64,000 nucleotides of DNA, taken from positions 477,001 to 541,000 of the forward strand of contig CALZFC010000015.1 of NCBI GenBank assembly GCA_945643635.1. The letters run 5' to 3'. The notes below the pieces were generated by a model, which saw nothing but the letters and a program-made list of their open reading frames with translations, ran no database searches and was not told the origin of the DNA. The DNA is from Allodiplogaster sudhausi (Eukaryota > Nematoda > Chromadorea > Rhabditida > Diplogasteridae). The translations under genes were made by a program, and so were the position numbers. Of this stretch, positions 1 to 64,000 are shown piece by piece; positions within the stretch are counted from its first letter, which is position 1; each line of letters opens with the position of its first letter.

Positions 1-275
1 CCGCGTGCCAATCAGACCGCATTGAATAAGTCGATGCAGAAGCAACCAAATGTAAAGATCCGGATATGTACAGAATCAGCATTTTTTGACACATCGAGCA
101 CACAGACTTTTAAAATGTCATTTTACAACTTTTTTCATTAAAGTTATTAAGAAAATAAATACCGTATTTTGACTATCGTGAAGCTCACTAGGCACACGAC
201 AGAAAAGCACACACGAAATATGACCCATTCTGCATATGATTTGCCCGCCAAACTTGCGTATTTTCTCCGCCTTCC
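1..275 (+). repeat. Left terminal inverted repeat of the 3.75-kb element
   Basis: Pairs with 3481-3756 in inverted orientation over its full length with scattered substitutions and small indels. The match ends inward at a ctccgccttcc / ggaagccggcgg boundary. Confidence 0.75.
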
Positions 276-859
276 TTACTTTTTGAGCGTACTTTGTTCA
301 TTTCACGGTGAAGATCAACTTTGGATGGCGAATTATATCTTGTTCTGTATCCACGCTGCCACTGTTGGCTCTAAAATGAACGGTTTACCGGCCCATGTTC
401 GAACAATTTTCATTGCGCCATGGAGTGTTTCGTATTTTTCTTGACCATGATACTTGCTGTTGAATCAAGTGGAGTTATCTTCCAGAAGACAGAAGTTGCG
501 AACGATTTTCGACCGACGTTACGAAGAGATTGATCGGCTGGCCTCACAATCAGAAGATGGCGCTGGTCTAGCTCTCTTCCGGCCTGGTCAGCTTTTTAAA
601 CTTGTGTTCTGTTTGGAATTGACAACTTGAATTACGCACTGCAACCTAATTGCTCCTTGGTTGTTTATTTTCGTAGCATCATTCACAAAGATGTTTCGCT
701 CGTCCGAATAGTTAAGGAAACGGGGTTTGACTGGTTAACTTGCGAAAGTCATGGCCAACAGCTGCTCATTTTGTGTTTTATTTGGAATTGAGTGGTATTA
801 ATCTTTGGCAGTATATATAATCGGTATCGTTTTAGCCCTTCCTTGTTTTTACTATTCCA

Positions 860-1600
860 AATTAGATATTCTCGCATATTGGTTAACATGTTTAGAGCTA
901 AAACATATCCCAAACACTTTCGCTGAACAGCGGAGATTATCTCAATGTACAACAGTTTTGGAACGGCGCTACAATAAGAATATGCTCGATGCATAAGTAT
1001 GTTTCAAACTAAAGCTTCCCGCTTTCATTACATTGGTGCACCTTTTTTCTTAAATTTTTGCATTATTAATTACGAGAAAGAGATGGAGAAACTTGTTATC
1101 TTTTATCAGGATCGCAAATTCGAGTTCCTGCCCGCATTTTCGCGTATCGCTGGAGCATGGAGAAGCGTATCCTGGCCTGCTCCACCGCTTCATCGTCTTC
1201 TCGAGTTCTCGGCTGAACAGGTATAAATGCTTCTTCGGCTTATCAGTAATCATTATATGAGAATATGCTATCTAGTCGCATCTTTTGCAGTAGTCTTCGT
1301 CTTGTAATTTAAGTCCTTCATTGCATTCGATATTTCGTACTTGTCCGACCATAATTCTTTGCATTATTCTAGAATTTTGGTTCACACGTTAAAAATTAAA
1401 ACTCATTCCAAACACTTCTAATAGGCGTTAAATGTACACCAATTTCATGCTAAATCTACTGTAAGAAGATGTCCTTTCCTACAGTATGATTCAAACTAAC
1501 CATGTGTTCATTAAATTTCTGCAACTTTTTTCTTCTACATTTTTTTCATATTAACTTATGAGATGGAGAAAACCCTTGTCTTTTATCAGGATCGCTCGAG
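860..1600 (+). repeat. Diverged tandem duplication inside the TIR element
   Basis: About 860-1130 and 1370-1600 share an ordered series of matching blocks: the ccaaacact region, a gatggagaaa block and a tcttttatcaggatcgc block. In both copies the latter blocks can be read as EMEK..(L)V.FYQDR. No complete gene is visible. The rest of 600-2235 shows nothing further I can support. Confidence 0.5.
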
Positions 1601-2235
1601 TGCTAGACCCATCACATGCGGAATGCGCAAGAGGGGAAGTCTCTGGTGTGCATAGAGAGGAGCCCCTGCTCTGATTCCGGATTCAAAGGTGTGTATTGCG
1701 TTTTCATTTTTAAAGTTAAGTGAAATACTTAGAATGTGAAGTTTACAGGTTCGAATACTTTCCTTGTTGGAATTATTTTAATTTGATTTATGTGTTTTAT
1801 TGGCTAGGTGGTTTTCTGTTATTTCCCTGTGGTTTTTTTTATCGCGAATATATATGTACCTGATTTTGTATTTTCCTGATTAGTTTGCATTCGGGTGAAG
1901 AAGGGGCTTTGCTGACAAACACTGTGTGGTGGACCCAATTACTGTTGCTTGCGTGATGGGCCATAGGGGCGTTTTCTTCTCTGTTTGCGCTGACAAGAAT
2001 TTGTGATAGTGAACAAGAGACATGTTGTGAGGGATAGTGTTACAGTAGTCGATTTGTGTTGGCTTAACAAGTGGTTATGGAGTCTGTTGGGCTATACAGT
2101 ATTATCGGTTTGCGCTATTCTGCGAAACAGTATGACTTTCTTTGTGGCTGTCAGTTTCGTTTAATCGAAGGAAACAACATTTTATGCCTTAAAATAGGTA
2201 TTTTTCGTAGCCTTAATTAACTTTTTTGGTTTAAG

Positions 2236-2375
2236 GAGAACGACGAGTTGCTCGTGGCTGGATTCGGTCGCAAGAGCCACGCCGTCGGAGATATTCCCGG
2301 TGTCCGCTTCAAGATAACGCCAATACGTCCTTCATCTCCCTCTTCAAGGGCAAGAAGGAGAGACCGCGTTCGTAG
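2236..2375 (+). pseudogene. Ribosomal protein uS12/RPS23 C-terminal exon, frameshifted
   Basis: The exon-like stretch begins after a ttttggtttaag acceptor-like sequence and reads [13 protein letters not shown], then [11 protein letters not shown], the strongly conserved C-terminal part of eukaryotic small-subunit protein S23. After FKI about seven bases of the usual coding sequence are missing, so the remainder ([16 protein letters not shown], stop at 2373-2375) is in another frame. Only the last exon-equivalent is present; no N-terminal half was found in the window. Codon use is G/C-rich at third positions, as in real exons here. It lies inside the TIR element, suggesting capture of a genomic fragment. 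Family assignment is firm; the capture route is inference. Confidence 0.85.
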
Positions 2376-3060
2376 AGTCTCCCTCTTACTCTCTACCGCA
2401 CCGTTTATTGTTATACCCTTGTTATGAAACGACATTTTTAAATGTTGTCGCATCTAATTGCAAAAAAATTACGACTTACACATTGTACATTGAGAGAAGA
2501 TAAAGAGAAATTTGTTGCTGGAAAGTTCTTGGGGCCTATGGACGAAACTTCGGGCTGGAAAAAAGATTTGAGCATATGAACAGTGGGGAAGTGTCGCGTT
2601 CGAGGGAAACTTATATTTATCTGTGCATTTGGAGAGCTGTGCATCTGGGAGTGGTAAGTTGTGTGTGGTTAATTGGTTGTAGAAAGACTGAGTGGTGCAG
2701 TGGGCGCGGGTTCTGATCCAATCCGCGGCTGGGATCTTGCGTCCTAGGTTATTGGAGTTCAGAATTGGAATTTCGGGCATGCAATGTGTTTAGCTAAAAG
2801 TATCGAGCCTTCTGACGACCCAGCGAACTGTGTCCCTCTTACAAGTAGCCAACGACAGGCCGCGCGCGTTCCACATTCTTCACCTCACACTCATTGTCAG
2901 ATCGTGTCCTCCCCTCCCCTTGCGTTTCCCTCTTTCTCTCTCCTTTTTTGATTTGCACTTCATAGATTCTCTGACGGCATGCAAGCCCGAGAGAGAGAGT
3001 AGTTTTGATTGGTGCCAGAGCATATTGGCCGTGGGGAAGGCTCGAACTGAATGCTTTGAA

Positions 3061-3092
3061 AGACGGAGAGAGAGAGAGAGAAGGAGAGAGAG

Positions 3093-3136
<44 letters not shown>
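3061..3136 (+). repeat. (GA)n microsatellite
   Basis: Nearly pure GA with a few GAAA interruptions. It generates the long Arg-Glu open frame here, which is not a gene. Confidence 0.9.
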
Positions 3137-3137
<1 letters not shown>

Positions 3138-3480
3138 CAGGTCTTGAAACAGAACAAATGCTGAAAAAAGCTGACCATGCCTGACCTAAGCAAGCCCGTG
3201 CCCTCTTCCGATGGTCTGGCGGCCAATTCTCCGTAAAATCGGTTGAAAATCGTTCGCATCTTTTGTATTCTGCAACATAAACGCCTCCTCTTCAATCAAC
3301 AACAAGAATCAAGGCCAACACGTATGCGAAACATATCAACGAACTTGTTACATGGACCGATATCTCGGTTGTTTTGGAACAAGCAGTGTCAACGACAACA
3401 TAGGAACGCAGAACAAGCTATAATTCGCAATCCAAAGTTGATTTGCACCGTGAAGCAATCAACCTAAGCTCAACCAGTAT

Positions 3481-3756
3481 GGAAGCCGGCGGAAATACGC
3501 AACTTTGGCGTGCAAACCGAAATGCAGAATTTGTCATATTTCGTGTGTGTTTTTTTGTCGTGTGTATAGTGAACTTCTTGATAGTCAAAATACGGTAATT
3601 ATTTTCTTAATAACTTTAATGAAAAAAGTTGTAAAATTACATTTTAAAAGTCTGTGTGCTCGATGTGCCAAAAAATGCTGATTCTGTACATATCCGGATC
3701 TTTACATTTGGTTGCTTCTGCATAGACTTATTCAATGCGGTCTGATTGGCACGCGG
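3481..3756 (-). repeat. Right terminal inverted repeat of the 3.75-kb element
   Basis: Inverted copy of positions 1-275. The outer end is ggcacgcgg at 3748-3756, followed by cgtcacgccgcg. Confidence 0.75.
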
Positions 3757-3902
3757 CGTCACGCCGCGCCCATTTCTGCCATTGTTGGTGCACATCACTG
3801 TAGATTAATGGAACTCTTTTATCTGCATCAAAGGGGAGAAGGAGAAGAGGGAAGAGTGATGGAGGGGGAAGGCGACTGGAGAGGGAAGAAGCGGCGGCCC
3901 TT

Positions 3903-5189
3903 CTAGAAGCAGCCGGGTCCCTTCTCCCAGTCGTACGGGAACTCCTGGCAGTGCTGGTTGGTGATGTCCTGGCGCAGCAGATTGTACATCTGCTGGTAGT
4001 TCGGCGCGTCGTAGAACTTGTACGCGTCGTTGATCCTGAATTTAAAGTATTATTTATGCTAAAGTTGATTTAATTGATTTCATTGTCTAAAAACTGCAAC
4101 TAGTCATAAAAATATTAGCTTACACCATTATCTGCTGGTACTCGGGCGGGCAGCCCATGAAGAGTTCAGAGACGGCGGGGGGCTGGCGGCAGCGCTGCTT
4201 GTACTGGCCGACCTGGTTCATGTCCTGCACGTTCTTCCACGGCAGGTTGCCAGTGGTGAGCTCGACCTAGAATGAAAATATATTTCAAATTTTATTGGAT
4301 TAAACATTTTATTGATGAAGACTTAATGAGAAATCTTCTTGGCGGCAGGTTCAAAATTCAAATTCGCCGCGTGCCTGCATGTAGATCCAAGTCTCGACGT
4401 CGTCCTTGCGGCAGAGCTCCCTCTGCATCTGGAGATGGCACGAAATGGGCGCGTAGCGGACGGTGCCACCGAAGCCGGCGGCCTGGCGCGGCTTGCGCAT
4501 CACTCCCTGCTCGTTCGTGAACTTGCGGCACATACCGAAGTCGAGTACGTATACCTAAATTTGATGGGTTACTGTAGCACCGAAATGCAAAACCCTCTGT
4601 AGGAATACGATGAAACCAAACACGGAAGAAACCTTGCGCAGTTCGCCGAGTTCGGCGCGGCCAATGGTGTATTTGCCGGGCTTGACGTCACGGCGGAGGT
4701 AGCCGATGCCGTGGAGATCTAAAAGGTTGCAGATCTAAACAAAGGAATTTTGATTAACTTGTTCAAGAAGACACGTTGGCATTTTCCAGCTCGATGATTC
4801 AAGAGATTCAAGCGTATCCAAGGTGTTTCGAAAAGGTAACCTTCGAGGGCCTCAAGGGTTTGGATGCCGACGGAGAGGGCGGTACCCAGGGACATGTGGC
4901 CGCCGGGGCCCTCCTTGCGCAGGTCCTGCAGCGACTTGCCCACCAGCGTCATCACGACGTAGTTGAAGGAGCCGTAGCGACCCTGTAAAAATGTATGTTT
5001 TTGAACAACATTTTTCCTCAGGAATATTTTAGTAGTTATAAAAAATGACAAAATCTATGGTTCTGTACAAAAGAGCAGGCAATTGTTAGATTAAGTTAGT
5101 TGATTTCTCGCCTTGTCCTCGATCTTGCAGAAGTGGCGGCCACTGCGCTTGGCCAACTCAGACAGCACGAAGACCTCCATCTTGAGCAC
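3903..5189 (-). pseudogene. TTBK/CK1-like protein kinase missing its N-lobe (truncated or pseudokinase)
   Basis: Six exons join in frame on the minus strand: 5112-5189, 4841-4982, 4633-4718, 4375-4554, 4124-4266 and 3903-4035 (stop). Together they encode about 253 residues of a worm-type tau-tubulin-kinase-like domain: helix C (LKMEVFVLSELA), the hinge region, catalytic loop YLRRDVKPGKYTIG, LDFGMCRKF, the RYAPISCH activation segment, ETWIYM, WKNVQDMNQ and a C-terminal DAPNYQQMY..EFPYDWEK tail. The Gly-rich loop and the beta-3 lysine exons normally upstream of QVLKMEV were not found in 5190-6620. In the catalytic loop the usual HRD is RRD and the metal-binding Asn (KPGN) is Lys. DFG is intact. 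Two introns (after 5112 and 4375) have GC donors. Family is clear; activity is doubtful. An undetected distant 5' exon is the alternative. Confidence 0.75.
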
Positions 5190-5578
5190 CTGAATCAATT
5201 GAATTGATTACTCAATACTTAAGAAACACATTTTTTTCAATATCAATATAACCCTAGATATACATTCACCCTATCTTTTATCTATCGCAATTTTTAATCT
5301 TCACAAGAGCTGTGACTGGTTTTCCAGCCAGGAAATGCCAAAGAGCGCAGAAATTGTCTAGCCTTCGTACTAACTTGGCTATCTATTGATTTCAAGAGAA
5401 TAATAAAATAAAATCCAAAATGATAAAATCAATAATTTGATCGAAAAAGTAAATGATAACGAATATACATACATATAAGTAATTACTCTTTTAGTGCCTG
5501 TGTGCTCTTTTATTCAATTGTCAAAGTGCCTCTCATTCTCTCTCCTGTTACCCTCCTTTCCCACTCTCCCCTCTCACT

Positions 5579-5624
<46 letters not shown>

Positions 5625-5799
5625 ATTTCTCTCTCTCCCTTCTGCGCAACATCTCTCTCCCCTATCTTCCTCTCTTTCTCTCTCGCTGTTCTCCTCTCTC
5701 ACCTGTCCATTGCTTCCTAAAGCTGTTTATCACCGTTTGCATCGCCTGCTCTCCACCCTCACTGCCGGCAAGAAGTAAAAGGTGAATCTATCCTCTCTT

Positions 5800-5843
<44 letters not shown>

Positions 5844-6620
5844 TTCATACTATTGCGTTTACTCCCTCCATTCTGTCCCTCTAAGTCTCTCTCTCTTTCA
5901 CATCTCTTTCTCCTAGTCTCTCGATCTCATAAGAGCCCCTTCGTCTCTCTCTCTCTCTCGCTCTCAATCTCTCTCACCACGTCCAGGTGAGATGCTGGAT
6001 GAAGTGGTCTCCTCTGCCTGCCTTGTCTCGTCTGATTCCGACGCTACCACACAGAAGGCTGGGGATGCCGTGATGGTTGCAGTGATGAACGGCGTGGCCC
6101 AAGACGGCCGTTGTAGTGCCACTGGCTATGCACTGGCCCCTCCCCTCACGATGTGGCTGGAGAACGAATGTGATATCCCTTGCGTGTGTTTGTTGTTTTC
6201 TTATCTTTATCTCATTTTCTTTCTCTCTCGCTTACTTTCTATGTCTTTCTCTCTCTCTCAACATCATTCTCTCTCTATGGCTTTTTCAATTTTTGCTTCC
6301 TCAGCATATCTAATTATAAATGTAAGGATGAAGTGGATTGAGGTGTTTTATACTGCCTTGCAGAGAGAAAGCGGTAGGGAGGGAAGAAGATAAGGCGAGG
6401 AACAGAAGGGAACAAAAAAAAGAAAGCGGAAACGAGGGAGATCAGATAAGTTATGTAAGATTGATTCTAATCTATTAATGTAAGGCGTACAATAAGGTTA
6501 GTATACAACATATACAATGAACATCATTGAAAACTGTATTAAATACATTCAATTTCTTTATCAAAGTAGTGAGTTACGAATGTCTGATAGAAGTAAAAGT
6601 GCGATGCGGAATACTATTTT
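5190..6620. other. Pyrimidine-rich spacer with CT microsatellites
   Basis: Contains (CT)n blocks at about 5580-5640, 5803-5842 and 5945-5975 and generally CT-rich DNA. One plus-strand open frame from ATG 5992 reads EVVSSACLVSSDSD and DAVMVAVMNGVAQDG with ordinary codon use to about 6185, then runs into CT-rich sequence. It could be an isolated exon, but I cannot connect it to anything. The missing N-lobe of the kinase was looked for here and not found. Confidence 0.6.
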
Positions 6621-6624
6621 AGTA

Positions 6625-8140
6625 TTATTCAAAAAGAGAGCATGCAATGGAGCGAGCGTCAAAGCAAAAGTGATTCTTCAGATGGGCGGAGACGCTCGGA
6701 GAGAGCAGCGACCAGCACACGGAGAGAGCGATCTCAGAGAGTGGAGATACGCCCTCCAGGCGCATCTGGAAAGGGGGAAGGAATTGGATGATGATGTTAC
6801 ACAAGTATGTATGTACTATACTGTATGTAGATTTATAACTTACTGATATCGAGTAATGTAATACAATATAATATAACATTTCATGTCTCGCATAAAAGAA
6901 AAGAAAATGGAATGCCTGATATAAAATGCGGTCTCTGATGAAGAAGACTCGCCCGCCTGGAGAGTGCACGACGCCCTCGGGGCTCAGCGTCTTGTTCCAG
7001 TTTCTCTTCTCGAAGCGTCAACGTCGTCGAGCAACCGAGATCGAGATCGGTCATCTTCACTTCCAGCTCAAATCTTCTCATTTCCAGAGCTTAATAGTCT
7101 TGCATTTACCTACATACATATATCTCTTTTGAAGAATTTTCAATTTAATAGAAAATAAATAAAAAATAAGATGAACAGACTGACCTGACTCTCAGTGGAC
7201 CTGCTCGCCGAGAAAAAGAATCTTTGCACGCCACCGAATGTCTCCGGCCACCGCGTGGTCACCTCGTCGACGCGCGCGAATTCCTCGTAGAGCGCGCGGT
7301 AGTCGCGTAATAACCGCGTCGCGTAAGCTTCCGCTTCGCTCACGATCGTCCTTCGGTAGAGACGACGGGCGGTCGTGGTAGAGGAACACTCTCGACGGCG
7401 GGCGAGGGGGCCAGCTGTCGATCGTTGGTGCAAAAAGGTACTTCAAGGAAAAAAAAATCAATATTTTATGAACGAAGGGTGAGAGAGCATGGGTGGGAGA
7501 GACCGGACCAAATATAATAGTCAGGAAAATGCAAACAGATTACGATTCCGCACCAACCTTGAATTCTGTATTGCACATCAGTTTCTCTAGCGTCCACCTC
7601 GTAACCGCAGTTGGATAGTAACGAACTCGTGACGTCGCCGGTGCCATCGAGTTCCACTTTGAACAGAAGGATGTAGTGCGCCGTCGACATGATCATGTTG
7701 AGCTCGAGACGTTGCGCGTCGCTCGAACGAATCCGAAACATCCGCTGCGGCGCAGCGCCGTGGTAAGACCAGAGGCGGAAGGTGGCAGAGTGCGAGATGG
7801 CCGACTCGGAACGGTCATCAACGAACATCAGTCGCCAGTTGACGTGGGAACTATCATTCGAAAAAAACTCGATGGTGGCGAGAGTTTGCTCATTGAGAAA
7901 AACGAATGGATTCGGTGGATTATCAGCATGTCGATCGCGGACGTTGAAGCGGTAGACACCTGGGATGAGTTCGCGACCTCCGATGTCGCAGGCGGTGGGC
8001 AGCGATGAGAGCGGAACGACGCGGTGTTCACGGAGTAGCTGCTCAGTGTCAGCAGAAGAGAGGACGAGAAGTGAGTCACTGGCTGCGACAACAGTACAGG
8101 AAGAAGAGGAGAAGGACACAACCGGGTGGATGCCGTGCAT
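6625..8140 (-). CDS. Unidentified protein gene
   Basis: The first exon (8140 down to 7558) opens with MHGIHPVV and continues through ELIPGVYRFNVRDRHAD, VNWRLMFVDD, SATFRLWSYHGAAPQ and LLFKVELDGTGDV. Donor AAG/gttggt joins in frame to 7414-7185 (SEAEAYATRLLRDYRALYEEF, VTTRWPETFGGVQ), with donor CAG/gtcagt. A strong acceptor (ccccttttccag) at 6766 gives a last exon 6765-6625 (MRLEGVSPLSEIALSV...CSLFE). A further open stretch at 6881-7081 could be an alternative exon. There are no transmembrane segments; helices in exon 2 look amphipathic. The upstream frame extends into a CT microsatellite, so the start is the first ATG beyond it. I do not recognise the family. Exon 1-2 joining is supported by matching phase; the 3' end is uncertain. 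Confidence 0.55.
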
Positions 8141-8209
8141 TCTCGAAGAAGAACTGAGGTGGGATTGGGACTTTGAAGGGCCTAGTATTAGAGGCGGAGT
8201 GAGGGAGAG

Positions 8210-8244
<35 letters not shown>

Positions 8245-9452
8245 ACGGGCGACTTTGAGCACAATAAATAAAAAGTGCAGAGACACTCACTACATTAGAG
8301 TTTGCGGTTCATTAAGCATATCTATAATAGCAGTTATTTTATGATTAGATTAGGTGTAAAGTGCCTGATGACGAGTTGTGCTATGCTTACGACTAGTTAA
8401 TAGCTTCTTCGTCATCGGCAGTCAGAGGTGATAAATGGCCCAAACATTTTAGGCGCTCAAGGTAATCCTCTCTCCCACCCTCCTCAGTCCAGTAAGACTC
8501 TCGCACCAGGCGCTCGTCCCTCTCGCCGTCTCTCCGCTTCTTCTCTCGCCCACCATCCTCTTAAAATGGGGAGGGGGGAATTGAGAGGATATATGTACAG
8601 TCTCGCCCAGGATCTTGGTACCAAGGAGGCTTCGGACGATTCGGACGCTTCCAAATGCACCCTCGCTAATAACTTTTCTTCTTGGCCCTCCGGATCTCAT
8701 GATCTGCATCGTCGATTTGCCTGATGTCGCTGTCTGAGCCAAAGATGACTGTGACCCGGCTTGGGAATCAACTTCTTCATACTACATTTATGATCGAAAC
8801 ATGAGTGTGGTTGACAGGGTTTTCTTCCTAAGTTTTCTCTCGTTCTCTCTTCAATCCAGTCTCTCTCTCTCTACATACATAACTATTTTTCTTTTCTCTT
8901 CACTTTTTTTATTTACATAAGTAGTAGCTCTAAATGTTAACTACAGTTATTCACATTCGATAGCCGATCAGTCGTGGCATGTTCCCGTTCTTCTCTGTTA
9001 ATGCATATAAAAGAAGGGATTAAGTAGTTTCGAGAGAAGATGATATTTCAAACAAATTCTGGCTGAACTAGAGGAATGACCGAATTTGACATTCCTGCAT
9101 GATCAACCTGCATTCATTCAGCGCGTCAGCAATCTGATCAACAGAAAAGTTCACGCATAAAAAGAGACCTGAAAGCTTAAACAATTGCAAGAAGATTAGT
9201 GGCGACTTCTGTAGCCACGTGTTTCCTTTCTCGCTCTCCATAATTTCTCTTCGGAATCGGAGATCTCTCAGAGAATCGCAGAATTAGGCGTGCTGCTGAC
9301 TATGGAAGGACAATAAAAGGATTGCTCGTCCTGACCACTCGTCACATTTCTGATGCTTGGTTCTTGATTAATAAGGAAACTCATACAAGGTTTACAAAAA
9401 CGTTGGCTACTTTTTCCAGATTTTTTTTAGTGCCAAGGCAATCTTCAGTGCA
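8141..9452. other. Spacer with GA tract and exon-like scrap
   Basis: (GA)n lies at 8200-8242. Around 8440-8745 there is GC-richer sequence open on both strands (minus strand reads EGAFGSVRIVRSLLGTK; a stop interrupts the neighbouring frame), possibly a decayed exon, not identifiable. The remainder to 9452 shows nothing I can call. Confidence 0.4.
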
Positions 9453-10179
9453 ATGTCATCGATTGTTCTCATCACGGCAATCATTCTCGGAAGTCTCGTC
9501 GCATGGGTAATGATATTAATGGCTAAAAGCCTTCTTATGTTAGTAATACGGGATCTGATATATGCTATCTAAGAACAGCCTCCAAGTGCTTATCGGAGGC
9601 AGTAATAGCCATCAAAAAGCTTAATCTTCAAATTCAAATTTCAAACGCGGAAGATGTTTACACGACTCCATCGCTCTGCTCTGCGTGCGGCGCCCTTGAC
9701 ATGACACCAAAGGAGAGCTTTCACGTCCCGTTCGTGTCGGACGTCGTTCTGATGGCTGCAGCACTCGAGAACTGACCTGCTCTGGCGGCGACGTCGCAAG
9801 CATTGAGGTCTGCCAGCATCAGATGCTTTCTTATTAAACAAGCTTTATTAAAAGCCCACCGAGCTTCAAATGGAGAGAGTTCTTCCATCTTTCAGTCTAA
9901 GATACATACTTTGGTTTTTGAATCATAGAATATATAGTATGTCAGCAAGGGAATTCGAGACAGCTTGTTTTATCTTAAATGGTCCCATAAACAAACGCTG
10001 CTATATAATACTTGCTCTTGCAGCTAAACAACGGCGAATACGCGATGCAAGAGGCCGCGAGCGTGACGCTGCAGTTGGTGTGCGGCAGCGAGGGCCACTG
10101 GCGGGTACTCCAAGATGGCGTGGTCTACGACGACATCATCATCACTTCTGTCGTCTGCGGAGTCCTCAATAGGCCTTGA
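9453..10179 (+). pseudogene. Secreted C6-domain protein, frame broken in exon 2
   Basis: Three exons: 9453-9506 (MSSIVLITAIILGSLVAW, a signal peptide), 9620-9807 and 10024-10179 (stop 10177). Exon 2 begins with CSACGALDMTPKES and ends with DGCSTRELTCSGGDVASIE; exon 3 reads LNNGEYAMQEAASVTLQLVCG, HWRVLQDG and IIITSVVCGVL. The order C..C, GC, C, LxC-W, ITSVxC is the six-cysteine pattern of the extracellular nematode C6 domain (Pfam PF01681). The two halves of exon 2 lie in different frames, meeting near 9750, and the exon is 188 bases (2 mod 3); the in-frame homologous exons of this cluster are multiples of three. So one base appears lost: either a pseudogene or a sequencing indel. Function of the family is unknown; presumed secreted. 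Confidence 0.7.
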
Positions 10180-10601
10180 AGGAAGCTACTGAAGAAGTCT
10201 TGATTGGTCCAATGCAAATATTATCCTTAACACACCATAGCATGCCTATAAATCAGTTTCTTATTGGCTTTCGTTAAGATCAGATTGATGTCATCAGTTG
10301 TCCAATCAATTGATACGTAACAAAAACGAATTATCGTCGACTAATCGGTCCATAAAGAGAGATTAACGATATAGAGGTCGGCGATAGAAGAAGACTGCCA
10401 ATGTAGGGAAGAGCGCCATATCCATTCCAGTGGATATGAGGGTAGTTTAAATCTCTACCAATAATATTGTTATAATTGTTCAATTCCAAGATAGAATCGT
10501 GTATAAGCAGGCGGTGAAATCAATGGAAATGTCGGACTCTTATAAAGGAAGCGAAAGATGACTGTTAGAGAATTACAAATAATGGCAGAGACTGGTTGAA
10601 A

Positions 10602-10859
10602 TTATTTGCTTGTGCAAATTACTATATAGTACGGGAATCTAGACTGAATCACCCACATTCTACGAAATGCGTGTGCATTAAGAGAAGGCATAGCGACTGA
10701 GACAGAGTCCGAGGTAGCCCAGGTTTCAATGAGGAAAAGGATATCACTCTTGTTCTGAGAGCAAAAATATTCTAAAAGTTGGAGCTTTCTACTGATAGAT
10801 CTAATACTTGCTATAGGGCGCATGAAAAGGAAGGAGAGTTGGTAAAAGAAAGGAAGCAA
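10602..10859 (-). mobile_element. Fragment of a non-LTR retrotransposon endonuclease region
   Basis: The minus-strand frame contains SIRSISRKLQLLEYF followed by KSDILFLIETWATSDSV. That resembles the N-terminal Asn-x(n)-DI-x-x-x-x-ETW segment of the apurinic-type endonuclease domain of LINE ORF2 proteins. Nothing else of the element is present, so this is a short relic. Assignment is by motif only. Confidence 0.45.
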
Positions 10860-10997
10860 AAGACGGGGATACTAAGTGCGGAGCGGCTGTACGGGAGGAG
10901 GCATATTGAGAGACTGGCTGATTCTGACGGCGAGACAGCGCCCAGCTCTGGTCGGTCGGAGAGTTGTCAAAAAAATGTAAGCTATAACACTGAACAG

Positions 10998-11047
10998 ATC
11001 GCAGAGAGAGAGAGAGAGAGAGGAACAGAGAGAGAGAGAGAGAGAGG

Positions 11048-11092
<45 letters not shown>
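10998..11092 (+). repeat. (GA)n microsatellite
   Basis: GA repeats with two GGAACA interruptions. Confidence 0.9.
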
Positions 11093-11094
<2 letters not shown>

Positions 11095-11254
11095 AGAGCG
11101 AAAGCTCATTCCACGTGCCTCAAAAAAAAAAGTGTGATTGAAATTCGAATCTGAATTTGATCAATTAAAAACGATTTATGTTGTCGCTATAAGCACATCA
11201 CAAAGAATTATAACCTCATCTCTTTTCTCTCTCACTAGTTAAACAGCCTTCAGA

Positions 11255-12400
11255 ATGTCAACTATTTTTCTCTTCACGCCATTCGCTTTCCTAATAAGGA
11301 AGTTTTAATGTTTATTTATTTTTCCTAAATGAGCCGTTTCACGCCCAAAGTTGTTGTTATTATCTTGCCACTAAGACACCGTTTCAAATTTTGTTGAAAC
11401 CGCGAAACATTTTTTTATTCAAGATAAACGCGAACTGCTCGTCGTGCGGACCCGTGGACACGATGCCAAAGAGGAGCTATTCCAGCGAGTTCCAATCGGA
11501 TGTGGAGGGAAGGAATGAAGAAGGCTGCGCCACTCGCTCGCTCTCCTGCACCGGCGACTTTGCCCGCGTTGAGGTCAGAATCATTTGGGTTATCAAATAA
11601 TTTTTTTAAAGATATGTACAGTGTATGTACATATGTATGTACAGTATCGCTCAACGGCGAGGGGTCAATTCTATGACGGCTATGGCGGCCGCGGCCAAAT
11701 GGGCCAAGTAGAATATCTCGCTGTGGAAGACGTTTTCAGGCAAATCACATATAAATGTGAGATCCTTGACTTTTCTTCACTAATCACGTTAAACAAATCT
11801 TGAAAAATGCAGCAAAACAAATGCAGCAAAAGATTTGCTCCGCTTGGGGTTCGAACCTGCGACACACGAAATACTTTATGCGAACGCAACAATTATGTCA
11901 CCATACGTCATGAAAATGATAATTTCACAAATTTTTAATCTTTTTCTTATCGGGATTAGTGAAGAAAAATTCAAGGATCTCAAATTGATATGTGATTTGC
12001 CTGAAGAAGTTGTCCACAGTGAGATTCCACACTTGGACCACTTGGCCGCGGCCGCCATAGACGACATAGAATTGACTCCTCGCCGTTGAACGGTACTGTA
12101 CCTACTTTTTTTAAAAAGTTTTTTGTAAAGATACCGTGTATATCGTCGAAAAGCGTATTCTAACAATAACAAGGCGATCAAGAAAACAATGAATACATAA
12201 ATGTTTTTGGAGAAGAATTAATTGATGACTCAGATCAACAACGGCGATCTCGACCCTCTCGAGGGTGCGACTGTGACGCTTCAGTTGGTGTGCGCCCAGG
12301 ACGGAGGATGGGGGCAGTCGGAGAGGGCGTGGTCAGCGAGAAGGCCCCGCCCATCACTGCGAAGTCATCACCAGGATGGCGTTGTGAACAAACTATTTGA
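11255..12400 (+). pseudogene. C6-domain protein gene interrupted by a MITE-like insertion
   Basis: Exon 11424-11573 is in frame (INANCSSCGPVDTMPKRSY ... EEGCATRSLSCTGDFARVE) and ends at a GAG/gtcag donor, as in the other C6 copies. The last exon starts at 12234 (INNGDLDPLEGATVTLQLVCA). After GGW the frame that continues the family pattern (GEGVVSEKAPPIT) is shifted by one base near 12312; it ends at a stop at 12398. A first exon may be 11255 onward (MSTIFLFTPFAFLI), but its donor phase does not fit. The intron between 11573 and 12234 holds a 463-bp inverted-repeat element. Family call C6 (PF01681) is good; coding integrity is doubtful. Confidence 0.65.
11639..12101. mobile_element. Inverted-repeat (MITE-like) element with tRNA-like core
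   Basis: 11639-~11800 (starting gtacagta, then caacggcgagg, tatggcggccgcggcc) is repeated inverted at ~11945-12101 (ending tactgtac) with about 85-90% visible similarity. The non-palindromic centre, read on the minus strand from ~11905 to ~11830, contains a Pol III B-box-like caggttcgaacccc and a 3' end aagcggagca. It sits wholly inside the intron of the C6 gene. Confidence 0.7.
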
Positions 12401-12548
12401 GTCATATATAGTTTGTCTCATACAATATCGATTCAACATAATCGTGGTGCTCAAGCTGATGAAGATGAATAAGACCACTTTTATTTCCAATCGCAAAGCA
12501 GTTTTCGAAATTCAATGAGAGCATATGGAAATGATTAAGCAAGAAAGG

Positions 12549-13162
12549 CTAAGCAAAGGTGGGGAAGGCGCCGCCGCCAATAATGGCAGGAGGGGGATTG
12601 CCACCGCCGCTGCACTTGTTGTTGTTGACGCAGCAGACGCAAGAGGCGCGGTCGGTGGAGGGGAAGCCAGACGCCTGGCTCTTTAATTCACTTTCATCAT
12701 CATTATTAGTATTACCATTAATCCATTCATGGATTTTCCACTTTTATGTGAGCAAACGTGAAGAAGAGGCAAGTGCGGGAAGCAAATATACGGCTCTCCT
12801 GATAATGCGGAGAACTGCCAGCGGTGAGACCGGCGGAGAGAGCATAGGCCTGGCAGCAAGAGGAGCATCTCTCAGAGGGCGACGTTCACCTCTGGGAACA
12901 CGCAGCCTGAGAAAGCTGCCCATCCAGGGCCACGCGGAACTCCGCCCTCCGAGTGCAGGCTAATCACCACCTTTTCTTCTCTTTTGTCACTTTGAATACA
13001 ATTGAAAAGAATGCTAATTGAAAGAGACGCTGAATAAAAAAATGATAACCACTAACAGAAACCACATGGAACTGTTGGTGCAGGAAGTCTCTGCGCTTGG
13101 CATTCAACCGAAGCGAGAAGAAGAGTAGTCGTTGCAAGGATCAAGTAGGAAATGAAGCTCAT
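12549..13162 (-). pseudogene. Cysteine-rich small secreted protein, paralogue of 28883-29545, with stop codon
   Basis: Exon 1 (13162-13063) encodes MSFISYLILATTTLLLASV, a signal peptide, then APTVPCG. Exon 2 (12959-~12792) reads ACTRRAEFRVALDGQLSQA, ..CSQR, a TGA at 12886-12888, then in the same frame SERCSSCCQAYALSAGLTA. Exon 3 (12680-12549) reads SGFPSTDRASCVCCVNNNKC and ends GGGAFPTFA-stop. The paralogue at 28.9-29.5 kb has the same exon layout and cysteine pattern without a stop. Here the exon 2 donor position also lacks GT at the homologous place. This is most likely a recent pseudogene; read-through or a sequencing error are alternatives. Function unknown, secreted by inference. Confidence 0.7.
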
Positions 13163-13250
13163 GACGAAAGTCTGAAGAGGCAAGGAAACGAGATTGTTAG
13201 ATGGAATGGAAATGTCGAAGCTCTGCTGTCTGGAAAAGGCTTTGCCGGAT

Positions 13251-13260
13251 CCTTTTATAT
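13251..13260 (-). promoter_or_regulatory. TATA box (TATAAAAGG) upstream of the secreted gene
   Basis: On the minus strand ATATAAAAGG lies about 90 bases before ATG 13162. A similar ATATAAAA-type box occupies the same relative position in the paralogue at 29.5 kb. Confidence 0.55.
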
Positions 13261-13567
13261 CAGAACTTAACTCCATATCAATTCCTTCCCTTCTTCATGA
13301 CGAATCTGTTTTTAAATTCTCAAGAAAAAAAAACATTTCCGATTTCCTATGCCTCCAGACGCTCAGAAAAAGGAGAAAAACAAATTCGGAAGAAAAATGT
13401 CTACAATGATTAATGTTCGCGGAAAGAAGTGAATGAGAATTTGCAGCAAGCGAAAATCGATAGAATTACCTGATTACATACCCTAGCAAAGTATTTTTAG
13501 CAGGAGAAAATGAAATATTGAAAGATCTCGAACGATTGCTTGAATAATCACATCATTTACACCATCA

Positions 13568-15195
13568 ATGCTCCCGCCGGCCGGTTACTCGGCCGAGTTC
13601 GACATCGCGTCTAAGCGGGTTTGCATTTTAACTTCTTCAGGCATTCCTTTTCATGTTCAAGGTGATATCAACGATAATTATCAGGTCAATGAACTTCGCC
13701 ATGGAGATGGCGAAGACGAAGAAGACGACGATCTGGCAGAGGTTCTCCCGCCAGAGTCTGACGGCTCGCAGCATGGAAATGTGCATATTTCACTCACTTA
13801 TTGATTAGAGATGAAACTCGCATCCAACTTGGTCCTTTTCTGTCTTTTAATCCATTTAAACACTGTTTCGATCATAAATTATGCTTGCAGAGTCGCGTAG
13901 AAGGCCAGCTTTTTCAGCAGCTGACCCACTTCAATCTCTCCAATTTGATCGACCGACTCCACATCTTGTTCTCCCTTACATGCGGTTACTAACTTAGCTT
14001 CTTTCATTGTCCTTATCTATCCATCCTTCAGGTTATGAAACGATCGCTTCGATGATTCTTCTGCTCTACCAATTTGGATGTCAGCATTTCTTTTTGAACT
14101 TCGATGCCCTAAATATGAACTATATGGAAGCACGAAATACCTTAAAGTGCTTATCCTCTAACTGCAGACAACGCAATCGTACCCGTGGCAGTGTGGACTG
14201 CCGTGGTGGCTGCGCCCCTGCTCTATCTCAAGGTCTCCCAGCCATTTCTCACTTCGTTAATCCCTTCTGTTAAGATGTCGCTCGGTCAGTTCTCTCGCAT
14301 GGATGTCACGTCTCTCTTTCAGCATCTCTCTCCTCTCGGATCAGGTGAGAGGGAGGGAATCCTTGCCTGGAAGGATTGGATTGTACTTGAGGGATTGGCT
14401 ACTCAATGATTCTTCTCTCAATTCAATCAATCCGAAAGTCCTTCCGCACCGCCGTCATCTCCTACCACATTTTCGTCGCCGTGTATACGGCAAGACTTCT
14501 AGAATAGCACAAGCCAAAGCGACTGGTATTATGTAATAATCATGTACTTTACAGTCGAGTTGGGGCGGGAAGTTCGTGCAGGATGGATGCTTGTTCACTT
14601 TCAACAGCAAATGTCTGATTTTTTATTATTACTATTAGTTTATTACCAAATATAATCTTAGTATTTACAAGGAGCAAAGAAATCTTTGAAGGGTGTCGCG
14701 ATCCGGATCTGAGTTGTAAGAAGGAGGAGATGGAGATGGAATTGAACTCGCTCTGCATACGCGAGTCTCGCATTCGCACTCAGCTCGAAATCTATCCGAT
14801 TGTCAGTCTCCAGTATTCGACCGATCACACTTGCTACCGTCAAATAAAATGTAGTTTTCATATAAGTAATACTTGCGAAATGCTGCCATTTGTTGTAGGA
14901 AGAACGCGAAGATAAAATGACATCGTGGGAAATGAGTGGAGTGCAGCAATGGATGTAAGTGAGGACAACTCATCCTAGAGAAGCAATAGCTATGAGATCA
15001 AAGATATAACTATTTCGATTCCTCGTTATCCATTTCAGTGCTCACTCAATGGGCATCCGCCATCTGCACAGCTCTGTAATGCCGAGTTTCATCTTCTGCT
15101 TCACTTACATTTCTCTCGTCTTCGTCCTCCTCTTAATTTCCTTCCACAGGGCACATCTGCTTCAGCGGGCACGACTATCTCTTTCGCTCTCATAA
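13568..15195 (+). CDS. Unidentified membrane protein, gene A
   Basis: Pieces that join in frame include: a hydrophobic exon after ttcttcag at 13641 (AFLFMFKVISTIIIRSMNFA), an exon from ~13886 (QLFQQLTHFNLSNLIDRLHI), a 47-base intron to 14034, an exon ending ASMILLLYQFG that joins 14168 onward (AIVPVAVWTAVVAAPLLYL), later ELNSLCIRESRIRTQLEIYP, EEREDKMTSWEMSGVQQW and a last exon from ~15040 (MPSFIFCFTYISLVFVLLLI, then LLQRARLSLSLS and a stop at 15193). At least three transmembrane segments are visible. The 14430-14560 part (FRTAVISYHIFVAVYTARLL) fits but its boundaries are unclear. I do not recognise the family; a chemoreceptor-like or other polytopic protein is possible. The start at 13568 is weak. 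Confidence 0.4.
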
Positions 15196-15245
15196 TCTGA
15201 TTAAAGAAAACTAATTTAGTTCAATTATACTGTTGTCACTTTCAG

Positions 15246-16184
15246 AGTTCCTTCGTGGCGAGTGTGGCACTGATTGGAGTTCTTCTTTATGTCTTTGCTT
15301 CTCGTCGCGAACCTGAAGATGCCCTCGCTATCAGACGTATCTTTCTTACCGATTTTATTTCTGTTTCCGTTGCGATTCTCACATCCTCAACAGAAGATGA
15401 TAAGTTTCAGCTGTTCCGCGGTCAATCCTAGACTGGGGGATGTGGCATCACTCGCTTCTTCATGTTCCTTGCAACATTCATCCATTTCACTTCTGTCAAT
15501 TTGTTAACCTGCGCTTTTTGCAGGTGATGTCGTCTCTTCATTTTGGCGAAGGTGCCTTTATAATGCTCGGGTCCCACAACAAGTTCCGCTACAATGTCTT
15601 ACGGTACCTCTCTCCCTGCCATGCTCGTAATGTCTCTTTGTCTCTTCTAGAGAGGTGCTGATGGCTTGTGTGTTCTTCGTTACTTTCCCGTACATCATCG
15701 GCGTCTACTTCGAGGGAGTAATCCGGTCGAAGACTGAAGACGCCTTGTCATTCAAAGGTCTCTCATGTCTTCCCAGTTCAATCCATGAGAATGATGATTC
15801 AGCGGATAAGCAGGACACGAAGAGTGAAGAAGTGCCGTGGATGTTGTTCTCTCTGGCGAATCAGCGACTCGGCATGGCCACAGTGGCCGTGGCTGCTTTC
15901 TTCTCTTCCTTTGCCAGACTTGTCAGTCTCCATGATTTCATCGCTTCTCCATCCATTTTTCAATAGGTCATTTCAATGTACATCATCATGGACTCCCTCC
16001 GCCATTCATTCCGCACGTCTCTCACTGGAAATGACGTTAGTCTCGATAAACACTGGCAAGTCCTGATTGTAGATACTTAGTAGTCACTTTCTCATTTCAG
16101 ATGATCGTGCATCGGGTGCTCGTTATCTTCCTCGCCATTCTCATCCTTGGCATCCCCAATGCTGTCCGTTCTCTCGCTCTATAA
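15246..16184 (+). CDS. Unidentified polytopic membrane protein, gene B
   Basis: Exon 15246 onward reads SSFVASVALIGVLLYVFAS, ALAIRRIFLTDFISVSVAIL, then an in-frame TAG near 15429, then CGITRFFMFLATFIHFTS. A 29-base intron (15495-15523) leads to VMSSLHFGEGAFIMLGSHNK, a 47-base intron (15606-15651 region) to REVLMACVFFVTFPYIIGVYF, then an acidic loop (ENDDSADKQDTKSEEVPW), FSLANQRLGMATVAVAAFF and, after a short intron, VISMYIIMDSLRHSF; the last exon is MIVHRVLVIFLAILILGI..RSLAL with stop 16182-16184. About five hydrophobic segments. It is paralogous to gene C (shared RFF...REV..P.(L/I)IG pattern). The in-frame TAG makes this copy suspect. It may be joined to gene A. Confidence 0.5.
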
Positions 16185-16313
16185 CCTCTCTACTATCACT
16201 CGTCTCACTTTCCCTCATCTACATATCTTTTGTCTGCTCTCTCACTCTCTCGCAGTTTTTCCCGGCCTTTTTAATTCTCCCACAAATACATAGACTTGCC
16301 GTTGCTACTTGAA

Positions 16314-17063
16314 ATGTCTTCTTTTGTAAAGATCGGCGTCGGCGAGTCCTTCGAGAGCAGAGCGGCGATAGTTGCCATCGCGAGAGCAATCGTCGTTTTC
16401 TTCGTTGTGCGATTTTTTCCTCCCCAAAATTTACTTTTTGATGAATAAACGTAGTAAATAATTTAGATGATATTTAAAAAGTGAATCTTGTTCAGTTGCT
16501 GGTGGCAGTGATTCTGTACAAGCCGAGAAGCGCGGTCGCCGACTTCTCGAATACCATGGCAGAGCCTTCTCTTCCCTTGCCTGAATCCTCTTCTCCATTG
16601 CAGAAAGACTCGGTTGGCTGGCATCGCTTCACTCGCTTCTTCCATCTCTTCGCGTGCTTCTCTTGGCTGGCGGTCGCTCCCTTCGCTCTTCTCGTCATCT
16701 GCTTCCACAAGTACATTCCAATCATTCATTCATTACTGGCTGATATCCAAGCATTCGTTTCCTTGAGTGCGAATCTCGTGAAGGACGGAAGGGAGGTAGC
16801 CTACATCGTGATCTACGTCTCGCCCCTTCTGATAGGCGCAGGCTGCAGTGTCCGCCTTCTTTCTTGTGTGCTTACTTTCTTTCGTGGTTCATAATGGAGT
16901 GCCTACTAGGTGCTGTCGTCTCTGCTCTCTCGCCGCTCTCTCCGCCATCTCCTTCGTCCGGCTGCTCTCTACGGGCCAAGGGAGGCCGAATACAGGCCAG
17001 TTCCCATTTTTCTTCTCAACTCTTCCTTTCTCTTATTCCAGAGTGAACTCTGAGAGTGACTGA
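16314..17063 (+). CDS. Unidentified polytopic membrane protein, gene C (paralogue of gene B)
   Basis: Starts at ATG 16314 (MSSFVKIGVGESFESRAAIV, AIVVFFV), spliced at FFV/gtgcga to 16493 onward (LLVAVILYKPRSAVADF, then WHRFTRFFHLFACFSWLAVA, PFALLVICFHKYIP, LVKDGREVAYIVIYVSPLLIG). The reading frame stops at 16894; a neighbouring frame continues SAFFLVCLLSFVVHNG and reaches a stop at 17061, so a frame break or an unrecognised splice is likely near 16850. REVAYIVIYVSPLLIG aligns with REVLMACVFFVTFPYIIG of gene B. Family not recognised. Confidence 0.45.
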
Positions 17064-17550
17064 AGACTCCCTCTCCGAAGAAGAAGGCGATTCAATCCCT
17101 TCTAGGCGCGTCTCTTTCATCTCTAGAGACTCTATGTCCAATCTCTGCAATAAATTGGGTGTTTTGCGTTCAATTGTCCTTTCACACTACAAACAGTGAT
17201 CAAACCAATATTATTTTAAGAGAGAAAACCAATTTAAATGATAAACAAAGCCATCTAATTTGTTTTCAAAAGGGATAAAAATACAAAAAAAGGGATTCAT
17301 ATCATCAAGGATCCTAGATTATTTCGGTTTTGAATTTTTTTCCACATTATCAACACCAATTGATTTGTTTCTTGAAAGTTGAAAGCTCCATTTGTACTTA
17401 CATTGCAAAAAGGAAGTTCTAGAAATCGTTCTTCACCCTGATGAGTATCGTATACTCTTGTTCTTCTTTACCTGCAGCCTTTTAATTTTCATGTCTAGCT
17501 GTTTGAAACGACTGCATTCGACTGCATCAATGTTTCTTTTACTATGTACA
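17064..17550. other. AT-rich spacer
   Basis: No exon-like or repeat structure that I can support, only poly-A/T-rich sequence after the end of gene C. Confidence 0.5.
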
Positions 17551-18245
17551 TATAAGACAGTGTGAATTAAAAAGTTTGGTTTTTCTCTGCATTTTTCAGT
17601 TTTGCTGTTATTTTTGCCAAATTTGGCACGTAAAACACACAAACAAATGTGGCAGTATTTTATTCATTGATTCAAACTTGTCATGACAAATAAGACGGTC
17701 AATAAAATGACGGGCACAATGTACAAGCGAAAACAATGGCTGATCCACAGAATTGTGTCCTAATTATTGACAACCCGGCTTCGGCATATTTAACAGGAAA
17801 ACAATTTGGCGTGCCAAAAATAGAGGTCTTTAAAAGTGGATTCATACCATGCCAAATTTGATGGCCTCAAAAGTTTCCATGGCGCAATCTGCATATGTTA
17901 AAAATTTCAACGGTTTTGGCAAGTCCTTCACTTATAAAAAATGTCACAGCCAAAATAAACAGCTATCAGAATTGGCAAAAGGATTTGCCATTTTTAACAG
18001 CTGTTAAACGAAGCGGTTGTCGGCCGAGGAACTTGGCAATTTTGACAGCCGTCAAAAATGGCAACTTGGCAGATTCAGCGGGCAGAAAAAATGTCAAGCC
18101 AAATTTTTGACCCTTCAAAAGTGGCAAGCCAAATTTTTGACCCTTCAAAAGTGGCAAGCCAATTTTAACGGCTGTAAATAATGGATGGCCGTTTTGACGG
18201 CCGTTAAAAAAGGCAAATCACTTTTTTGACCCCAAAAAGGCTCAT
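17551..18245 (+). repeat. Left inverted end block with palindromic TTGACRGCCGTCAA repeats
   Basis: 17551-17619 (tataagacagtgtgaatt ... ttttgctgtta) matches 28694-28761 in inverted orientation. It is followed inward by an array rich in ggcaa/ttgcc and short palindromes of the type ttttgacagccgtcaaaa (for example near 17995, 18038, 18160 and 18193) and a direct repeat, ccaaatttttgacccttc, near 18098 and 18128. The right-hand block at 28150-28765 has the same composition inverted. Confidence 0.6.
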
Positions 18246-18449
18246 GGCATAATATTCCTATTAAAATAGCATTTAGTCCTCCTCAGATCACTAAATTCAC
18301 ACACGCATCCTTATATAAAAATAAGAAACAATAAAAAACTATTTAGATCAGTCACGAAACAAGACTGCTTCTACAATAAGGTGTGCATAAATGGATATTA
18401 TATAAGTCATTACAGCATTCTAGAAATCAATTGATAAATGCAAGCAAGG

Positions 18450-18660
18450 TTAACAACATACCAGCCACTCGAATGGCCATCATCACTGGAATAGGTTACT
18501 CTTACGGCTGCGAGATGCATGTCCTCGTGCGACGCAAGAAGTCGTAAATGGGCTCCTCTTCAACATCATCCACTGCCTCGGCTTCTCGGTTGCATGCCTG
18601 GCATCTCTCCAACCGATCGAGGACGAAACCAAGTGGAACGGCTGAAGAGAGTACTATCAG
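18450..18660 (+). other. Isolated exon-like remnant
   Basis: GC-richer than its surroundings. One frame reads NGLLFNIIHCLGFSVACLAS then LQPIEDETKWNG-stop; a neighbouring frame opens MAIITGIGYSYGCEMHVLV. Looks like part of a membrane-protein exon with frame damage. Not identifiable. 18250-18450 and 18660-19820 are AT-rich with nothing else I can support. Confidence 0.35.
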
Positions 18661-19825
18661 AAATACGGTACTATTTTAGGAAAAAAAATTTTGCTGCTGA
18701 TACGAGCACCGGGGGTAAGTTGAATTTTAAGTTCGGGTTTTTTTTATACCTTATCCATGTTCGGAAGTTACGGTACAGGGGAAAAAAGGGTGGTCCGTAG
18801 GTCTCCCAAAAGTGGGTGGGGTCTTTTGGGCGCCGAAAAAGTAATGTAGAAACTAATTTTTTGTTCAAAAACTGAATGGGTAGTGCTCTATTAAGGTCCA
18901 AAAACAGGGTTGGTGCCCCATTTCGGACCCTTTTACCTTGTTACGGTAGGTTTACTGTCACAAATCTTCCCCAAGTTGGCTAGAAACTTCCCGTAGATGA
19001 TATTTGAGACGAGGAAGCCGAATTTGAGGTCCGCTAGCAATCGGAAAGTATGGTGGCCCCGGGGTCGATGTGGGCGTGGATGGGATGTAGAGGGTAGGGG
19101 CGTCTCACTACCTGCCAAGCATTAAAAAGGAGCGACCGCTTCCTCGATATCCCCAAACCGCACGAATGAACAACATTAACTTCTAATTGTAACACCCAGG
19201 GGCATTTCATTGTCAGACAATTTTGGGAATACTACTAAATAGTTCCAGTTTTAAAAGATTAATTAGGCGGTAGATGGGTAAAAAAGCGGCACAAACGTCA
19301 CTTGATGCAGTACTTTAGATGCACGAAGAAGATTGAATCTTAAGCAACGAGAATTTTGATTGGCATCGGAGTTTTGTCTACTTATTTGTTTATTTAAAGA
19401 TCTTTGGTAGTATTAAACCATTCCCACCCCAGACGTGAACACGAATACCATAATCATATCTTATCATGACTTTATTTTCCCGAGTTACGGTAAGAATACG
19501 GTATATGGCCTTTTCGCTCCAAAACTAAGTATAAACCAGTCATTTGTGCTATTTTAAAGGGAAAATACGAATTATATTCCCGTTTCTTGTTAAATATTAT
19601 TTGTTTAAAATAACATAAATGAAATAATTATCATTTAGTTTAGAGTAAAAAAGGTATATACCGTGAGCTTACAGTAACTCGGGACAATATGACATTCGTG
19701 TTCTTCGTACCGAAAACCCCTGGGGTGAATTTCAGCGGAAAAAAAATGCAAACGACATCAAAATATTTACGGCCGTCAAAATAATTGGGATCATGTGTTA
19801 AGGAAGAAAATTTTTTCCGAAGTAC

Positions 19826-19913
19826 CTTGAACTTGTTGAGTGGTCGGTGAGGCCGAAGTCATCGCAGACTTCAGTGAAAGGCCGCTCTGCTTTCGCGTCG
19901 CAGTCCATTCGTG
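19826..19913 (-). pseudogene. Exon-like sequence, paralogous to 25382-25465
   Basis: Bounded on the minus strand by ttttccag and a CAAG/gtacttc donor. The first half in one frame (RMDCDAKAER) and the second half in another (LKSAMTSASPTTQQVQ) match the single open frame of the second copy (RIEDCAKADR ... LTKSTMSSATPATHHFQ), so this copy carries a small indel. Parent gene unknown. Confidence 0.5.
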
Positions 19914-21195
19914 CTGGAAAAGATTTAATAAATTTAAGAGAAAAAAAACTTTAAAATGAGATACTTGAGCTGAAATAATAATTGCCCATCTTATAGATTT
20001 CAAACACAAATAAAACCAAATAAAAACATGCTAAAGGTAATGTTAGCGCCTCCCATTAAGAAAACCCTAACTAAAAAACCATGGAACATTGTTTTTAAGC
20101 AGTTAAAAAAATACCACCGTACCCAGCCTCAAAAACTACTACAGTAACCATTCACACAAAAACATTGCCGCACTTCCATTTTATAAAAGAGGACAGGAAA
20201 AGTAAACATAAAAAAAAGTTCCAATTTACGCCCCCCCCCCCGCCTTAACGAATATATTTAAGAGAAAAAATGCTTTCAAACGCGACATTTTAGAAGGATA
20301 ATAATACAGTTTTTTTATTCAATTTCCTACTGAAAGCAAACACATGCCCTTGCAAGCGGTTTTGACAATACCAACGCACTATATATTTAAAAAGTAGTTG
20401 TTTAAGCATCGACATCGTAAAAGAAAAGAAAATATAGAAAAAAAGCTCACATCCCCCTTTAAACACCCCACTAAAGTTTTTATGTAATTGTTAGCCAACA
20501 ATAAAATTAAAGACGCAAAATGAACTACATTTATATGCTATGTTAAAATGCACTACAGTATCCAATATTCCAAATCTACACTACAGTACCATCGCTCGCA
20601 TATGTTCATTAAACTACGGATCTTCGTAGTTGAATGAACATTTATCAATTCAAAACCATATCTATTTCAGCAATTTGAAAAAAAAAGATATCGTACATCT
20701 TCTACCTTAACAAATTTAGGAATTTATTACAATTTAATAGCCTGAAATTAAGCACCCACCCCGAAGATACAGAATTAATGTAATATATACGAATGTTTCC
20801 TGAAAGAAAACTTCAAACAACAAAAAGCCGACAATTAATATAATAATGAATTCAAACTTTAAAACTCAATCGGAACAACCCCAAAAAAATAAAGATGCAA
20901 GAATTATAAACACGTTTTCAACTGCCAAGTTTAAGGAAATATCCCCTGTTCAGAGCAACATAGCTAAGCGATATCACGCTGCGAAATAGCACACAAAACG
21001 ATGAGCGTCCTCGAAGACAGCGAAAAGAGCGAAAATAGCCTCACAACGATGAGAGCAGACATAGAAAGATAGCCGCTCCGTCCCTCCCGAGCTGCCCCGT
21101 GTCCCCGCTAACGCGGGCCCCACGTGTTAAGCAAACCCCGCCCGACATAGGTTGCGCGCGCGCGTATGCACCCAAGCCGCCCCTGCAACTCAGCC
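19914..21195. other. AT-rich repeat-region DNA
   Basis: Includes a poly-C run at 20230-20241 and, from 20936, sequence with gcgaaatagc motifs that recurs near 22035. No coding or RNA feature supported. Confidence 0.4.
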
Positions 21196-21217
21196 GGTTT
21201 AATTACTCAAGTTTGAG
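21196..21217 (+). ncRNA. SL1-like spliced-leader sequence with splice donor (candidate SL RNA gene)
   Basis: Twenty-two bases, ggtttaatta then ctcaagtttgag, differing from the nematode SL1 leader at one position. A donor-like gtagcc follows immediately and an Sm-like cattttggc a few bases later. ATAGGTTGCGC lies 49 bases upstream, the place where nematode SL RNA genes carry their proximal sequence element. The RNA end and fold cannot be verified by eye. Confidence 0.5.
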
Positions 21218-21319
21218 GTAGCCATTTTGGCTTGCCGAGAGACACAGCCAATGTGCTTCTTTTTGCTTCAGTTGTCAGAACAGCCTGAGAAAACATAACA
21301 GCACAGCATACATGGCAAA

Positions 21320-21510
21320 TAAATAATTGAGAGAATTTATCTAAATAGCAGACATAGAAAACAAATCATTGTGAGAACTTAGCAAAATAGCAGACTTAGA
21401 AAACAAATAATTGTGAGCACTTAGCAAAATAGCAGACATAGAAAATAAATCATTGAGACAACTTTGAAGAATAGCAGACATAGAAAATAAATCATTGAGA
21501 CAATTTCTTC
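21320..21510 (+). repeat. Tandem repeat of ~43 bases, about 4.5 copies
   Basis: Unit: aatagcagacatagaaaa then caaatcattgtgag and aacttagcaa. Successive copies differ by a few bases. Confidence 0.8.
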
Positions 21511-22005
21511 GATAAAAATACATTTAGAGAGAACCCGGAAGTTGCGTCTCTCTCTATCCTAAAATTTTCTACAGAAAAAGGCGATTTTTTTGAGCTATTT
21601 AATGTTGTGTAATATTTTGTTTTAGCAATTATACATTTAGAATAAGTTTCCGCACTCGAGGTCTGAGAAATAAAATATGCCCCAGCTTTTTGTGCGTCTC
21701 TCTCTATCCTACAATTTTCTACAGAAAAAGGCGATTTTTTTGAGCTATTTAATGTTGTGTAATATTTTGTTTTAGCGATTATACATTTAGAATAAGTTTC
21801 CGCACTCGAGGTCTGAGAAATTAAATATGCTCCAGCTTTTTTGTATTTCTTTTGAGAAATCCACTTAGAGAGAGCTAAGAAATTACGTCTCTCTCTATCC
21901 CACGTTGTTCTTCACAGAAAGGCCGTTTTTTTGAGCTATTTAATGTTGTATAATACTAAGTATGAACGATTAGACTTTTAAAAGAAGTTTCCTCATCCGT
22001 TGTCT
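21504..22005 (+). repeat. 502-bp direct repeat, copy 1
   Basis: From tttcttcgataaaa to catccgttgtct, nearly identical to 22531-23032. Internally it contains three related ~170-base parts each with a tctctctctatcc segment, gatttttttgagc and tttaatgttgt. Confidence 0.85.
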
Positions 22006-22126
22006 GAGAAGAAAAAAAATTGGCCCCGCTGTCTAACGCTGCGAAATAGCGTTGCGCAGAGAAAAAAATTTTGGTCGAAAAGCCGTCAAGTATTGTGTGC
22101 CCTGGTTCATGGGCATCCCAGAACTC

Positions 22127-22300
22127 GGTTTAATTGGCGAATTCCAGGCACAGCCTCACGGTTGGTTCGCCTGTGAGCCTGGCCGCTCATTTTTTGCCGT
22201 TCCTTGCTTGAAACCGCAGCTTTTGCGGTGGAACCGCAGCTTTGGCGGTTACTGGCGAACGCTTGGTACAGCATTTTTTGCGGCCAGGCTCAGAGCAATC
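22127..22300 (+). ncRNA. Divergent SL-like sequence followed by hairpins
   Basis: Begins ggtttaattggcgaattcc (only the first nine bases agree with SL1). It is followed by several potential stems (accgcagcttttgcggt; cctcacgg/cctgtgagcctggcc) and two cattttttg Sm-like stretches. A gggcatccc motif precedes it, as gcatcc does at 24.67 kb. It may be a decayed or divergent spliced-leader/snRNA-like gene. Weak. Confidence 0.3.
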
Positions 22301-22530
22301 TGAAATAAAGGAATCCTAATAAAATAGCGTGATTACACTTATTTACATATATTGTATTGAATATGCACACGTATTTGATGCAAGCCTTATTACAGTCATA
22401 GGGAAATAAAGTGGAAATAAAGGAATTAACACATTCATTGCTTATTCTTGCAGAAAGATCGACATTTATTTACTCCATTTTTTATTAACATAGTCAGAGC
22501 AAACCACAGCCAATATGTGTTTTTTTTCCG

Positions 22531-23032
22531 TTTCTTCGATAAAAAAACATTTAGAGAGAACCCGGAAGTTGCGTCTCTCTCTATCCTAAAATTTTCTACA
22601 GAAAAAGGCGATTTTTTTGAGCTATTTAATGTTGTGTAATATTTTGTTTTAGCAATTATACATTTAGAATAAGTTTCCGCACTCGAGGTCTGAGAAATAA
22701 AATATGCCCCAGCTTTTTGTGCGTCTCTCTCTATCCTACAATTTTCTACAGAAAACGGCGATTTTTTTGAGCTATTTAATGTTGTGTAATATTTTGTTTT
22801 AGCGATTATACATTTAGAATAAGTTTCCGCACTCGAGGTCTGAGAAATTAAATATGCTCCAGCTTTTTTGTATTTCTTTTGAGAAATCCACTTAGAGAGA
22901 GCTAAGAAATTACGTCTCTCTCTATCCCACGTTGTTCTTCACAGAAAGGCCGTTTTTTTGAGCTATTTAATGTTGTATAATACTAAGTATGAACGATTAG
23001 ACTTTTAAAAGAAGTTTCCTCATCCGTTGTCT
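22531..23032 (+). repeat. 502-bp direct repeat, copy 2
   Basis: Offset of about 1027 bases from copy 1 with only a handful of differences, so a recent duplication. The sequence between the copies contains the divergent SL-like element. Confidence 0.85.
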
Positions 23033-23033
23033 T

Positions 23034-23640
23034 AAACTCTCATACTTAGCATGCTTTCTGATGTGCTGTATTCGTAAGCTCTTTGGCGTGCTCTGAACTC
23101 TTCTTCAAACCTTTGATGTTTTCCTTTCTCTTCTTGCACTCCAGCTAAAAACTCATTACATCTTCTTTAACTCCCTAAGCTTAGCTGAGACCCTTAACTC
23201 TAAAAACTCCTTAACTCTTCTTACTTAAACTCTCATACTTAGCATGCTTTATGATATGCTGTATTCGTAAGCTCTTTAGCGTGCTCTAACTCTTCTTCAA
23301 ACCTTTGATGTCTTTCTTTCTCTTCTTGCACTCCAACTAAAAACTCATTAGATCTTTTTTAACTCCCTAAGCTTAGCTTAGACCCTGAACTCTAAAAACT
23401 CCTTAACTCTTCTTTAACTCCCTAAGCATAGCTGAGAAGCTGAACTCTAAAAACTCCTTAACTCTTCTTTAACTCCCTAAGCTTAGCTGAGACCCTGAAC
23501 TCTAAAAACTCCTTAACTCTTCTTTAACTCCCTAAGCTTAGCTGAGACCATGAACTCTAAAACTTTTTTTTGTTCTTTAGCTCCCTAAAATAGCGGTACT
23601 CCCGGAAATAGCGTAACTTAGTTAACTAGTTCCCTGTACT
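23034..23640 (+). repeat. Complex repeat with 55-base tandem unit, block 1
   Basis: Two copies of a ~190-base unit beginning aaactctcatacttagc (23034, 23226), then about three to four copies of a 55-base unit (aactctaaaaactcctta, actcttctttaactccc, aagcttagctgagaccctg), ending with aaatagcggtactcccgg. Confidence 0.8.
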
Positions 23641-24039
23641 CCTCATAAGCCCTTACGTGTCTGCGAACATTTTAGCGTGTGCGAGAGGGAGGCGTGGTTT
23701 GCGAGAGAGGCAGAGAACAAGCGAGAACGCACCACCATCGAGAGAATTAAGAAAACAAGACATAAGCTCCTCCCCTCAGCCGACCAATAAGCTCTCAGTA
23801 AAACTCTTGCCGTCTACAGTATGATCAAATTCGTGCGAGGACCTTTGGCTCTTTAAACTCAAAAGTCTCAATTATGCTGCTTACAACTCTGTAAGTACTC
23901 AAAACTTAACGTTAACATGCATAATAAATCGCTAAAAAATCTGGGCAAGCAGAAAAACACACATTGCACCTCATTTCGCTCATTTCTTCGCACTTCCTTG
24001 CACCTCATTATTTTGGCACTTTGCCAATTCCGGGCTGTC

Positions 24040-24425
24040 TCGAGCAGCCATATGTGCACAAAAACTCTTTAAAATTGAATTAAAAATAGAGAGAGCCATA
24101 AAGAGCCCCCTCTCTCTACGGTGTCGGATGCAGCAGAGAAAGGCGGTTCTTCTCATGTATCTAACGCACTTGCAGAACAACGTTAAAGTGTCTCTCTCGC
24201 CACTTGGCAAGCAGCCAAACACACATCAAGACATGCAACCAAGTGTGCACAAAAACCCTTTAAAATATAATTAAAAATAGAGAGAGCCCGAAAGAGCTGT
24301 ATTTCTTTATGGTGTTAGATGCAGCAGAGAAAGGCGGTTCTTCTCAGGTATCTAACGTACTTGCAGGACAACGTTAAAGTGTCTCTCTCGCAACTTTTTA
24401 AGCTGCCAAACACTAAACATTTCAC
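24040..24425 (+). repeat. Two-copy direct repeat of ~185 bases
   Basis: The segment gtgcacaaaaactctttaaa ... gcagagaaaggcggttcttctca ... gttaaagtgtctctctcgc occurs at about 24050-24215 and 24245-24410 with moderate divergence. Confidence 0.75.
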
Positions 24426-24700
24426 GAACACATGAAAGAATATTAAATATATACACTTACAACTCAGAAAAAGAGAGAGAGAGACAGTTCTATCAGTTCT
24501 CTCCCACTCTACCCTTACTCTCTGTTTTTTTTTGTAATTTTATGTAACCTTTAAAGGAGTTAAATTATCAAAAAATTCTTTTTTTTGGCACTTTGCCAAC
24601 ACTCCAAGTACGCATACCCAGCATCATGAACTCCCTTCGAAAACTCGGCCAGTATAGGTTGCGCAAATACATAGGCATCCAGCGCTTTCTGTCCAAAGCC

Positions 24701-24722
24701 GGTTTAATTTCCCAAGCTTGAG
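24701..24722 (+). ncRNA. SL1-like sequence, second copy
   Basis: ggtttaattt then cccaagcttgag: 20 of 22 positions agree with SL1. ATAGGTTGCGC again lies 47 bases upstream. The base pair after the leader is tt, so the usual GT donor at that exact point is missing. Probably a variant or dead copy. Confidence 0.4.
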
Positions 24723-24949
24723 TTGCTCCTCAACTTGACTCTGCCGTCCTTGGTTCTGCATTACGCAGAGCTGAGATGGATTTCTTGGCTCTGCGTTCAG
24801 TGGAGCTGAGTTGGCCGTCTTGGCTCGGCGTGCCGTCGAACTGAGATGGCATTCTTGGCTCGGCGTTACGTCGAGCTGAGATGGCCTTCTTAGCTCTACT
24901 TGCAGTGGAGCGAAAAATTAGGAGTCTTTATTAGTGCATTGAATTACTT

Positions 24950-25355
24950 AAACTCTCATACTGAGCATGCTTTCTGCTGTGCTGTATTCGTAAGCTCTTT
25001 GGCGTGCTCTGAACTCTTCTTCAAACCTTTGATGTTTTCCTTTCTCTTCTTGCCCTCCAGCTAAAAACTCATTAGATCTTCTTTAACTCCCTAAGCTTAG
25101 CTGAGACCCTGAACTCTAAAAACTCCTCAACTCTTCTTTAACTCTCTAAGCTTAGCTGAGACCCTGAACTCAAAAAACTCCTTAACTCTTCTTTAACTCC
25201 CTAAGCTTAGCTGAGACCCTGAACTCTAAAAACTCCTTAACTCTTCTTTAACTCCCTAAGCTTAGCTGAGACCCTGAACTCTAAAACCTTTTTTATGTTC
25301 TTTAGCTCCCTAAAATAGCGGTACTCCCGGAAATAGCGTAACTTAGTTAACTAGT
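24950..25355 (+). repeat. Complex repeat with 55-base tandem unit, block 2
   Basis: Repeats block 1 (23034-23640) in direct orientation, again ending aaatagcggtactcccgg and cgtaacttagttaactag, here directly followed by the exon-like sequence at 25382. Confidence 0.8.
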
Positions 25356-25381
25356 TATAAAAGTCAGTTCCATATTTGTAC

Positions 25382-25465
25382 CTTGAAAATGATGTGTGGC
25401 CGGAGTGGCCGAAGACATCGTCGACTTCGTTAGTCGGTCGGCCTTCGCACAATCTTCGATTCGTG
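25382..25465 (-). other. Exon-like sequence, intact copy of the 19.9-kb exon
   Basis: 84 bases between an attccag acceptor and a CAAG/gtacaa donor on the minus strand, open in the frame RIEDCAKADRLTKSTM SSATPATHHFQ. No neighbouring exon was found. 25466-26365 is AT-rich without further features that I can support. Confidence 0.5.
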
Positions 25466-26370
25466 CTGGAATAAGGACTATTTATTAAAGTAAATCAATC
25501 AACAATCAAAAGCACCTAATCAAAATAATTAGTTCCCATTTTATGTGTTTCCAAAGCTGAACAATAAATAAGTTGAAAACTAGATGTAAAAGTTAAAATG
25601 ATGACAAATAAATCGTTAATAATCATTGTGATTACATATATAGCAAAATAAATCCTCAAATGATTGAGACTAAGTAAAATAAAGAACGAACCATGACGAA
25701 AGAAGGCGGGGCAGAATTGGCTCGCGACGTCGCTCGACCAAGCGCCTGCCTTCTCTTAAAGTGTAAATTAATCACGTGAATAACAGTTCAAGAAAAAAGG
25801 AAAGGCAGAAAAAACAAGATATAAACATATAATCTTCCTCAGCAATGAATAAGTTTCATTTCGCAGTTGATGAAGCTGTGACGCGACCGCAACGCGTGCA
25901 TTTATCATTTTCCACTAGGCACAACGCTTTGTGCACATAACGGCATAGTTATTACTCGCACGGTATTGGGACCATTTTTGATTTTTTTTTGTACGAAATT
26001 TTACATATATGTCCGTCGAAAGGTCTAGCTGAAATTTGTCCTATTTATAGATAACCGCTTTGGAGCACGAGTTGAGACAAAATTTATAAACTATTTTGAA
26101 AAATTTTAGTGCTTGTCTTAGCAATGATAATTATTTTTAATTATTTTTTTATTAAGGCTACTGGTCTATTGAAAACATAATCCTTATACTTAAGAAGTAA
26201 TGTAAGATTCGATTTAGATAATTGCATTAACTAGACGTATTTCCATGTACCGTACTCATTGAGATTACTGTAGTCCATAATTGCCTAGCTTAATCTGGCT
26301 CATTTTAATTTCCCCCCACAATTGGTTTCTTTTTTGTCGGCATTTCTTATAATTTTTTTCTTATTTCAGC

Positions 26371-27893
26371 ACGAGCAACGTGTCCTGCTCGATCAAGAGG
26401 CCGGGAGTCTTCGGGGGCGACGAGTGGACAGCGAACTCATGAGGGAGTTCGTCTTCCTCCCTTGCGGCCTTCCTTCCCATTTGAGAAAGGTCCGATATAT
26501 ACATTCTAAGTTTCTTAGGTGTTTTTTAATCAGTTTATTTTCTAAAATAAATATTTTTGCGCTTTCTTTCGCCAACCCGTATTATTTTTTCACGAAATTG
26601 AATAGATTAGATGTGTGATAGGAATGAACGTTCCTTGACTGTTAAGGGGAAAAACTTTTTTCTCTGAAGCTCTTTTGCTGACCAACGGTTTTTGTTGTTT
26701 CTTGATATCCAAAATTATTGATATATAAACGAAGGAGAATCTAATTCAGGAGTGGATGGAGGTGCCCCCGGCCCTCTGCTTCTTTGGTGGCTCTTCGAGG
26801 ACGCTCGGTCCTGGTGGCGGCGGACCTGGCCGCGCCCTACGCCTTTGTAAGTATTTTTCTTCTTCCAAAGGTTTGGTGTCGTATAGTGTATACAACAGGC
26901 CGCTTCTTTCAATGAATTCTTGCTTATCCAGTATTTAGTTTCATTAGAAAAATCCAAGTTAGCATCGCAATAATGTATGTTAGTTGGAAACCGTGTAAGG
27001 GTACGGTATGCATACTGTAGCGGCGCAGCGTTCTTTAGGTGATGATTCACAGCTTGACCTGCGGCTGTTACAAGGCTAAAAGTCTAACAAGGGAAGCCTC
27101 TTTCCATAACCCAGCCAATGGCAACCACAATAACTTTATTGTGTAGAATTCATCGCAAAATGAGTCTGAAACTATTTTAAAACTGCGGAGGACGCATTTG
27201 CGATTTTATATGAATTTTTGAAAAATGAATAAAATTTACATACGAAATGCTCGATCTTCATCAGTCGTGGTTTTGTCTGTTAAATTGTAAATTTTATTCA
27301 TTTTTTCAAAAATTCATATAAAATCGCAAATGCGTCCTCCGCAGTTTTAAAATAGTTTCAGACTCATTTTGCGATGAATTCTACATAATAAAGTTATTGT
27401 GGTTGCGATTGGCTGGGTTATGGAAAGAGGCTTCCCTTGTAAAACTAATAGTCTAAGTTTACAATTTTGGGTTTCGCGCCCATAATTTTGCGCCTAGAGA
27501 ACCGTAATTTCTTTATGACAAAAAACCATCTAATCCCACCTTTTCGAGTGAATTGAACCAGGAAATCCATAGAAATAAGTGCTGCTATATCAGGGTAACC
27601 CCCCCCCCCCCCCGTACCTCGTATCGTTAACATCCGTGATTTCCGTGGAGTTGTTTGTGTTCTTATTTAATCGTAAATTAAACTGAACTGACAAGTTGTG
27701 GATATTCTTTCTATTTTTTCTGCCAAAATTTCAGAGGAAACTTTTTCAAGCATTTATACCGTAACCCCTGTTCTTTTTTTCTTTATAGTTTCTTTAATCT
27801 CAATCTTCCTTCACTCTTTTCTTGCAGGTCATGGTGGCCGACCCGAGACCTATCGCCAGCACTTCGAGTCGACCTCTTCGAGTCGAATCACCG
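26371..27893 (+). other. Series of exon-like segments, gene not identified
   Basis: Three G/C-rich segments with good splice sites on the plus strand: 26371-26489 (HEQRVLLDQEAGSLRGRRVD ... PSHLRK), 26751-26848 (EWMEVPPALCFFGGSSR ... GPGRALRL) and 27829-27893 (HGGRPETYRQHFESTSSSR). The first two join in phase. There is no start, stop or recognisable domain. They could be host exons carried within the repeat-bounded region. Confidence 0.35.
27087..27440. repeat. Fold-back element, 155-base arms
   Basis: 27087-27240 and 27286-27440 are near-perfect inverted copies (acaagggaagcctctttcc ... aatttttgaaaaatgaat) separated by ~45 bases. MITE-like. Confidence 0.85.
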
Positions 27894-28149
27894 GTGAGGA
27901 TTAAAAAGGAACCGTCTATTTTACATACCCACCCTGATATTTGCTCTCAATCTAGTAAGTCTCCATATTGCGAATTAATTTTTTTGAATCCATGCTTTCT
28001 CTGTAGCTCGTAAGTCCACTTATTGCTTACGTCGATTTCTGTATAGTTAACATTATTATTCCATTAATTTTCTGTTTTTCCATACTAAATTTAACATTAT
28101 TATTCCATTAATTTTCTGTTTTTCCGTACTCAATTTTTCTTACACTATG

Positions 28150-28765
28150 TTTTAATGGTCAGATGTTGAAATTACGACCTTTCGCCAAATTTTACGGTCG
28201 TTGAAAATGACGAGCCATTTTTGACAACCGTAAAAAATGCCTTGCCAATTTTGATAGCCATTAAATTTGCCGGACTTTTTTGACACCTGTTTAAACTGCC
28301 ATGCCATTTCTGCTAGCCATCAAAATTGGCAAACTGATTTGGCAAATTTTTCACTCTAATATTTTGGCTTGGCAAATTCAGCAGTTGATCAATTCTGGCT
28401 GGTAATCTTGGCAGATTTATCAGCTGCTTTTTTTGGCAAAATGGCCCACTCCTCCTCGAGAAGCTGTGACAAATTTTTCGACCATTTTCTGTGCCATGTT
28501 CTTTTAGCACTTGTACAATTTTGCCTCGCCACTTTTGACTCGTTTGTTTTTTGGTTAGGCTGTTTTTGCCATTTCAGACAGCTGTTTTTTTTTGACATGA
28601 TGAACAATGATGAATAAATATTGATGACATTCTTTACAATCGTAGAAATTGGCATGGCATGATAACTGGGGTTGAAAACTGGCAAATTAGCTTGCCAAAA
28701 ATAACAGCAAAACTGAAAATTGCAGAAAAAAACCAAACTTTTTAATTCACACTGTCTTATATGTA
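28150..28765 (-). repeat. Right inverted end block with palindromic repeats
   Basis: Array of ttgcc/ggcaa and palindromes such as ttttgacaaccgtaaaa (near 28190, 28220, 28250, 28285), ending outward in a 68-base segment (28694-28761) that is the inverted copy of 17551-17619. Together the blocks bound about 11.2 kb. Confidence 0.6.
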
Positions 28766-28882
28766 TACATACATACACGTAGTTATGTAGGTACTGTTCT
28801 GACTTGCGAGAAAATGTTTTATTATGTCTTTTGATGCCATGCAAATATTAGAAAATGTGGAATGCTTGGTGGGGTTTGGATA

Positions 28883-29545
28883 TCAACGAGGGCGGCATTG
28901 GTCGTTGTTGGTGCAGCAGACACAAGAAGAGCCATCGGATACAGGGAAGCCAGACGAGAGATCCTGCAGAAGGAGAGAGAGATCAAGAGAGAGATAGAGA
29001 GAGAATGAGAGAGATAGAGAGAGTGAGAGAGATAGAGAGACATAAAGAGAGAGAGAGAGAGTGAGAGAGAGAGGAAGAGAGGAATAGAGAGAGAGTGAGA
29101 GAGAGATGACGTACTGCACTGAGTCCACCGGAGAGTGCGTATGCCCCGCAGCAGCCACTGCATCTGTCACGGGGATCTGCACCATTTACTGTGCACGTCG
29201 CAGTGGTGGCCACGTTGTCGATGTTGACGAAGAAGTAGGCCTGGTGAGTGCAGGCTGGAAGAGAAAGAGAAAGCGATAGAGATAGAAAGAGAGAGAGAGA
29301 GAGCGAGAGAGATAGAGAGAGAGTCAGCGAGAGAGATAGACAGAGAGAGAGAGCGAGAGAGATAGAGAGAGAGAGATCGAGAAACAGAGATATAGAAAGC
29401 GAAAACAATAAGTATCAGGGAGAAAATTGTTAATGAGATGTGAACATGGTAAGATTAGATGCTTACCAAATCCGCAAGGAATTCTGTTCTGAGCCTGAAG
29501 GAGAGCGGCGGAGACCGCGAGGAGGAGAAGGATTTTGCAGGCCAT
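28883..29545 (-). CDS. Cysteine-rich small secreted protein
   Basis: Exons: 29467-29545 (MACKILLLLAVSAALLQA signal peptide, then RIPCGF), 29115-29254 (ACTHQAYFFVNIDNVATTAT, CTVNGADPRDRCSGCC, AYALSGGLSA) and 28883-28963 (DLSSGFPVSDGSSCVCC, TNNDQCRPR, stop). Phases match at both junctions (donors G/gtaagc and GCA/gtacgt). The mature peptide is ~90 residues with about eleven cysteines. Both introns carry GA/CT microsatellites. It is paralogous to 12549-13162, which is broken; here the frame is clean. Family not recognised; secreted by inference. Confidence 0.7.
28973..29110 (+). repeat. (GA)n microsatellite in intron 2 of the secreted gene
   Basis: Imperfect gagaga with gatagaga interruptions; a second block lies in intron 1 at about 29262-29390. 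Confidence 0.9.
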
Positions 29546-29627
29546 TCTTGGAAGTATTCTAAAGTGAGAACTCGATCTCACGTAAGGCTAAATGCAACTA
29601 AACTCTGAGAAAGCGATTCATCGACCC

Positions 29628-29640
29628 TCTTTTATATAAG
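29628..29640 (-). promoter_or_regulatory. TATA box (TATATAAAAG)
   Basis: About 85-90 bases upstream of ATG 29545 on the minus strand, like the paralogue. Confidence 0.55.
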
Positions 29641-30286
29641 ATTCTTATTCTTCTCCCATTCTGTCTCGTTTTCACAGTCATCAAAATAGGGCGTCAATTT
29701 TACGATGAAAGAGACACAACAATTTTGCCGATTTGTCCCATCTCGATTTTCTGCTGAATCACTCGAGTTCTGCTGGTTCAATATTTATCATCGACAGATG
29801 GTCTTATGTTCATATTGATGTACATACTTGTATTTATCTGATTATAACTGATAGAAAATCTCTTTCTATCTAAATGAGCACAAATGTACATCATGACTGC
29901 ATCTTTAGTACTGAATTGAAAAAGACTATGACAAAGCAGTAGTTGTATGCATCCTAGCATCTATTCACTCTATGTGTCATTGCATGGAAGCTCACGGGCT
30001 TAAGCTTCGATTGTGTAAACTGTCACAAAGAACAAAGAGAAGAATGAAGTGATAAGAACGGGCGACTCAGAAGCCGAGTGCCAAAGAGAACAAGACTAAT
30101 TCCAAGAAAGAAAAGCTGCCTGAAGGGGGATTAGGTAATGGAATCGACTTGGAGGCACAACGAAAACCGAGCCATAAAAGGAGTCCGTCGGAGAAGCGTC
30201 CTGCAGTTCATGTTTAGAAGCACCATTTTTATGTCGTTTATTAAAAATACTCTTATTGTTAGATAGTACTAGAATTGACAGCAGAA
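29641..30286. other. Spacer
   Basis: No exon-like structure. A ccataaaaggag TATA-like motif at ~30171 precedes the next gene by ~110 bases. Confidence 0.4.
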
Positions 30287-30494
30287 ATGAATTGTCTGGC
30301 AGTGTTCCTTCTGTTCCTGTCCCTCCTCGTTATCGTATCACCTGAAGGTCCATGCGTGGACACCAGCAAATTTTCAGTCTTCAGCTCTTTCCCCCTGGGG
30401 TTCCTGCATTCCGCTCACACTCTTTCAGCTGCGCTGAATGGGCAAAGAATGGATTCTGCACAAATATCGCTTATCAAAATGTTAAGATAAGTAT
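30287..30494 (+). pseudogene. ShKT-like secreted protein remnant
   Basis: ATG 30287 opens MNCLAVFLLFLSLLVIV (signal peptide), then EGPCVDTS. After a ctctttcag acceptor the segment CAEWAKNGFCTN has the C-x-x-W-A-x-x-G-x-C core of the ShKT domain. The two parts are in frames that do not join with any GT-AG intron I can find, and the final C-x-x-C of the domain is absent before a donor-like gtatgt at 30490. Probably decayed or partly mis-sequenced. ShKT domains occur in many nematode secreted proteins. Confidence 0.45.
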
Positions 30495-30570
30495 GTATGT
30501 ATATACGAAATCTATAAGAAGTGAAATAAACATGAATACAAGTTAAGTTGTATTCGAAGTTGCATACCGA

Positions 30571-30900
30571 TTAAATGTTGGACGGGGTGGCCCAGTGGCA
30601 AGTGGCGCCGCTCTTCATTCGCTCCCTTGTCAAAAATGACAAGTTCGCCCCCCGCCCCGACTCGCGCTCGATCATCCTCAATTCAATCAATCGGCGCTGC
30701 TCCTGGAGAAACCGCTTGGCTGGCCGGGATAAGAACTGCCTAATCTTCGTCGGCCACTTTGACGAACCCGCCGGTGCCCATCGATCGCCCACTTCCATGT
30801 GATAGATCCCCGTGTATTCCATCAGAAACACATTGGCCCGATAAGCGCGAATAAAGTTTAAAAAAAAAAATGTTGGACTGACGATCTTCACTTTCATGCT
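30571..30900. other. GC-rich open segment of unknown meaning
   Basis: Open on the plus strand (LDGVAQWQVAPLFIRSLVK ... stop at ~30800) and on the minus strand (EVGDRWAPAGSSKWPTK ...). Codon bias does not decide the strand. No family recognised. 30900-31815 holds nothing further except the CT tract. Confidence 0.3.
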
Positions 30901-31492
30901 CGTTCATTTCCATACTCCCTCACTAATCACCCGAATAAGGGAAATAATTTTATCGACTCGTTGTACAAGAAGATGACGAAAACATCATCGGGTGACTAAT
31001 CTCAAGCTCGCCGAGGACTTTTTGGGCTGGTGCTCCTACCCTGTTTTCCTGCCTGTCACTGACAATGAGACGAGTTGACAACAATGAATTGCTGTCAAAT
31101 AAGGGAACGTACAAAAGTATGACAAGGATTCATTGTGGGATTATAATCATGCACTATTTCTTGGCTGCAGACTAGGCAATGCAGACATTTGCAATGAAGA
31201 CAAAACATTGACAAGTACATAAATATGTATTAATGTGTTTACTGTTTCATGCGTAGAACACGAAGGAAAGCTAGACAGATTGCATGAAACAGAGGAAAAT
31301 GGGCAATCTATCTCCTTCCTGAGCTGCTTCAGGAGACAAATCACGAAAGAGATCGGTAATTGTCAGAGCAAATGCATTAAACGGGATGAAGATGTGTCTT
31401 GTGGTGGGTTTTCAGATATGTATGTATGTAGTATAATGTAGTCATATGCCTGCCAAGCAGTCATTGTATCTTCATTACTTCCACCAGTATTC

Positions 31493-31529
31493 TCTATCTC
31501 TCCCTCTCTCCCTCTCTCTCCCTCTCTCC

Positions 31530-31572
<43 letters not shown>
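31493..31572 (+). repeat. (CT)n microsatellite
   Basis: Imperfect ctccctctctc followed by pure CT. Confidence 0.9.
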
Positions 31573-31573
<1 letters not shown>

Positions 31574-31714
31574 CTGTTTCAACAATCCAATTTAGAATAG
31601 GAATTAAAGTTACAAATTTATTGCCTGTTCGGATATAGTTGCTGAAGTATCTGCATCAAACGTGCCATCGATCTTGTCCTTGAGCTGCATCACGAGTCAG
31701 ATCATTGCAGCGAC

Positions 31715-31722
31715 TATAAAAG
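31715..31722 (+). promoter_or_regulatory. TATA box (TATAAAAG)
   Basis: Lies 94 bases upstream of the ATG at 31816 of the two-domain C6 gene. Confidence 0.55.
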
Positions 31723-31815
31723 AAAAAGCCGGTTGTTGCGGAGAGTCATCAGTTTCTTGAGGGGTCTATTCACTTGTTCTAATAAGCAAATTTCAACAGG
31801 AATCACCTGCTCGCC

Positions 31816-32122
31816 ATGCATTCAGCCGTGCTGCTCGCCTCTGTGGGCGTCTTCACGCTTCTCGACGTGACGCTGGCAAAAAAGGTGATTGTGCAATTTA
31901 AACTAGATCATTTTTTATTCAAATCTGCTTCTTTCAAAGTGCTCATCGTGCGTACCAATTGACACGTCACCGGCGAGGTGCCGTTCACCAGGGAGAAGCC
32001 GGGTGTCGACGAAAACGGCTGCGCTCTCCAGACACTCGTTTGTTCCGGCGGCAACCAAGCAGCCATCGAGGTTTGGAGACGCCATGCTTCAGCTGTAGTT
32101 TACGTTTTTGCTTATCTTTAAG

Positions 32123-32156
<34 letters not shown>

Positions 32157-33458
32157 TTATTTATCCTCTGAATCAGAGGCCCAGTTTGGCACGAGTTCAG
32201 GGATTTCCCGAAGCAAAGCAGAATGAAAAAGTGAGCTTCAGTTCAACAGCGGTTCGATGGGCGCGGTTTTCGATAAGGGTGAAGACGCCTCTGTGCAAGT
32301 CGACTTAATCTGCGACGACAAGGCCGCGTGGCGAGTGCTCATAAATGACAGCGCTGCTAACACGAACTACCCGCCCATCACTGCTGCGACCTGCGCCATT
32401 GCACCCGTTCTTGCGACGGTCACGGTTAAAGGAGCTGTCCATGGAGATTACAATTTTGCTGATTTTTTTTCTATGAATACTATCCGGTCCAGCTAGAAAC
32501 ATCGCTAGGAAAAGTGAGAATGCGTCCTGAAGGGACAGTGAGGAGAAAAACCACATTTCCCCCACGCCGTACTGTAGAATTTAGGGAGTGACGCATCACC
32601 CCTTGCCTATTTTTACCGCATGCACACCCTCATTCAACCAGAAAGAAGGTGAAAACTAGGTGCCAAGCGGCAAGCCATGCTTGAGATTCGAGGGAAGAGA
32701 ACACAGGCAGAGAGAAAATGGCTCACAAAGTATAGTTTGTTGTGATGTATACTGTGCTAGCATACCGCCAAAGCTCTTCTGCAATATCAAGCGGGAATTC
32801 AAACGTTAGTTCTGCACAAGCGGCTTTTAAACTCCATAGATATGTAGTTCCTTTAAAAAACTACTCTCCTCGCAGCTTTAGTCTACAAATGAAAGAGGAT
32901 ACTGCAAAAAAAAACCAATGAGCACACAAGCTGCTGCAGGCAACATTAATATCCTAAAAAATGTCCTGAGAGCTTTTAAGCCTTGTCTCTGACAAAAAGT
33001 GCCATATGAAAGAAGAAACCTTGCTGTTGGGCTCTCTTCTTGGGAGGATTGAGAAAACAAATGAGACAACTGATATTATTTCCAGGCTCCCGCCGGCTCA
33101 TGCTTCTCTTGTGGCGAAGTCGACACGGAGCCAAAGACGATTTATGACATCGCATTCGATCGGGTAGAGCCGGGGGCCGATGAAAACGGCTGCAACACGC
33201 TGAAACTCGTCTGCAGCGGCCGTCACCCAACCATCGAGGTCTTGCTGGCATCAGGACGGAATGAACAGAAATGACATTCTCTCATAGATCAACAATGGTG
33301 GTGAGGGCGTCTTCCAAGACTTGTCTGCCAACTCCCTCTCGCTCCTTCTCAAGTGCGACTCCGGCAGCAACTGGCGCATCGTTGGGGACGACGGCGAAGT
33401 TCTGCCGGGAGTCTCAGTGTTCCAAGCCGTCTGCTCTGCCCTTCCGTTCCTTCCCTGA
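31816..33458 (+). CDS. Secreted protein with two C6 domains (first domain frame-broken)
   Basis: Exon 1 (31816-31884) encodes MHSAVLLASVGVFTLL..TLA, a signal peptide. Exon 2 (31940-32070) opens CSSCVPIDTS and ends DENGCALQTLVCSGG. These halves are in different frames (exon 131 bases, 2 mod 3; break near 31965-31985). Exon 3 (32242-32418) reads FNSGSMGAVFDKGED, VQVDLICDDKAAWRVLI and PPITAATCAI. A donor there (ACG/gtcacg) is in phase with 33086-33238 (APAGSCFSCGEVDTEP ... ADENGCNTLKLVCSG) and, after a 49-base intron, 33288-33458 (INNGGEGVF, LSLLLKCDSGSNWRIV, FQAVCSALPFLP, stop). The second domain is intact and shows all six cysteines of the C6 domain (PF01681). The alternative is two separate genes; no first exon was found for the second domain alone. 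Confidence 0.65.
32119..32162 (+). repeat. (TA)n microsatellite in C6-gene intron
   Basis: About 14 TA units followed by tatttatatattta. Confidence 0.9.
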
Positions 33459-33730
33459 GGTACAGCATTCAACTACTTTATTAAGAAGCGATCGAATATT
33501 TCTGTGTTTCTTCATGTTTCGTCAAACGTCTGCATATACTTTCCTCATTCCACCTATGGAACATCCATGGTTGTCCCCAAATATCGACTTTACCATAATC
33601 CTTAACCAGGCCCATATAATAATTAAATACTACGCAAATATATAACATATTTTGTGTTAACTTTTGTTTAAAAAAAGTGATGAAATCATATTTGCAGCCG
33701 TAAGAGGTCGTGACAACTTTGTTCGAGCGC

Positions 33731-33734
33731 TTAA
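33731..33734. other. Target-site duplication TTAA, left
   Basis: TTAA immediately precedes the terminal gacagcc; the same four bases follow the other end at 41837-41840. Confidence 0.75.
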
Positions 33735-34405
33735 GACAGCCTATCTGTAAGGGTCGAGCGGGGCGCAATACAGGGCTGCAATGGGAAATTTTTGATTTTT
33801 AAAATTGATGAAAATTTGATCATTTGTACTATTCGACATGCTCTTTAAAATGGTGAAATCGTGATTTCGAAAAAAAATTTTCTTTCGAGATAATAGCGAT
33901 TTACGCTTAAAATTCACATGCCCATATCTCAGTTATTTCTTAAGATTTTTGAAATCTCTTTTTTGTGTTTTATTGATCTTTGTATTCTCTTTAAAAAAGG
34001 TCGCGGTGACGTTTCGTGAAAACAACTTTTAAGCAGCAAAAATCGTATAAATAGATTTAAAAATATGGTTTTTCTGGTTTTTCAGACCAAGTAACCCCCG
34101 CGGGGAGGATAAGCTGTTCATAGAAAGAAAGCCCGTGAAATTTGCTACAATGCGATGTATCTTTAAAAGAATTCTAGGAGGACATATTTTTGGAATATGC
34201 ACTTAAGCAAATATACTCAACTTTAAAAGTACCGTGCAAGAGGTCCGGGTTCGAAGCCCGCTCGGGGCAAAGTTTTTGCAATGTTTTGTAAACTGCCAAA
34301 AAACATATTTTCGATCTAAAATTGATGTCTATTCGTCTCATAGCTCCATAAATTTGCATATGCTTTCCGTTTTCATTCTGATTTCACCAACTGAAAATTT
34401 CTTCA
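33735..34405 (+). repeat. Left TIR (671 bp) with tRNA-like T-arm
   Basis: Inverted copy at 41175-41836 with few differences. At about 34237-34266 it contains gaggtccgggttcgaagcc then cgctcggggca, resembling the variable loop, T-arm and 3' acceptor strand of a tRNA (B box ggttcgaa). Confidence 0.9.
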
Positions 34406-34599
34406 TAGTAAACTGCGCTCAGTTAACATGTTTATATATGTATATATATTTATCGACATCAAATAAATTAATGTAACGACACTTGGAAAGTCAATTTCAG
34501 TCGTTATTAAAAGCTTCCTGGATAGAAGTAATAAGTAAAAGACGAGGAAGCATTTAGAAATGACTTAAGCAAAATGGAGAAGTTGGGGAGGGAAAAAGA

Positions 34600-35165
34600 A
34601 GAGTAGACACTTGTAGCCTGACAATGAGCGAGCTGTTGCACATTGTGCCCTATATTGCGGATGGTCGAGGATCTGTGTAGGCGACGATGGGCATTGGATT
34701 GCGGGGCGCAAGTGCCCCTCGATAATTAGGGTAGTACTGCACCTATAGCAATCAACATTATCTAAATATGAAAATGAATAAATTCTAACCGGCACCACAA
34801 TGGTTTCGAGAGGGTGGACGCACAGTCCTCTGCTTTGAACGGTTGGCAGAGTGCCATCGAGGCGGCGGCCCAATCTTGTTTCAATTCTGGTCGCCTCCTG
34901 CGCTCTTATCTAAATTAATAGACCAATCATCATCATTTACTAGTGGATATACCTGATTCCTGGATACAGACGTATCGAGGAGCCATTGTTGACCCCAATG
35001 GGTGCCTCCTGGAAGCACTCGCCGTGCATGAAGAACGCCTACTGGCGATCGTCGGAGGGCGCTCTGAATAGCTTGCATCCCAGCATCGCCCGGTAGCAAT
35101 ACGTCGGGGCAGACATCAATGAGGAAGGCAAGTTGCGGCTGGTACGACATCTCTCTTCGGAAGCA
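34600..35165 (-). pseudogene. Broken minus-strand coding remnant inside the transposon
   Basis: Between 35165 and ~34935 one frame reads YCYRAMLGCKLFRAPSDDR, a TAG, then FFMHGECFQEAPIGVNNGSS and LYPG; a second frame is open over the same bases (SYQPQLAFLIDVCPDVL). Splice-like junctions lead to 34905-34792 (PELKQDWAAASMALCQPF ... LWC) and to ~34740-34640 (QYYPNYRGALAPRNPMPIV). The exon-like composition suggests a captured host gene fragment. Parent not identified. Confidence 0.35.
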
Positions 35166-35189
35166 CTCACACAGCGAAAATTTGTCTGA

Positions 35190-35985
35190 ATGACTGCCAG
35201 GGAGGAGACTTGTGTACTTGGAAGCGAAAGACCCCCTCCACTCTCTCTCTCTCTCTCTATCTCTCTAATGACTGAAAGGGAGGAGAGTTCGTGTTCTTGG
35301 AAGCGAAAGTTTATCTCTCTCTGTAACGACTGCCAGTGGGAGAGTTCGTGTTCTTGGAAGCGAAAGTTTATCTCTCTCTCTAACGACTGCCGGGCGGGAG
35401 GTTTCGTGTTCTTGGAAGTGACAATTTATCTCTCTCTGTAACGACTGCCAGCGGGGAGCGTTCGTGTTCTTGTCCTCGTCCGTCATAGTTGCCACGTCGA
35501 CCATAACAAAGTCGAACTCGTCATAGTCCTTTGAGTGCACTGGCATCTTACCGTCTCTGAAAATGGCTTTGAATGAGGCTATGAATTGACACAGCGAAAG
35601 CCTGAAAAAGTTCTATCTGAATGACTGGCAGGGAGGAGACTTTGTGTTCCTTGAAGCCAACGTTTCTCTCTCTCTCTCCCTAAATGCTGCCAGGGCGGAG
35701 ACTTCGTGTTCTTTGAAGCGAAAACTTCCCTCTCTCCCTAATGACTACCAGGCAGGAGGCTTCGTGTTCCTTGAACCGAAAGTTTCTATATCTCTACTGT
35801 AATTCCATGGGGGAGACTTCGTGTTCTATGAAGCCAGAGTTTCTCTCTCTCCCTAATGACTGCCAACGGGGAGCGTTCGTGTTCTTGGAAGCGAAAGTTT
35901 ATCTCTCTCTGTAACGACTGCCAGCGGGGAGCGTTCGTGTTCTTGGAAGCGAAAGTTTATCTCTCTCTGTAACGACTGCCAGAAA
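35190..35985 (+). repeat. Minisatellite, 58-base unit, ~12 copies, inside the transposon
   Basis: Units of the form taacgactgccagcgggg, agcgttcgtgttcttgg, aagcgaaagtttatctctctctg. Two adjacent copies at ~35865-35980 are identical; others are diverged or truncated. 58 is not a multiple of three, so it is unlikely to be coding. Confidence 0.85.
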
Positions 35986-36393
35986 AGATTATGTACATCC
36001 TTTACGGCAATGCATGTTAACACAATAAAATAATATGAATCATATGTCCACATGACAAAGACAACAGAAATAAAAAAAGACAAATGAAAGATACAGGGAA
36101 ATAATGTCATGGCGAGGAGTTAAAGTGCATTTCTTTCGCTGTCTCGCCGGTGTTCTTCTCCAAGCAGGCTCCCTGCGGAGCCAAAAAAAAATTCTGCCAT
36201 GAAATGCTTGAGCCCGCCCCCTTCTTCCCTGAATGCATTCGTTTGACATCTTTCTATCGCTAGCGAAGCTGGGCGGAAAAGGCTTGCCGGCAGCTCAGAA
36301 TATCATCATTTCCCGCAAAAAAAATTTTTATTACATAAGTTCTAAGTATTTTGATTTAATTGTTTAAACCATTCTACATTTTCTTGCAGAGTC

Positions 36394-39300
36394 ATGTTTG
36401 GCAGGAAACTGTCAAACTTTCGTCAAATTCTTTGTCTTATAACATGCATTCTCGCAACTTCTTATGCGGCGCCGAAGGGTCGGTACAAGCGCACTGGCGG
36501 TCTTGATGACATCACCAGACTCGATTCGGACACCTTAGAAGAACAGAGTCAACATCGGTGCTACTTCAGCATCAAACAGCAAACAAAGAAAGAAACAAAG
36601 GAGCGGCCAAGGTTTTCAACAGTTTCGACCAAGTGCGAAGGAAAGCTCACGAAGTAAGCAGTTCTTTACGAGCAAAAATTGCCTATCATGTTCTGCTTCA
36701 GGATGATTGAACTTCGTGACAGGGAATTTGACCAACTTTTCGGCACCTCGAATATGCTTGATCTCATATTAAGCCGTGGAGCTGGAGAGTTTGAATGGGA
36801 TTTCGAAAGCGAAGTGGAGGTTTATCAACGCAAGCTCTGAACTACAAGGCCGACTATACGATGGCAAAAACATAGGCTACATCATTTAGGTACAAGGAAT
36901 TGGACAGCGCATGATATGTGAGAGACATATCAGCGAACTGGCTACTGAATGGGACAACTCGGTCAAGTACTACCACTTCAAGCGAAGAAAGCCTACCATG
37001 AAGAAAACTTGTTCTCTACCTGTATCACATAAGAAAGGTCCGCTTTTTTTATCTTACATAATATAATTGCAATTCGTTGGATGAGCTAATGGCTTTTGAA
37101 ACCTATTTTCAGAAAAATCTTCCTGTGATATTGACATAAATTTAAAAAAAGAAGCTAGAATCTTGTGAATAATTTTAGCAAGCGAATCTTCAGTCACGGA
37201 AACGCTGCATTTTGTTGATGCAGACGACGCAAACGGTACATCCGAAAAATGAGAGACAGTCAAGTAATCATATGTCGTTATAGATGGTGCCGCCACATTG
37301 GCTAAAAGTGATGTTACAAGGGATGAGGCGCACGCTGTTCTAGACATAGAAGGAATTCTTTTACATCCTGGCCTTCGTAAGTTTATTATGTTATTATTGA
37401 ATGTCCACAAAAATAAAAAAAGGTAGCTTATTTCTCTTCCTTTACAGCTGTCTGTACGGCTCATAAGAACGTATTGAAAAAATACGCTGCTCAACATGCT
37501 GTGCAATCTGCTGGCTTCAAGTTTAATCCACCACTAATTAATAATCGCTTTGCGCAAACACAGATCGTCAACAAAGACCAACAAGATTTTCTGCCACTGT
37601 CTCAAGAAAACGATCCTTCATATTTTCCACCGACAGATGCGCCACCGATGAAACGCACACCTTCAATAGTCGATGTCACTGTGAAGAGAACGTTTCTCAG
37701 TTTCCTGGAGTCTTTAGGAATCAAGCATATGGAACGCCGCAAAGATTTCAAGGATCTCGAGGACAGGACACAACGTCAAAAGGCGCAGAACCTGCTAATG
37801 GCTTTTCAAACCGCATACAAAATTGTGGCTCCAGATTCTGTGTCAAAGCTCAAGGAAATGGTGGAATCGTCAAGCAACGAAGGTCTTTATGAAAGAAGGC
37901 GGAGCGACAAATACGAGTCATTATTGCAAAGCATCGTGGAGCAATATCATGCCACAACAACTCGGACTGAAAAACTTTACGTACTCTCAATGATTGCCCC
38001 GAAAATATCACTACAGGAAACCCAACGCTACATCCCAGGGTTATCCAAGTTTTTCTACACCAAAGCTAAGAAGATGGCCGCGCGTGGACGAGTCGAAGAA
38101 GTGAAAGAGAGGAAGCGTGAGCGATACGATGCCCACAGTGTCAATATGTTCATTGATTTCATAACCAGGTATGTATGTGTATTCCCAGGCTCTCCTATAC
38201 CAAACAAAGAGATATATTTCAGCTATAAGGTAACAACAACGTTGCCTTTTGGAACAAGATCTTCAAAGTTATCCGACGGCACAACTTTTGAATACCCTAA
38301 CACATTGCGCTTACAGTCCGCTACGGAAATTATAGCTCTTTTCCAAAGATAAGTTTTTTAAACCTGTTTATAACTGAAATAATGTTCAAGTTGTTCCTTT
38401 TTCTCTCTCAGGGAGATGCACGATAAAAACGAGCTCATATCTCTGAGCGAAGCATCAATGTACCGGATAATCAAAGTCTGTGGAGCGACTAAGAGAAAGG
38501 CACTTCAAGGCGTTGACTTCTTCGTCGCCGAGGCGATGGAAGTGTGTAAAACACTAAATGAAACATATTTTAATTAAAATTAATTTTATTTTCGGCTTTC
38601 GATAATTCCCTGCAAATTCTTGATGAACTTGTCGAAAGTAGTGCTATTGACGACTCCTGGCGCTCGACTCTAAGAAGAAGATTGTTGGAATCAAAACAGT
38701 ACTTAAGAACTGACTATAAGGCAAGCGGGAACACCTAATAGGAGTCAACTCATATTATGGGCATATTTGCAGGTGCATATCAGGCACGAATCTCGCGTTG
38801 CGGACCATTGTGTAAAGCATGGCCTAAGCGACCCAGTCGACGCCGCATTCTCTGAGGACTGCTCCGCTGATATTTCTTCAAAACACCACAGCCACGACAT
38901 GCTGTGCGACAGGTCATAGATTTTTTTTTAAATTATACAACACTATTTTGCACAAATAAAAGTTGTTTTCAGGTGCGAATCGCCGCAGTTAACGTTGGGT
39001 AACCTGCGCGAAACTGTTGCAAACCTGTATACAGCTGCTAATTTCGCTGCGCAGAAAGAAGGCGGACTTCTGAGAGAAGCGAAAGCACGGGACTTGGAAC
39101 TCAAGTTGAATGATATTTATCGAATCGAAGAGAACGTTGAAGAACTGAAGCGGCATCAGTTACGAACAACGGCGAGCGAAGCAGATCGGGATAGAATTGT
39201 GACGGAACTCCAAGAAAATCAAGCGCTCATAACTCTTGACTGGGCGATGAAACTCCTGCCAATGTTTGCTCGGGAAAAAACAACAGACTTCTTTGGAAAA

Positions 39301-41039
39301 CGAGGATTTTCCTGGCACGTGACTCATATACTTGCGCGGCGCAACGCAGAATATAAACAGCACTCCATGTACCACGTCCTCAACAGCGAAACACAGGTAG
39401 ACCATTGATGTTAAGATGTCAAATGTAGTGTTTTATTTTCTTTTTGAAACCTTAAATCGTAACCGATTTTGCAGGACACTATCGCCGTCACAGCCATTCT
39501 CAATCATACCCTGCAAATTTTACACAAAGGGGGGATAACATCTGTATTCTTGCGAAGCGACCAGGCAGGTGGGGAGAGTATAATGAAATAGACGAGTTGT
39601 ACATAAGATTTTGAGGCTGCTACAAATCGGCAGCAACTCTTGGCAGCATGAAAGAACTTTCACGGTCCTCTGGAGTCAAAATCGTCGGCTACTATTTCTC
39701 CGAGACTCAAGCTGGGAAAGGACCATGCGATCGGATGAGTGCATTGGCGAAGAGAAAATTGCGGAACTACGTTGATAGTGGAAAGGACGTAACCACTCCA
39801 AATGAAATTTTGGCAGGAATAACTCACGGAAAACCGCTACGTGCAGTCTCGGTTTACACGGGAAGCATTAGAAGAGGAGAAGCGTCTAAGGCCAAAATTG
39901 CCGGAATAAGGAAGTATAACACGTTCCTATTTGAAGAAACGGCACTTCGAGTTCATCGATATTCTACTATCGGTATCGGCAAAGAGATCGACTACTCATC
40001 TCTACAACACAATGAAGGAGAGTTCATCACCGATTCATCTGGAGGTTGCCTGGACACGACATCTGAACTATGCTGGTTGGGGAGAGAAGGCCAACCAATC
40101 CGAGGCGAGGTCACGCCGGACCATGGCCGTGATCGTAATGAAGAAATAGATGATGAGGCCTGCCGCGCTCCTGAAGATGCCGAATACACTCTCACGGGAA
40201 GTTGCCCTGAATATGGGTATCTTTACAGATGCCCAGAAGAAACCTGTGGAGCTGAATTCTTGCAAGCCCACAATCTCGAGAGACATCTCCTTTTTGGCAA
40301 ACATAGGGCAATTTCCGAGAGGCTGACTCTTCGGGATTATGTTCTGAAGCGGTACGGCATGTGTATCGAAGGAGAAAAGATTGAGCAGGCATATTCCGAA
40401 GTCGACGAGGCAATCGAGTCGCTAGCAGAAGTGACAGATAACGGGCTTCGTTTGCCACAAGGCTGGGCACTTCGCGAGCATAAGAAGGGCACTCGACTTC
40501 CACCCAGGTCTAAGACGTATGTGATCGAAGCGTTTAATGATGGCCTTCGTACGGGCACTAAACATGATCCTCGACAGCTGGAGAAGAAAATGCGCAAGGA
40601 AATCGACGCAGCTGGAAAATTACTCTTCTCACCGCCAGAACTTCTCAATTACCAGCAGATAGCAAGCATTTTCGGAAATCTTGCCTCGAAGAAGAGACAT
40701 GCAAATGTGCCCGACTTGGATCAATCAACAACTACAACGACACCGCAACCAACATCTGTGAACGTCTTAGACGAGCTTAATGAACTGTTCGATACGGAAG
40801 GTGATATCATTGAGGAGGCTCAATCGGAACCGCTTTTTGGGACTGACTTCGACGAATTTAGACAACTGATAGAGAATGACGTTGAGTACCCATCTGAGAA
40901 GGCAGATCCAAAAAGAAATCCCACAGCCACGCAAACGGAATCACCTGAGGAGCTCTCGAATGAAGACGTATTTGAGCCTGTAGACATGAGCGGGTCTGCC
41001 CAGACAGCACCCAGACGCGTCCACGATGAACTATTCTGA
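36394..41039 (+). CDS. Transposon-encoded protein with putative D-D-D catalytic core and C2H2 finger
   Basis: Thirteen exons join in frame: 36394-36653, 36702-36819, 36890-37037, 37179-37235, 37284-37376, 37448-38168, 38223-38348, 38412-38541, 38595-38720, 38773-38912, 38973-39396, 39475-39568, 39616-41039; 3861 bases, 1286 residues. Middle part: FIDFITS, TLPFGTRSSKLSDGT, ALQGVDFFVAEAM. Core: ALITLDWAMKLLP (D729), GKRGFSWHVTH, SVFLRSDQAGCYKS (D810) and SETQAGKGPCDRMSALAK (D851), with strand/helix settings like the acidic residues of RNase H-fold transposases. A C2H2 finger follows (Cys1018, Cys1023, His1036, His1042), then GWALREHKKGTRLPP ... YQQIASIFGNLASKKR and an acidic tail. It matches, from memory, a family of long uncharacterised proteins common in cnidarian and mollusc genomes. 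Splice oddities: donor after 38348 is AT, acceptor before 38595 is CG, donor after 38720 is GC. Catalytic role is inference. Confidence 0.75.
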
Positions 41040-41174
41040 CCATTAGTCATGATAATCCCTACATATTTGTTCATTGATGAGCCCCTCAAGAGACTTGAGA
41101 AATGCTTTGCACTTTCGAATCACGAAGCTAAAATGATTCTATAATTGTGCACCTTTGTTGGAATAAAAACATGT

Positions 41175-41836
41175 TGAAGAAATTTTCAGTTGGTGAAATC
41201 AGAATGAAAACGGAAAGCATATGCAAATTTATGGAGCTATGAGACGAATAGACATCAATTTTAGATCGAAAATATGTTTTTTGGCAGTTTACAAAACATT
41301 GCAAAAACTTTGCCCCGAGCGGGCTTCGAACCCGGACCTCTTGCACGGTACTTTTAAAGTTGAGTATATTTGCTTAAGTGCATATTCCAAAAATATGTCC
41401 TCCTAGAATTCTTTTAAAGATACATCGCATTGTAGCAAATTTCACGGGCTTTCTTTCTATGAACAGCTTATCCTCCCCGCGGGGGTTACTTGGTCTGAAA
41501 AACCAGAAAAACCATATTTTTAAATCTATTTATACGATTTTTGCTGCTTAAAAGTTGTTTTCACGAAACGTCACCGCGACCTTTTTTAAAGAGAATACAA
41601 AGATCTATAAAACACAAAAAAGAGATTTCAAAAATCTTAAGAAATAACTGAGATATGGGCATGTGAATTTTAAGCGTAAATCGCTATTATCTCGAAAGAA
41701 AATTTTTTTTTCGAAATCACGATTTCACCATTTTAAAGAGCATGTCGAATAGTACAAATGATCAAGTTTTCATCAATTTTAAAAATCAAAAATTTCCCAT
41801 TGCAGAGGGCAGATCGACCCTTACAGATAGGCTGTC
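41175..41836 (-). repeat. Right TIR (662 bp)
   Basis: Inverse of 33735-34405; the tRNA-like segment is retained at about 41309-41340. Confidence 0.9.
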
Positions 41837-41840
41837 TTAA
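41837..41840. other. Target-site duplication TTAA, right
   Basis: TTAA directly after the inverted terminus ggctgtc. Confidence 0.75.
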
Positions 41841-43153
41841 AATAGGTGGCCACCGACTCGTCAAGTCTTCATCCATTCATCGTTTCACCTATATGAAAAA
41901 CGCTGGGTATTTAAAATAAATAAGTTCCTGCATCTTGTTAATTTCCTGATTTCCAGCGAATGTCGCCAAGCAAATAGCATGCACAGGATTTTATTAAGAT
42001 TATTCAAAATCTACTAAACATACAAATTGGGAACACGTCAAGTGTTTCTCGGAATCTACAGGAAACTTTTTGACTCCAACAAGCACAGTAAACATTGCTT
42101 GATTGTTAACAAAAATGGCATTTTGAGCAGATTCAGGTAAAAAATATTATAAATGGGGCCAGATGAATAGTTCTCAGCATTTTTTACTCCAATTTTGTTT
42201 GTTTGTCATATCTTCAGATTTCTCGTCTTAGCTAATCTCATTCTCTTTTGAATTCTCATTAACCAATAGCATTAAAAAAAACAATCATTCGAACTTTTTT
42301 GGTGAGCGGAACCAGCAATCCTATTCTTTTTATGGCAATCGCCTTGCTATTCTAATAAATAAGTGTTTTAAGTAAAAAAAATTTCTAAACGAACTGTAAG
42401 CTTTTCTAAACGAACTGAAGGCTCGCAAAATCGGCTCAAGTCTTGCATGAGTACGAAAAAAATTTCTTACCAGATACTGGTCGTTCGGAGCCGTCAAGAA
42501 GTCGCCAAAAATTGCTATTAAATTTAATTAAAGTAAAATGGATTAAAGAAGGTTTTGGGAGAACTAATTCCTGAAAGAAAGAACCCGACTAAAGAAAACC
42601 GTATCTTATGAAACTAAGTTGCAAATGATACAATGTGTTTTTAATGAACATTCCGAAAAGGTCTCATAGACCCCCGAACGGAAGCTAAATAGACGATATA
42701 TCTAGTTGTACAGTTGTGCGATGAAATGATCCCTTCTCATCCCGGAAAGCAGAGCTACTAAAGTAATTAAGAGGTTGTGTGATATGGATAGGAATGAGCG
42801 TTGGAATAAAGACAATAGGCACAACATGCATATTCTCTTTCAAATATGAGCGGACTTACCGTCGGCGATTTTGGTGAATGCTTCTTAACCGGTTTTTCAA
42901 CTGAAATGAAATGGGGTCGCAGAAATGATCGAGTTATGTCAAATGCAAACTATGCGAGTGCCACTCACTGAATAACTCACTCGAGGAGTGGCAAACAACG
43001 AAGGTGCCTTTTCAAGAAATATCGCTTTTACAGAATTCATGCAGTCGCTTCAATCAAACTTTGCATTTCTCCTACGAATAGGCGTAGTCGAGAAATCGTT
43101 TCTCAATGCCAAGCATCTAGCAGAAACGAAGGAAACTTGATAAGTTGGCTGCC
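41841..43153. other. Spacer between transposon and next gene
   Basis: AT-rich. Two very short minus-strand exon-like pieces have good splice signals (about 42861-42901, EKPVKKHSPKSPT, and about 42476-42520, FGDFLTAPNDQYL) but their phases do not join, so no gene is called. Confidence 0.4.
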
Positions 43154-43911
43154 ATGACACGACTTTGTCTGCTATGTGCCTGCTTCATGGCGATATGCGG
43201 TAAATTTTTTTATTTTTGTTGTATTATTCATAATCTATCGTTTTTATGCATTCTAATTCATTTATATAGTTTTGCTATGTTACAATTCCTTTTTAAATTA
43301 AAATATTCCAATAAAATGTATATAATTTCGAAAACATTATAGAAGACCTAAAGCGAACAAAAACATTTTCAGCATTTTCATTAGCGGCGGAGGAGACGTC
43401 CACTTTCGTGCACGTGGACGTGGCCAAGATTCGCCCGTTCAACCGACCGACGAAGAAGGAGCCACTCTCCCAGCTGGAAGAGGAAAACACCCTCGACAAG
43501 GTGGACCTGTCGCCGCTCGCGCGCGGTGGCAGCTCTCTGAAGTCAGCTTCATCTTCTGGCACCGGCGGAAGAGGCGGAACTGGCGCCACGCCCTTTGGCC
43601 GCCTCTCACTTGGCGCTGCGGCGGGAGAAGGTTATTAGCACGTATTCTTGTCACTCTATTCCATGGCTAAGAGAAAATTGAGTCGTCGAAATAGGTAGAG
43701 TAATGTGAAAAGAACATTAATCTTAGGAAATATACGAATAAGAAATAATCAAAATAAAATTTGAGGAAAGCCAGCCGAAGACGATGACGTTTCTCCGCAG
43801 CAAGATCGCGTGCACATCAAACCCTTCAACAAGCCGGGCGAGCTCGTCTTCCCCGACGTGTTGACCATGGCACCGCCCATGCCACTCGAACGAGCCGTCC
43901 GCTCAGAGTAA
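43154..43911 (+). CDS. Small secreted protein with PFNxP repeat motif
   Basis: Three exons: 43154-43199, 43373-43630 and 43766-43911, total 450 bases, 149 residues, phases 1/1. Exon 1 gives MTRLCLLCACFMAICG, continuing AFSLAAEE, a signal peptide. The mature part contains VAKIRPFNRPTKKEP, an SSSGTGGRGGTGATPFGR low-complexity stretch, and RVHIKPFNKPGELVFP, so a motif (V/H)-x-I-(R/K)-PFN-(R/K)-P occurs twice in different exons. No cysteines are expected in the mature chain. The gene ends 258 bases before the convergent S28 gene's stop. I do not recognise the family; a precursor of short peptides or a matrix protein are possibilities. Confidence 0.7.
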
Positions 43912-44168
43912 ACCCGTTCAGATACAACTGGACGGATTTAATGCTAATCTTACGTTCAAGTTTGTTGTCATCTTCTGGTCATGCACAATTTATATCTTAT
44001 CATTTATTCACTACTCTAGCGGATTCAACAGATATTTGTAAATGGCAACTTCATTTCTATGAAAGATTCGAGAAGAGCTGCTTTAACGTTTTGATATCTC
44101 AATTGAAAGAAGAACATGGCAAATACAAATACAGTAATCAGAAAAAGAAATATGGAATCGTTTGTTTT
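43912..44168. other. Short convergent intergenic gap
   Basis: Separates the stop of the plus-strand secreted gene from the stop of the minus-strand S28 gene. No signal beyond AT-rich DNA. Confidence 0.5.
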
Positions 44169-45006
44169 CTAAAGAAGACGAGTGATGAATACGCTCACGA
44201 GAACTATAAAACAGCTGGCGGCTGCGGCGGCGGTTCCGGCTGAAAGGAACTATTGAAAGTAGCTTTCCAATACATCTCTAGTTATGATTATGCAAGTTAC
44301 ATTAACAGTGAGGTGGACATTGCTAATAAACGGAGAACAAAGCAAGAATTTAGCCGAAAAAAAACCTTTTCCTAACCAGTTGTGGATTCGGTGCCCGTGA
44401 CGGGTTGTGTGGTTGCGTCGGAAGCAGGGCTTGAGCCGTCCGGGTTTGGTGGCACACCTCCTGCAGACTCTTTACACCATTTCAGCAAGCATACATATTT
44501 TTTGGGATTATTACAAAATTACAAAATAATGAAAAGTTTGCATGTTTTTTTTATATTAAAACTTGTTTCAAACCGAGAATATTCTTGATGCCAGCGAGAA
44601 TTTTCACGCGCGCCTGCTTCAGGCTATCCAGATCAGAGTCGCGGGCCGGGTACATGTCGGCGCAGTGAGCTGTGCCTGCAGTGGGGACGAGGAGAGAGAG
44701 AGAGAGTGGAAGACAGATACGAAGAGAGAGAGAGAGAGAGAGGAAGACAGAGAGGGAGAAGGAGAATGAGAGAAAGACAGAGAGAGAAGGAGAGAAAAAC
44801 CGGCAGAAATATTATATAAAAATAGAGAGAGGTACTTGTACCATCAATAATGATCGGCAAGACTGTTGGGTTTTTCGAGGCAAGAATACCAAGAGCGTGC
44901 CAGGGATCGTGGTTGCCATTGGGGAGAATGACATTCGTGCCCTGGAAAAAGGGAAAGAGTGAGAGAGAGAGAGGGAAAGAGAGAGAGGGAAACAGAGAGA
45001 GAGAGG

Positions 45007-45044
<38 letters not shown>

Positions 45045-45045
45045 A

Positions 45046-45079
<34 letters not shown>

Positions 45080-45257
45080 AAAGAGAGAAAGAGAGGGAGA
45101 GAGGGAAAGAGGGAAAGAGAGAGAGAAAATGCATCTTTGACCTTAAACATGTCGCGGCCTCCGTACTGATAGTTGGTCTGGTCAACCCTAGTGGACACGG
45201 AGGCCATGTTAACGTTGAAGACGTCTTCGCACATCCGAATGAAGAGGCTGAAAAGAT

Positions 45258-45304
<47 letters not shown>

Positions 45305-45377
45305 AAAAGAAAAGAGATACGAGCAACTACACAGAAAAGGAGAGAAATTAGTTGAGAAAGTGAATGCTCCAAGCGAG

Positions 45378-45422
<45 letters not shown>

Positions 45423-48400
45423 GAAAGAGAAAGAAGAAACTTGAGCGGCGTGACGCTGCCAAAGATGCCTGCGCCGCTATCGGTCGACTGGTAATAGCCA
45501 AATTCATTGCAAGTCTGCCATGTCCACAGAACAGCTGAGAAAGGAGTGGGAGAAGAGATCTTCCTTTTCTTTTTAAGAACACATTACGTTCAATAGAGCA
45601 ATCCAAGTAGGATTGAGAGAATTGATTGATTGGTTCAAATGTAAGAAAGTGCACACTCACCAGCCAGATCGTTGTCGCTGACGCTGTGATTGTGGCCATC
45701 TAAAGTATAGAGTAGATGTAGAAACTTTTTTTCATTTCGATCCAGACTGACCATGACATTAAATGTGATAAAATATCAGGATATATGTACATACAATGTC
45801 AACGCGAACAGTTCACAAAAAGGTTTTAGAAACTTACATATATAAAAATATTTAAATCCATAAAGACCCTATACCGATAAATTTGATCAAATCCTTCAGA
45901 TCTTTGTTGTCTTTCTTCGGGTCGCTGCTGATTGGGTCGTTGTTAGGATTCTGGAAGAATCTGGAGCTATTTTTCAGCAGTAACAAATGCATGAATATTG
46001 ATTTATAGAATTTAAGTTAATAGTCATTCGTTCGCTCGATTTTATCTTTCTTTTTTAAGTATTGCTGTAATATTCCTAGAAGATGCTTACTTACCTGAAA
46101 TTTGAAGACGTCAACAAGACCGTCCAGAGCAGTGCGCTCTTCCGTGTCCGCTGTCATATAATTGCAGAGCGTCGAGACGTTATAAACGCCCTGGCAATGT
46201 ACCAATCATATTAAATATTATTTTTGGCAACTTTCAAAGAACAATCACATGGAGTTTGTGTGCTTGAACAGGCTCTATTACAGCGGCTTGGAATATTCCC
46301 CCCAGCTTACGAGCGCGTTGTTGTCGCCGGAGTACTGCACGACGCCTTGGAAGAGGCCGTAGAGGGAGCTGATCACGTTCTGGATCGCCTCCGGGGAGAC
46401 GTTCGGCTGCTCGAGTGTCCAGTTTGGATACAGGCTAGGTATTCATCATTTATACATTTCGCTTTTTCATAAGCCCTGTAGATGCATGCGTTTGCTCGGT
46501 ATGGATAGGGAAAACGGAAGGAGACAATTAGGAACGAATATGCCCATAGCAGCAGGGAGCTTAAGAGAAAGTAAGAAGGTTGCGGAATTTGAAATATGTA
46601 AGTAAAGGGAGAGAATGTAAGAGAGAGAGAGAGAGAAAGAAAGAATAGAGAGAGAGAGAGTGAGAGAAAGGGAGAAAGAAGACAGAGAAATAGAGAATGG
46701 CGCAAATCCATACTTGAACGTGTCCGAGATCTGCTTGCGTCCCTGAGGCGTGGTCGCCAGTTCCTGGACAGCGACGAATGCTTCGGCGGTTCGAGTGGCG
46801 CAAGCTTCGCTGCTTGATCTCAGAGTCCTCTCCACCACCTCGAGATACTCTGTAGATCATGATGGAATTTAGGGTAACTTTGGAATTCAGTACAAATACA
46901 TAAAACCGATTGTAAGAAAGAAACATGTGTACCCAGAACTTAAATAAAAACGTGCCATAAAAGTCGACTTTGGCTTGGACGGGCCCGCTGCTGCCGACGG
47001 CGCCGGCGATCAGCTCAGGGAACCACTCGCGAGACCACGCGGCCAGAGCGCCTGAGGCGGAATGCATACTTCACGCTTGTAAGAACACGAAGCACAATAA
47101 ATAAATAAAAGAAAAATAGGAATAAAAATCTTTATCGATTCCCATAAAATAAAGTAAATGAAGCTCGTAAGCGCCTTGGAGTAGTAAAAAAAAAGTCATT
47201 AACCAGAATAGGAGCCGCCAAAGGTGAGCCACGGCCCGGTGAGTCCGAGGCCGAGCTTGGCCTGCTCGATGAACTCGGCCACGTCGAAGAGCATCTGCGC
47301 CGAGGTCAAGTACTTCAGGTCGGTTGTGCTGGGAGTGAAAGAGAGATGGAAGAGATCGAGCACTATTCAGCACACATTTTTTTCAAAAGTTGAAAGTGTC
47401 ATAGTTTTTCTGATTAAAAACAAGAATATGAAATGAAGGCTCACAGCTTGCTCTTGCCGTAGTAGCGATGCTCGAGCAAGAAGGCGTTCGCTCCTACCGC
47501 CTAAAATTGAGTAAGTAATGCAAATATAAAAATAACATATTAATTTTATTTACCAGTTTAGCCAAACTGTAGTCAAGAATAATAGCAAAATGTTGCGTCC
47601 CTTGGCATAAGTCATCCACGCGTAGTTTTCATTCGTGACCCAGCGATCACTTTCCGGACCCTCGCCGCCGATCATCAGGAAGTTCGGGCAGGTCGGGCAC
47701 CCAAACTTGCCATTATACCAGAAACGCTGCAAATATAGGAATATTATAAATTGTATTGATACACTTTTAATACTATTGCGTGGGTTTTCCTTCTCCTTTA
47801 TAATTTAGATAGACCTGTTGGAAAGTGAAAGGTACGGTCGAGTTGAAGTGGTCGAAGGGCTGCGAAACGGTGCCTTCCTTCAAGTCGGGCGGCCAGCGGA
47901 CGGAACCCGGAGCGTCGGACTTGAAAATGGCAGTCAGAGAGATACAGAGAGTGGGTGAGAGAGAAAGTGAAAGATGAATTGTGAGCGAGACAAAAAAGTA
48001 ACATCGATGACCTCCTCGTTATCGCCCGACGGTGGCAAAAGGCCGTAGCGATTGTTTCGGCCGGTGAGAGAGCGAGGAAGGCGACTGGGACCCTGTTGAA
48101 GCTTCAGAGCGGCCGATTGAGCAAGCTGGAAGAGAGAGAAATTGTGGAGTTGGAAAAGTATAGTGTGAGAAGTAGAGAGAGAAGGATGGAGACAGAGATA
48201 GAGAGAGAGAGAGAGAGCGAGAACCCACCCTGTTCTTAGACTGTTTCTCCGAGTAGAAGTTGAGCGGTCCAGGATTGAAGGGAACAATCTCCGGCCGCAG
48301 GCCGACCTTGTCAGTGATTTTGACTATAAGTTTGTCGTCAATTCCGAGAAATACTTCCATGTGTTTGCAAAAGTTGTGAATGGTAAACTGTTCAAAATTT

Positions 48401-51400
48401 TTTAAAAGTTTTGATAGAATTTCAGAAAGGAAACGCACCTTTCTTATCCGAATTCGGTGGCCCGTTCAGCCAGCGGTCGATGTTCTCCTGAATCAGCTGC
48501 TGCACCTCGAGAATATCCGAGTCTCCATTCGCGTCCAGCATGTCACGGCAGTGAGTGGCATCTATAAATTATTCAATAATAAAATATGAGAACTAAATCT
48601 CTTAGTTTCATTATGTATCATTAATTTTAGGAAAGATTAGCCAACCGCCTGACCCTTCATCTCGTAGATGACGACGCTGTGATGGACGGACTTCTGTTTC
48701 GCGAGGAAGTGCCACGGATCGTACGTGCCGTACGGGGCCACCACGTTAGTGCCCTATTAAACATGAAGTTGAATATGAATGATACAATTTTTTAAGAGAA
48801 TGACTCTTTTGCAGACAATGATCGAATAAGATTGGCATATGTATGTACATATGTGCATAGTTTTTTTTATATAACTATTTGACAAGTTGTAAGGTACGAT
48901 AAACTTAAAATGTATTACGGTATAATAGTCGCGCGCGCCGTAGAATGCATTCGTCTTGTCGATCGCCGCTTGCACGGCATCCGCACGCATTCCGAAGACG
49001 TCCAAGCAGATGTTCAGGAACATGCTGGAAGATGGGTTTCTCTTTTCAAGATTCATGTTGATCTCATCCCGTAAATGCGCATTTATTCCAAAATTAAGAG
49101 CTAAGTTTTTTTCTAGTTACTAATCCATTGGCTTAGGGCCATCCGAAAGCTACACACAATTCTTTCATTCGCATTACTTGACAGGGACGGTGGAGCGGAA
49201 GACGTTGCTGCCCGTGTCGGTCGACTGGAAGTAGCCGAACTCGTTGCACGTCTGCCAGATCCAGCTGCGGTCGTTGGAGACTCCAAATATATTTATTACA
49301 TTACATGTATATTGAAATAATTTGTGGATTAATGGAAATGAGAACAAAATAGAACATAGAATTACGTGTGTTTAAATAGAACGACATGTTTAAATAAGTT
49401 AAACTGAAAGAACTCTTATAATCTATATGTATGCAAGTTGGCTCACATTGATTCCAAGACTCAATCGCAAGCTCAGCAATCATCATATCGTAGTCGACGA
49501 TTGTCTGCAACGATGAAAAAAGAAGACTTAAGTTGCCCAAGATTTAAGTTTTGTGAACTTAACAGTTCTGATGATGTTACTTTTCTAATTGTAGGATTTT
49601 ATTTCATTTTTAATATCGCGGAGCATATTTTTAAATCTCGGTGGAAATTGATCGATACAGTCTCGGATGACAGCTCGTACCTGTGAGGTGGTGTCGTTTC
49701 CGTTCGGATACAGCTGCACTTTCCGAAGCCTTGCCACTGCATCCAGCTGGCTCGTCTCTTCAGTCATGATGTCACAGAGGCTCGCCATGTAGTCCTTTCC
49801 TCCGTACTGCGCGGCCGACATGAAGATATTCTATCAAATAAATGTTCGTTTAATATTATTTACTATTTTTTTTTAAACTTGGCCAAGTAATCTCTGGGTT
49901 CCTGCCTGGAGTTGCTGATAGAAGAATGCGATGTTGTTCGAATTGGTTGGCATGTTCACCAGTGGCGGCCGGACTCTATATTTTAAAAATTTTAATGGAA
50001 AATACATATTTTAAAATGTTACAATTTTACAACAAAAAGCAAGACAATGATTCAGAAAATAAATATAGTCTGTGCAGGGATGAAGACACTTATGAAGGAC
50101 TCGTATGAAGAGTAATACGATTTCATTAAAATATTAATTTTAATGATCGGCAAGAAATGAAAAGTGATGAATCTTGACATGCGCCTACTTGAATTGATCG
50201 TCGAGCTGCTTCCTGCCCGGCTCAGTCTGCATCAACAGCTGAATCGAGTCGTGCGCTGCGCCGATCTGGCAAGCGATATGAACCAATATCGATTTTTGCA
50301 TTATATCAATAAATCAATATCTTCTGCTTCTCTCGGATTCCTTAGAATTAGTCTGGTTCCTTTTGCTTCTCTCTCAATTGTCAGCAACCAAACCTGCTCG
50401 GCGCACTTGAGCTGCTTGCCTGGGTTCATCGAATCGTACGCCTTGATGTCGTCCTCGACCACCTTGAGGTAGCCTGCAGACGAAAACATCATCACGGCAT
50501 TACTACAGTAAAAAAAGTAAAATCACAGTTTGTTTTCTTATTCAATAATTTTTGTAACCATAAAAGTCGAGCTGCGCGAGCACGGGCCCCGAGCTGCCGA
50601 CTCCGCCCACGGCGAGATCCGGATACTTCTGGCGGAACCACAGCGCGAGCGAGCCTGATTTGAGAAGAATATTAAAACTGAAGAAGAAGAAGATTGTTTT
50701 CAAAATAAAATTGAAAAAAAAACAAATATGAATATTCGGGTACCTTGACCACTCGATTATTGGAAAAGCAGGTTTGAGAATATGATTTATGATACTTGAA
50801 AATATGTATGTTTATACATATTATGTTTATACATATTAGTGACGCAGTACCTGGATAAGACCCGCCGAATACGACCCATCTCTGAGGCTCGCCCTCGTTG
50901 TGGTTGACGTACTTGATGAAATAAGCGAGATCTTCGAGCGCCTGCTGGGACGTCAGGAATTTCAGATCTTCCAGTGTCTGATTCCTGAATGTTTCCAAGC
51001 AGGGGATATTTATTTTAATTATGCTCTTATTTGTTAGCTTATATTAGAGTTATGATCAAGTTTAGTAGTTTTTTTGACACTGTAATGTCATAGAGATAAG
51101 CTTCAGTATGGTTATTTCTATGGCTCGGAAGAGGCAATAAACTTTCACTTAATCATCCAAGCTCATTTGTGCTGATAAAGGCCAAGCCACAAAAGCATCA
51201 TTCTAATCATAAGCTGTGTGAAGGTGTCTGATAAGGAGACATCAATGTATGTAAGCTCCCCCCCCCCTCCTTCCACTGTCTGATTAGGAGATTGCAAGGC
51301 AGTCAAGAAGTAACAACTTATCATTTTACATTTTCAGGTCTCGCAAGTTGAAATCATGATGCGAACAATCTTCCGTCTTGTCTTACAGAAATCACAGCTA

Positions 51401-51676
51401 GCTGTGAAGTGATCGTGAATCACAAAAAAGAATATATCCTAGTTATGCTGTTTTGTTTCAACAGTAATTCATTTATATATGTACATACATACATATATAA
51501 ATTAGTAGCTGCTAATGCCACATATTCTTTATCTCTGTCACTTCATTTGTCATTCTGATTATCAGCCTTTCTATCTCTCCACCTCTCTCTCTCACTGTCT
51601 CTCTCTGTCTCTCTCTCTCTGGCTCTCTCTGGCTCTCTCTCTCTGGCTCTCTCTGGCTCTCTCTCTCTCTCTGTCT

Positions 51677-51708
<32 letters not shown>

Positions 51709-52764
51709 TACGTCGTCGGTTTGCTCTGTCCGTAGAATCGATGCTCAAGTGCGTAGAGAGCGGCTCCGAACTGCTTGGCGTACTGCACGATTGGACTCTC
51801 CTCTGTGTTGATGAAGTTGCCGTCTTCAACACCCTAAAATTAGTATCTTAAAACTTGCATAACTCTTATTTATAGCACAGAATTATGTGAATGCAATGAA
51901 ATGCTTGGTGATAACATGATCTCTATCACTCGCTGTCACTGTCTCCATATCATACCTCGCCGCCTATGAAGAGAAAGCTCACACCGGAAGTAGTGACATA
52001 CTGCTTGTTGAAGTGGTAGCGCTGAGCGAAGAATAGGAGGGGATGTGAAAAAAAAACTAAATTTTTATAAATATGTTTCAAAAGAGAAATAAAACTAATA
52101 TTGAAGAATAGGGCGGCCAACTGAACCACAATTAACCTGCTGCCAAAAGACCGGATTGCTCGGCTCGAAGTGATCGAGAAGTTGATGGAGGAAAGTGGAG
52201 CCCATGATGCCGGAGCGTGGTCGCATTGACTGTCAAAATTTTATTAAACATTTTGAGTTTTTTTTTAAATAAAATTTTTGAAATTATGGAACAAAATAAA
52301 TTACAAATGCTGGTAATCAAAAACAATTTCATTCATCGTCAGCAAAAAAATAAAAATAAAAATATATATTTTTCTTTCCCACCACCGTTCCGTTCCTTGG
52401 AAGAAAGCCGTCACGCTTTCGGCCGAAGAGCATTCGGTGATCGCGAAGAGACGCCGCGCATTCCTGAATATTTCTCATGATTATTCAGATAAATCTAAAC
52501 AAATGAACTCTCTTCTTCTTTATTATCCAAATTCGTTCCCTATTTGCTTGACCCCGTGGTTCAATTAGACTCACACTGCGTTTACATATGTATGTACATA
52601 CATACATATACGTACATACATACTTGATCGATGCGATATTAACATTTTTGCCCATCTTTAGCCCCCACTCTTCATATGTACATACAACAAAATTCTGCAT
52701 GATTTACCGTAGCTATTAGTAGAACGATGAAAACAACAAAAGACTGCCTCGCGAGCGATGCCAT
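44169..52764 (-). CDS. Two-domain serine carboxypeptidase S28 protein (complete gene)
   Basis: Start exon 52708-52764 encodes MASLARQSFVVFIVLLIAT, a signal peptide; then 52386-52463, 52137-52229 (MGSTFLHQLLDHFEP), 51956-52021, 51712-51833, 50851-50984 ([10 protein letters not shown], nucleophile Ser), 50559-50654, 50394-50473, 50189-50265, 49906-49975, 49681-49830, 49447-49504, 49178-49280 ([10 protein letters not shown]), 48919-49024, 48654-48753 (GTYDPWHF, catalytic Asp) and 48439-48561 (ATHCRDM, catalytic His). Without a stop, linker exons 48229-48323 and 48012-48125 lead to a second S28 domain from 47815-47919 ([14 protein letters not shown]): FGGSYSG (~47210), NHDPWHALG (~44900), TAHCADM (~44670). 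The last exon, 44169-44239, encodes a hydrophobic tail (CFIVLVSVFITRLL), suggesting GPI or membrane anchoring. S28 enzymes cleave after proline (PCP/DPP7-like). The donor after 49906 is GC; the donor after 47601 is GG. Confidence 0.88.
44693..45120 (+). repeat. Intronic (GA)n microsatellites in S28 gene 1
   Basis: Blocks at 44693-44800, 44958-45125, 45262-45305 and 45377-45420 flank exons of the second S28 domain; further blocks at 46620-46690 and 48195-48222. Confidence 0.85.
47568..47726 (-). other. Exon with lost splice donor in S28 domain 2
   Basis: The paralogous exon in the next gene (56808-56933) ends MTYAE/gtattt. Here the homologous point (47601) is followed by gg (GCCAAG/ggacgc). 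The next usable GT is 33 bases on (after 47568), which keeps the frame and would insert GRNILLLFLTT before [15 protein letters not shown]. Confidence 0.6.
51093..51323 (-). promoter_or_regulatory. GATA-site cluster in the sixth exon's upstream intron (S28 gene 1)
   Basis: Within intron 50985-51711: agataag (~51094), ctgataaa (51172), ctgataag (51228) and ttatca (51318). TGATAA is the site for gut GATA factors (ELT-2 type) in nematodes. The homologous intron of the neighbouring paralogue has the same kind of cluster. Confidence 0.5.
51580..51711 (-). repeat. (GA)n microsatellite beginning at a splice donor
   Basis: On the coding strand the intron starts gtaagagagaga directly after exon end 51712. 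The homologous intron in the next gene (63376 downward) does the same. Confidence 0.85.
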
Positions 52765-53580
52765 CGTTGGTGTTACCCTGTAATATTGTTGCTAATTTGC
52801 GGTTTAAAAAGTATGTATATCTTGGACGTCATGGAATACTTTACCAGATGCGTATTTGCTAAATGCATTAACAAACTTAACGAGGCTGTAAATGCTGCTG
52901 GAATTCATCTGATTTTTGTGGTTGCGTGAAATGAAAACTAAAAAAAAACTCGTTGGCTTTTTTCAACGAAATTAATTAGAATGTTTAGCTTCACTATAAT
53001 ATTCAGACTCTTCAATCAAATAGAATAATGTACAGTTAAAATGAGCCTGCAATGCCGAATGTAAGAAATGTCGCGACTTGTCAATGGCAACAGGCCCAGG
53101 AAGCAGGCCGAGGGTAAGCTTCTTTCTCGTTTCCTTATCAGTAGAAGAAGCTTTCTATGCTCATGTTTTGTGTACTCAACTTCTCCTCATAATGATTCCT
53201 CCACCAATGTTTCAGCCATTTCATAGTACATTTGAGCTGCACATAAAAATGACCAATTGTAAGCATAACCTTTCTATTTGTATAGCATTCTACACTGTCA
53301 GATGTCATTTACCATGAAAGATTGAGAAGGAAAGTGATGCAGTGCATTGTATTTAATGTCCTTCCGGCAACTGATTCCACTGATAATGAATGAAATTATT
53401 CGCCAAAATGGACGTGCAATTCCGGTTCCAAAAGATATCAAAGTTTGATATTTATCACTAGAAACCAAACAACAAACGGCCATAGACAAAGAATTCGCAT
53501 ACGTACATACACAATTTACCAACAGAAAACAGAAGAATACAATTAGAACATTGACTAAATAAGTCATGGATATTATTATT
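52765..53580. other. Intergenic region between the two S28 genes
   Basis: About 0.8 kb upstream of S28 gene 1 and downstream of gene 2. No clear TATA box close to ATG 52764 and no other gene supported. Confidence 0.5.
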
Positions 53581-54059
53581 CTAAAGAAGCAGCGCAATGA
53601 TGGACACCGTCGCGAGCGCCAAAATGCTTGCGGCAGCGGTGGTGGTGCCAGCTGAAAAAAGTCATATAAAAGATAGAGAGATGGAGAGAGAAACAGAAAC
53701 AGACTAAAGAGCGTTGTGAAAGCGACTTCTCTCCTAACCAGTGGTGACTTCCGTTCCGCCGCCGGGCTGAGTTGTTGCGGCGGAGGCGGGGCTTGCGGTT
53801 GAATCTCCCGGGTTTGGCGGCGCGCCACCTGTTGAATATTTCTAATTACTAAGGAAGGATCTCTGTTTATGCTTCGACAATGAATTGCCAGAGAATGGGA
53901 GGAGAACACAAAATCTCTGATTCAGTAAAACGAGACAAAAGGGTTGCTAACCGAGAATATTCTTGATGCCCGCGAGAATCTTGATGCGCGCCTGCTTCAG
54001 ACTGTCGAGATCACTGTCACGGGCCGGGTACATGTCGGCACAATGGGCGGTGCCTGGAA

Positions 54060-54099
<40 letters not shown>

Positions 54100-54312
54100 G
54101 GAGAGAGAGAGGGAGAGAGAGAGAGTACCTATGTTCTATATTCATTCTTGCGGAATTTACGAATTTAAGCAAAATTTATTTAAATAGTTCGTTAAACCTA
54201 ATTGTCGTACCATCAATCAATATCGGCATGACGGTCTTGTCGTTCGAGTCGAGTAAGCCAAGCGCGTGCCAGGGGTCGTGTCTACCGTTGGGGAGAATGA
54301 CATTTGTGCCCT

Positions 54313-54354
<42 letters not shown>

Positions 54355-54616
54355 TCAGACAGAGAGAGAAAGAGAGAGAGAAATAAAAAGAGAAAGAGAG
54401 AAGGGGGAACGGGAGAAGATAAAGTGAGGGAAATTGAAGAAGAAAAAAGAGCTGCTCTAACCTTGTATAAATCCCTACCACCATACTGGTAGTTGATCTG
54501 GTCAACGCTGGTGGAGACAGCGGCCATATCAATGTTGAAAACATCTTCACACATTTGGATGAAGAGGCTGAAAAATTGAAAGAGAAAGAGAGTGAGAGGA
54601 GCGAGAATGAGACAGG

Positions 54617-54661
<45 letters not shown>

Positions 54662-55250
54662 ACGGTATGAAAGGAAAAGGAATGGTAGTGTGCAACATAC
54701 TTGACAGGCGTCACGCTGCCGAAGGTGCTGGTTCCAGAATCGGTTGACTGATAGTATCCAAATTCATTGCACGTCTGCCATGTCCAGAGAAGACCTGAAA
54801 TAGTTTTGTTTTCCTTACAATTATTTTGATTTTGTGTTCTAGAAGCAAATTTTTGGTTTTAAATTTCATTATGAGTTTCTGAGCTTTTGAGAATTTAGAA
54901 AAGACTTTAAAAGTAAAAATCTCCTATTTAGTGCTTGAAATTCCCTACCAGCGAGATCGTTGTCACTGATTTGCGGATCGTGGCCATCTGAAGCATTCAG
55001 CTATTTGCAAAATATGTAGTTCGAAAATGTAATTAGATGAGAAAGCATGCAAAATATTACATTTTTGGTTTAGATCAATAAAGTGAACCAATATATTGAA
55101 TGAGATCCTTGAGCTTCTTATTGTCTTTCTTCGGATCGCTGCTGATGTTGAATTTTTCACCCAGCTGCAAGAATCAGCAGTTTTTTCCAGTCATTTTGTT
55201 TACATGTTTTTGTTTATTTCTAACGAGGGAACCATCTAAGCGTAAGAGAG

Positions 55251-55289
<39 letters not shown>

Positions 55290-57183
55290 AACAAGACACA
55301 CCTGCCACTTGACGACGTCAAGAAGCGCGTCCAAAGCTGGTTTCTGCACGTCAGCTGTCATATAATTGCAGAGAGTCGAGACATTGTAGACGCCCTGGCA
55401 AAGTGCCAAATATTTGTTTACAATATTATTTACTCAATTCTTGAATTATATTTTTTTTAAATCAACGGTGACCAGTGTAAAAACCATAGGTTAAGGGTCA
55501 TTACGAGTGCGTTGTTGTCGTCCGAATACTGGACGACGCCTTGGAAGACGCCGTAGAGGTTGGTCATGACATTCTGGACGGATTCTGGGGCGACGCTCGC
55601 CTGCTCTGCCGTCCACGCTGGCAACAGGCTAAGAATAAGCTAATTAGAGGAATTCAAAAGCACTCAAATATCTGTTAGTAGTAATGCTCCTCTGGGTAGT
55701 GTTTTGGTTAAGCAAAAAAAAAACCAAGCTGAAGGTGTTGGAGGCAAGAGACAAGAATAGGGGGGAGGGGGTGAGAAGAAGACGAGAGTGAGGATAAGCG
55801 CGAGATGGAAAGAAAATGGAATAGATAGAGAGAGAAAGAGAGAATGAAATCTCACTTGAACTTATCCGTCAGCTGCTTTCGCCCCTGCGGCGTGGTCGTC
55901 TGTTTCTCAACTTCCGTAAAAGCTTTTGCGGTTCGGTCGAGGCAGTTTGTGCTGCTCTCCTGCAGCGTCTTCTCCACAACTTGGAGATACTCTGGAAACG
56001 CGGAATCGTCAGGTGTAAACACTTTTTTTAAAATATGGAAATGAGAAAAACTAAAATTTTCGAGTTTGTCGCAAAGTAAGATGTCGATCTTACCTTGCGA
56101 CAAACTCGAAAAAACTCTTACCGTAAAAGTCGACTTTGGCTTGTACGGGCCCGCTGCTTCCGACGGCGCCAGCGATCAGCTCAGGAAACCACTCGCGAGA
56201 CCACGCGGCCAGAGCGCCTGTGGCAACATTATGAAATCTCTTTCTTCATTCGTAGACTTAATGTTTGGAAAGCAGTATAAATAATGCCGAACAGCTTACA
56301 ATAGAAAATGAATACGAGATAAAAACAAACCAGAATAGGAGCCGCCGAAGGTGATCCACGGCCCGGTGAGGCCGAGGCCGAGCTTGGCCTGCTCGATGAA
56401 CTCGGCCACGTCGAAGAGCATCTGCGCCGAGGTCAGGTACTTCAGGTCGGTTGTGCTGGAGCGAGAGAAATAGAGATGGAAGAGACAGTTATAAAAAAAA
56501 ACTTTTGGGGGAGCCAGTCAAGCTACATATGTACATTGTGGCGAAAAATAATAAAATAATGTACATATCTTTAATTGATACATAGATTAGCATAGAAGAA
56601 AATGGTTTTATTTTTAAAGAAATTAATCCGTTCTCACCGAAGCTTGCTCTTGCCGTAGTAGCGATGTTCGAGGAGGAAGGCATTCGCACCGACCGACTAG
56701 AAAAACAACTTTGGATTCTCCTAGCCCATATAAGGCCGACTTATTCAAAATTCAACACGAACAAAATAGTAGAGAACAAGAGGAAGCTTTCGTTTCCCTG
56801 GAAATACCTCGGCATAAGTCATCCACGCGTAGTTTTCATTCGTGACCCAACGATTACTTTCCGGGCCCTCTCCACCGATCATCAGGAAGTTAGGGCAGGT
56901 TGGGCAGCCAAAGTGCCTGTTGTACCAGAAACGCTGCAAATGAACTCGTAATTTTGGATACAGCATATTATAGCGTAGTAATTGTTAATACTTCACTCTT
57001 TTTCTCGAATAAAACGAAGGTTATCAAACCTGCTGGAATGTGAAAGGGACTGTCGAGTTGAAGTGGTCGAAGGGCTGCGAGACGGTGCCTTCCTTCAAGT
57101 TGGGCGGCCAGCGGACGGAACCCGGAGCGGTGGACTGGAGAGGGTGAGGGAGGAATAGAATTTATAGACTGTAAGAAAAAACT

Positions 57184-57220
<37 letters not shown>

Positions 57221-58489
57221 AGTGAGGAAAACTAAATCAACGAATAACATGCGTTCTGTATCCTTCTTATTTATAAAGTACCTCTTCATTCTCGATCGTC
57301 GGTGGCAGAAGACCGAAGTGATTGTGTCGGCCGGTAAGGGAGCGAGCCAGACGGCTCGGATACTGCTGACGCTTCAGGGCGGCAGCTTGAGCGAGCTGGA
57401 AGAGGGCGAGAAAGAGAGAGAAAGAGAAAGAAAGAAAGTGAGACATAAAGTTGAAACGTGTGCGGAACAAGAGCTATAAATATAAGAGATTATTAGTGAG
57501 AGAGAGAATATATAGTATTTGAGAGAACCATACGCTATAGAATGCCCACCCTGCTCTTGGACTGTTTCTCCGAGTAGAAGTTGAGCGGGCCCGGATTGAA
57601 GGGAACGATCTCCGGACGCTGGCCGACCTTGTCCGTGATTTTGACTGCAATTTTGTGATCAGCCTATGTACATTTGACGAGTGTTGTCATCATTGTAGTT
57701 TTTGACCCTACACAAGTAGATATAATAGTATTTCTTTATTTACGATGTGGTAAAAAAAATTAATGCTGGACATCTGAAGAAATTCGAGAGTACCGTACCT
57801 TTCTTGTCCGGATTCGGCGGCCCGTTCAGCCAGCGGTCAATGTTCTGGCGAATCAGCTGCTGCACCTCTAGAATGTCCTGTTCTCCTCTCGCTTGCTGCA
57901 TGTCACGGCAATGAGTGGCGTCTGGAATCGAAATGTTCACTTCCTTTTCCAAACGAATTTTTTATCTTTACTTTATTTATACCTTTTTTTATAGCAATTT
58001 ATTATATTATATTATAAGTTACATTCGAAATGATGGACGTATCTTGTTTTGTTGTTTACCTGTTTAACTTGTATAAATATTCGTAATTAATAAGCCTGAC
58101 CCTTCATCTCGTAGATGACGACGCTGTGATGGACGGACTTTTGCTTCGCGAGGAAGTGCCACGGATCGTACGTGCCGTACGGGGCCACGACGTTCGTGCC
58201 CTAGTGCACTTTCATCTTGCGATATTATTCAAAATTTAAGTTTTCCCTTGATTTCATGTTGATTGGATATTGGTACAATGGCATCATTCAAGAACATGAA
58301 AATGAATATCTACTATGAATTTTGGTAATTTCAGGAGAACAATTTAAAATAATAATTTAAAGAAAACTATATACGGTGTAGTAGTCTCTCGCGCCGAAGA
58401 AGTCGTTCGTGTTGTCGATGGCACCCTGCACGTCACGTGGCTGCATTTTATACACGTCGGCGCAAATGTTCAGGAACATGCTGCAGGAG

Positions 58490-58527
<38 letters not shown>

Positions 58528-61500
58528 CTATATATATATTTATTTATTTATTTAAGTTGATACAAAAACTGTATTCTCATTCAAATATGATATATGACGG
58601 GGCCAACTAAAAAAACGGTCGTTTTTGCGTTTTCGACGTGTTTAGCGAGATTTGTGCAGTGTGTGTAGAAAAGTGCATGTACTAAGCTGCATCTTTTTTC
58701 AAGCATCTTTATTAACGTACAAAGGTGTGCAAAAAAGGTTACACAGAAATATACACGTACTAACATGCCCATAAATGACTTTTAAAAATGAGCATGTAGA
58801 TACGCGTATAAATGTGCACATGAATCAGACATAAAAATGGGCAGAAAAGTACATGTACTATAGTGCTCCAAATTCATCAAGAAAAATGAGCACGAATGTA
58901 CGCGTACAATATCACTTAGAAAAAAATTAGGAAGAAAATACGTGTACAAAACTGCTCAAAGATTGAACGCAAAAATACACGTACAAAAGTGCTCAGAAAT
59001 GAAATAGCAGAAAAACCTGTTAATTACAAGTATAAATTACTGCTTATAGTACTAAAAACAATTAAATATAGTACATATCTAGGAAAACAACAAAACTTTC
59101 ACTTAATAAGTTTAGAAAATAAAAATCACAATACCGGTTATGTTCAAACGACCATTAAACAGAATATCAACATCATGCTCACAATACCATGGCAAAAATA
59201 TATAAAGTAAAACATTAGAAACGTAATAGAACAAAAATATCTTGAAAAAACTAATATGGAGAAACGGAAGAATGTCGAAACATGTTTTCGAAAACGGCCT
59301 GCTTGCGCTTTCCAAAGCGCGCCACAAACGCGCGAAAACCTGCGCACAAAACGCGGCTAGCAGGCTGTTTTCGAAAACATATTTCGACATCCTTACGTTT
59401 TTCCATATTATGTTTTTAAAGTTTTTTTGTTCTATTCTGTTTCTAATGTCTGAATGTATATATTTTTTGCGAATGTAGGGTGGTCATGACCTTGTTATTC
59501 GGTACGTTGGAACTTTGAACATGACCGATATTGTGATTTTTACTTTCTAAACCTATTAAATGAAGGTTTTGTTGTTTTTCCTCAATAAGTAGGATATTTC
59601 GTTGTTTTTTGATCATATAAGCATTAATATATTCTTGTAATTAACAGGTTTTTCTGCTATTTGTATTTCACTTCTGAGCACTTTTGTACATGTATTTTTG
59701 CGCTCAATTTTTTTTTGAGCAGTTTTGTACGCGTATTTTCTTGCTCAAATTTTTTACGCCATATTGTACGCGTATATTTGTGCCCACATTTCTGTTAGTT
59801 CTTGAGCACTTTTGTTCATGTATATTTCTGCTCATTTTTCTTTCCGTTTTATGAACATGTTTCAACGCGTATATTCTTGCTCAATCTTCAAAATAATTTT
59901 GTGCATTTTAATACATGTATAGTTGTGCTCATTTTTCACTCGGAATTCTGTACACTTTTGTACGTGTATAAAGACTCTAAAAAAATATGCAGTTTAGTAT
60001 ATGAACTTTTCTACGAACGCTGCACAAATCTCACGAAACACGTCGAAAACGCAAAAACGACCGTTTTTTTTAGTTGGCCCCGTCATATATGCTTTTCTTC
60101 TCGATTGAATGAAGATATCTTCTCATTTTAATGTAGCTCATTCGAGTTTATTCTCTTGTCGTCTTACTTAGACCAACTTCCTTTAAAATGTCACAAACTT
60201 GACTGGGACGGTAGATCGGAAGATGTTGCTGCCCGTGTCCGTCGATTGGTAGTAGCCGAACTCATTACAAGTCTGCCACAGCCAACTTCGCGTATCCGAG
60301 GCTCAATTATTGACCGGATAGATAAATTAGATTAATCTAAATAATCTCAATTGATTATTCAGCGCTCAGGACGCATTTCAGTAGAGTTTTCAGGTCAATC
60401 TAGACTAATTCGACGCTTCTAAATACGTTGGTAATGTTATTTTCTTAAAACAAGTTGACACTAACGAGAAAATTGATATTTTAGCCCGAAACCTCGTTTA
60501 AAAATGCAGCGCATTGCGCATTATTTTCAAACGGGTTTCTGCACAAAATATGAATTTTCTCGTTAGTGTCAACTTGTTTTAAGAAAAGAACGTGACCAAC
60601 GTATTTAGCAGCGTCGAATTAGTCTACTTTGACCTGACAATGAGAACACTATTTGAAATGCTCCCTGAGCGCTGAAAAATCAATTGAGTTTATTTAGATT
60701 AATCTAATTAATCTGATTAATCTATGTACCTGAAATGTTGGGCGGGACTGTATGTGTTACTTAAACTTATTGACTTCACATAAAATACAGAACTAAATGG
60801 TACAAAATTAGCTTCGTTTACTCTGCTGCAAGGTAAAGAAGAATAAGAATGGAGGGAAGTTTTAGCCTAGCTTACCTTGGCGATTCCATGTTTCGTTCGA
60901 GATCTGGTTAACAAACTCATCGTAGTTGACGTCAGTCTAAAAGGAAAATTTTTTATCAAGTTCATTTCTGAGATACCATAAGAAAAATGAATATCGGAAG
61001 CATGAATACACACCACAGAGTCGGCGGGTTCTCCCGGGTACAGCTGCGTCTTCCGCAGCCGCGCAACGGCGTCGTCCTGGCCCAGAGTATCCGTCATGAT
61101 ATCGCAGAGGTGCGCCATGTACGCCGCGCCGTTGTACTGCGCAGCTTCCATGAAGATGCCCTTTAGACAAAATAAATCGATCGATCCTCGTAGTATTATT
61201 AATTTTCTTCCTGATTTTTGACACTTTTCAGTTCCTATTTTTAAATATTCTCAAAACGCTATGGTGCTTCTTGATGTCGTTTTCACTCTCCTCTTTCACT
61301 AGCCTGGACACTCTGATAGAAGAGCGCAATGTTGTTCGCGTTCATGACATTTTCAGCGAGAGGTGGCTTCACTCTAAAGTCTGCATATTTTCAAGCCGAT
61401 ACATTTAACATCTTGTTAAGTTTACAGTCAAAGGCTTCTAATGCAATGATTAATATTTAAAGATGCTTTATTTGCGTTGGAGTGGAGATTTCATGAAACG

Positions 61501-64000
61501 ACCGACTTGAACTGGTCGTCGAGCTTCTTCCTTCCTTCATCAGTTTGCATCAATTTCTGAATGGCGTCGTGCGCAGCGGCGATCTGGCAAGCGATAACTA
61601 ATCGATAAGTTACTTTTACATTCCGTTTAGTCATGTAGCTGCTGTATCTCTTCCTTTCTCTGGCTATCAATTTCTCTCTTTCTTATGTTAGCCTCTATTG
61701 ATAACCTCTGTCTTTCTACATGCTCCTCTAAATAGAGTGAAGCTGAACCTGATCTGCACACTTGAACGCCTTTTCCGGATTCTTCGCATCGTATTTCTTG
61801 ATGTCGTCCTCGACCACCTTGAGATAGCCTGAAGTCAATGAGTTCATCGAGCTGTGGAATGTTTTTTTCTTCAGAATTTCTTTTTTGTGACTTCCGACTT
61901 ATTTTTTTTTAATGGGAATTTAATTATTTAGAACCATAAAAGTCGAGCTGCGCGAGCACGGGCCCCGAGCTGCCGACTCCGCCCACGGCGAGATCCGGAT
62001 ACTTCTGCCGGAACCACAGCGCTAGCGAGCCTAGCAGATACTAACTTTTTATTATCCCTCTCTTTGCGCTTGTCCCTATCATGTTGAAAACATGGTAGTT
62101 ACTTGAATTTCTTATAATATTCTAGCAGATACGGGAAAGGGCAGGTGGAAAGTTTGAATGCTACCGTACCCGGATAGGAACCGCCGAATACGACCCATCG
62201 CTGAGGCCCGTCTTCGTTCTGGTTCATGTACTTGATGAAGTAGGCAAGATCTTCGAGCGCCTGCTGGGACGTCAGATATTGCAGATCTTTCAGGGTGTGG
62301 TTGCTGAAAGGATTGTTATGCAATAGCTGCACAAATATCAAGTTGTGATGTTTCCCTTATGAAAGAGGCCACAAAGGTCACAAGTTTCAGACTTACTATA
62401 TACATTTATACTATGTACATACTACATACATATATGAATATACACATAATGTATGTAGTATACATGCATGTATGTATACGTACATAATTGTTGAGTGTCC
62501 ATATTCTTTTTGAGATTGTCACCCCGTAAGAATACCATAATAGTAGACATTTAATATACCTTTCAGTTCATACATTGTGAGGCTTTTTCGGCCAGTATAT
62601 ATACATTGGATGACTTTTATGAGGGTTCTGGCCTTTTTTTCCAAACCATAAAGCAATAATCATGACACATACGCACATATTTTCTTTTTTAATCACTTAG
62701 AAGAAGGCTCATGCTCATTGCCACTGATAAGAGTTGCATAAGCTGCGGTTCAGCGCGAGCGATAAGATGATAAAGAGGCGTCTTACATTCGTCTAGTTTT
62801 CCACTCCACAAACGAACTATGTAAATGAACTACACTTTTTCACTTTTACTTTACAGCTAATTTTCTGCTGATTATTAAACTAATGGATTAGTAATAACTC
62901 ATCATAGGAAAAAATAATCTTTAATGCCTTCCGGGAGGTGATAAAGGTGGCCAATAACTTGATATTCTTATCAGCCTCATGCCACAAGAAGTGACGTGTT
63001 CAGAGAGAGCTGGAATCTCGAAGAACAAGAGTAGAGATTGGGGGGGGAACGATTGTTCACATCTAATTATTGTATTCCATTCTTCCATACTTACTCTCAT
63101 GTTTTCTTTTTTCCCTCATATCATGCTGATGTGAGCCATGTCCTGCAATCTCTCTCTCCCTCACTCAATTGTTCATGCTCTCATCCTCTCCTTCCTTCTC
63201 TCTCTCTCTCCCTCTCTCTCTTTCGCTCTCTCTCGCTCTCTCTCTCTCTCTGTCTCTCTGTCTCTTTCTTTCTCTGTCTCTCTCTCTGTCTCTTTCTCTC
63301 TCTGTCTCTTTCTCTCTCTGTCTCTCTCTCTCTCTGTCTCTGTCCGTCTCTCTCTCTCTCTCTGTCCCTCTCTTACGCTGTCGGTTTGCTCTGTCCGTAG
63401 AAGCGATGTTCGAGGTCGTAGAGCGCGGCTCCGAATTCCTTGGCGTACTGCACGATTGGACTGAACTCGGAGTTTATGAAACCGCCGCTTTCTTCTCCCT
63501 ACAAAACGTTTACTATTGTTATTTACTATTATTATTAATTATTTCTTTCGCGTTCAAACCGAACGCTATCTATCCCTTCTTTCCTTCCTTCTCTCCTTTT
63601 CCTATCCATCACACTTTCACTCACATTTTATTATACTACATAAATTTTTCACATTTCAATATTTCCAATCTTAATCCTTCACTATGGAAATGATTACCTC
63701 TCCACCAATGAAGAGAAAGTTAACGCCTGGCGTCGTGACATACTGCTTATTGAAGTAGTATCTCTAAAGAAAGAGGATTACGGTAGGCATATGAAAGAAA
63801 ATAAAACTCGAAAAAGAAAAGACTCACCTGATCCCAGAAGACCGGATCGTTCGGGCTGAAATGGTCGAGTACTTGCTTGAAGGTAGTGCTGCCCATGATG
63901 CCAGACCGCGGCTGCATCCGCTGTAAAATTTATTTCCTTTTATAATCTTAACAATCGTTACTAATACATCAGGGAAAAATAATTTATCTTCCTCCATAAA
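53581..64000 (-). CDS. Two-domain serine carboxypeptidase S28 protein, second copy (5' end beyond window)
   Basis: Runs off the right edge. Domain 1 exons: 63828-63920 ([16 protein letters not shown]), 63698-63763, 63377-63498, 62170-62303 (VVFGGSYPG), 61935-62030, 61749-61828, 61507-61583, 61304-61373, 61014-61160, 60876-60936, 60199-60301, 58375-58480, 58101-58200 (GTYDPWHF), 57799-57921 (ATHCRDM). Linker: 57550-57644, 57282-57395. Domain 2: 57030-57134, 56808-56933, 56637-56696, then through FGGSYSG (~56340), RHDPWHALG (~54265), TAHCADM (~54045), a Pro/Thr-rich stalk (53740-53830) and a hydrophobic tail [17 protein letters not shown] with stop at 53581. Exon lengths are nearly identical to the neighbouring gene, so it is a tandem duplicate. 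Both Ser-Asp-His sets are present. Two fold-back elements have inflated introns here. The donor after 61304 is GC. Confidence 0.88.
54060..54350 (+). repeat. Intronic (GA)n microsatellites in S28 gene 2
   Basis: Blocks at 54060-54125 and 54310-54350, with others at 54620-54660, 55245-55285 and 57186-57215. Confidence 0.85.
58486..58545 (+). repeat. (TA)n microsatellite in S28 gene 2 intron
   Basis: About 18 TA units then tatatatttatttattta. Confidence 0.9.
58591..60090. mobile_element. 1.5-kb fold-back element in an S28 intron
   Basis: Ends tatatgacggggccaac and its inverse. The whole element is a long imperfect palindrome: first ~80 bases nearly perfect (aacggtcgtttttgcg, cgacgtgttt), then degenerate cacgtac/gtacgtg-rich repeats, and a central hairpin around 59270-59390 (cgaaaacggcctgcttgcg ... 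caggctgttttcgaaaac). No protein. The homologous intron in the other S28 gene is only 153 bases. Confidence 0.85.
60316..60728. mobile_element. 413-bp fold-back element in an S28 intron
   Basis: Arms begin gataaattagattaatctaa and invert at the other end; inner arms contain cagcgctcagg, gtcaa and aaaacaagttgacactaacg. MITE-like. The homologous intron in the other gene lacks it. Confidence 0.85.
62723..62975 (-). promoter_or_regulatory. GATA-site cluster in intron of S28 gene 2
   Basis: actgataag (62723), gcgataag (~62758), atgataaag (~62767), gtgataaag (~62938) and cttatcag (62968) lie within ~250 bases of the 1.07-kb intron 62304-63376, the same intron that carries the cluster in the paralogue. 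Confidence 0.55.
63196..63376 (+). repeat. (CT)n microsatellite ending at a splice donor
   Basis: CT/CTGT-rich on the plus strand; on the coding strand the GA tract starts at the gtaagag donor after exon end 63377. Confidence 0.85.

Follow-up and report, generated by a model that had tools for sequence, protein, structure and literature searches.

A mobile unit of 8110 bp occupies positions 33731-41840 of the window, that is, of the whole 64,000-nt stretch of DNA that was analysed. This length includes a TTAA at its start and another at its end, with 8102 bp between them. Long terminal inverted repeats (TIRs) form both ends of the element and enclose a minisatellite with a 58-bp repeat (35256-35982) as well as a single + strand gene. 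The features and the evidence for them are listed below.

33731-33734, TTAA at the left border, presumed target-site copy (sequence; among 39 other genomic TIR matches, 37 start at 33730 or 33731)
33731-34405, + strand, left TIR, 675 bp
35185-36003, 58-bp tandem repeat array (minisatellite), inside the element and upstream of the gene
36394-36653, + strand, exon 1, start hydrophobic and signal-like (gene model; weaker than the core exons)
36702-36819, + strand, exon 2 (gene model)
36890-37037, + strand, exon 3 (gene model)
37179-37235, + strand, exon 4, the least certain exon (gene model)
37284-37376, + strand, exon 5 (gene model)
37448-38168, + strand, exon 6 (gene model, alignment to relatives)
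38223-38348, + strand, exon 7, followed by a non-GT donor at 38349 (gene model, relatives, other copies)
38412-38541, + strand, exon 8 (gene model, alignment to relatives)
38595-38720, + strand, exon 9, with a non-AG acceptor (38593-38594) and a GC donor (gene model, relatives, other copies)
38773-38912, + strand, exon 10, Cys/His cluster DHC...C.H.H...CxxC, completed by exon 11 (gene model, family alignment, relatives)
38973-39396, + strand, exon 11, D729, first predicted catalytic Asp (gene model, family alignment)
39475-39568, + strand, exon 12, D810, second predicted catalytic Asp (gene model, family alignment)
39616-41039, + strand, exon 13, D851, third predicted catalytic Asp, C2H2-like finger and C-terminal part
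41175-41840, - strand, right TIR, 666 bp
41837-41840, TTAA at the right border, presumed target-site copy (sequence; 20 other two-ended copies likewise have it at either end)

Over 676 columns, the whole TIR arms were complementary at 97.3%. By segment, complementarity was 100% over 27 nt, 98% over 106 nt and 100% over 536 nt, so the arms are identical over the inner 536 bp, and they differ to a larger extent only at about 28-46 bp from the tips. The terminus after the TTAA reads GACAGCC, and the element as a whole ends in GA...TC. Since TTAA occurs at 415 positions of the window (0.65%), the chance of finding it at both element ends is about 4e-5. The original prediction of an 8102-bp element with TIRs of about 665 bp and a TTAA outside both ends was borne out, with arms of 675 and 666 bp.

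A stretch resembling a tRNA T-arm, GGTCCGGGTTCGAAGCCCGCTCGGGGCA, was noticed within the TIR (window positions 34240-34269) and is present in both arms. No tRNA gene was found in the window (tRNA scan, ARAGORN), nor any RNA gene in its Rfam scan, and with relaxed settings Rfam yielded a single snoRNA match in the left TIR, far under the gathering score (E 0.39). Four minus-strand open reading frames upstream of the gene had no Pfam family above cut-off.

The gene model was built by hand, and an automatic exon search over-split the gene. The predicted gene comprises 13 exons totalling 1287 codons, stop included, and encodes 1286 amino acids. It reproduces the exon and codon numbers originally proposed, the positions of D729 (in LDWAMK), D810 (in RSDQAGCY) and D851 (in GKGPCDR), and the count of 40 residues separating D810 and D851. 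The introns are short (47-141 bp), and 10 of the 12 have GT-AG or GC-AG ends; intron 7 lacks the GT and intron 8 the AG, neither of which the original prediction mentioned. Both non-canonical sites were the same in the four independent copies seen to keep the region (the window copy, L009, L037 and L039), and an assembly error in the window is therefore unlikely. Across these junctions, and for most of its length, the window protein is colinear with its relatives; the best match, at 32% identity over 1147 columns, is the Caenorhabditis nigoni protein P0001. The two introns may be either unusual introns or a family-wide defect. The N-terminus of the predicted protein (36394-36480) is hydrophobic and signal-like, an unexpected trait in a nuclear enzyme; 9 of 134 relatives likewise lie above the simple hydropathy limit applied.

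Copies of the element in the genome

The search for genomic copies was run in an assembly of 352 Mb in 382 contigs. With the left end as query, 467 candidate places were obtained, 40 of which were scored in full, and all copy counts are lower bounds. The scored matches comprised the window and 39 others at 99-100% identity, plus a short match at 75%. The two matches that start elsewhere than the border begin at query positions 19 and 29, respectively. Twenty of the 39 matching places were retrieved first, and L037, L038 and L039 were added later.

Both ends were seen at 18 of these 20 places, each with an exact TTAA at both, using an end pattern that allowed two substitutions over 27 bases; the size between the TTAAs ranged from 2608 to 6483 bp. 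L022 and L028 showed one end, with its TTAA, and in L022 the match ends close to where the right TIR meets the interior of the element. L037 is a second full-length copy of 8101 bp, one base shorter than the window copy, and L039 measures 7419 bp, both with TTAA at both ends, while L038 is a rearranged, more distant relative with one end within the stretch. All 20 other copies with both ends seen thus have TTAA at both. The flanks of the 18 copies and the window were mutually unlike except for one 20-nt match, and two flanks resemble other DNA within the retrieved loci. The other copies that the original prediction proposed to look for, with the same TIR and TTAA, were therefore found (at least 39 matches, 20 of them two-ended with TTAA). 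The TIRs and the gene do not belong to separate elements, given the full-length L037 and the shorter copies with the same ends. Chance was rejected as an explanation, given the copy number and the shared boundaries.

Mismatch to the window copy was 0.09-0.71% among the 17 copies compared, and with differences as small as these the spread is recent. In 19 of the 20 other copies with two ends, the length falls short of that of the window copy by more than a few bases. Among the 17 copies, one deletion junction was found in 14, two in two and none in L037, and one junction is common to L011, L016 and L026. L010, L012 and L028 are fold-back forms, in which the left tip is followed by an inverted copy of the right end. 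When the coding part served as query, 117 candidate places were obtained, and among the 40 scored, three matched at 96%. The coding frame, the non-canonical introns apart, is open in the two full-length copies.

A second TTAA-bordered unit directly adjoins an element copy at L015 (3429-5794), sharing one TTAA with it, and has long inverted repeats with arms of 500 and 232 nt. BLAST at E <= 1e-3 found nothing in common between this 2366-bp unit and the window element. A tip TTAAGAGAGCCTCTCTGTAAGGATC, located in two other loci at L020 6918 and L028 9635, resembles the window tip TTAAGACAGCCTATCTGTAAGGGTC and was absent from five shuffled versions of the window (one strand). There is a second TTAA-bordered family with a tip related to that of the window element.

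The protein family and its predicted fold

Three protein searches gave 9, 13 and 275 relatives at E <= 0.001. Among the relatives listed in these searches (120 of the 275 in the third), the named hosts were Caenorhabditis, Mytilus, Saccostrea, Pinctada and Branchiostoma, as well as Actinostola, Oculina, Acropora, Pocillopora and Porites. The names among these listed matches were hypothetical, uncharacterised, unnamed or C2H2, with few exceptions such as THAP4, Cep192-like and cilia- and flagella-associated. The resemblance to a large uncharacterised family, noted at the outset, is supported by 275 mostly unnamed relatives. In a tree of 38 rows (37 of 134 relatives and the window protein), the window protein grouped with seven Caenorhabditis rows at a support of 96/92. 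This placement and the style of the introns suggest an animal host, perhaps a nematode. A word-based literature search of titles and abstract openings, with few subscription papers, found no description of this protein family.

The three putative catalytic residues are strongly conserved. In a 53-row alignment, Asp was present at the first position in 52 of the 52 rows with a letter, at the second in 52 of 52 and at the third in 52 of 53, the single exception being Y. A Glu 12 residues after the first Asp was kept in all 52 rows with a letter, and the Cys/His clusters before the first Asp and the C2H2-like finger after the third were mostly kept. The second and third residues are separated by 35-40 residues across the family. 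All three motif patterns were found in 68 of 135 proteins (134 relatives and the window protein) and none in 7, many of the proteins being fragments.

Structures predicted for two relatives of 769 and 1111 residues contain an RNase H-like core, and both bear extra Cys/His clusters. The VIA comparison lists mostly retroviral integrases, and the missing of other transposases there is uninformative. The RNase H fold is therefore predicted from two relatives of the window protein, and three acidic residues, as expected of a transposase fold, are conserved as Asp. Together, models and alignments support the transposase interpretation first put forward.

Domain searches gave few leads. No Pfam family was found above cut-off in the window protein or in 20 relatives scanned singly. 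A scan of 27 relatives, tallied without cut-offs, gave ten unconnected Pfam families at E <= 0.1, the best being Rad33 (3.2e-4, one member) and Phage_TAC_4 (4.6e-4, three members), and none was a named transposase family. NCBIfam gave one match, far below its cut-off, in 3 proteins. DUF7869 (PF25273) was matched sub-threshold in two of the 20 relatives (P0044 675-722 and P0048 750-794), and both matches end at the second Asp motif, in register with D2; this domain may be a related RNase H transposase domain. Solved structures matched by sequence were zinc-finger proteins only, plus one weak MED15 row. The 53-row profile gave 40 and 74 pattern matches in viral and genome contig collections, respectively, none confirmed as relatives. 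The Mytilus coruscus protein P0062, named THAP4, carries PF05485, the THAP domain, in the precomputed list; a domain fusion is possible.

Mechanism, classification and comparison with known transposons

Given its combined parts, a cut-and-paste D-D-D transposon is the simplest reading of the element. The locus very probably holds an 8.1-kb DNA transposon with TIRs of about 670 bp, TTAA borders and many near-identical copies, whose gene is predicted to encode a D-D-D transposase with an RNase H fold and which likely moves by cut-and-paste at TTAA. We infer that the protein would bind, cut and join DNA, and that it may be active at present. Binding of the long TIRs and pairing of the two ends would fall to its zinc-binding and N-terminal parts. 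Cleavage at the TTAA borders would depend on metal ions held by D729, D810 and D851. The same ions would then serve to link the liberated ends to a target TTAA, with a stagger of 4 bp, and repair after joining would leave TTAA on both sides; by analogy with piggyBac, the TTAA borders would be due to this stagger. Abortive gap repair leaves internal deletions in P elements. Interrupted gap repair after excision would likewise account for the copies that keep intact ends but have internal deletions; these copies would have been moved in trans.

With regard to classification, we lean slightly towards the element being a member of Sola3 with the same mechanism, in which case only this element family would be new. 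The eukaryotic DNA transposons named Sola3 have D-D-D transposases and TTAA as their target, and Bao et al. (2009) reportedly described Sola as comprising D-D-D transposases, 4-bp duplications and three groups. On this description, the window element is like Sola3 in TTAA target, D-D-D residues and animal hosts, and the other TTAA groups named in the original prediction, piggyBac and Kolobok, fail the tests given below. Sola3 is in use as a class in parts of the literature on bivalves (64 Sola3 elements, PMC10294476) and on insect MITEs (PMC5199201). If the assignment holds, the window provides a reference element that is complete, was copied recently and comes with its exon structure.

Alternatively, and somewhat less probably, the family may represent an undescribed superfamily of D-D-D cut-and-paste transposons whose hosts range over cnidarians, molluscs, lancelets and nematodes, and whose proteins have so far been labelled uncharacterised or C2H2. 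The uncharacterised C2H2 animal family would then be its transposase, with long TIRs, a GKxxCDR third motif and TTAA targeting independent of piggyBac and Kolobok, and the window element a recently amplified, possibly still mobile nematode-related member. The Pfam results, the zinc-finger matches among solved structures and the uninformative protein names fit this reading, but the sub-threshold DUF7869 matches in register with D2 speak against it. Moreover, since Pfam is not known to cover several Repbase superfamilies, Sola included, absence from Pfam is weak evidence.

A further reading, which we likewise regard as possible rather than probable, is that the copies in this genome are non-autonomous, the gene being dead owing to two unspliceable introns and the copies having been moved by a related intact element elsewhere. 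The non-GT donor and non-AG acceptor in four of four copies seen to keep them, the prevalence of shortened copies and the existence of a sister family with related TTAA tips favour it. However, the frame is otherwise open in both full-length copies and colinear with relatives, and non-canonical introns are known to occur.

Under the preferred reading, a cut-and-paste D-D-D transposon, a specific function can be predicted for a mostly unnamed animal protein family; the near-identical dispersed copies testify to movement, and D729, D810 and D851 are named as targets for mutation. TTAA targeting by a protein unlike that of piggyBac raises the question of whether TTAA choice and clean excision have arisen more than once.

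PiggyBac elements have 5'-CC termini, and Pfam includes a piggyBac transposase profile. The window element differs in its 5'-GA termini and its TIRs of about 670 bp, and piggyBac was rejected on its termini and because Pfam matched no piggyBac family in the 27 relatives (E <= 0.1) or in the window protein (E <= 1). The two are alike in having TTAA at both ends and an RNase H fold, predicted here, with D-D-D residues; the piggyBac structure described in PMC7351741 shows how its D-D-D transposase melts TTAA, a copy of which remains on either side. Kolobok has TTAA and 5'-RR...YY-3' termini (PMC9587614). Between its second D and last E, Kolobok carries a C/DxxH motif. The GA...TC ends and TTAA of the window element agree with the Kolobok termini, whereas its third residue is D (52 of 53 rows) instead of E, the 35-40 residues before it leave little room for the inserted zinc finger of Kolobok, and C/DxxH was found there in 0 of 50 rows; Kolobok was therefore rejected. 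Compared with the retroviral integrase core and the Mos1 transposase, identity to the compared rows was about 9-16%, the folded relatives are 769 and 1111 residues long with extra Cys/His clusters, and the element is a DNA transposon with TIRs. Finally, PALTTAA2 of Caenorhabditis, which appears as PALTTAA2/PiggyBac in a listing within PMC1431705, may be a derivative of elements like the window transposon.
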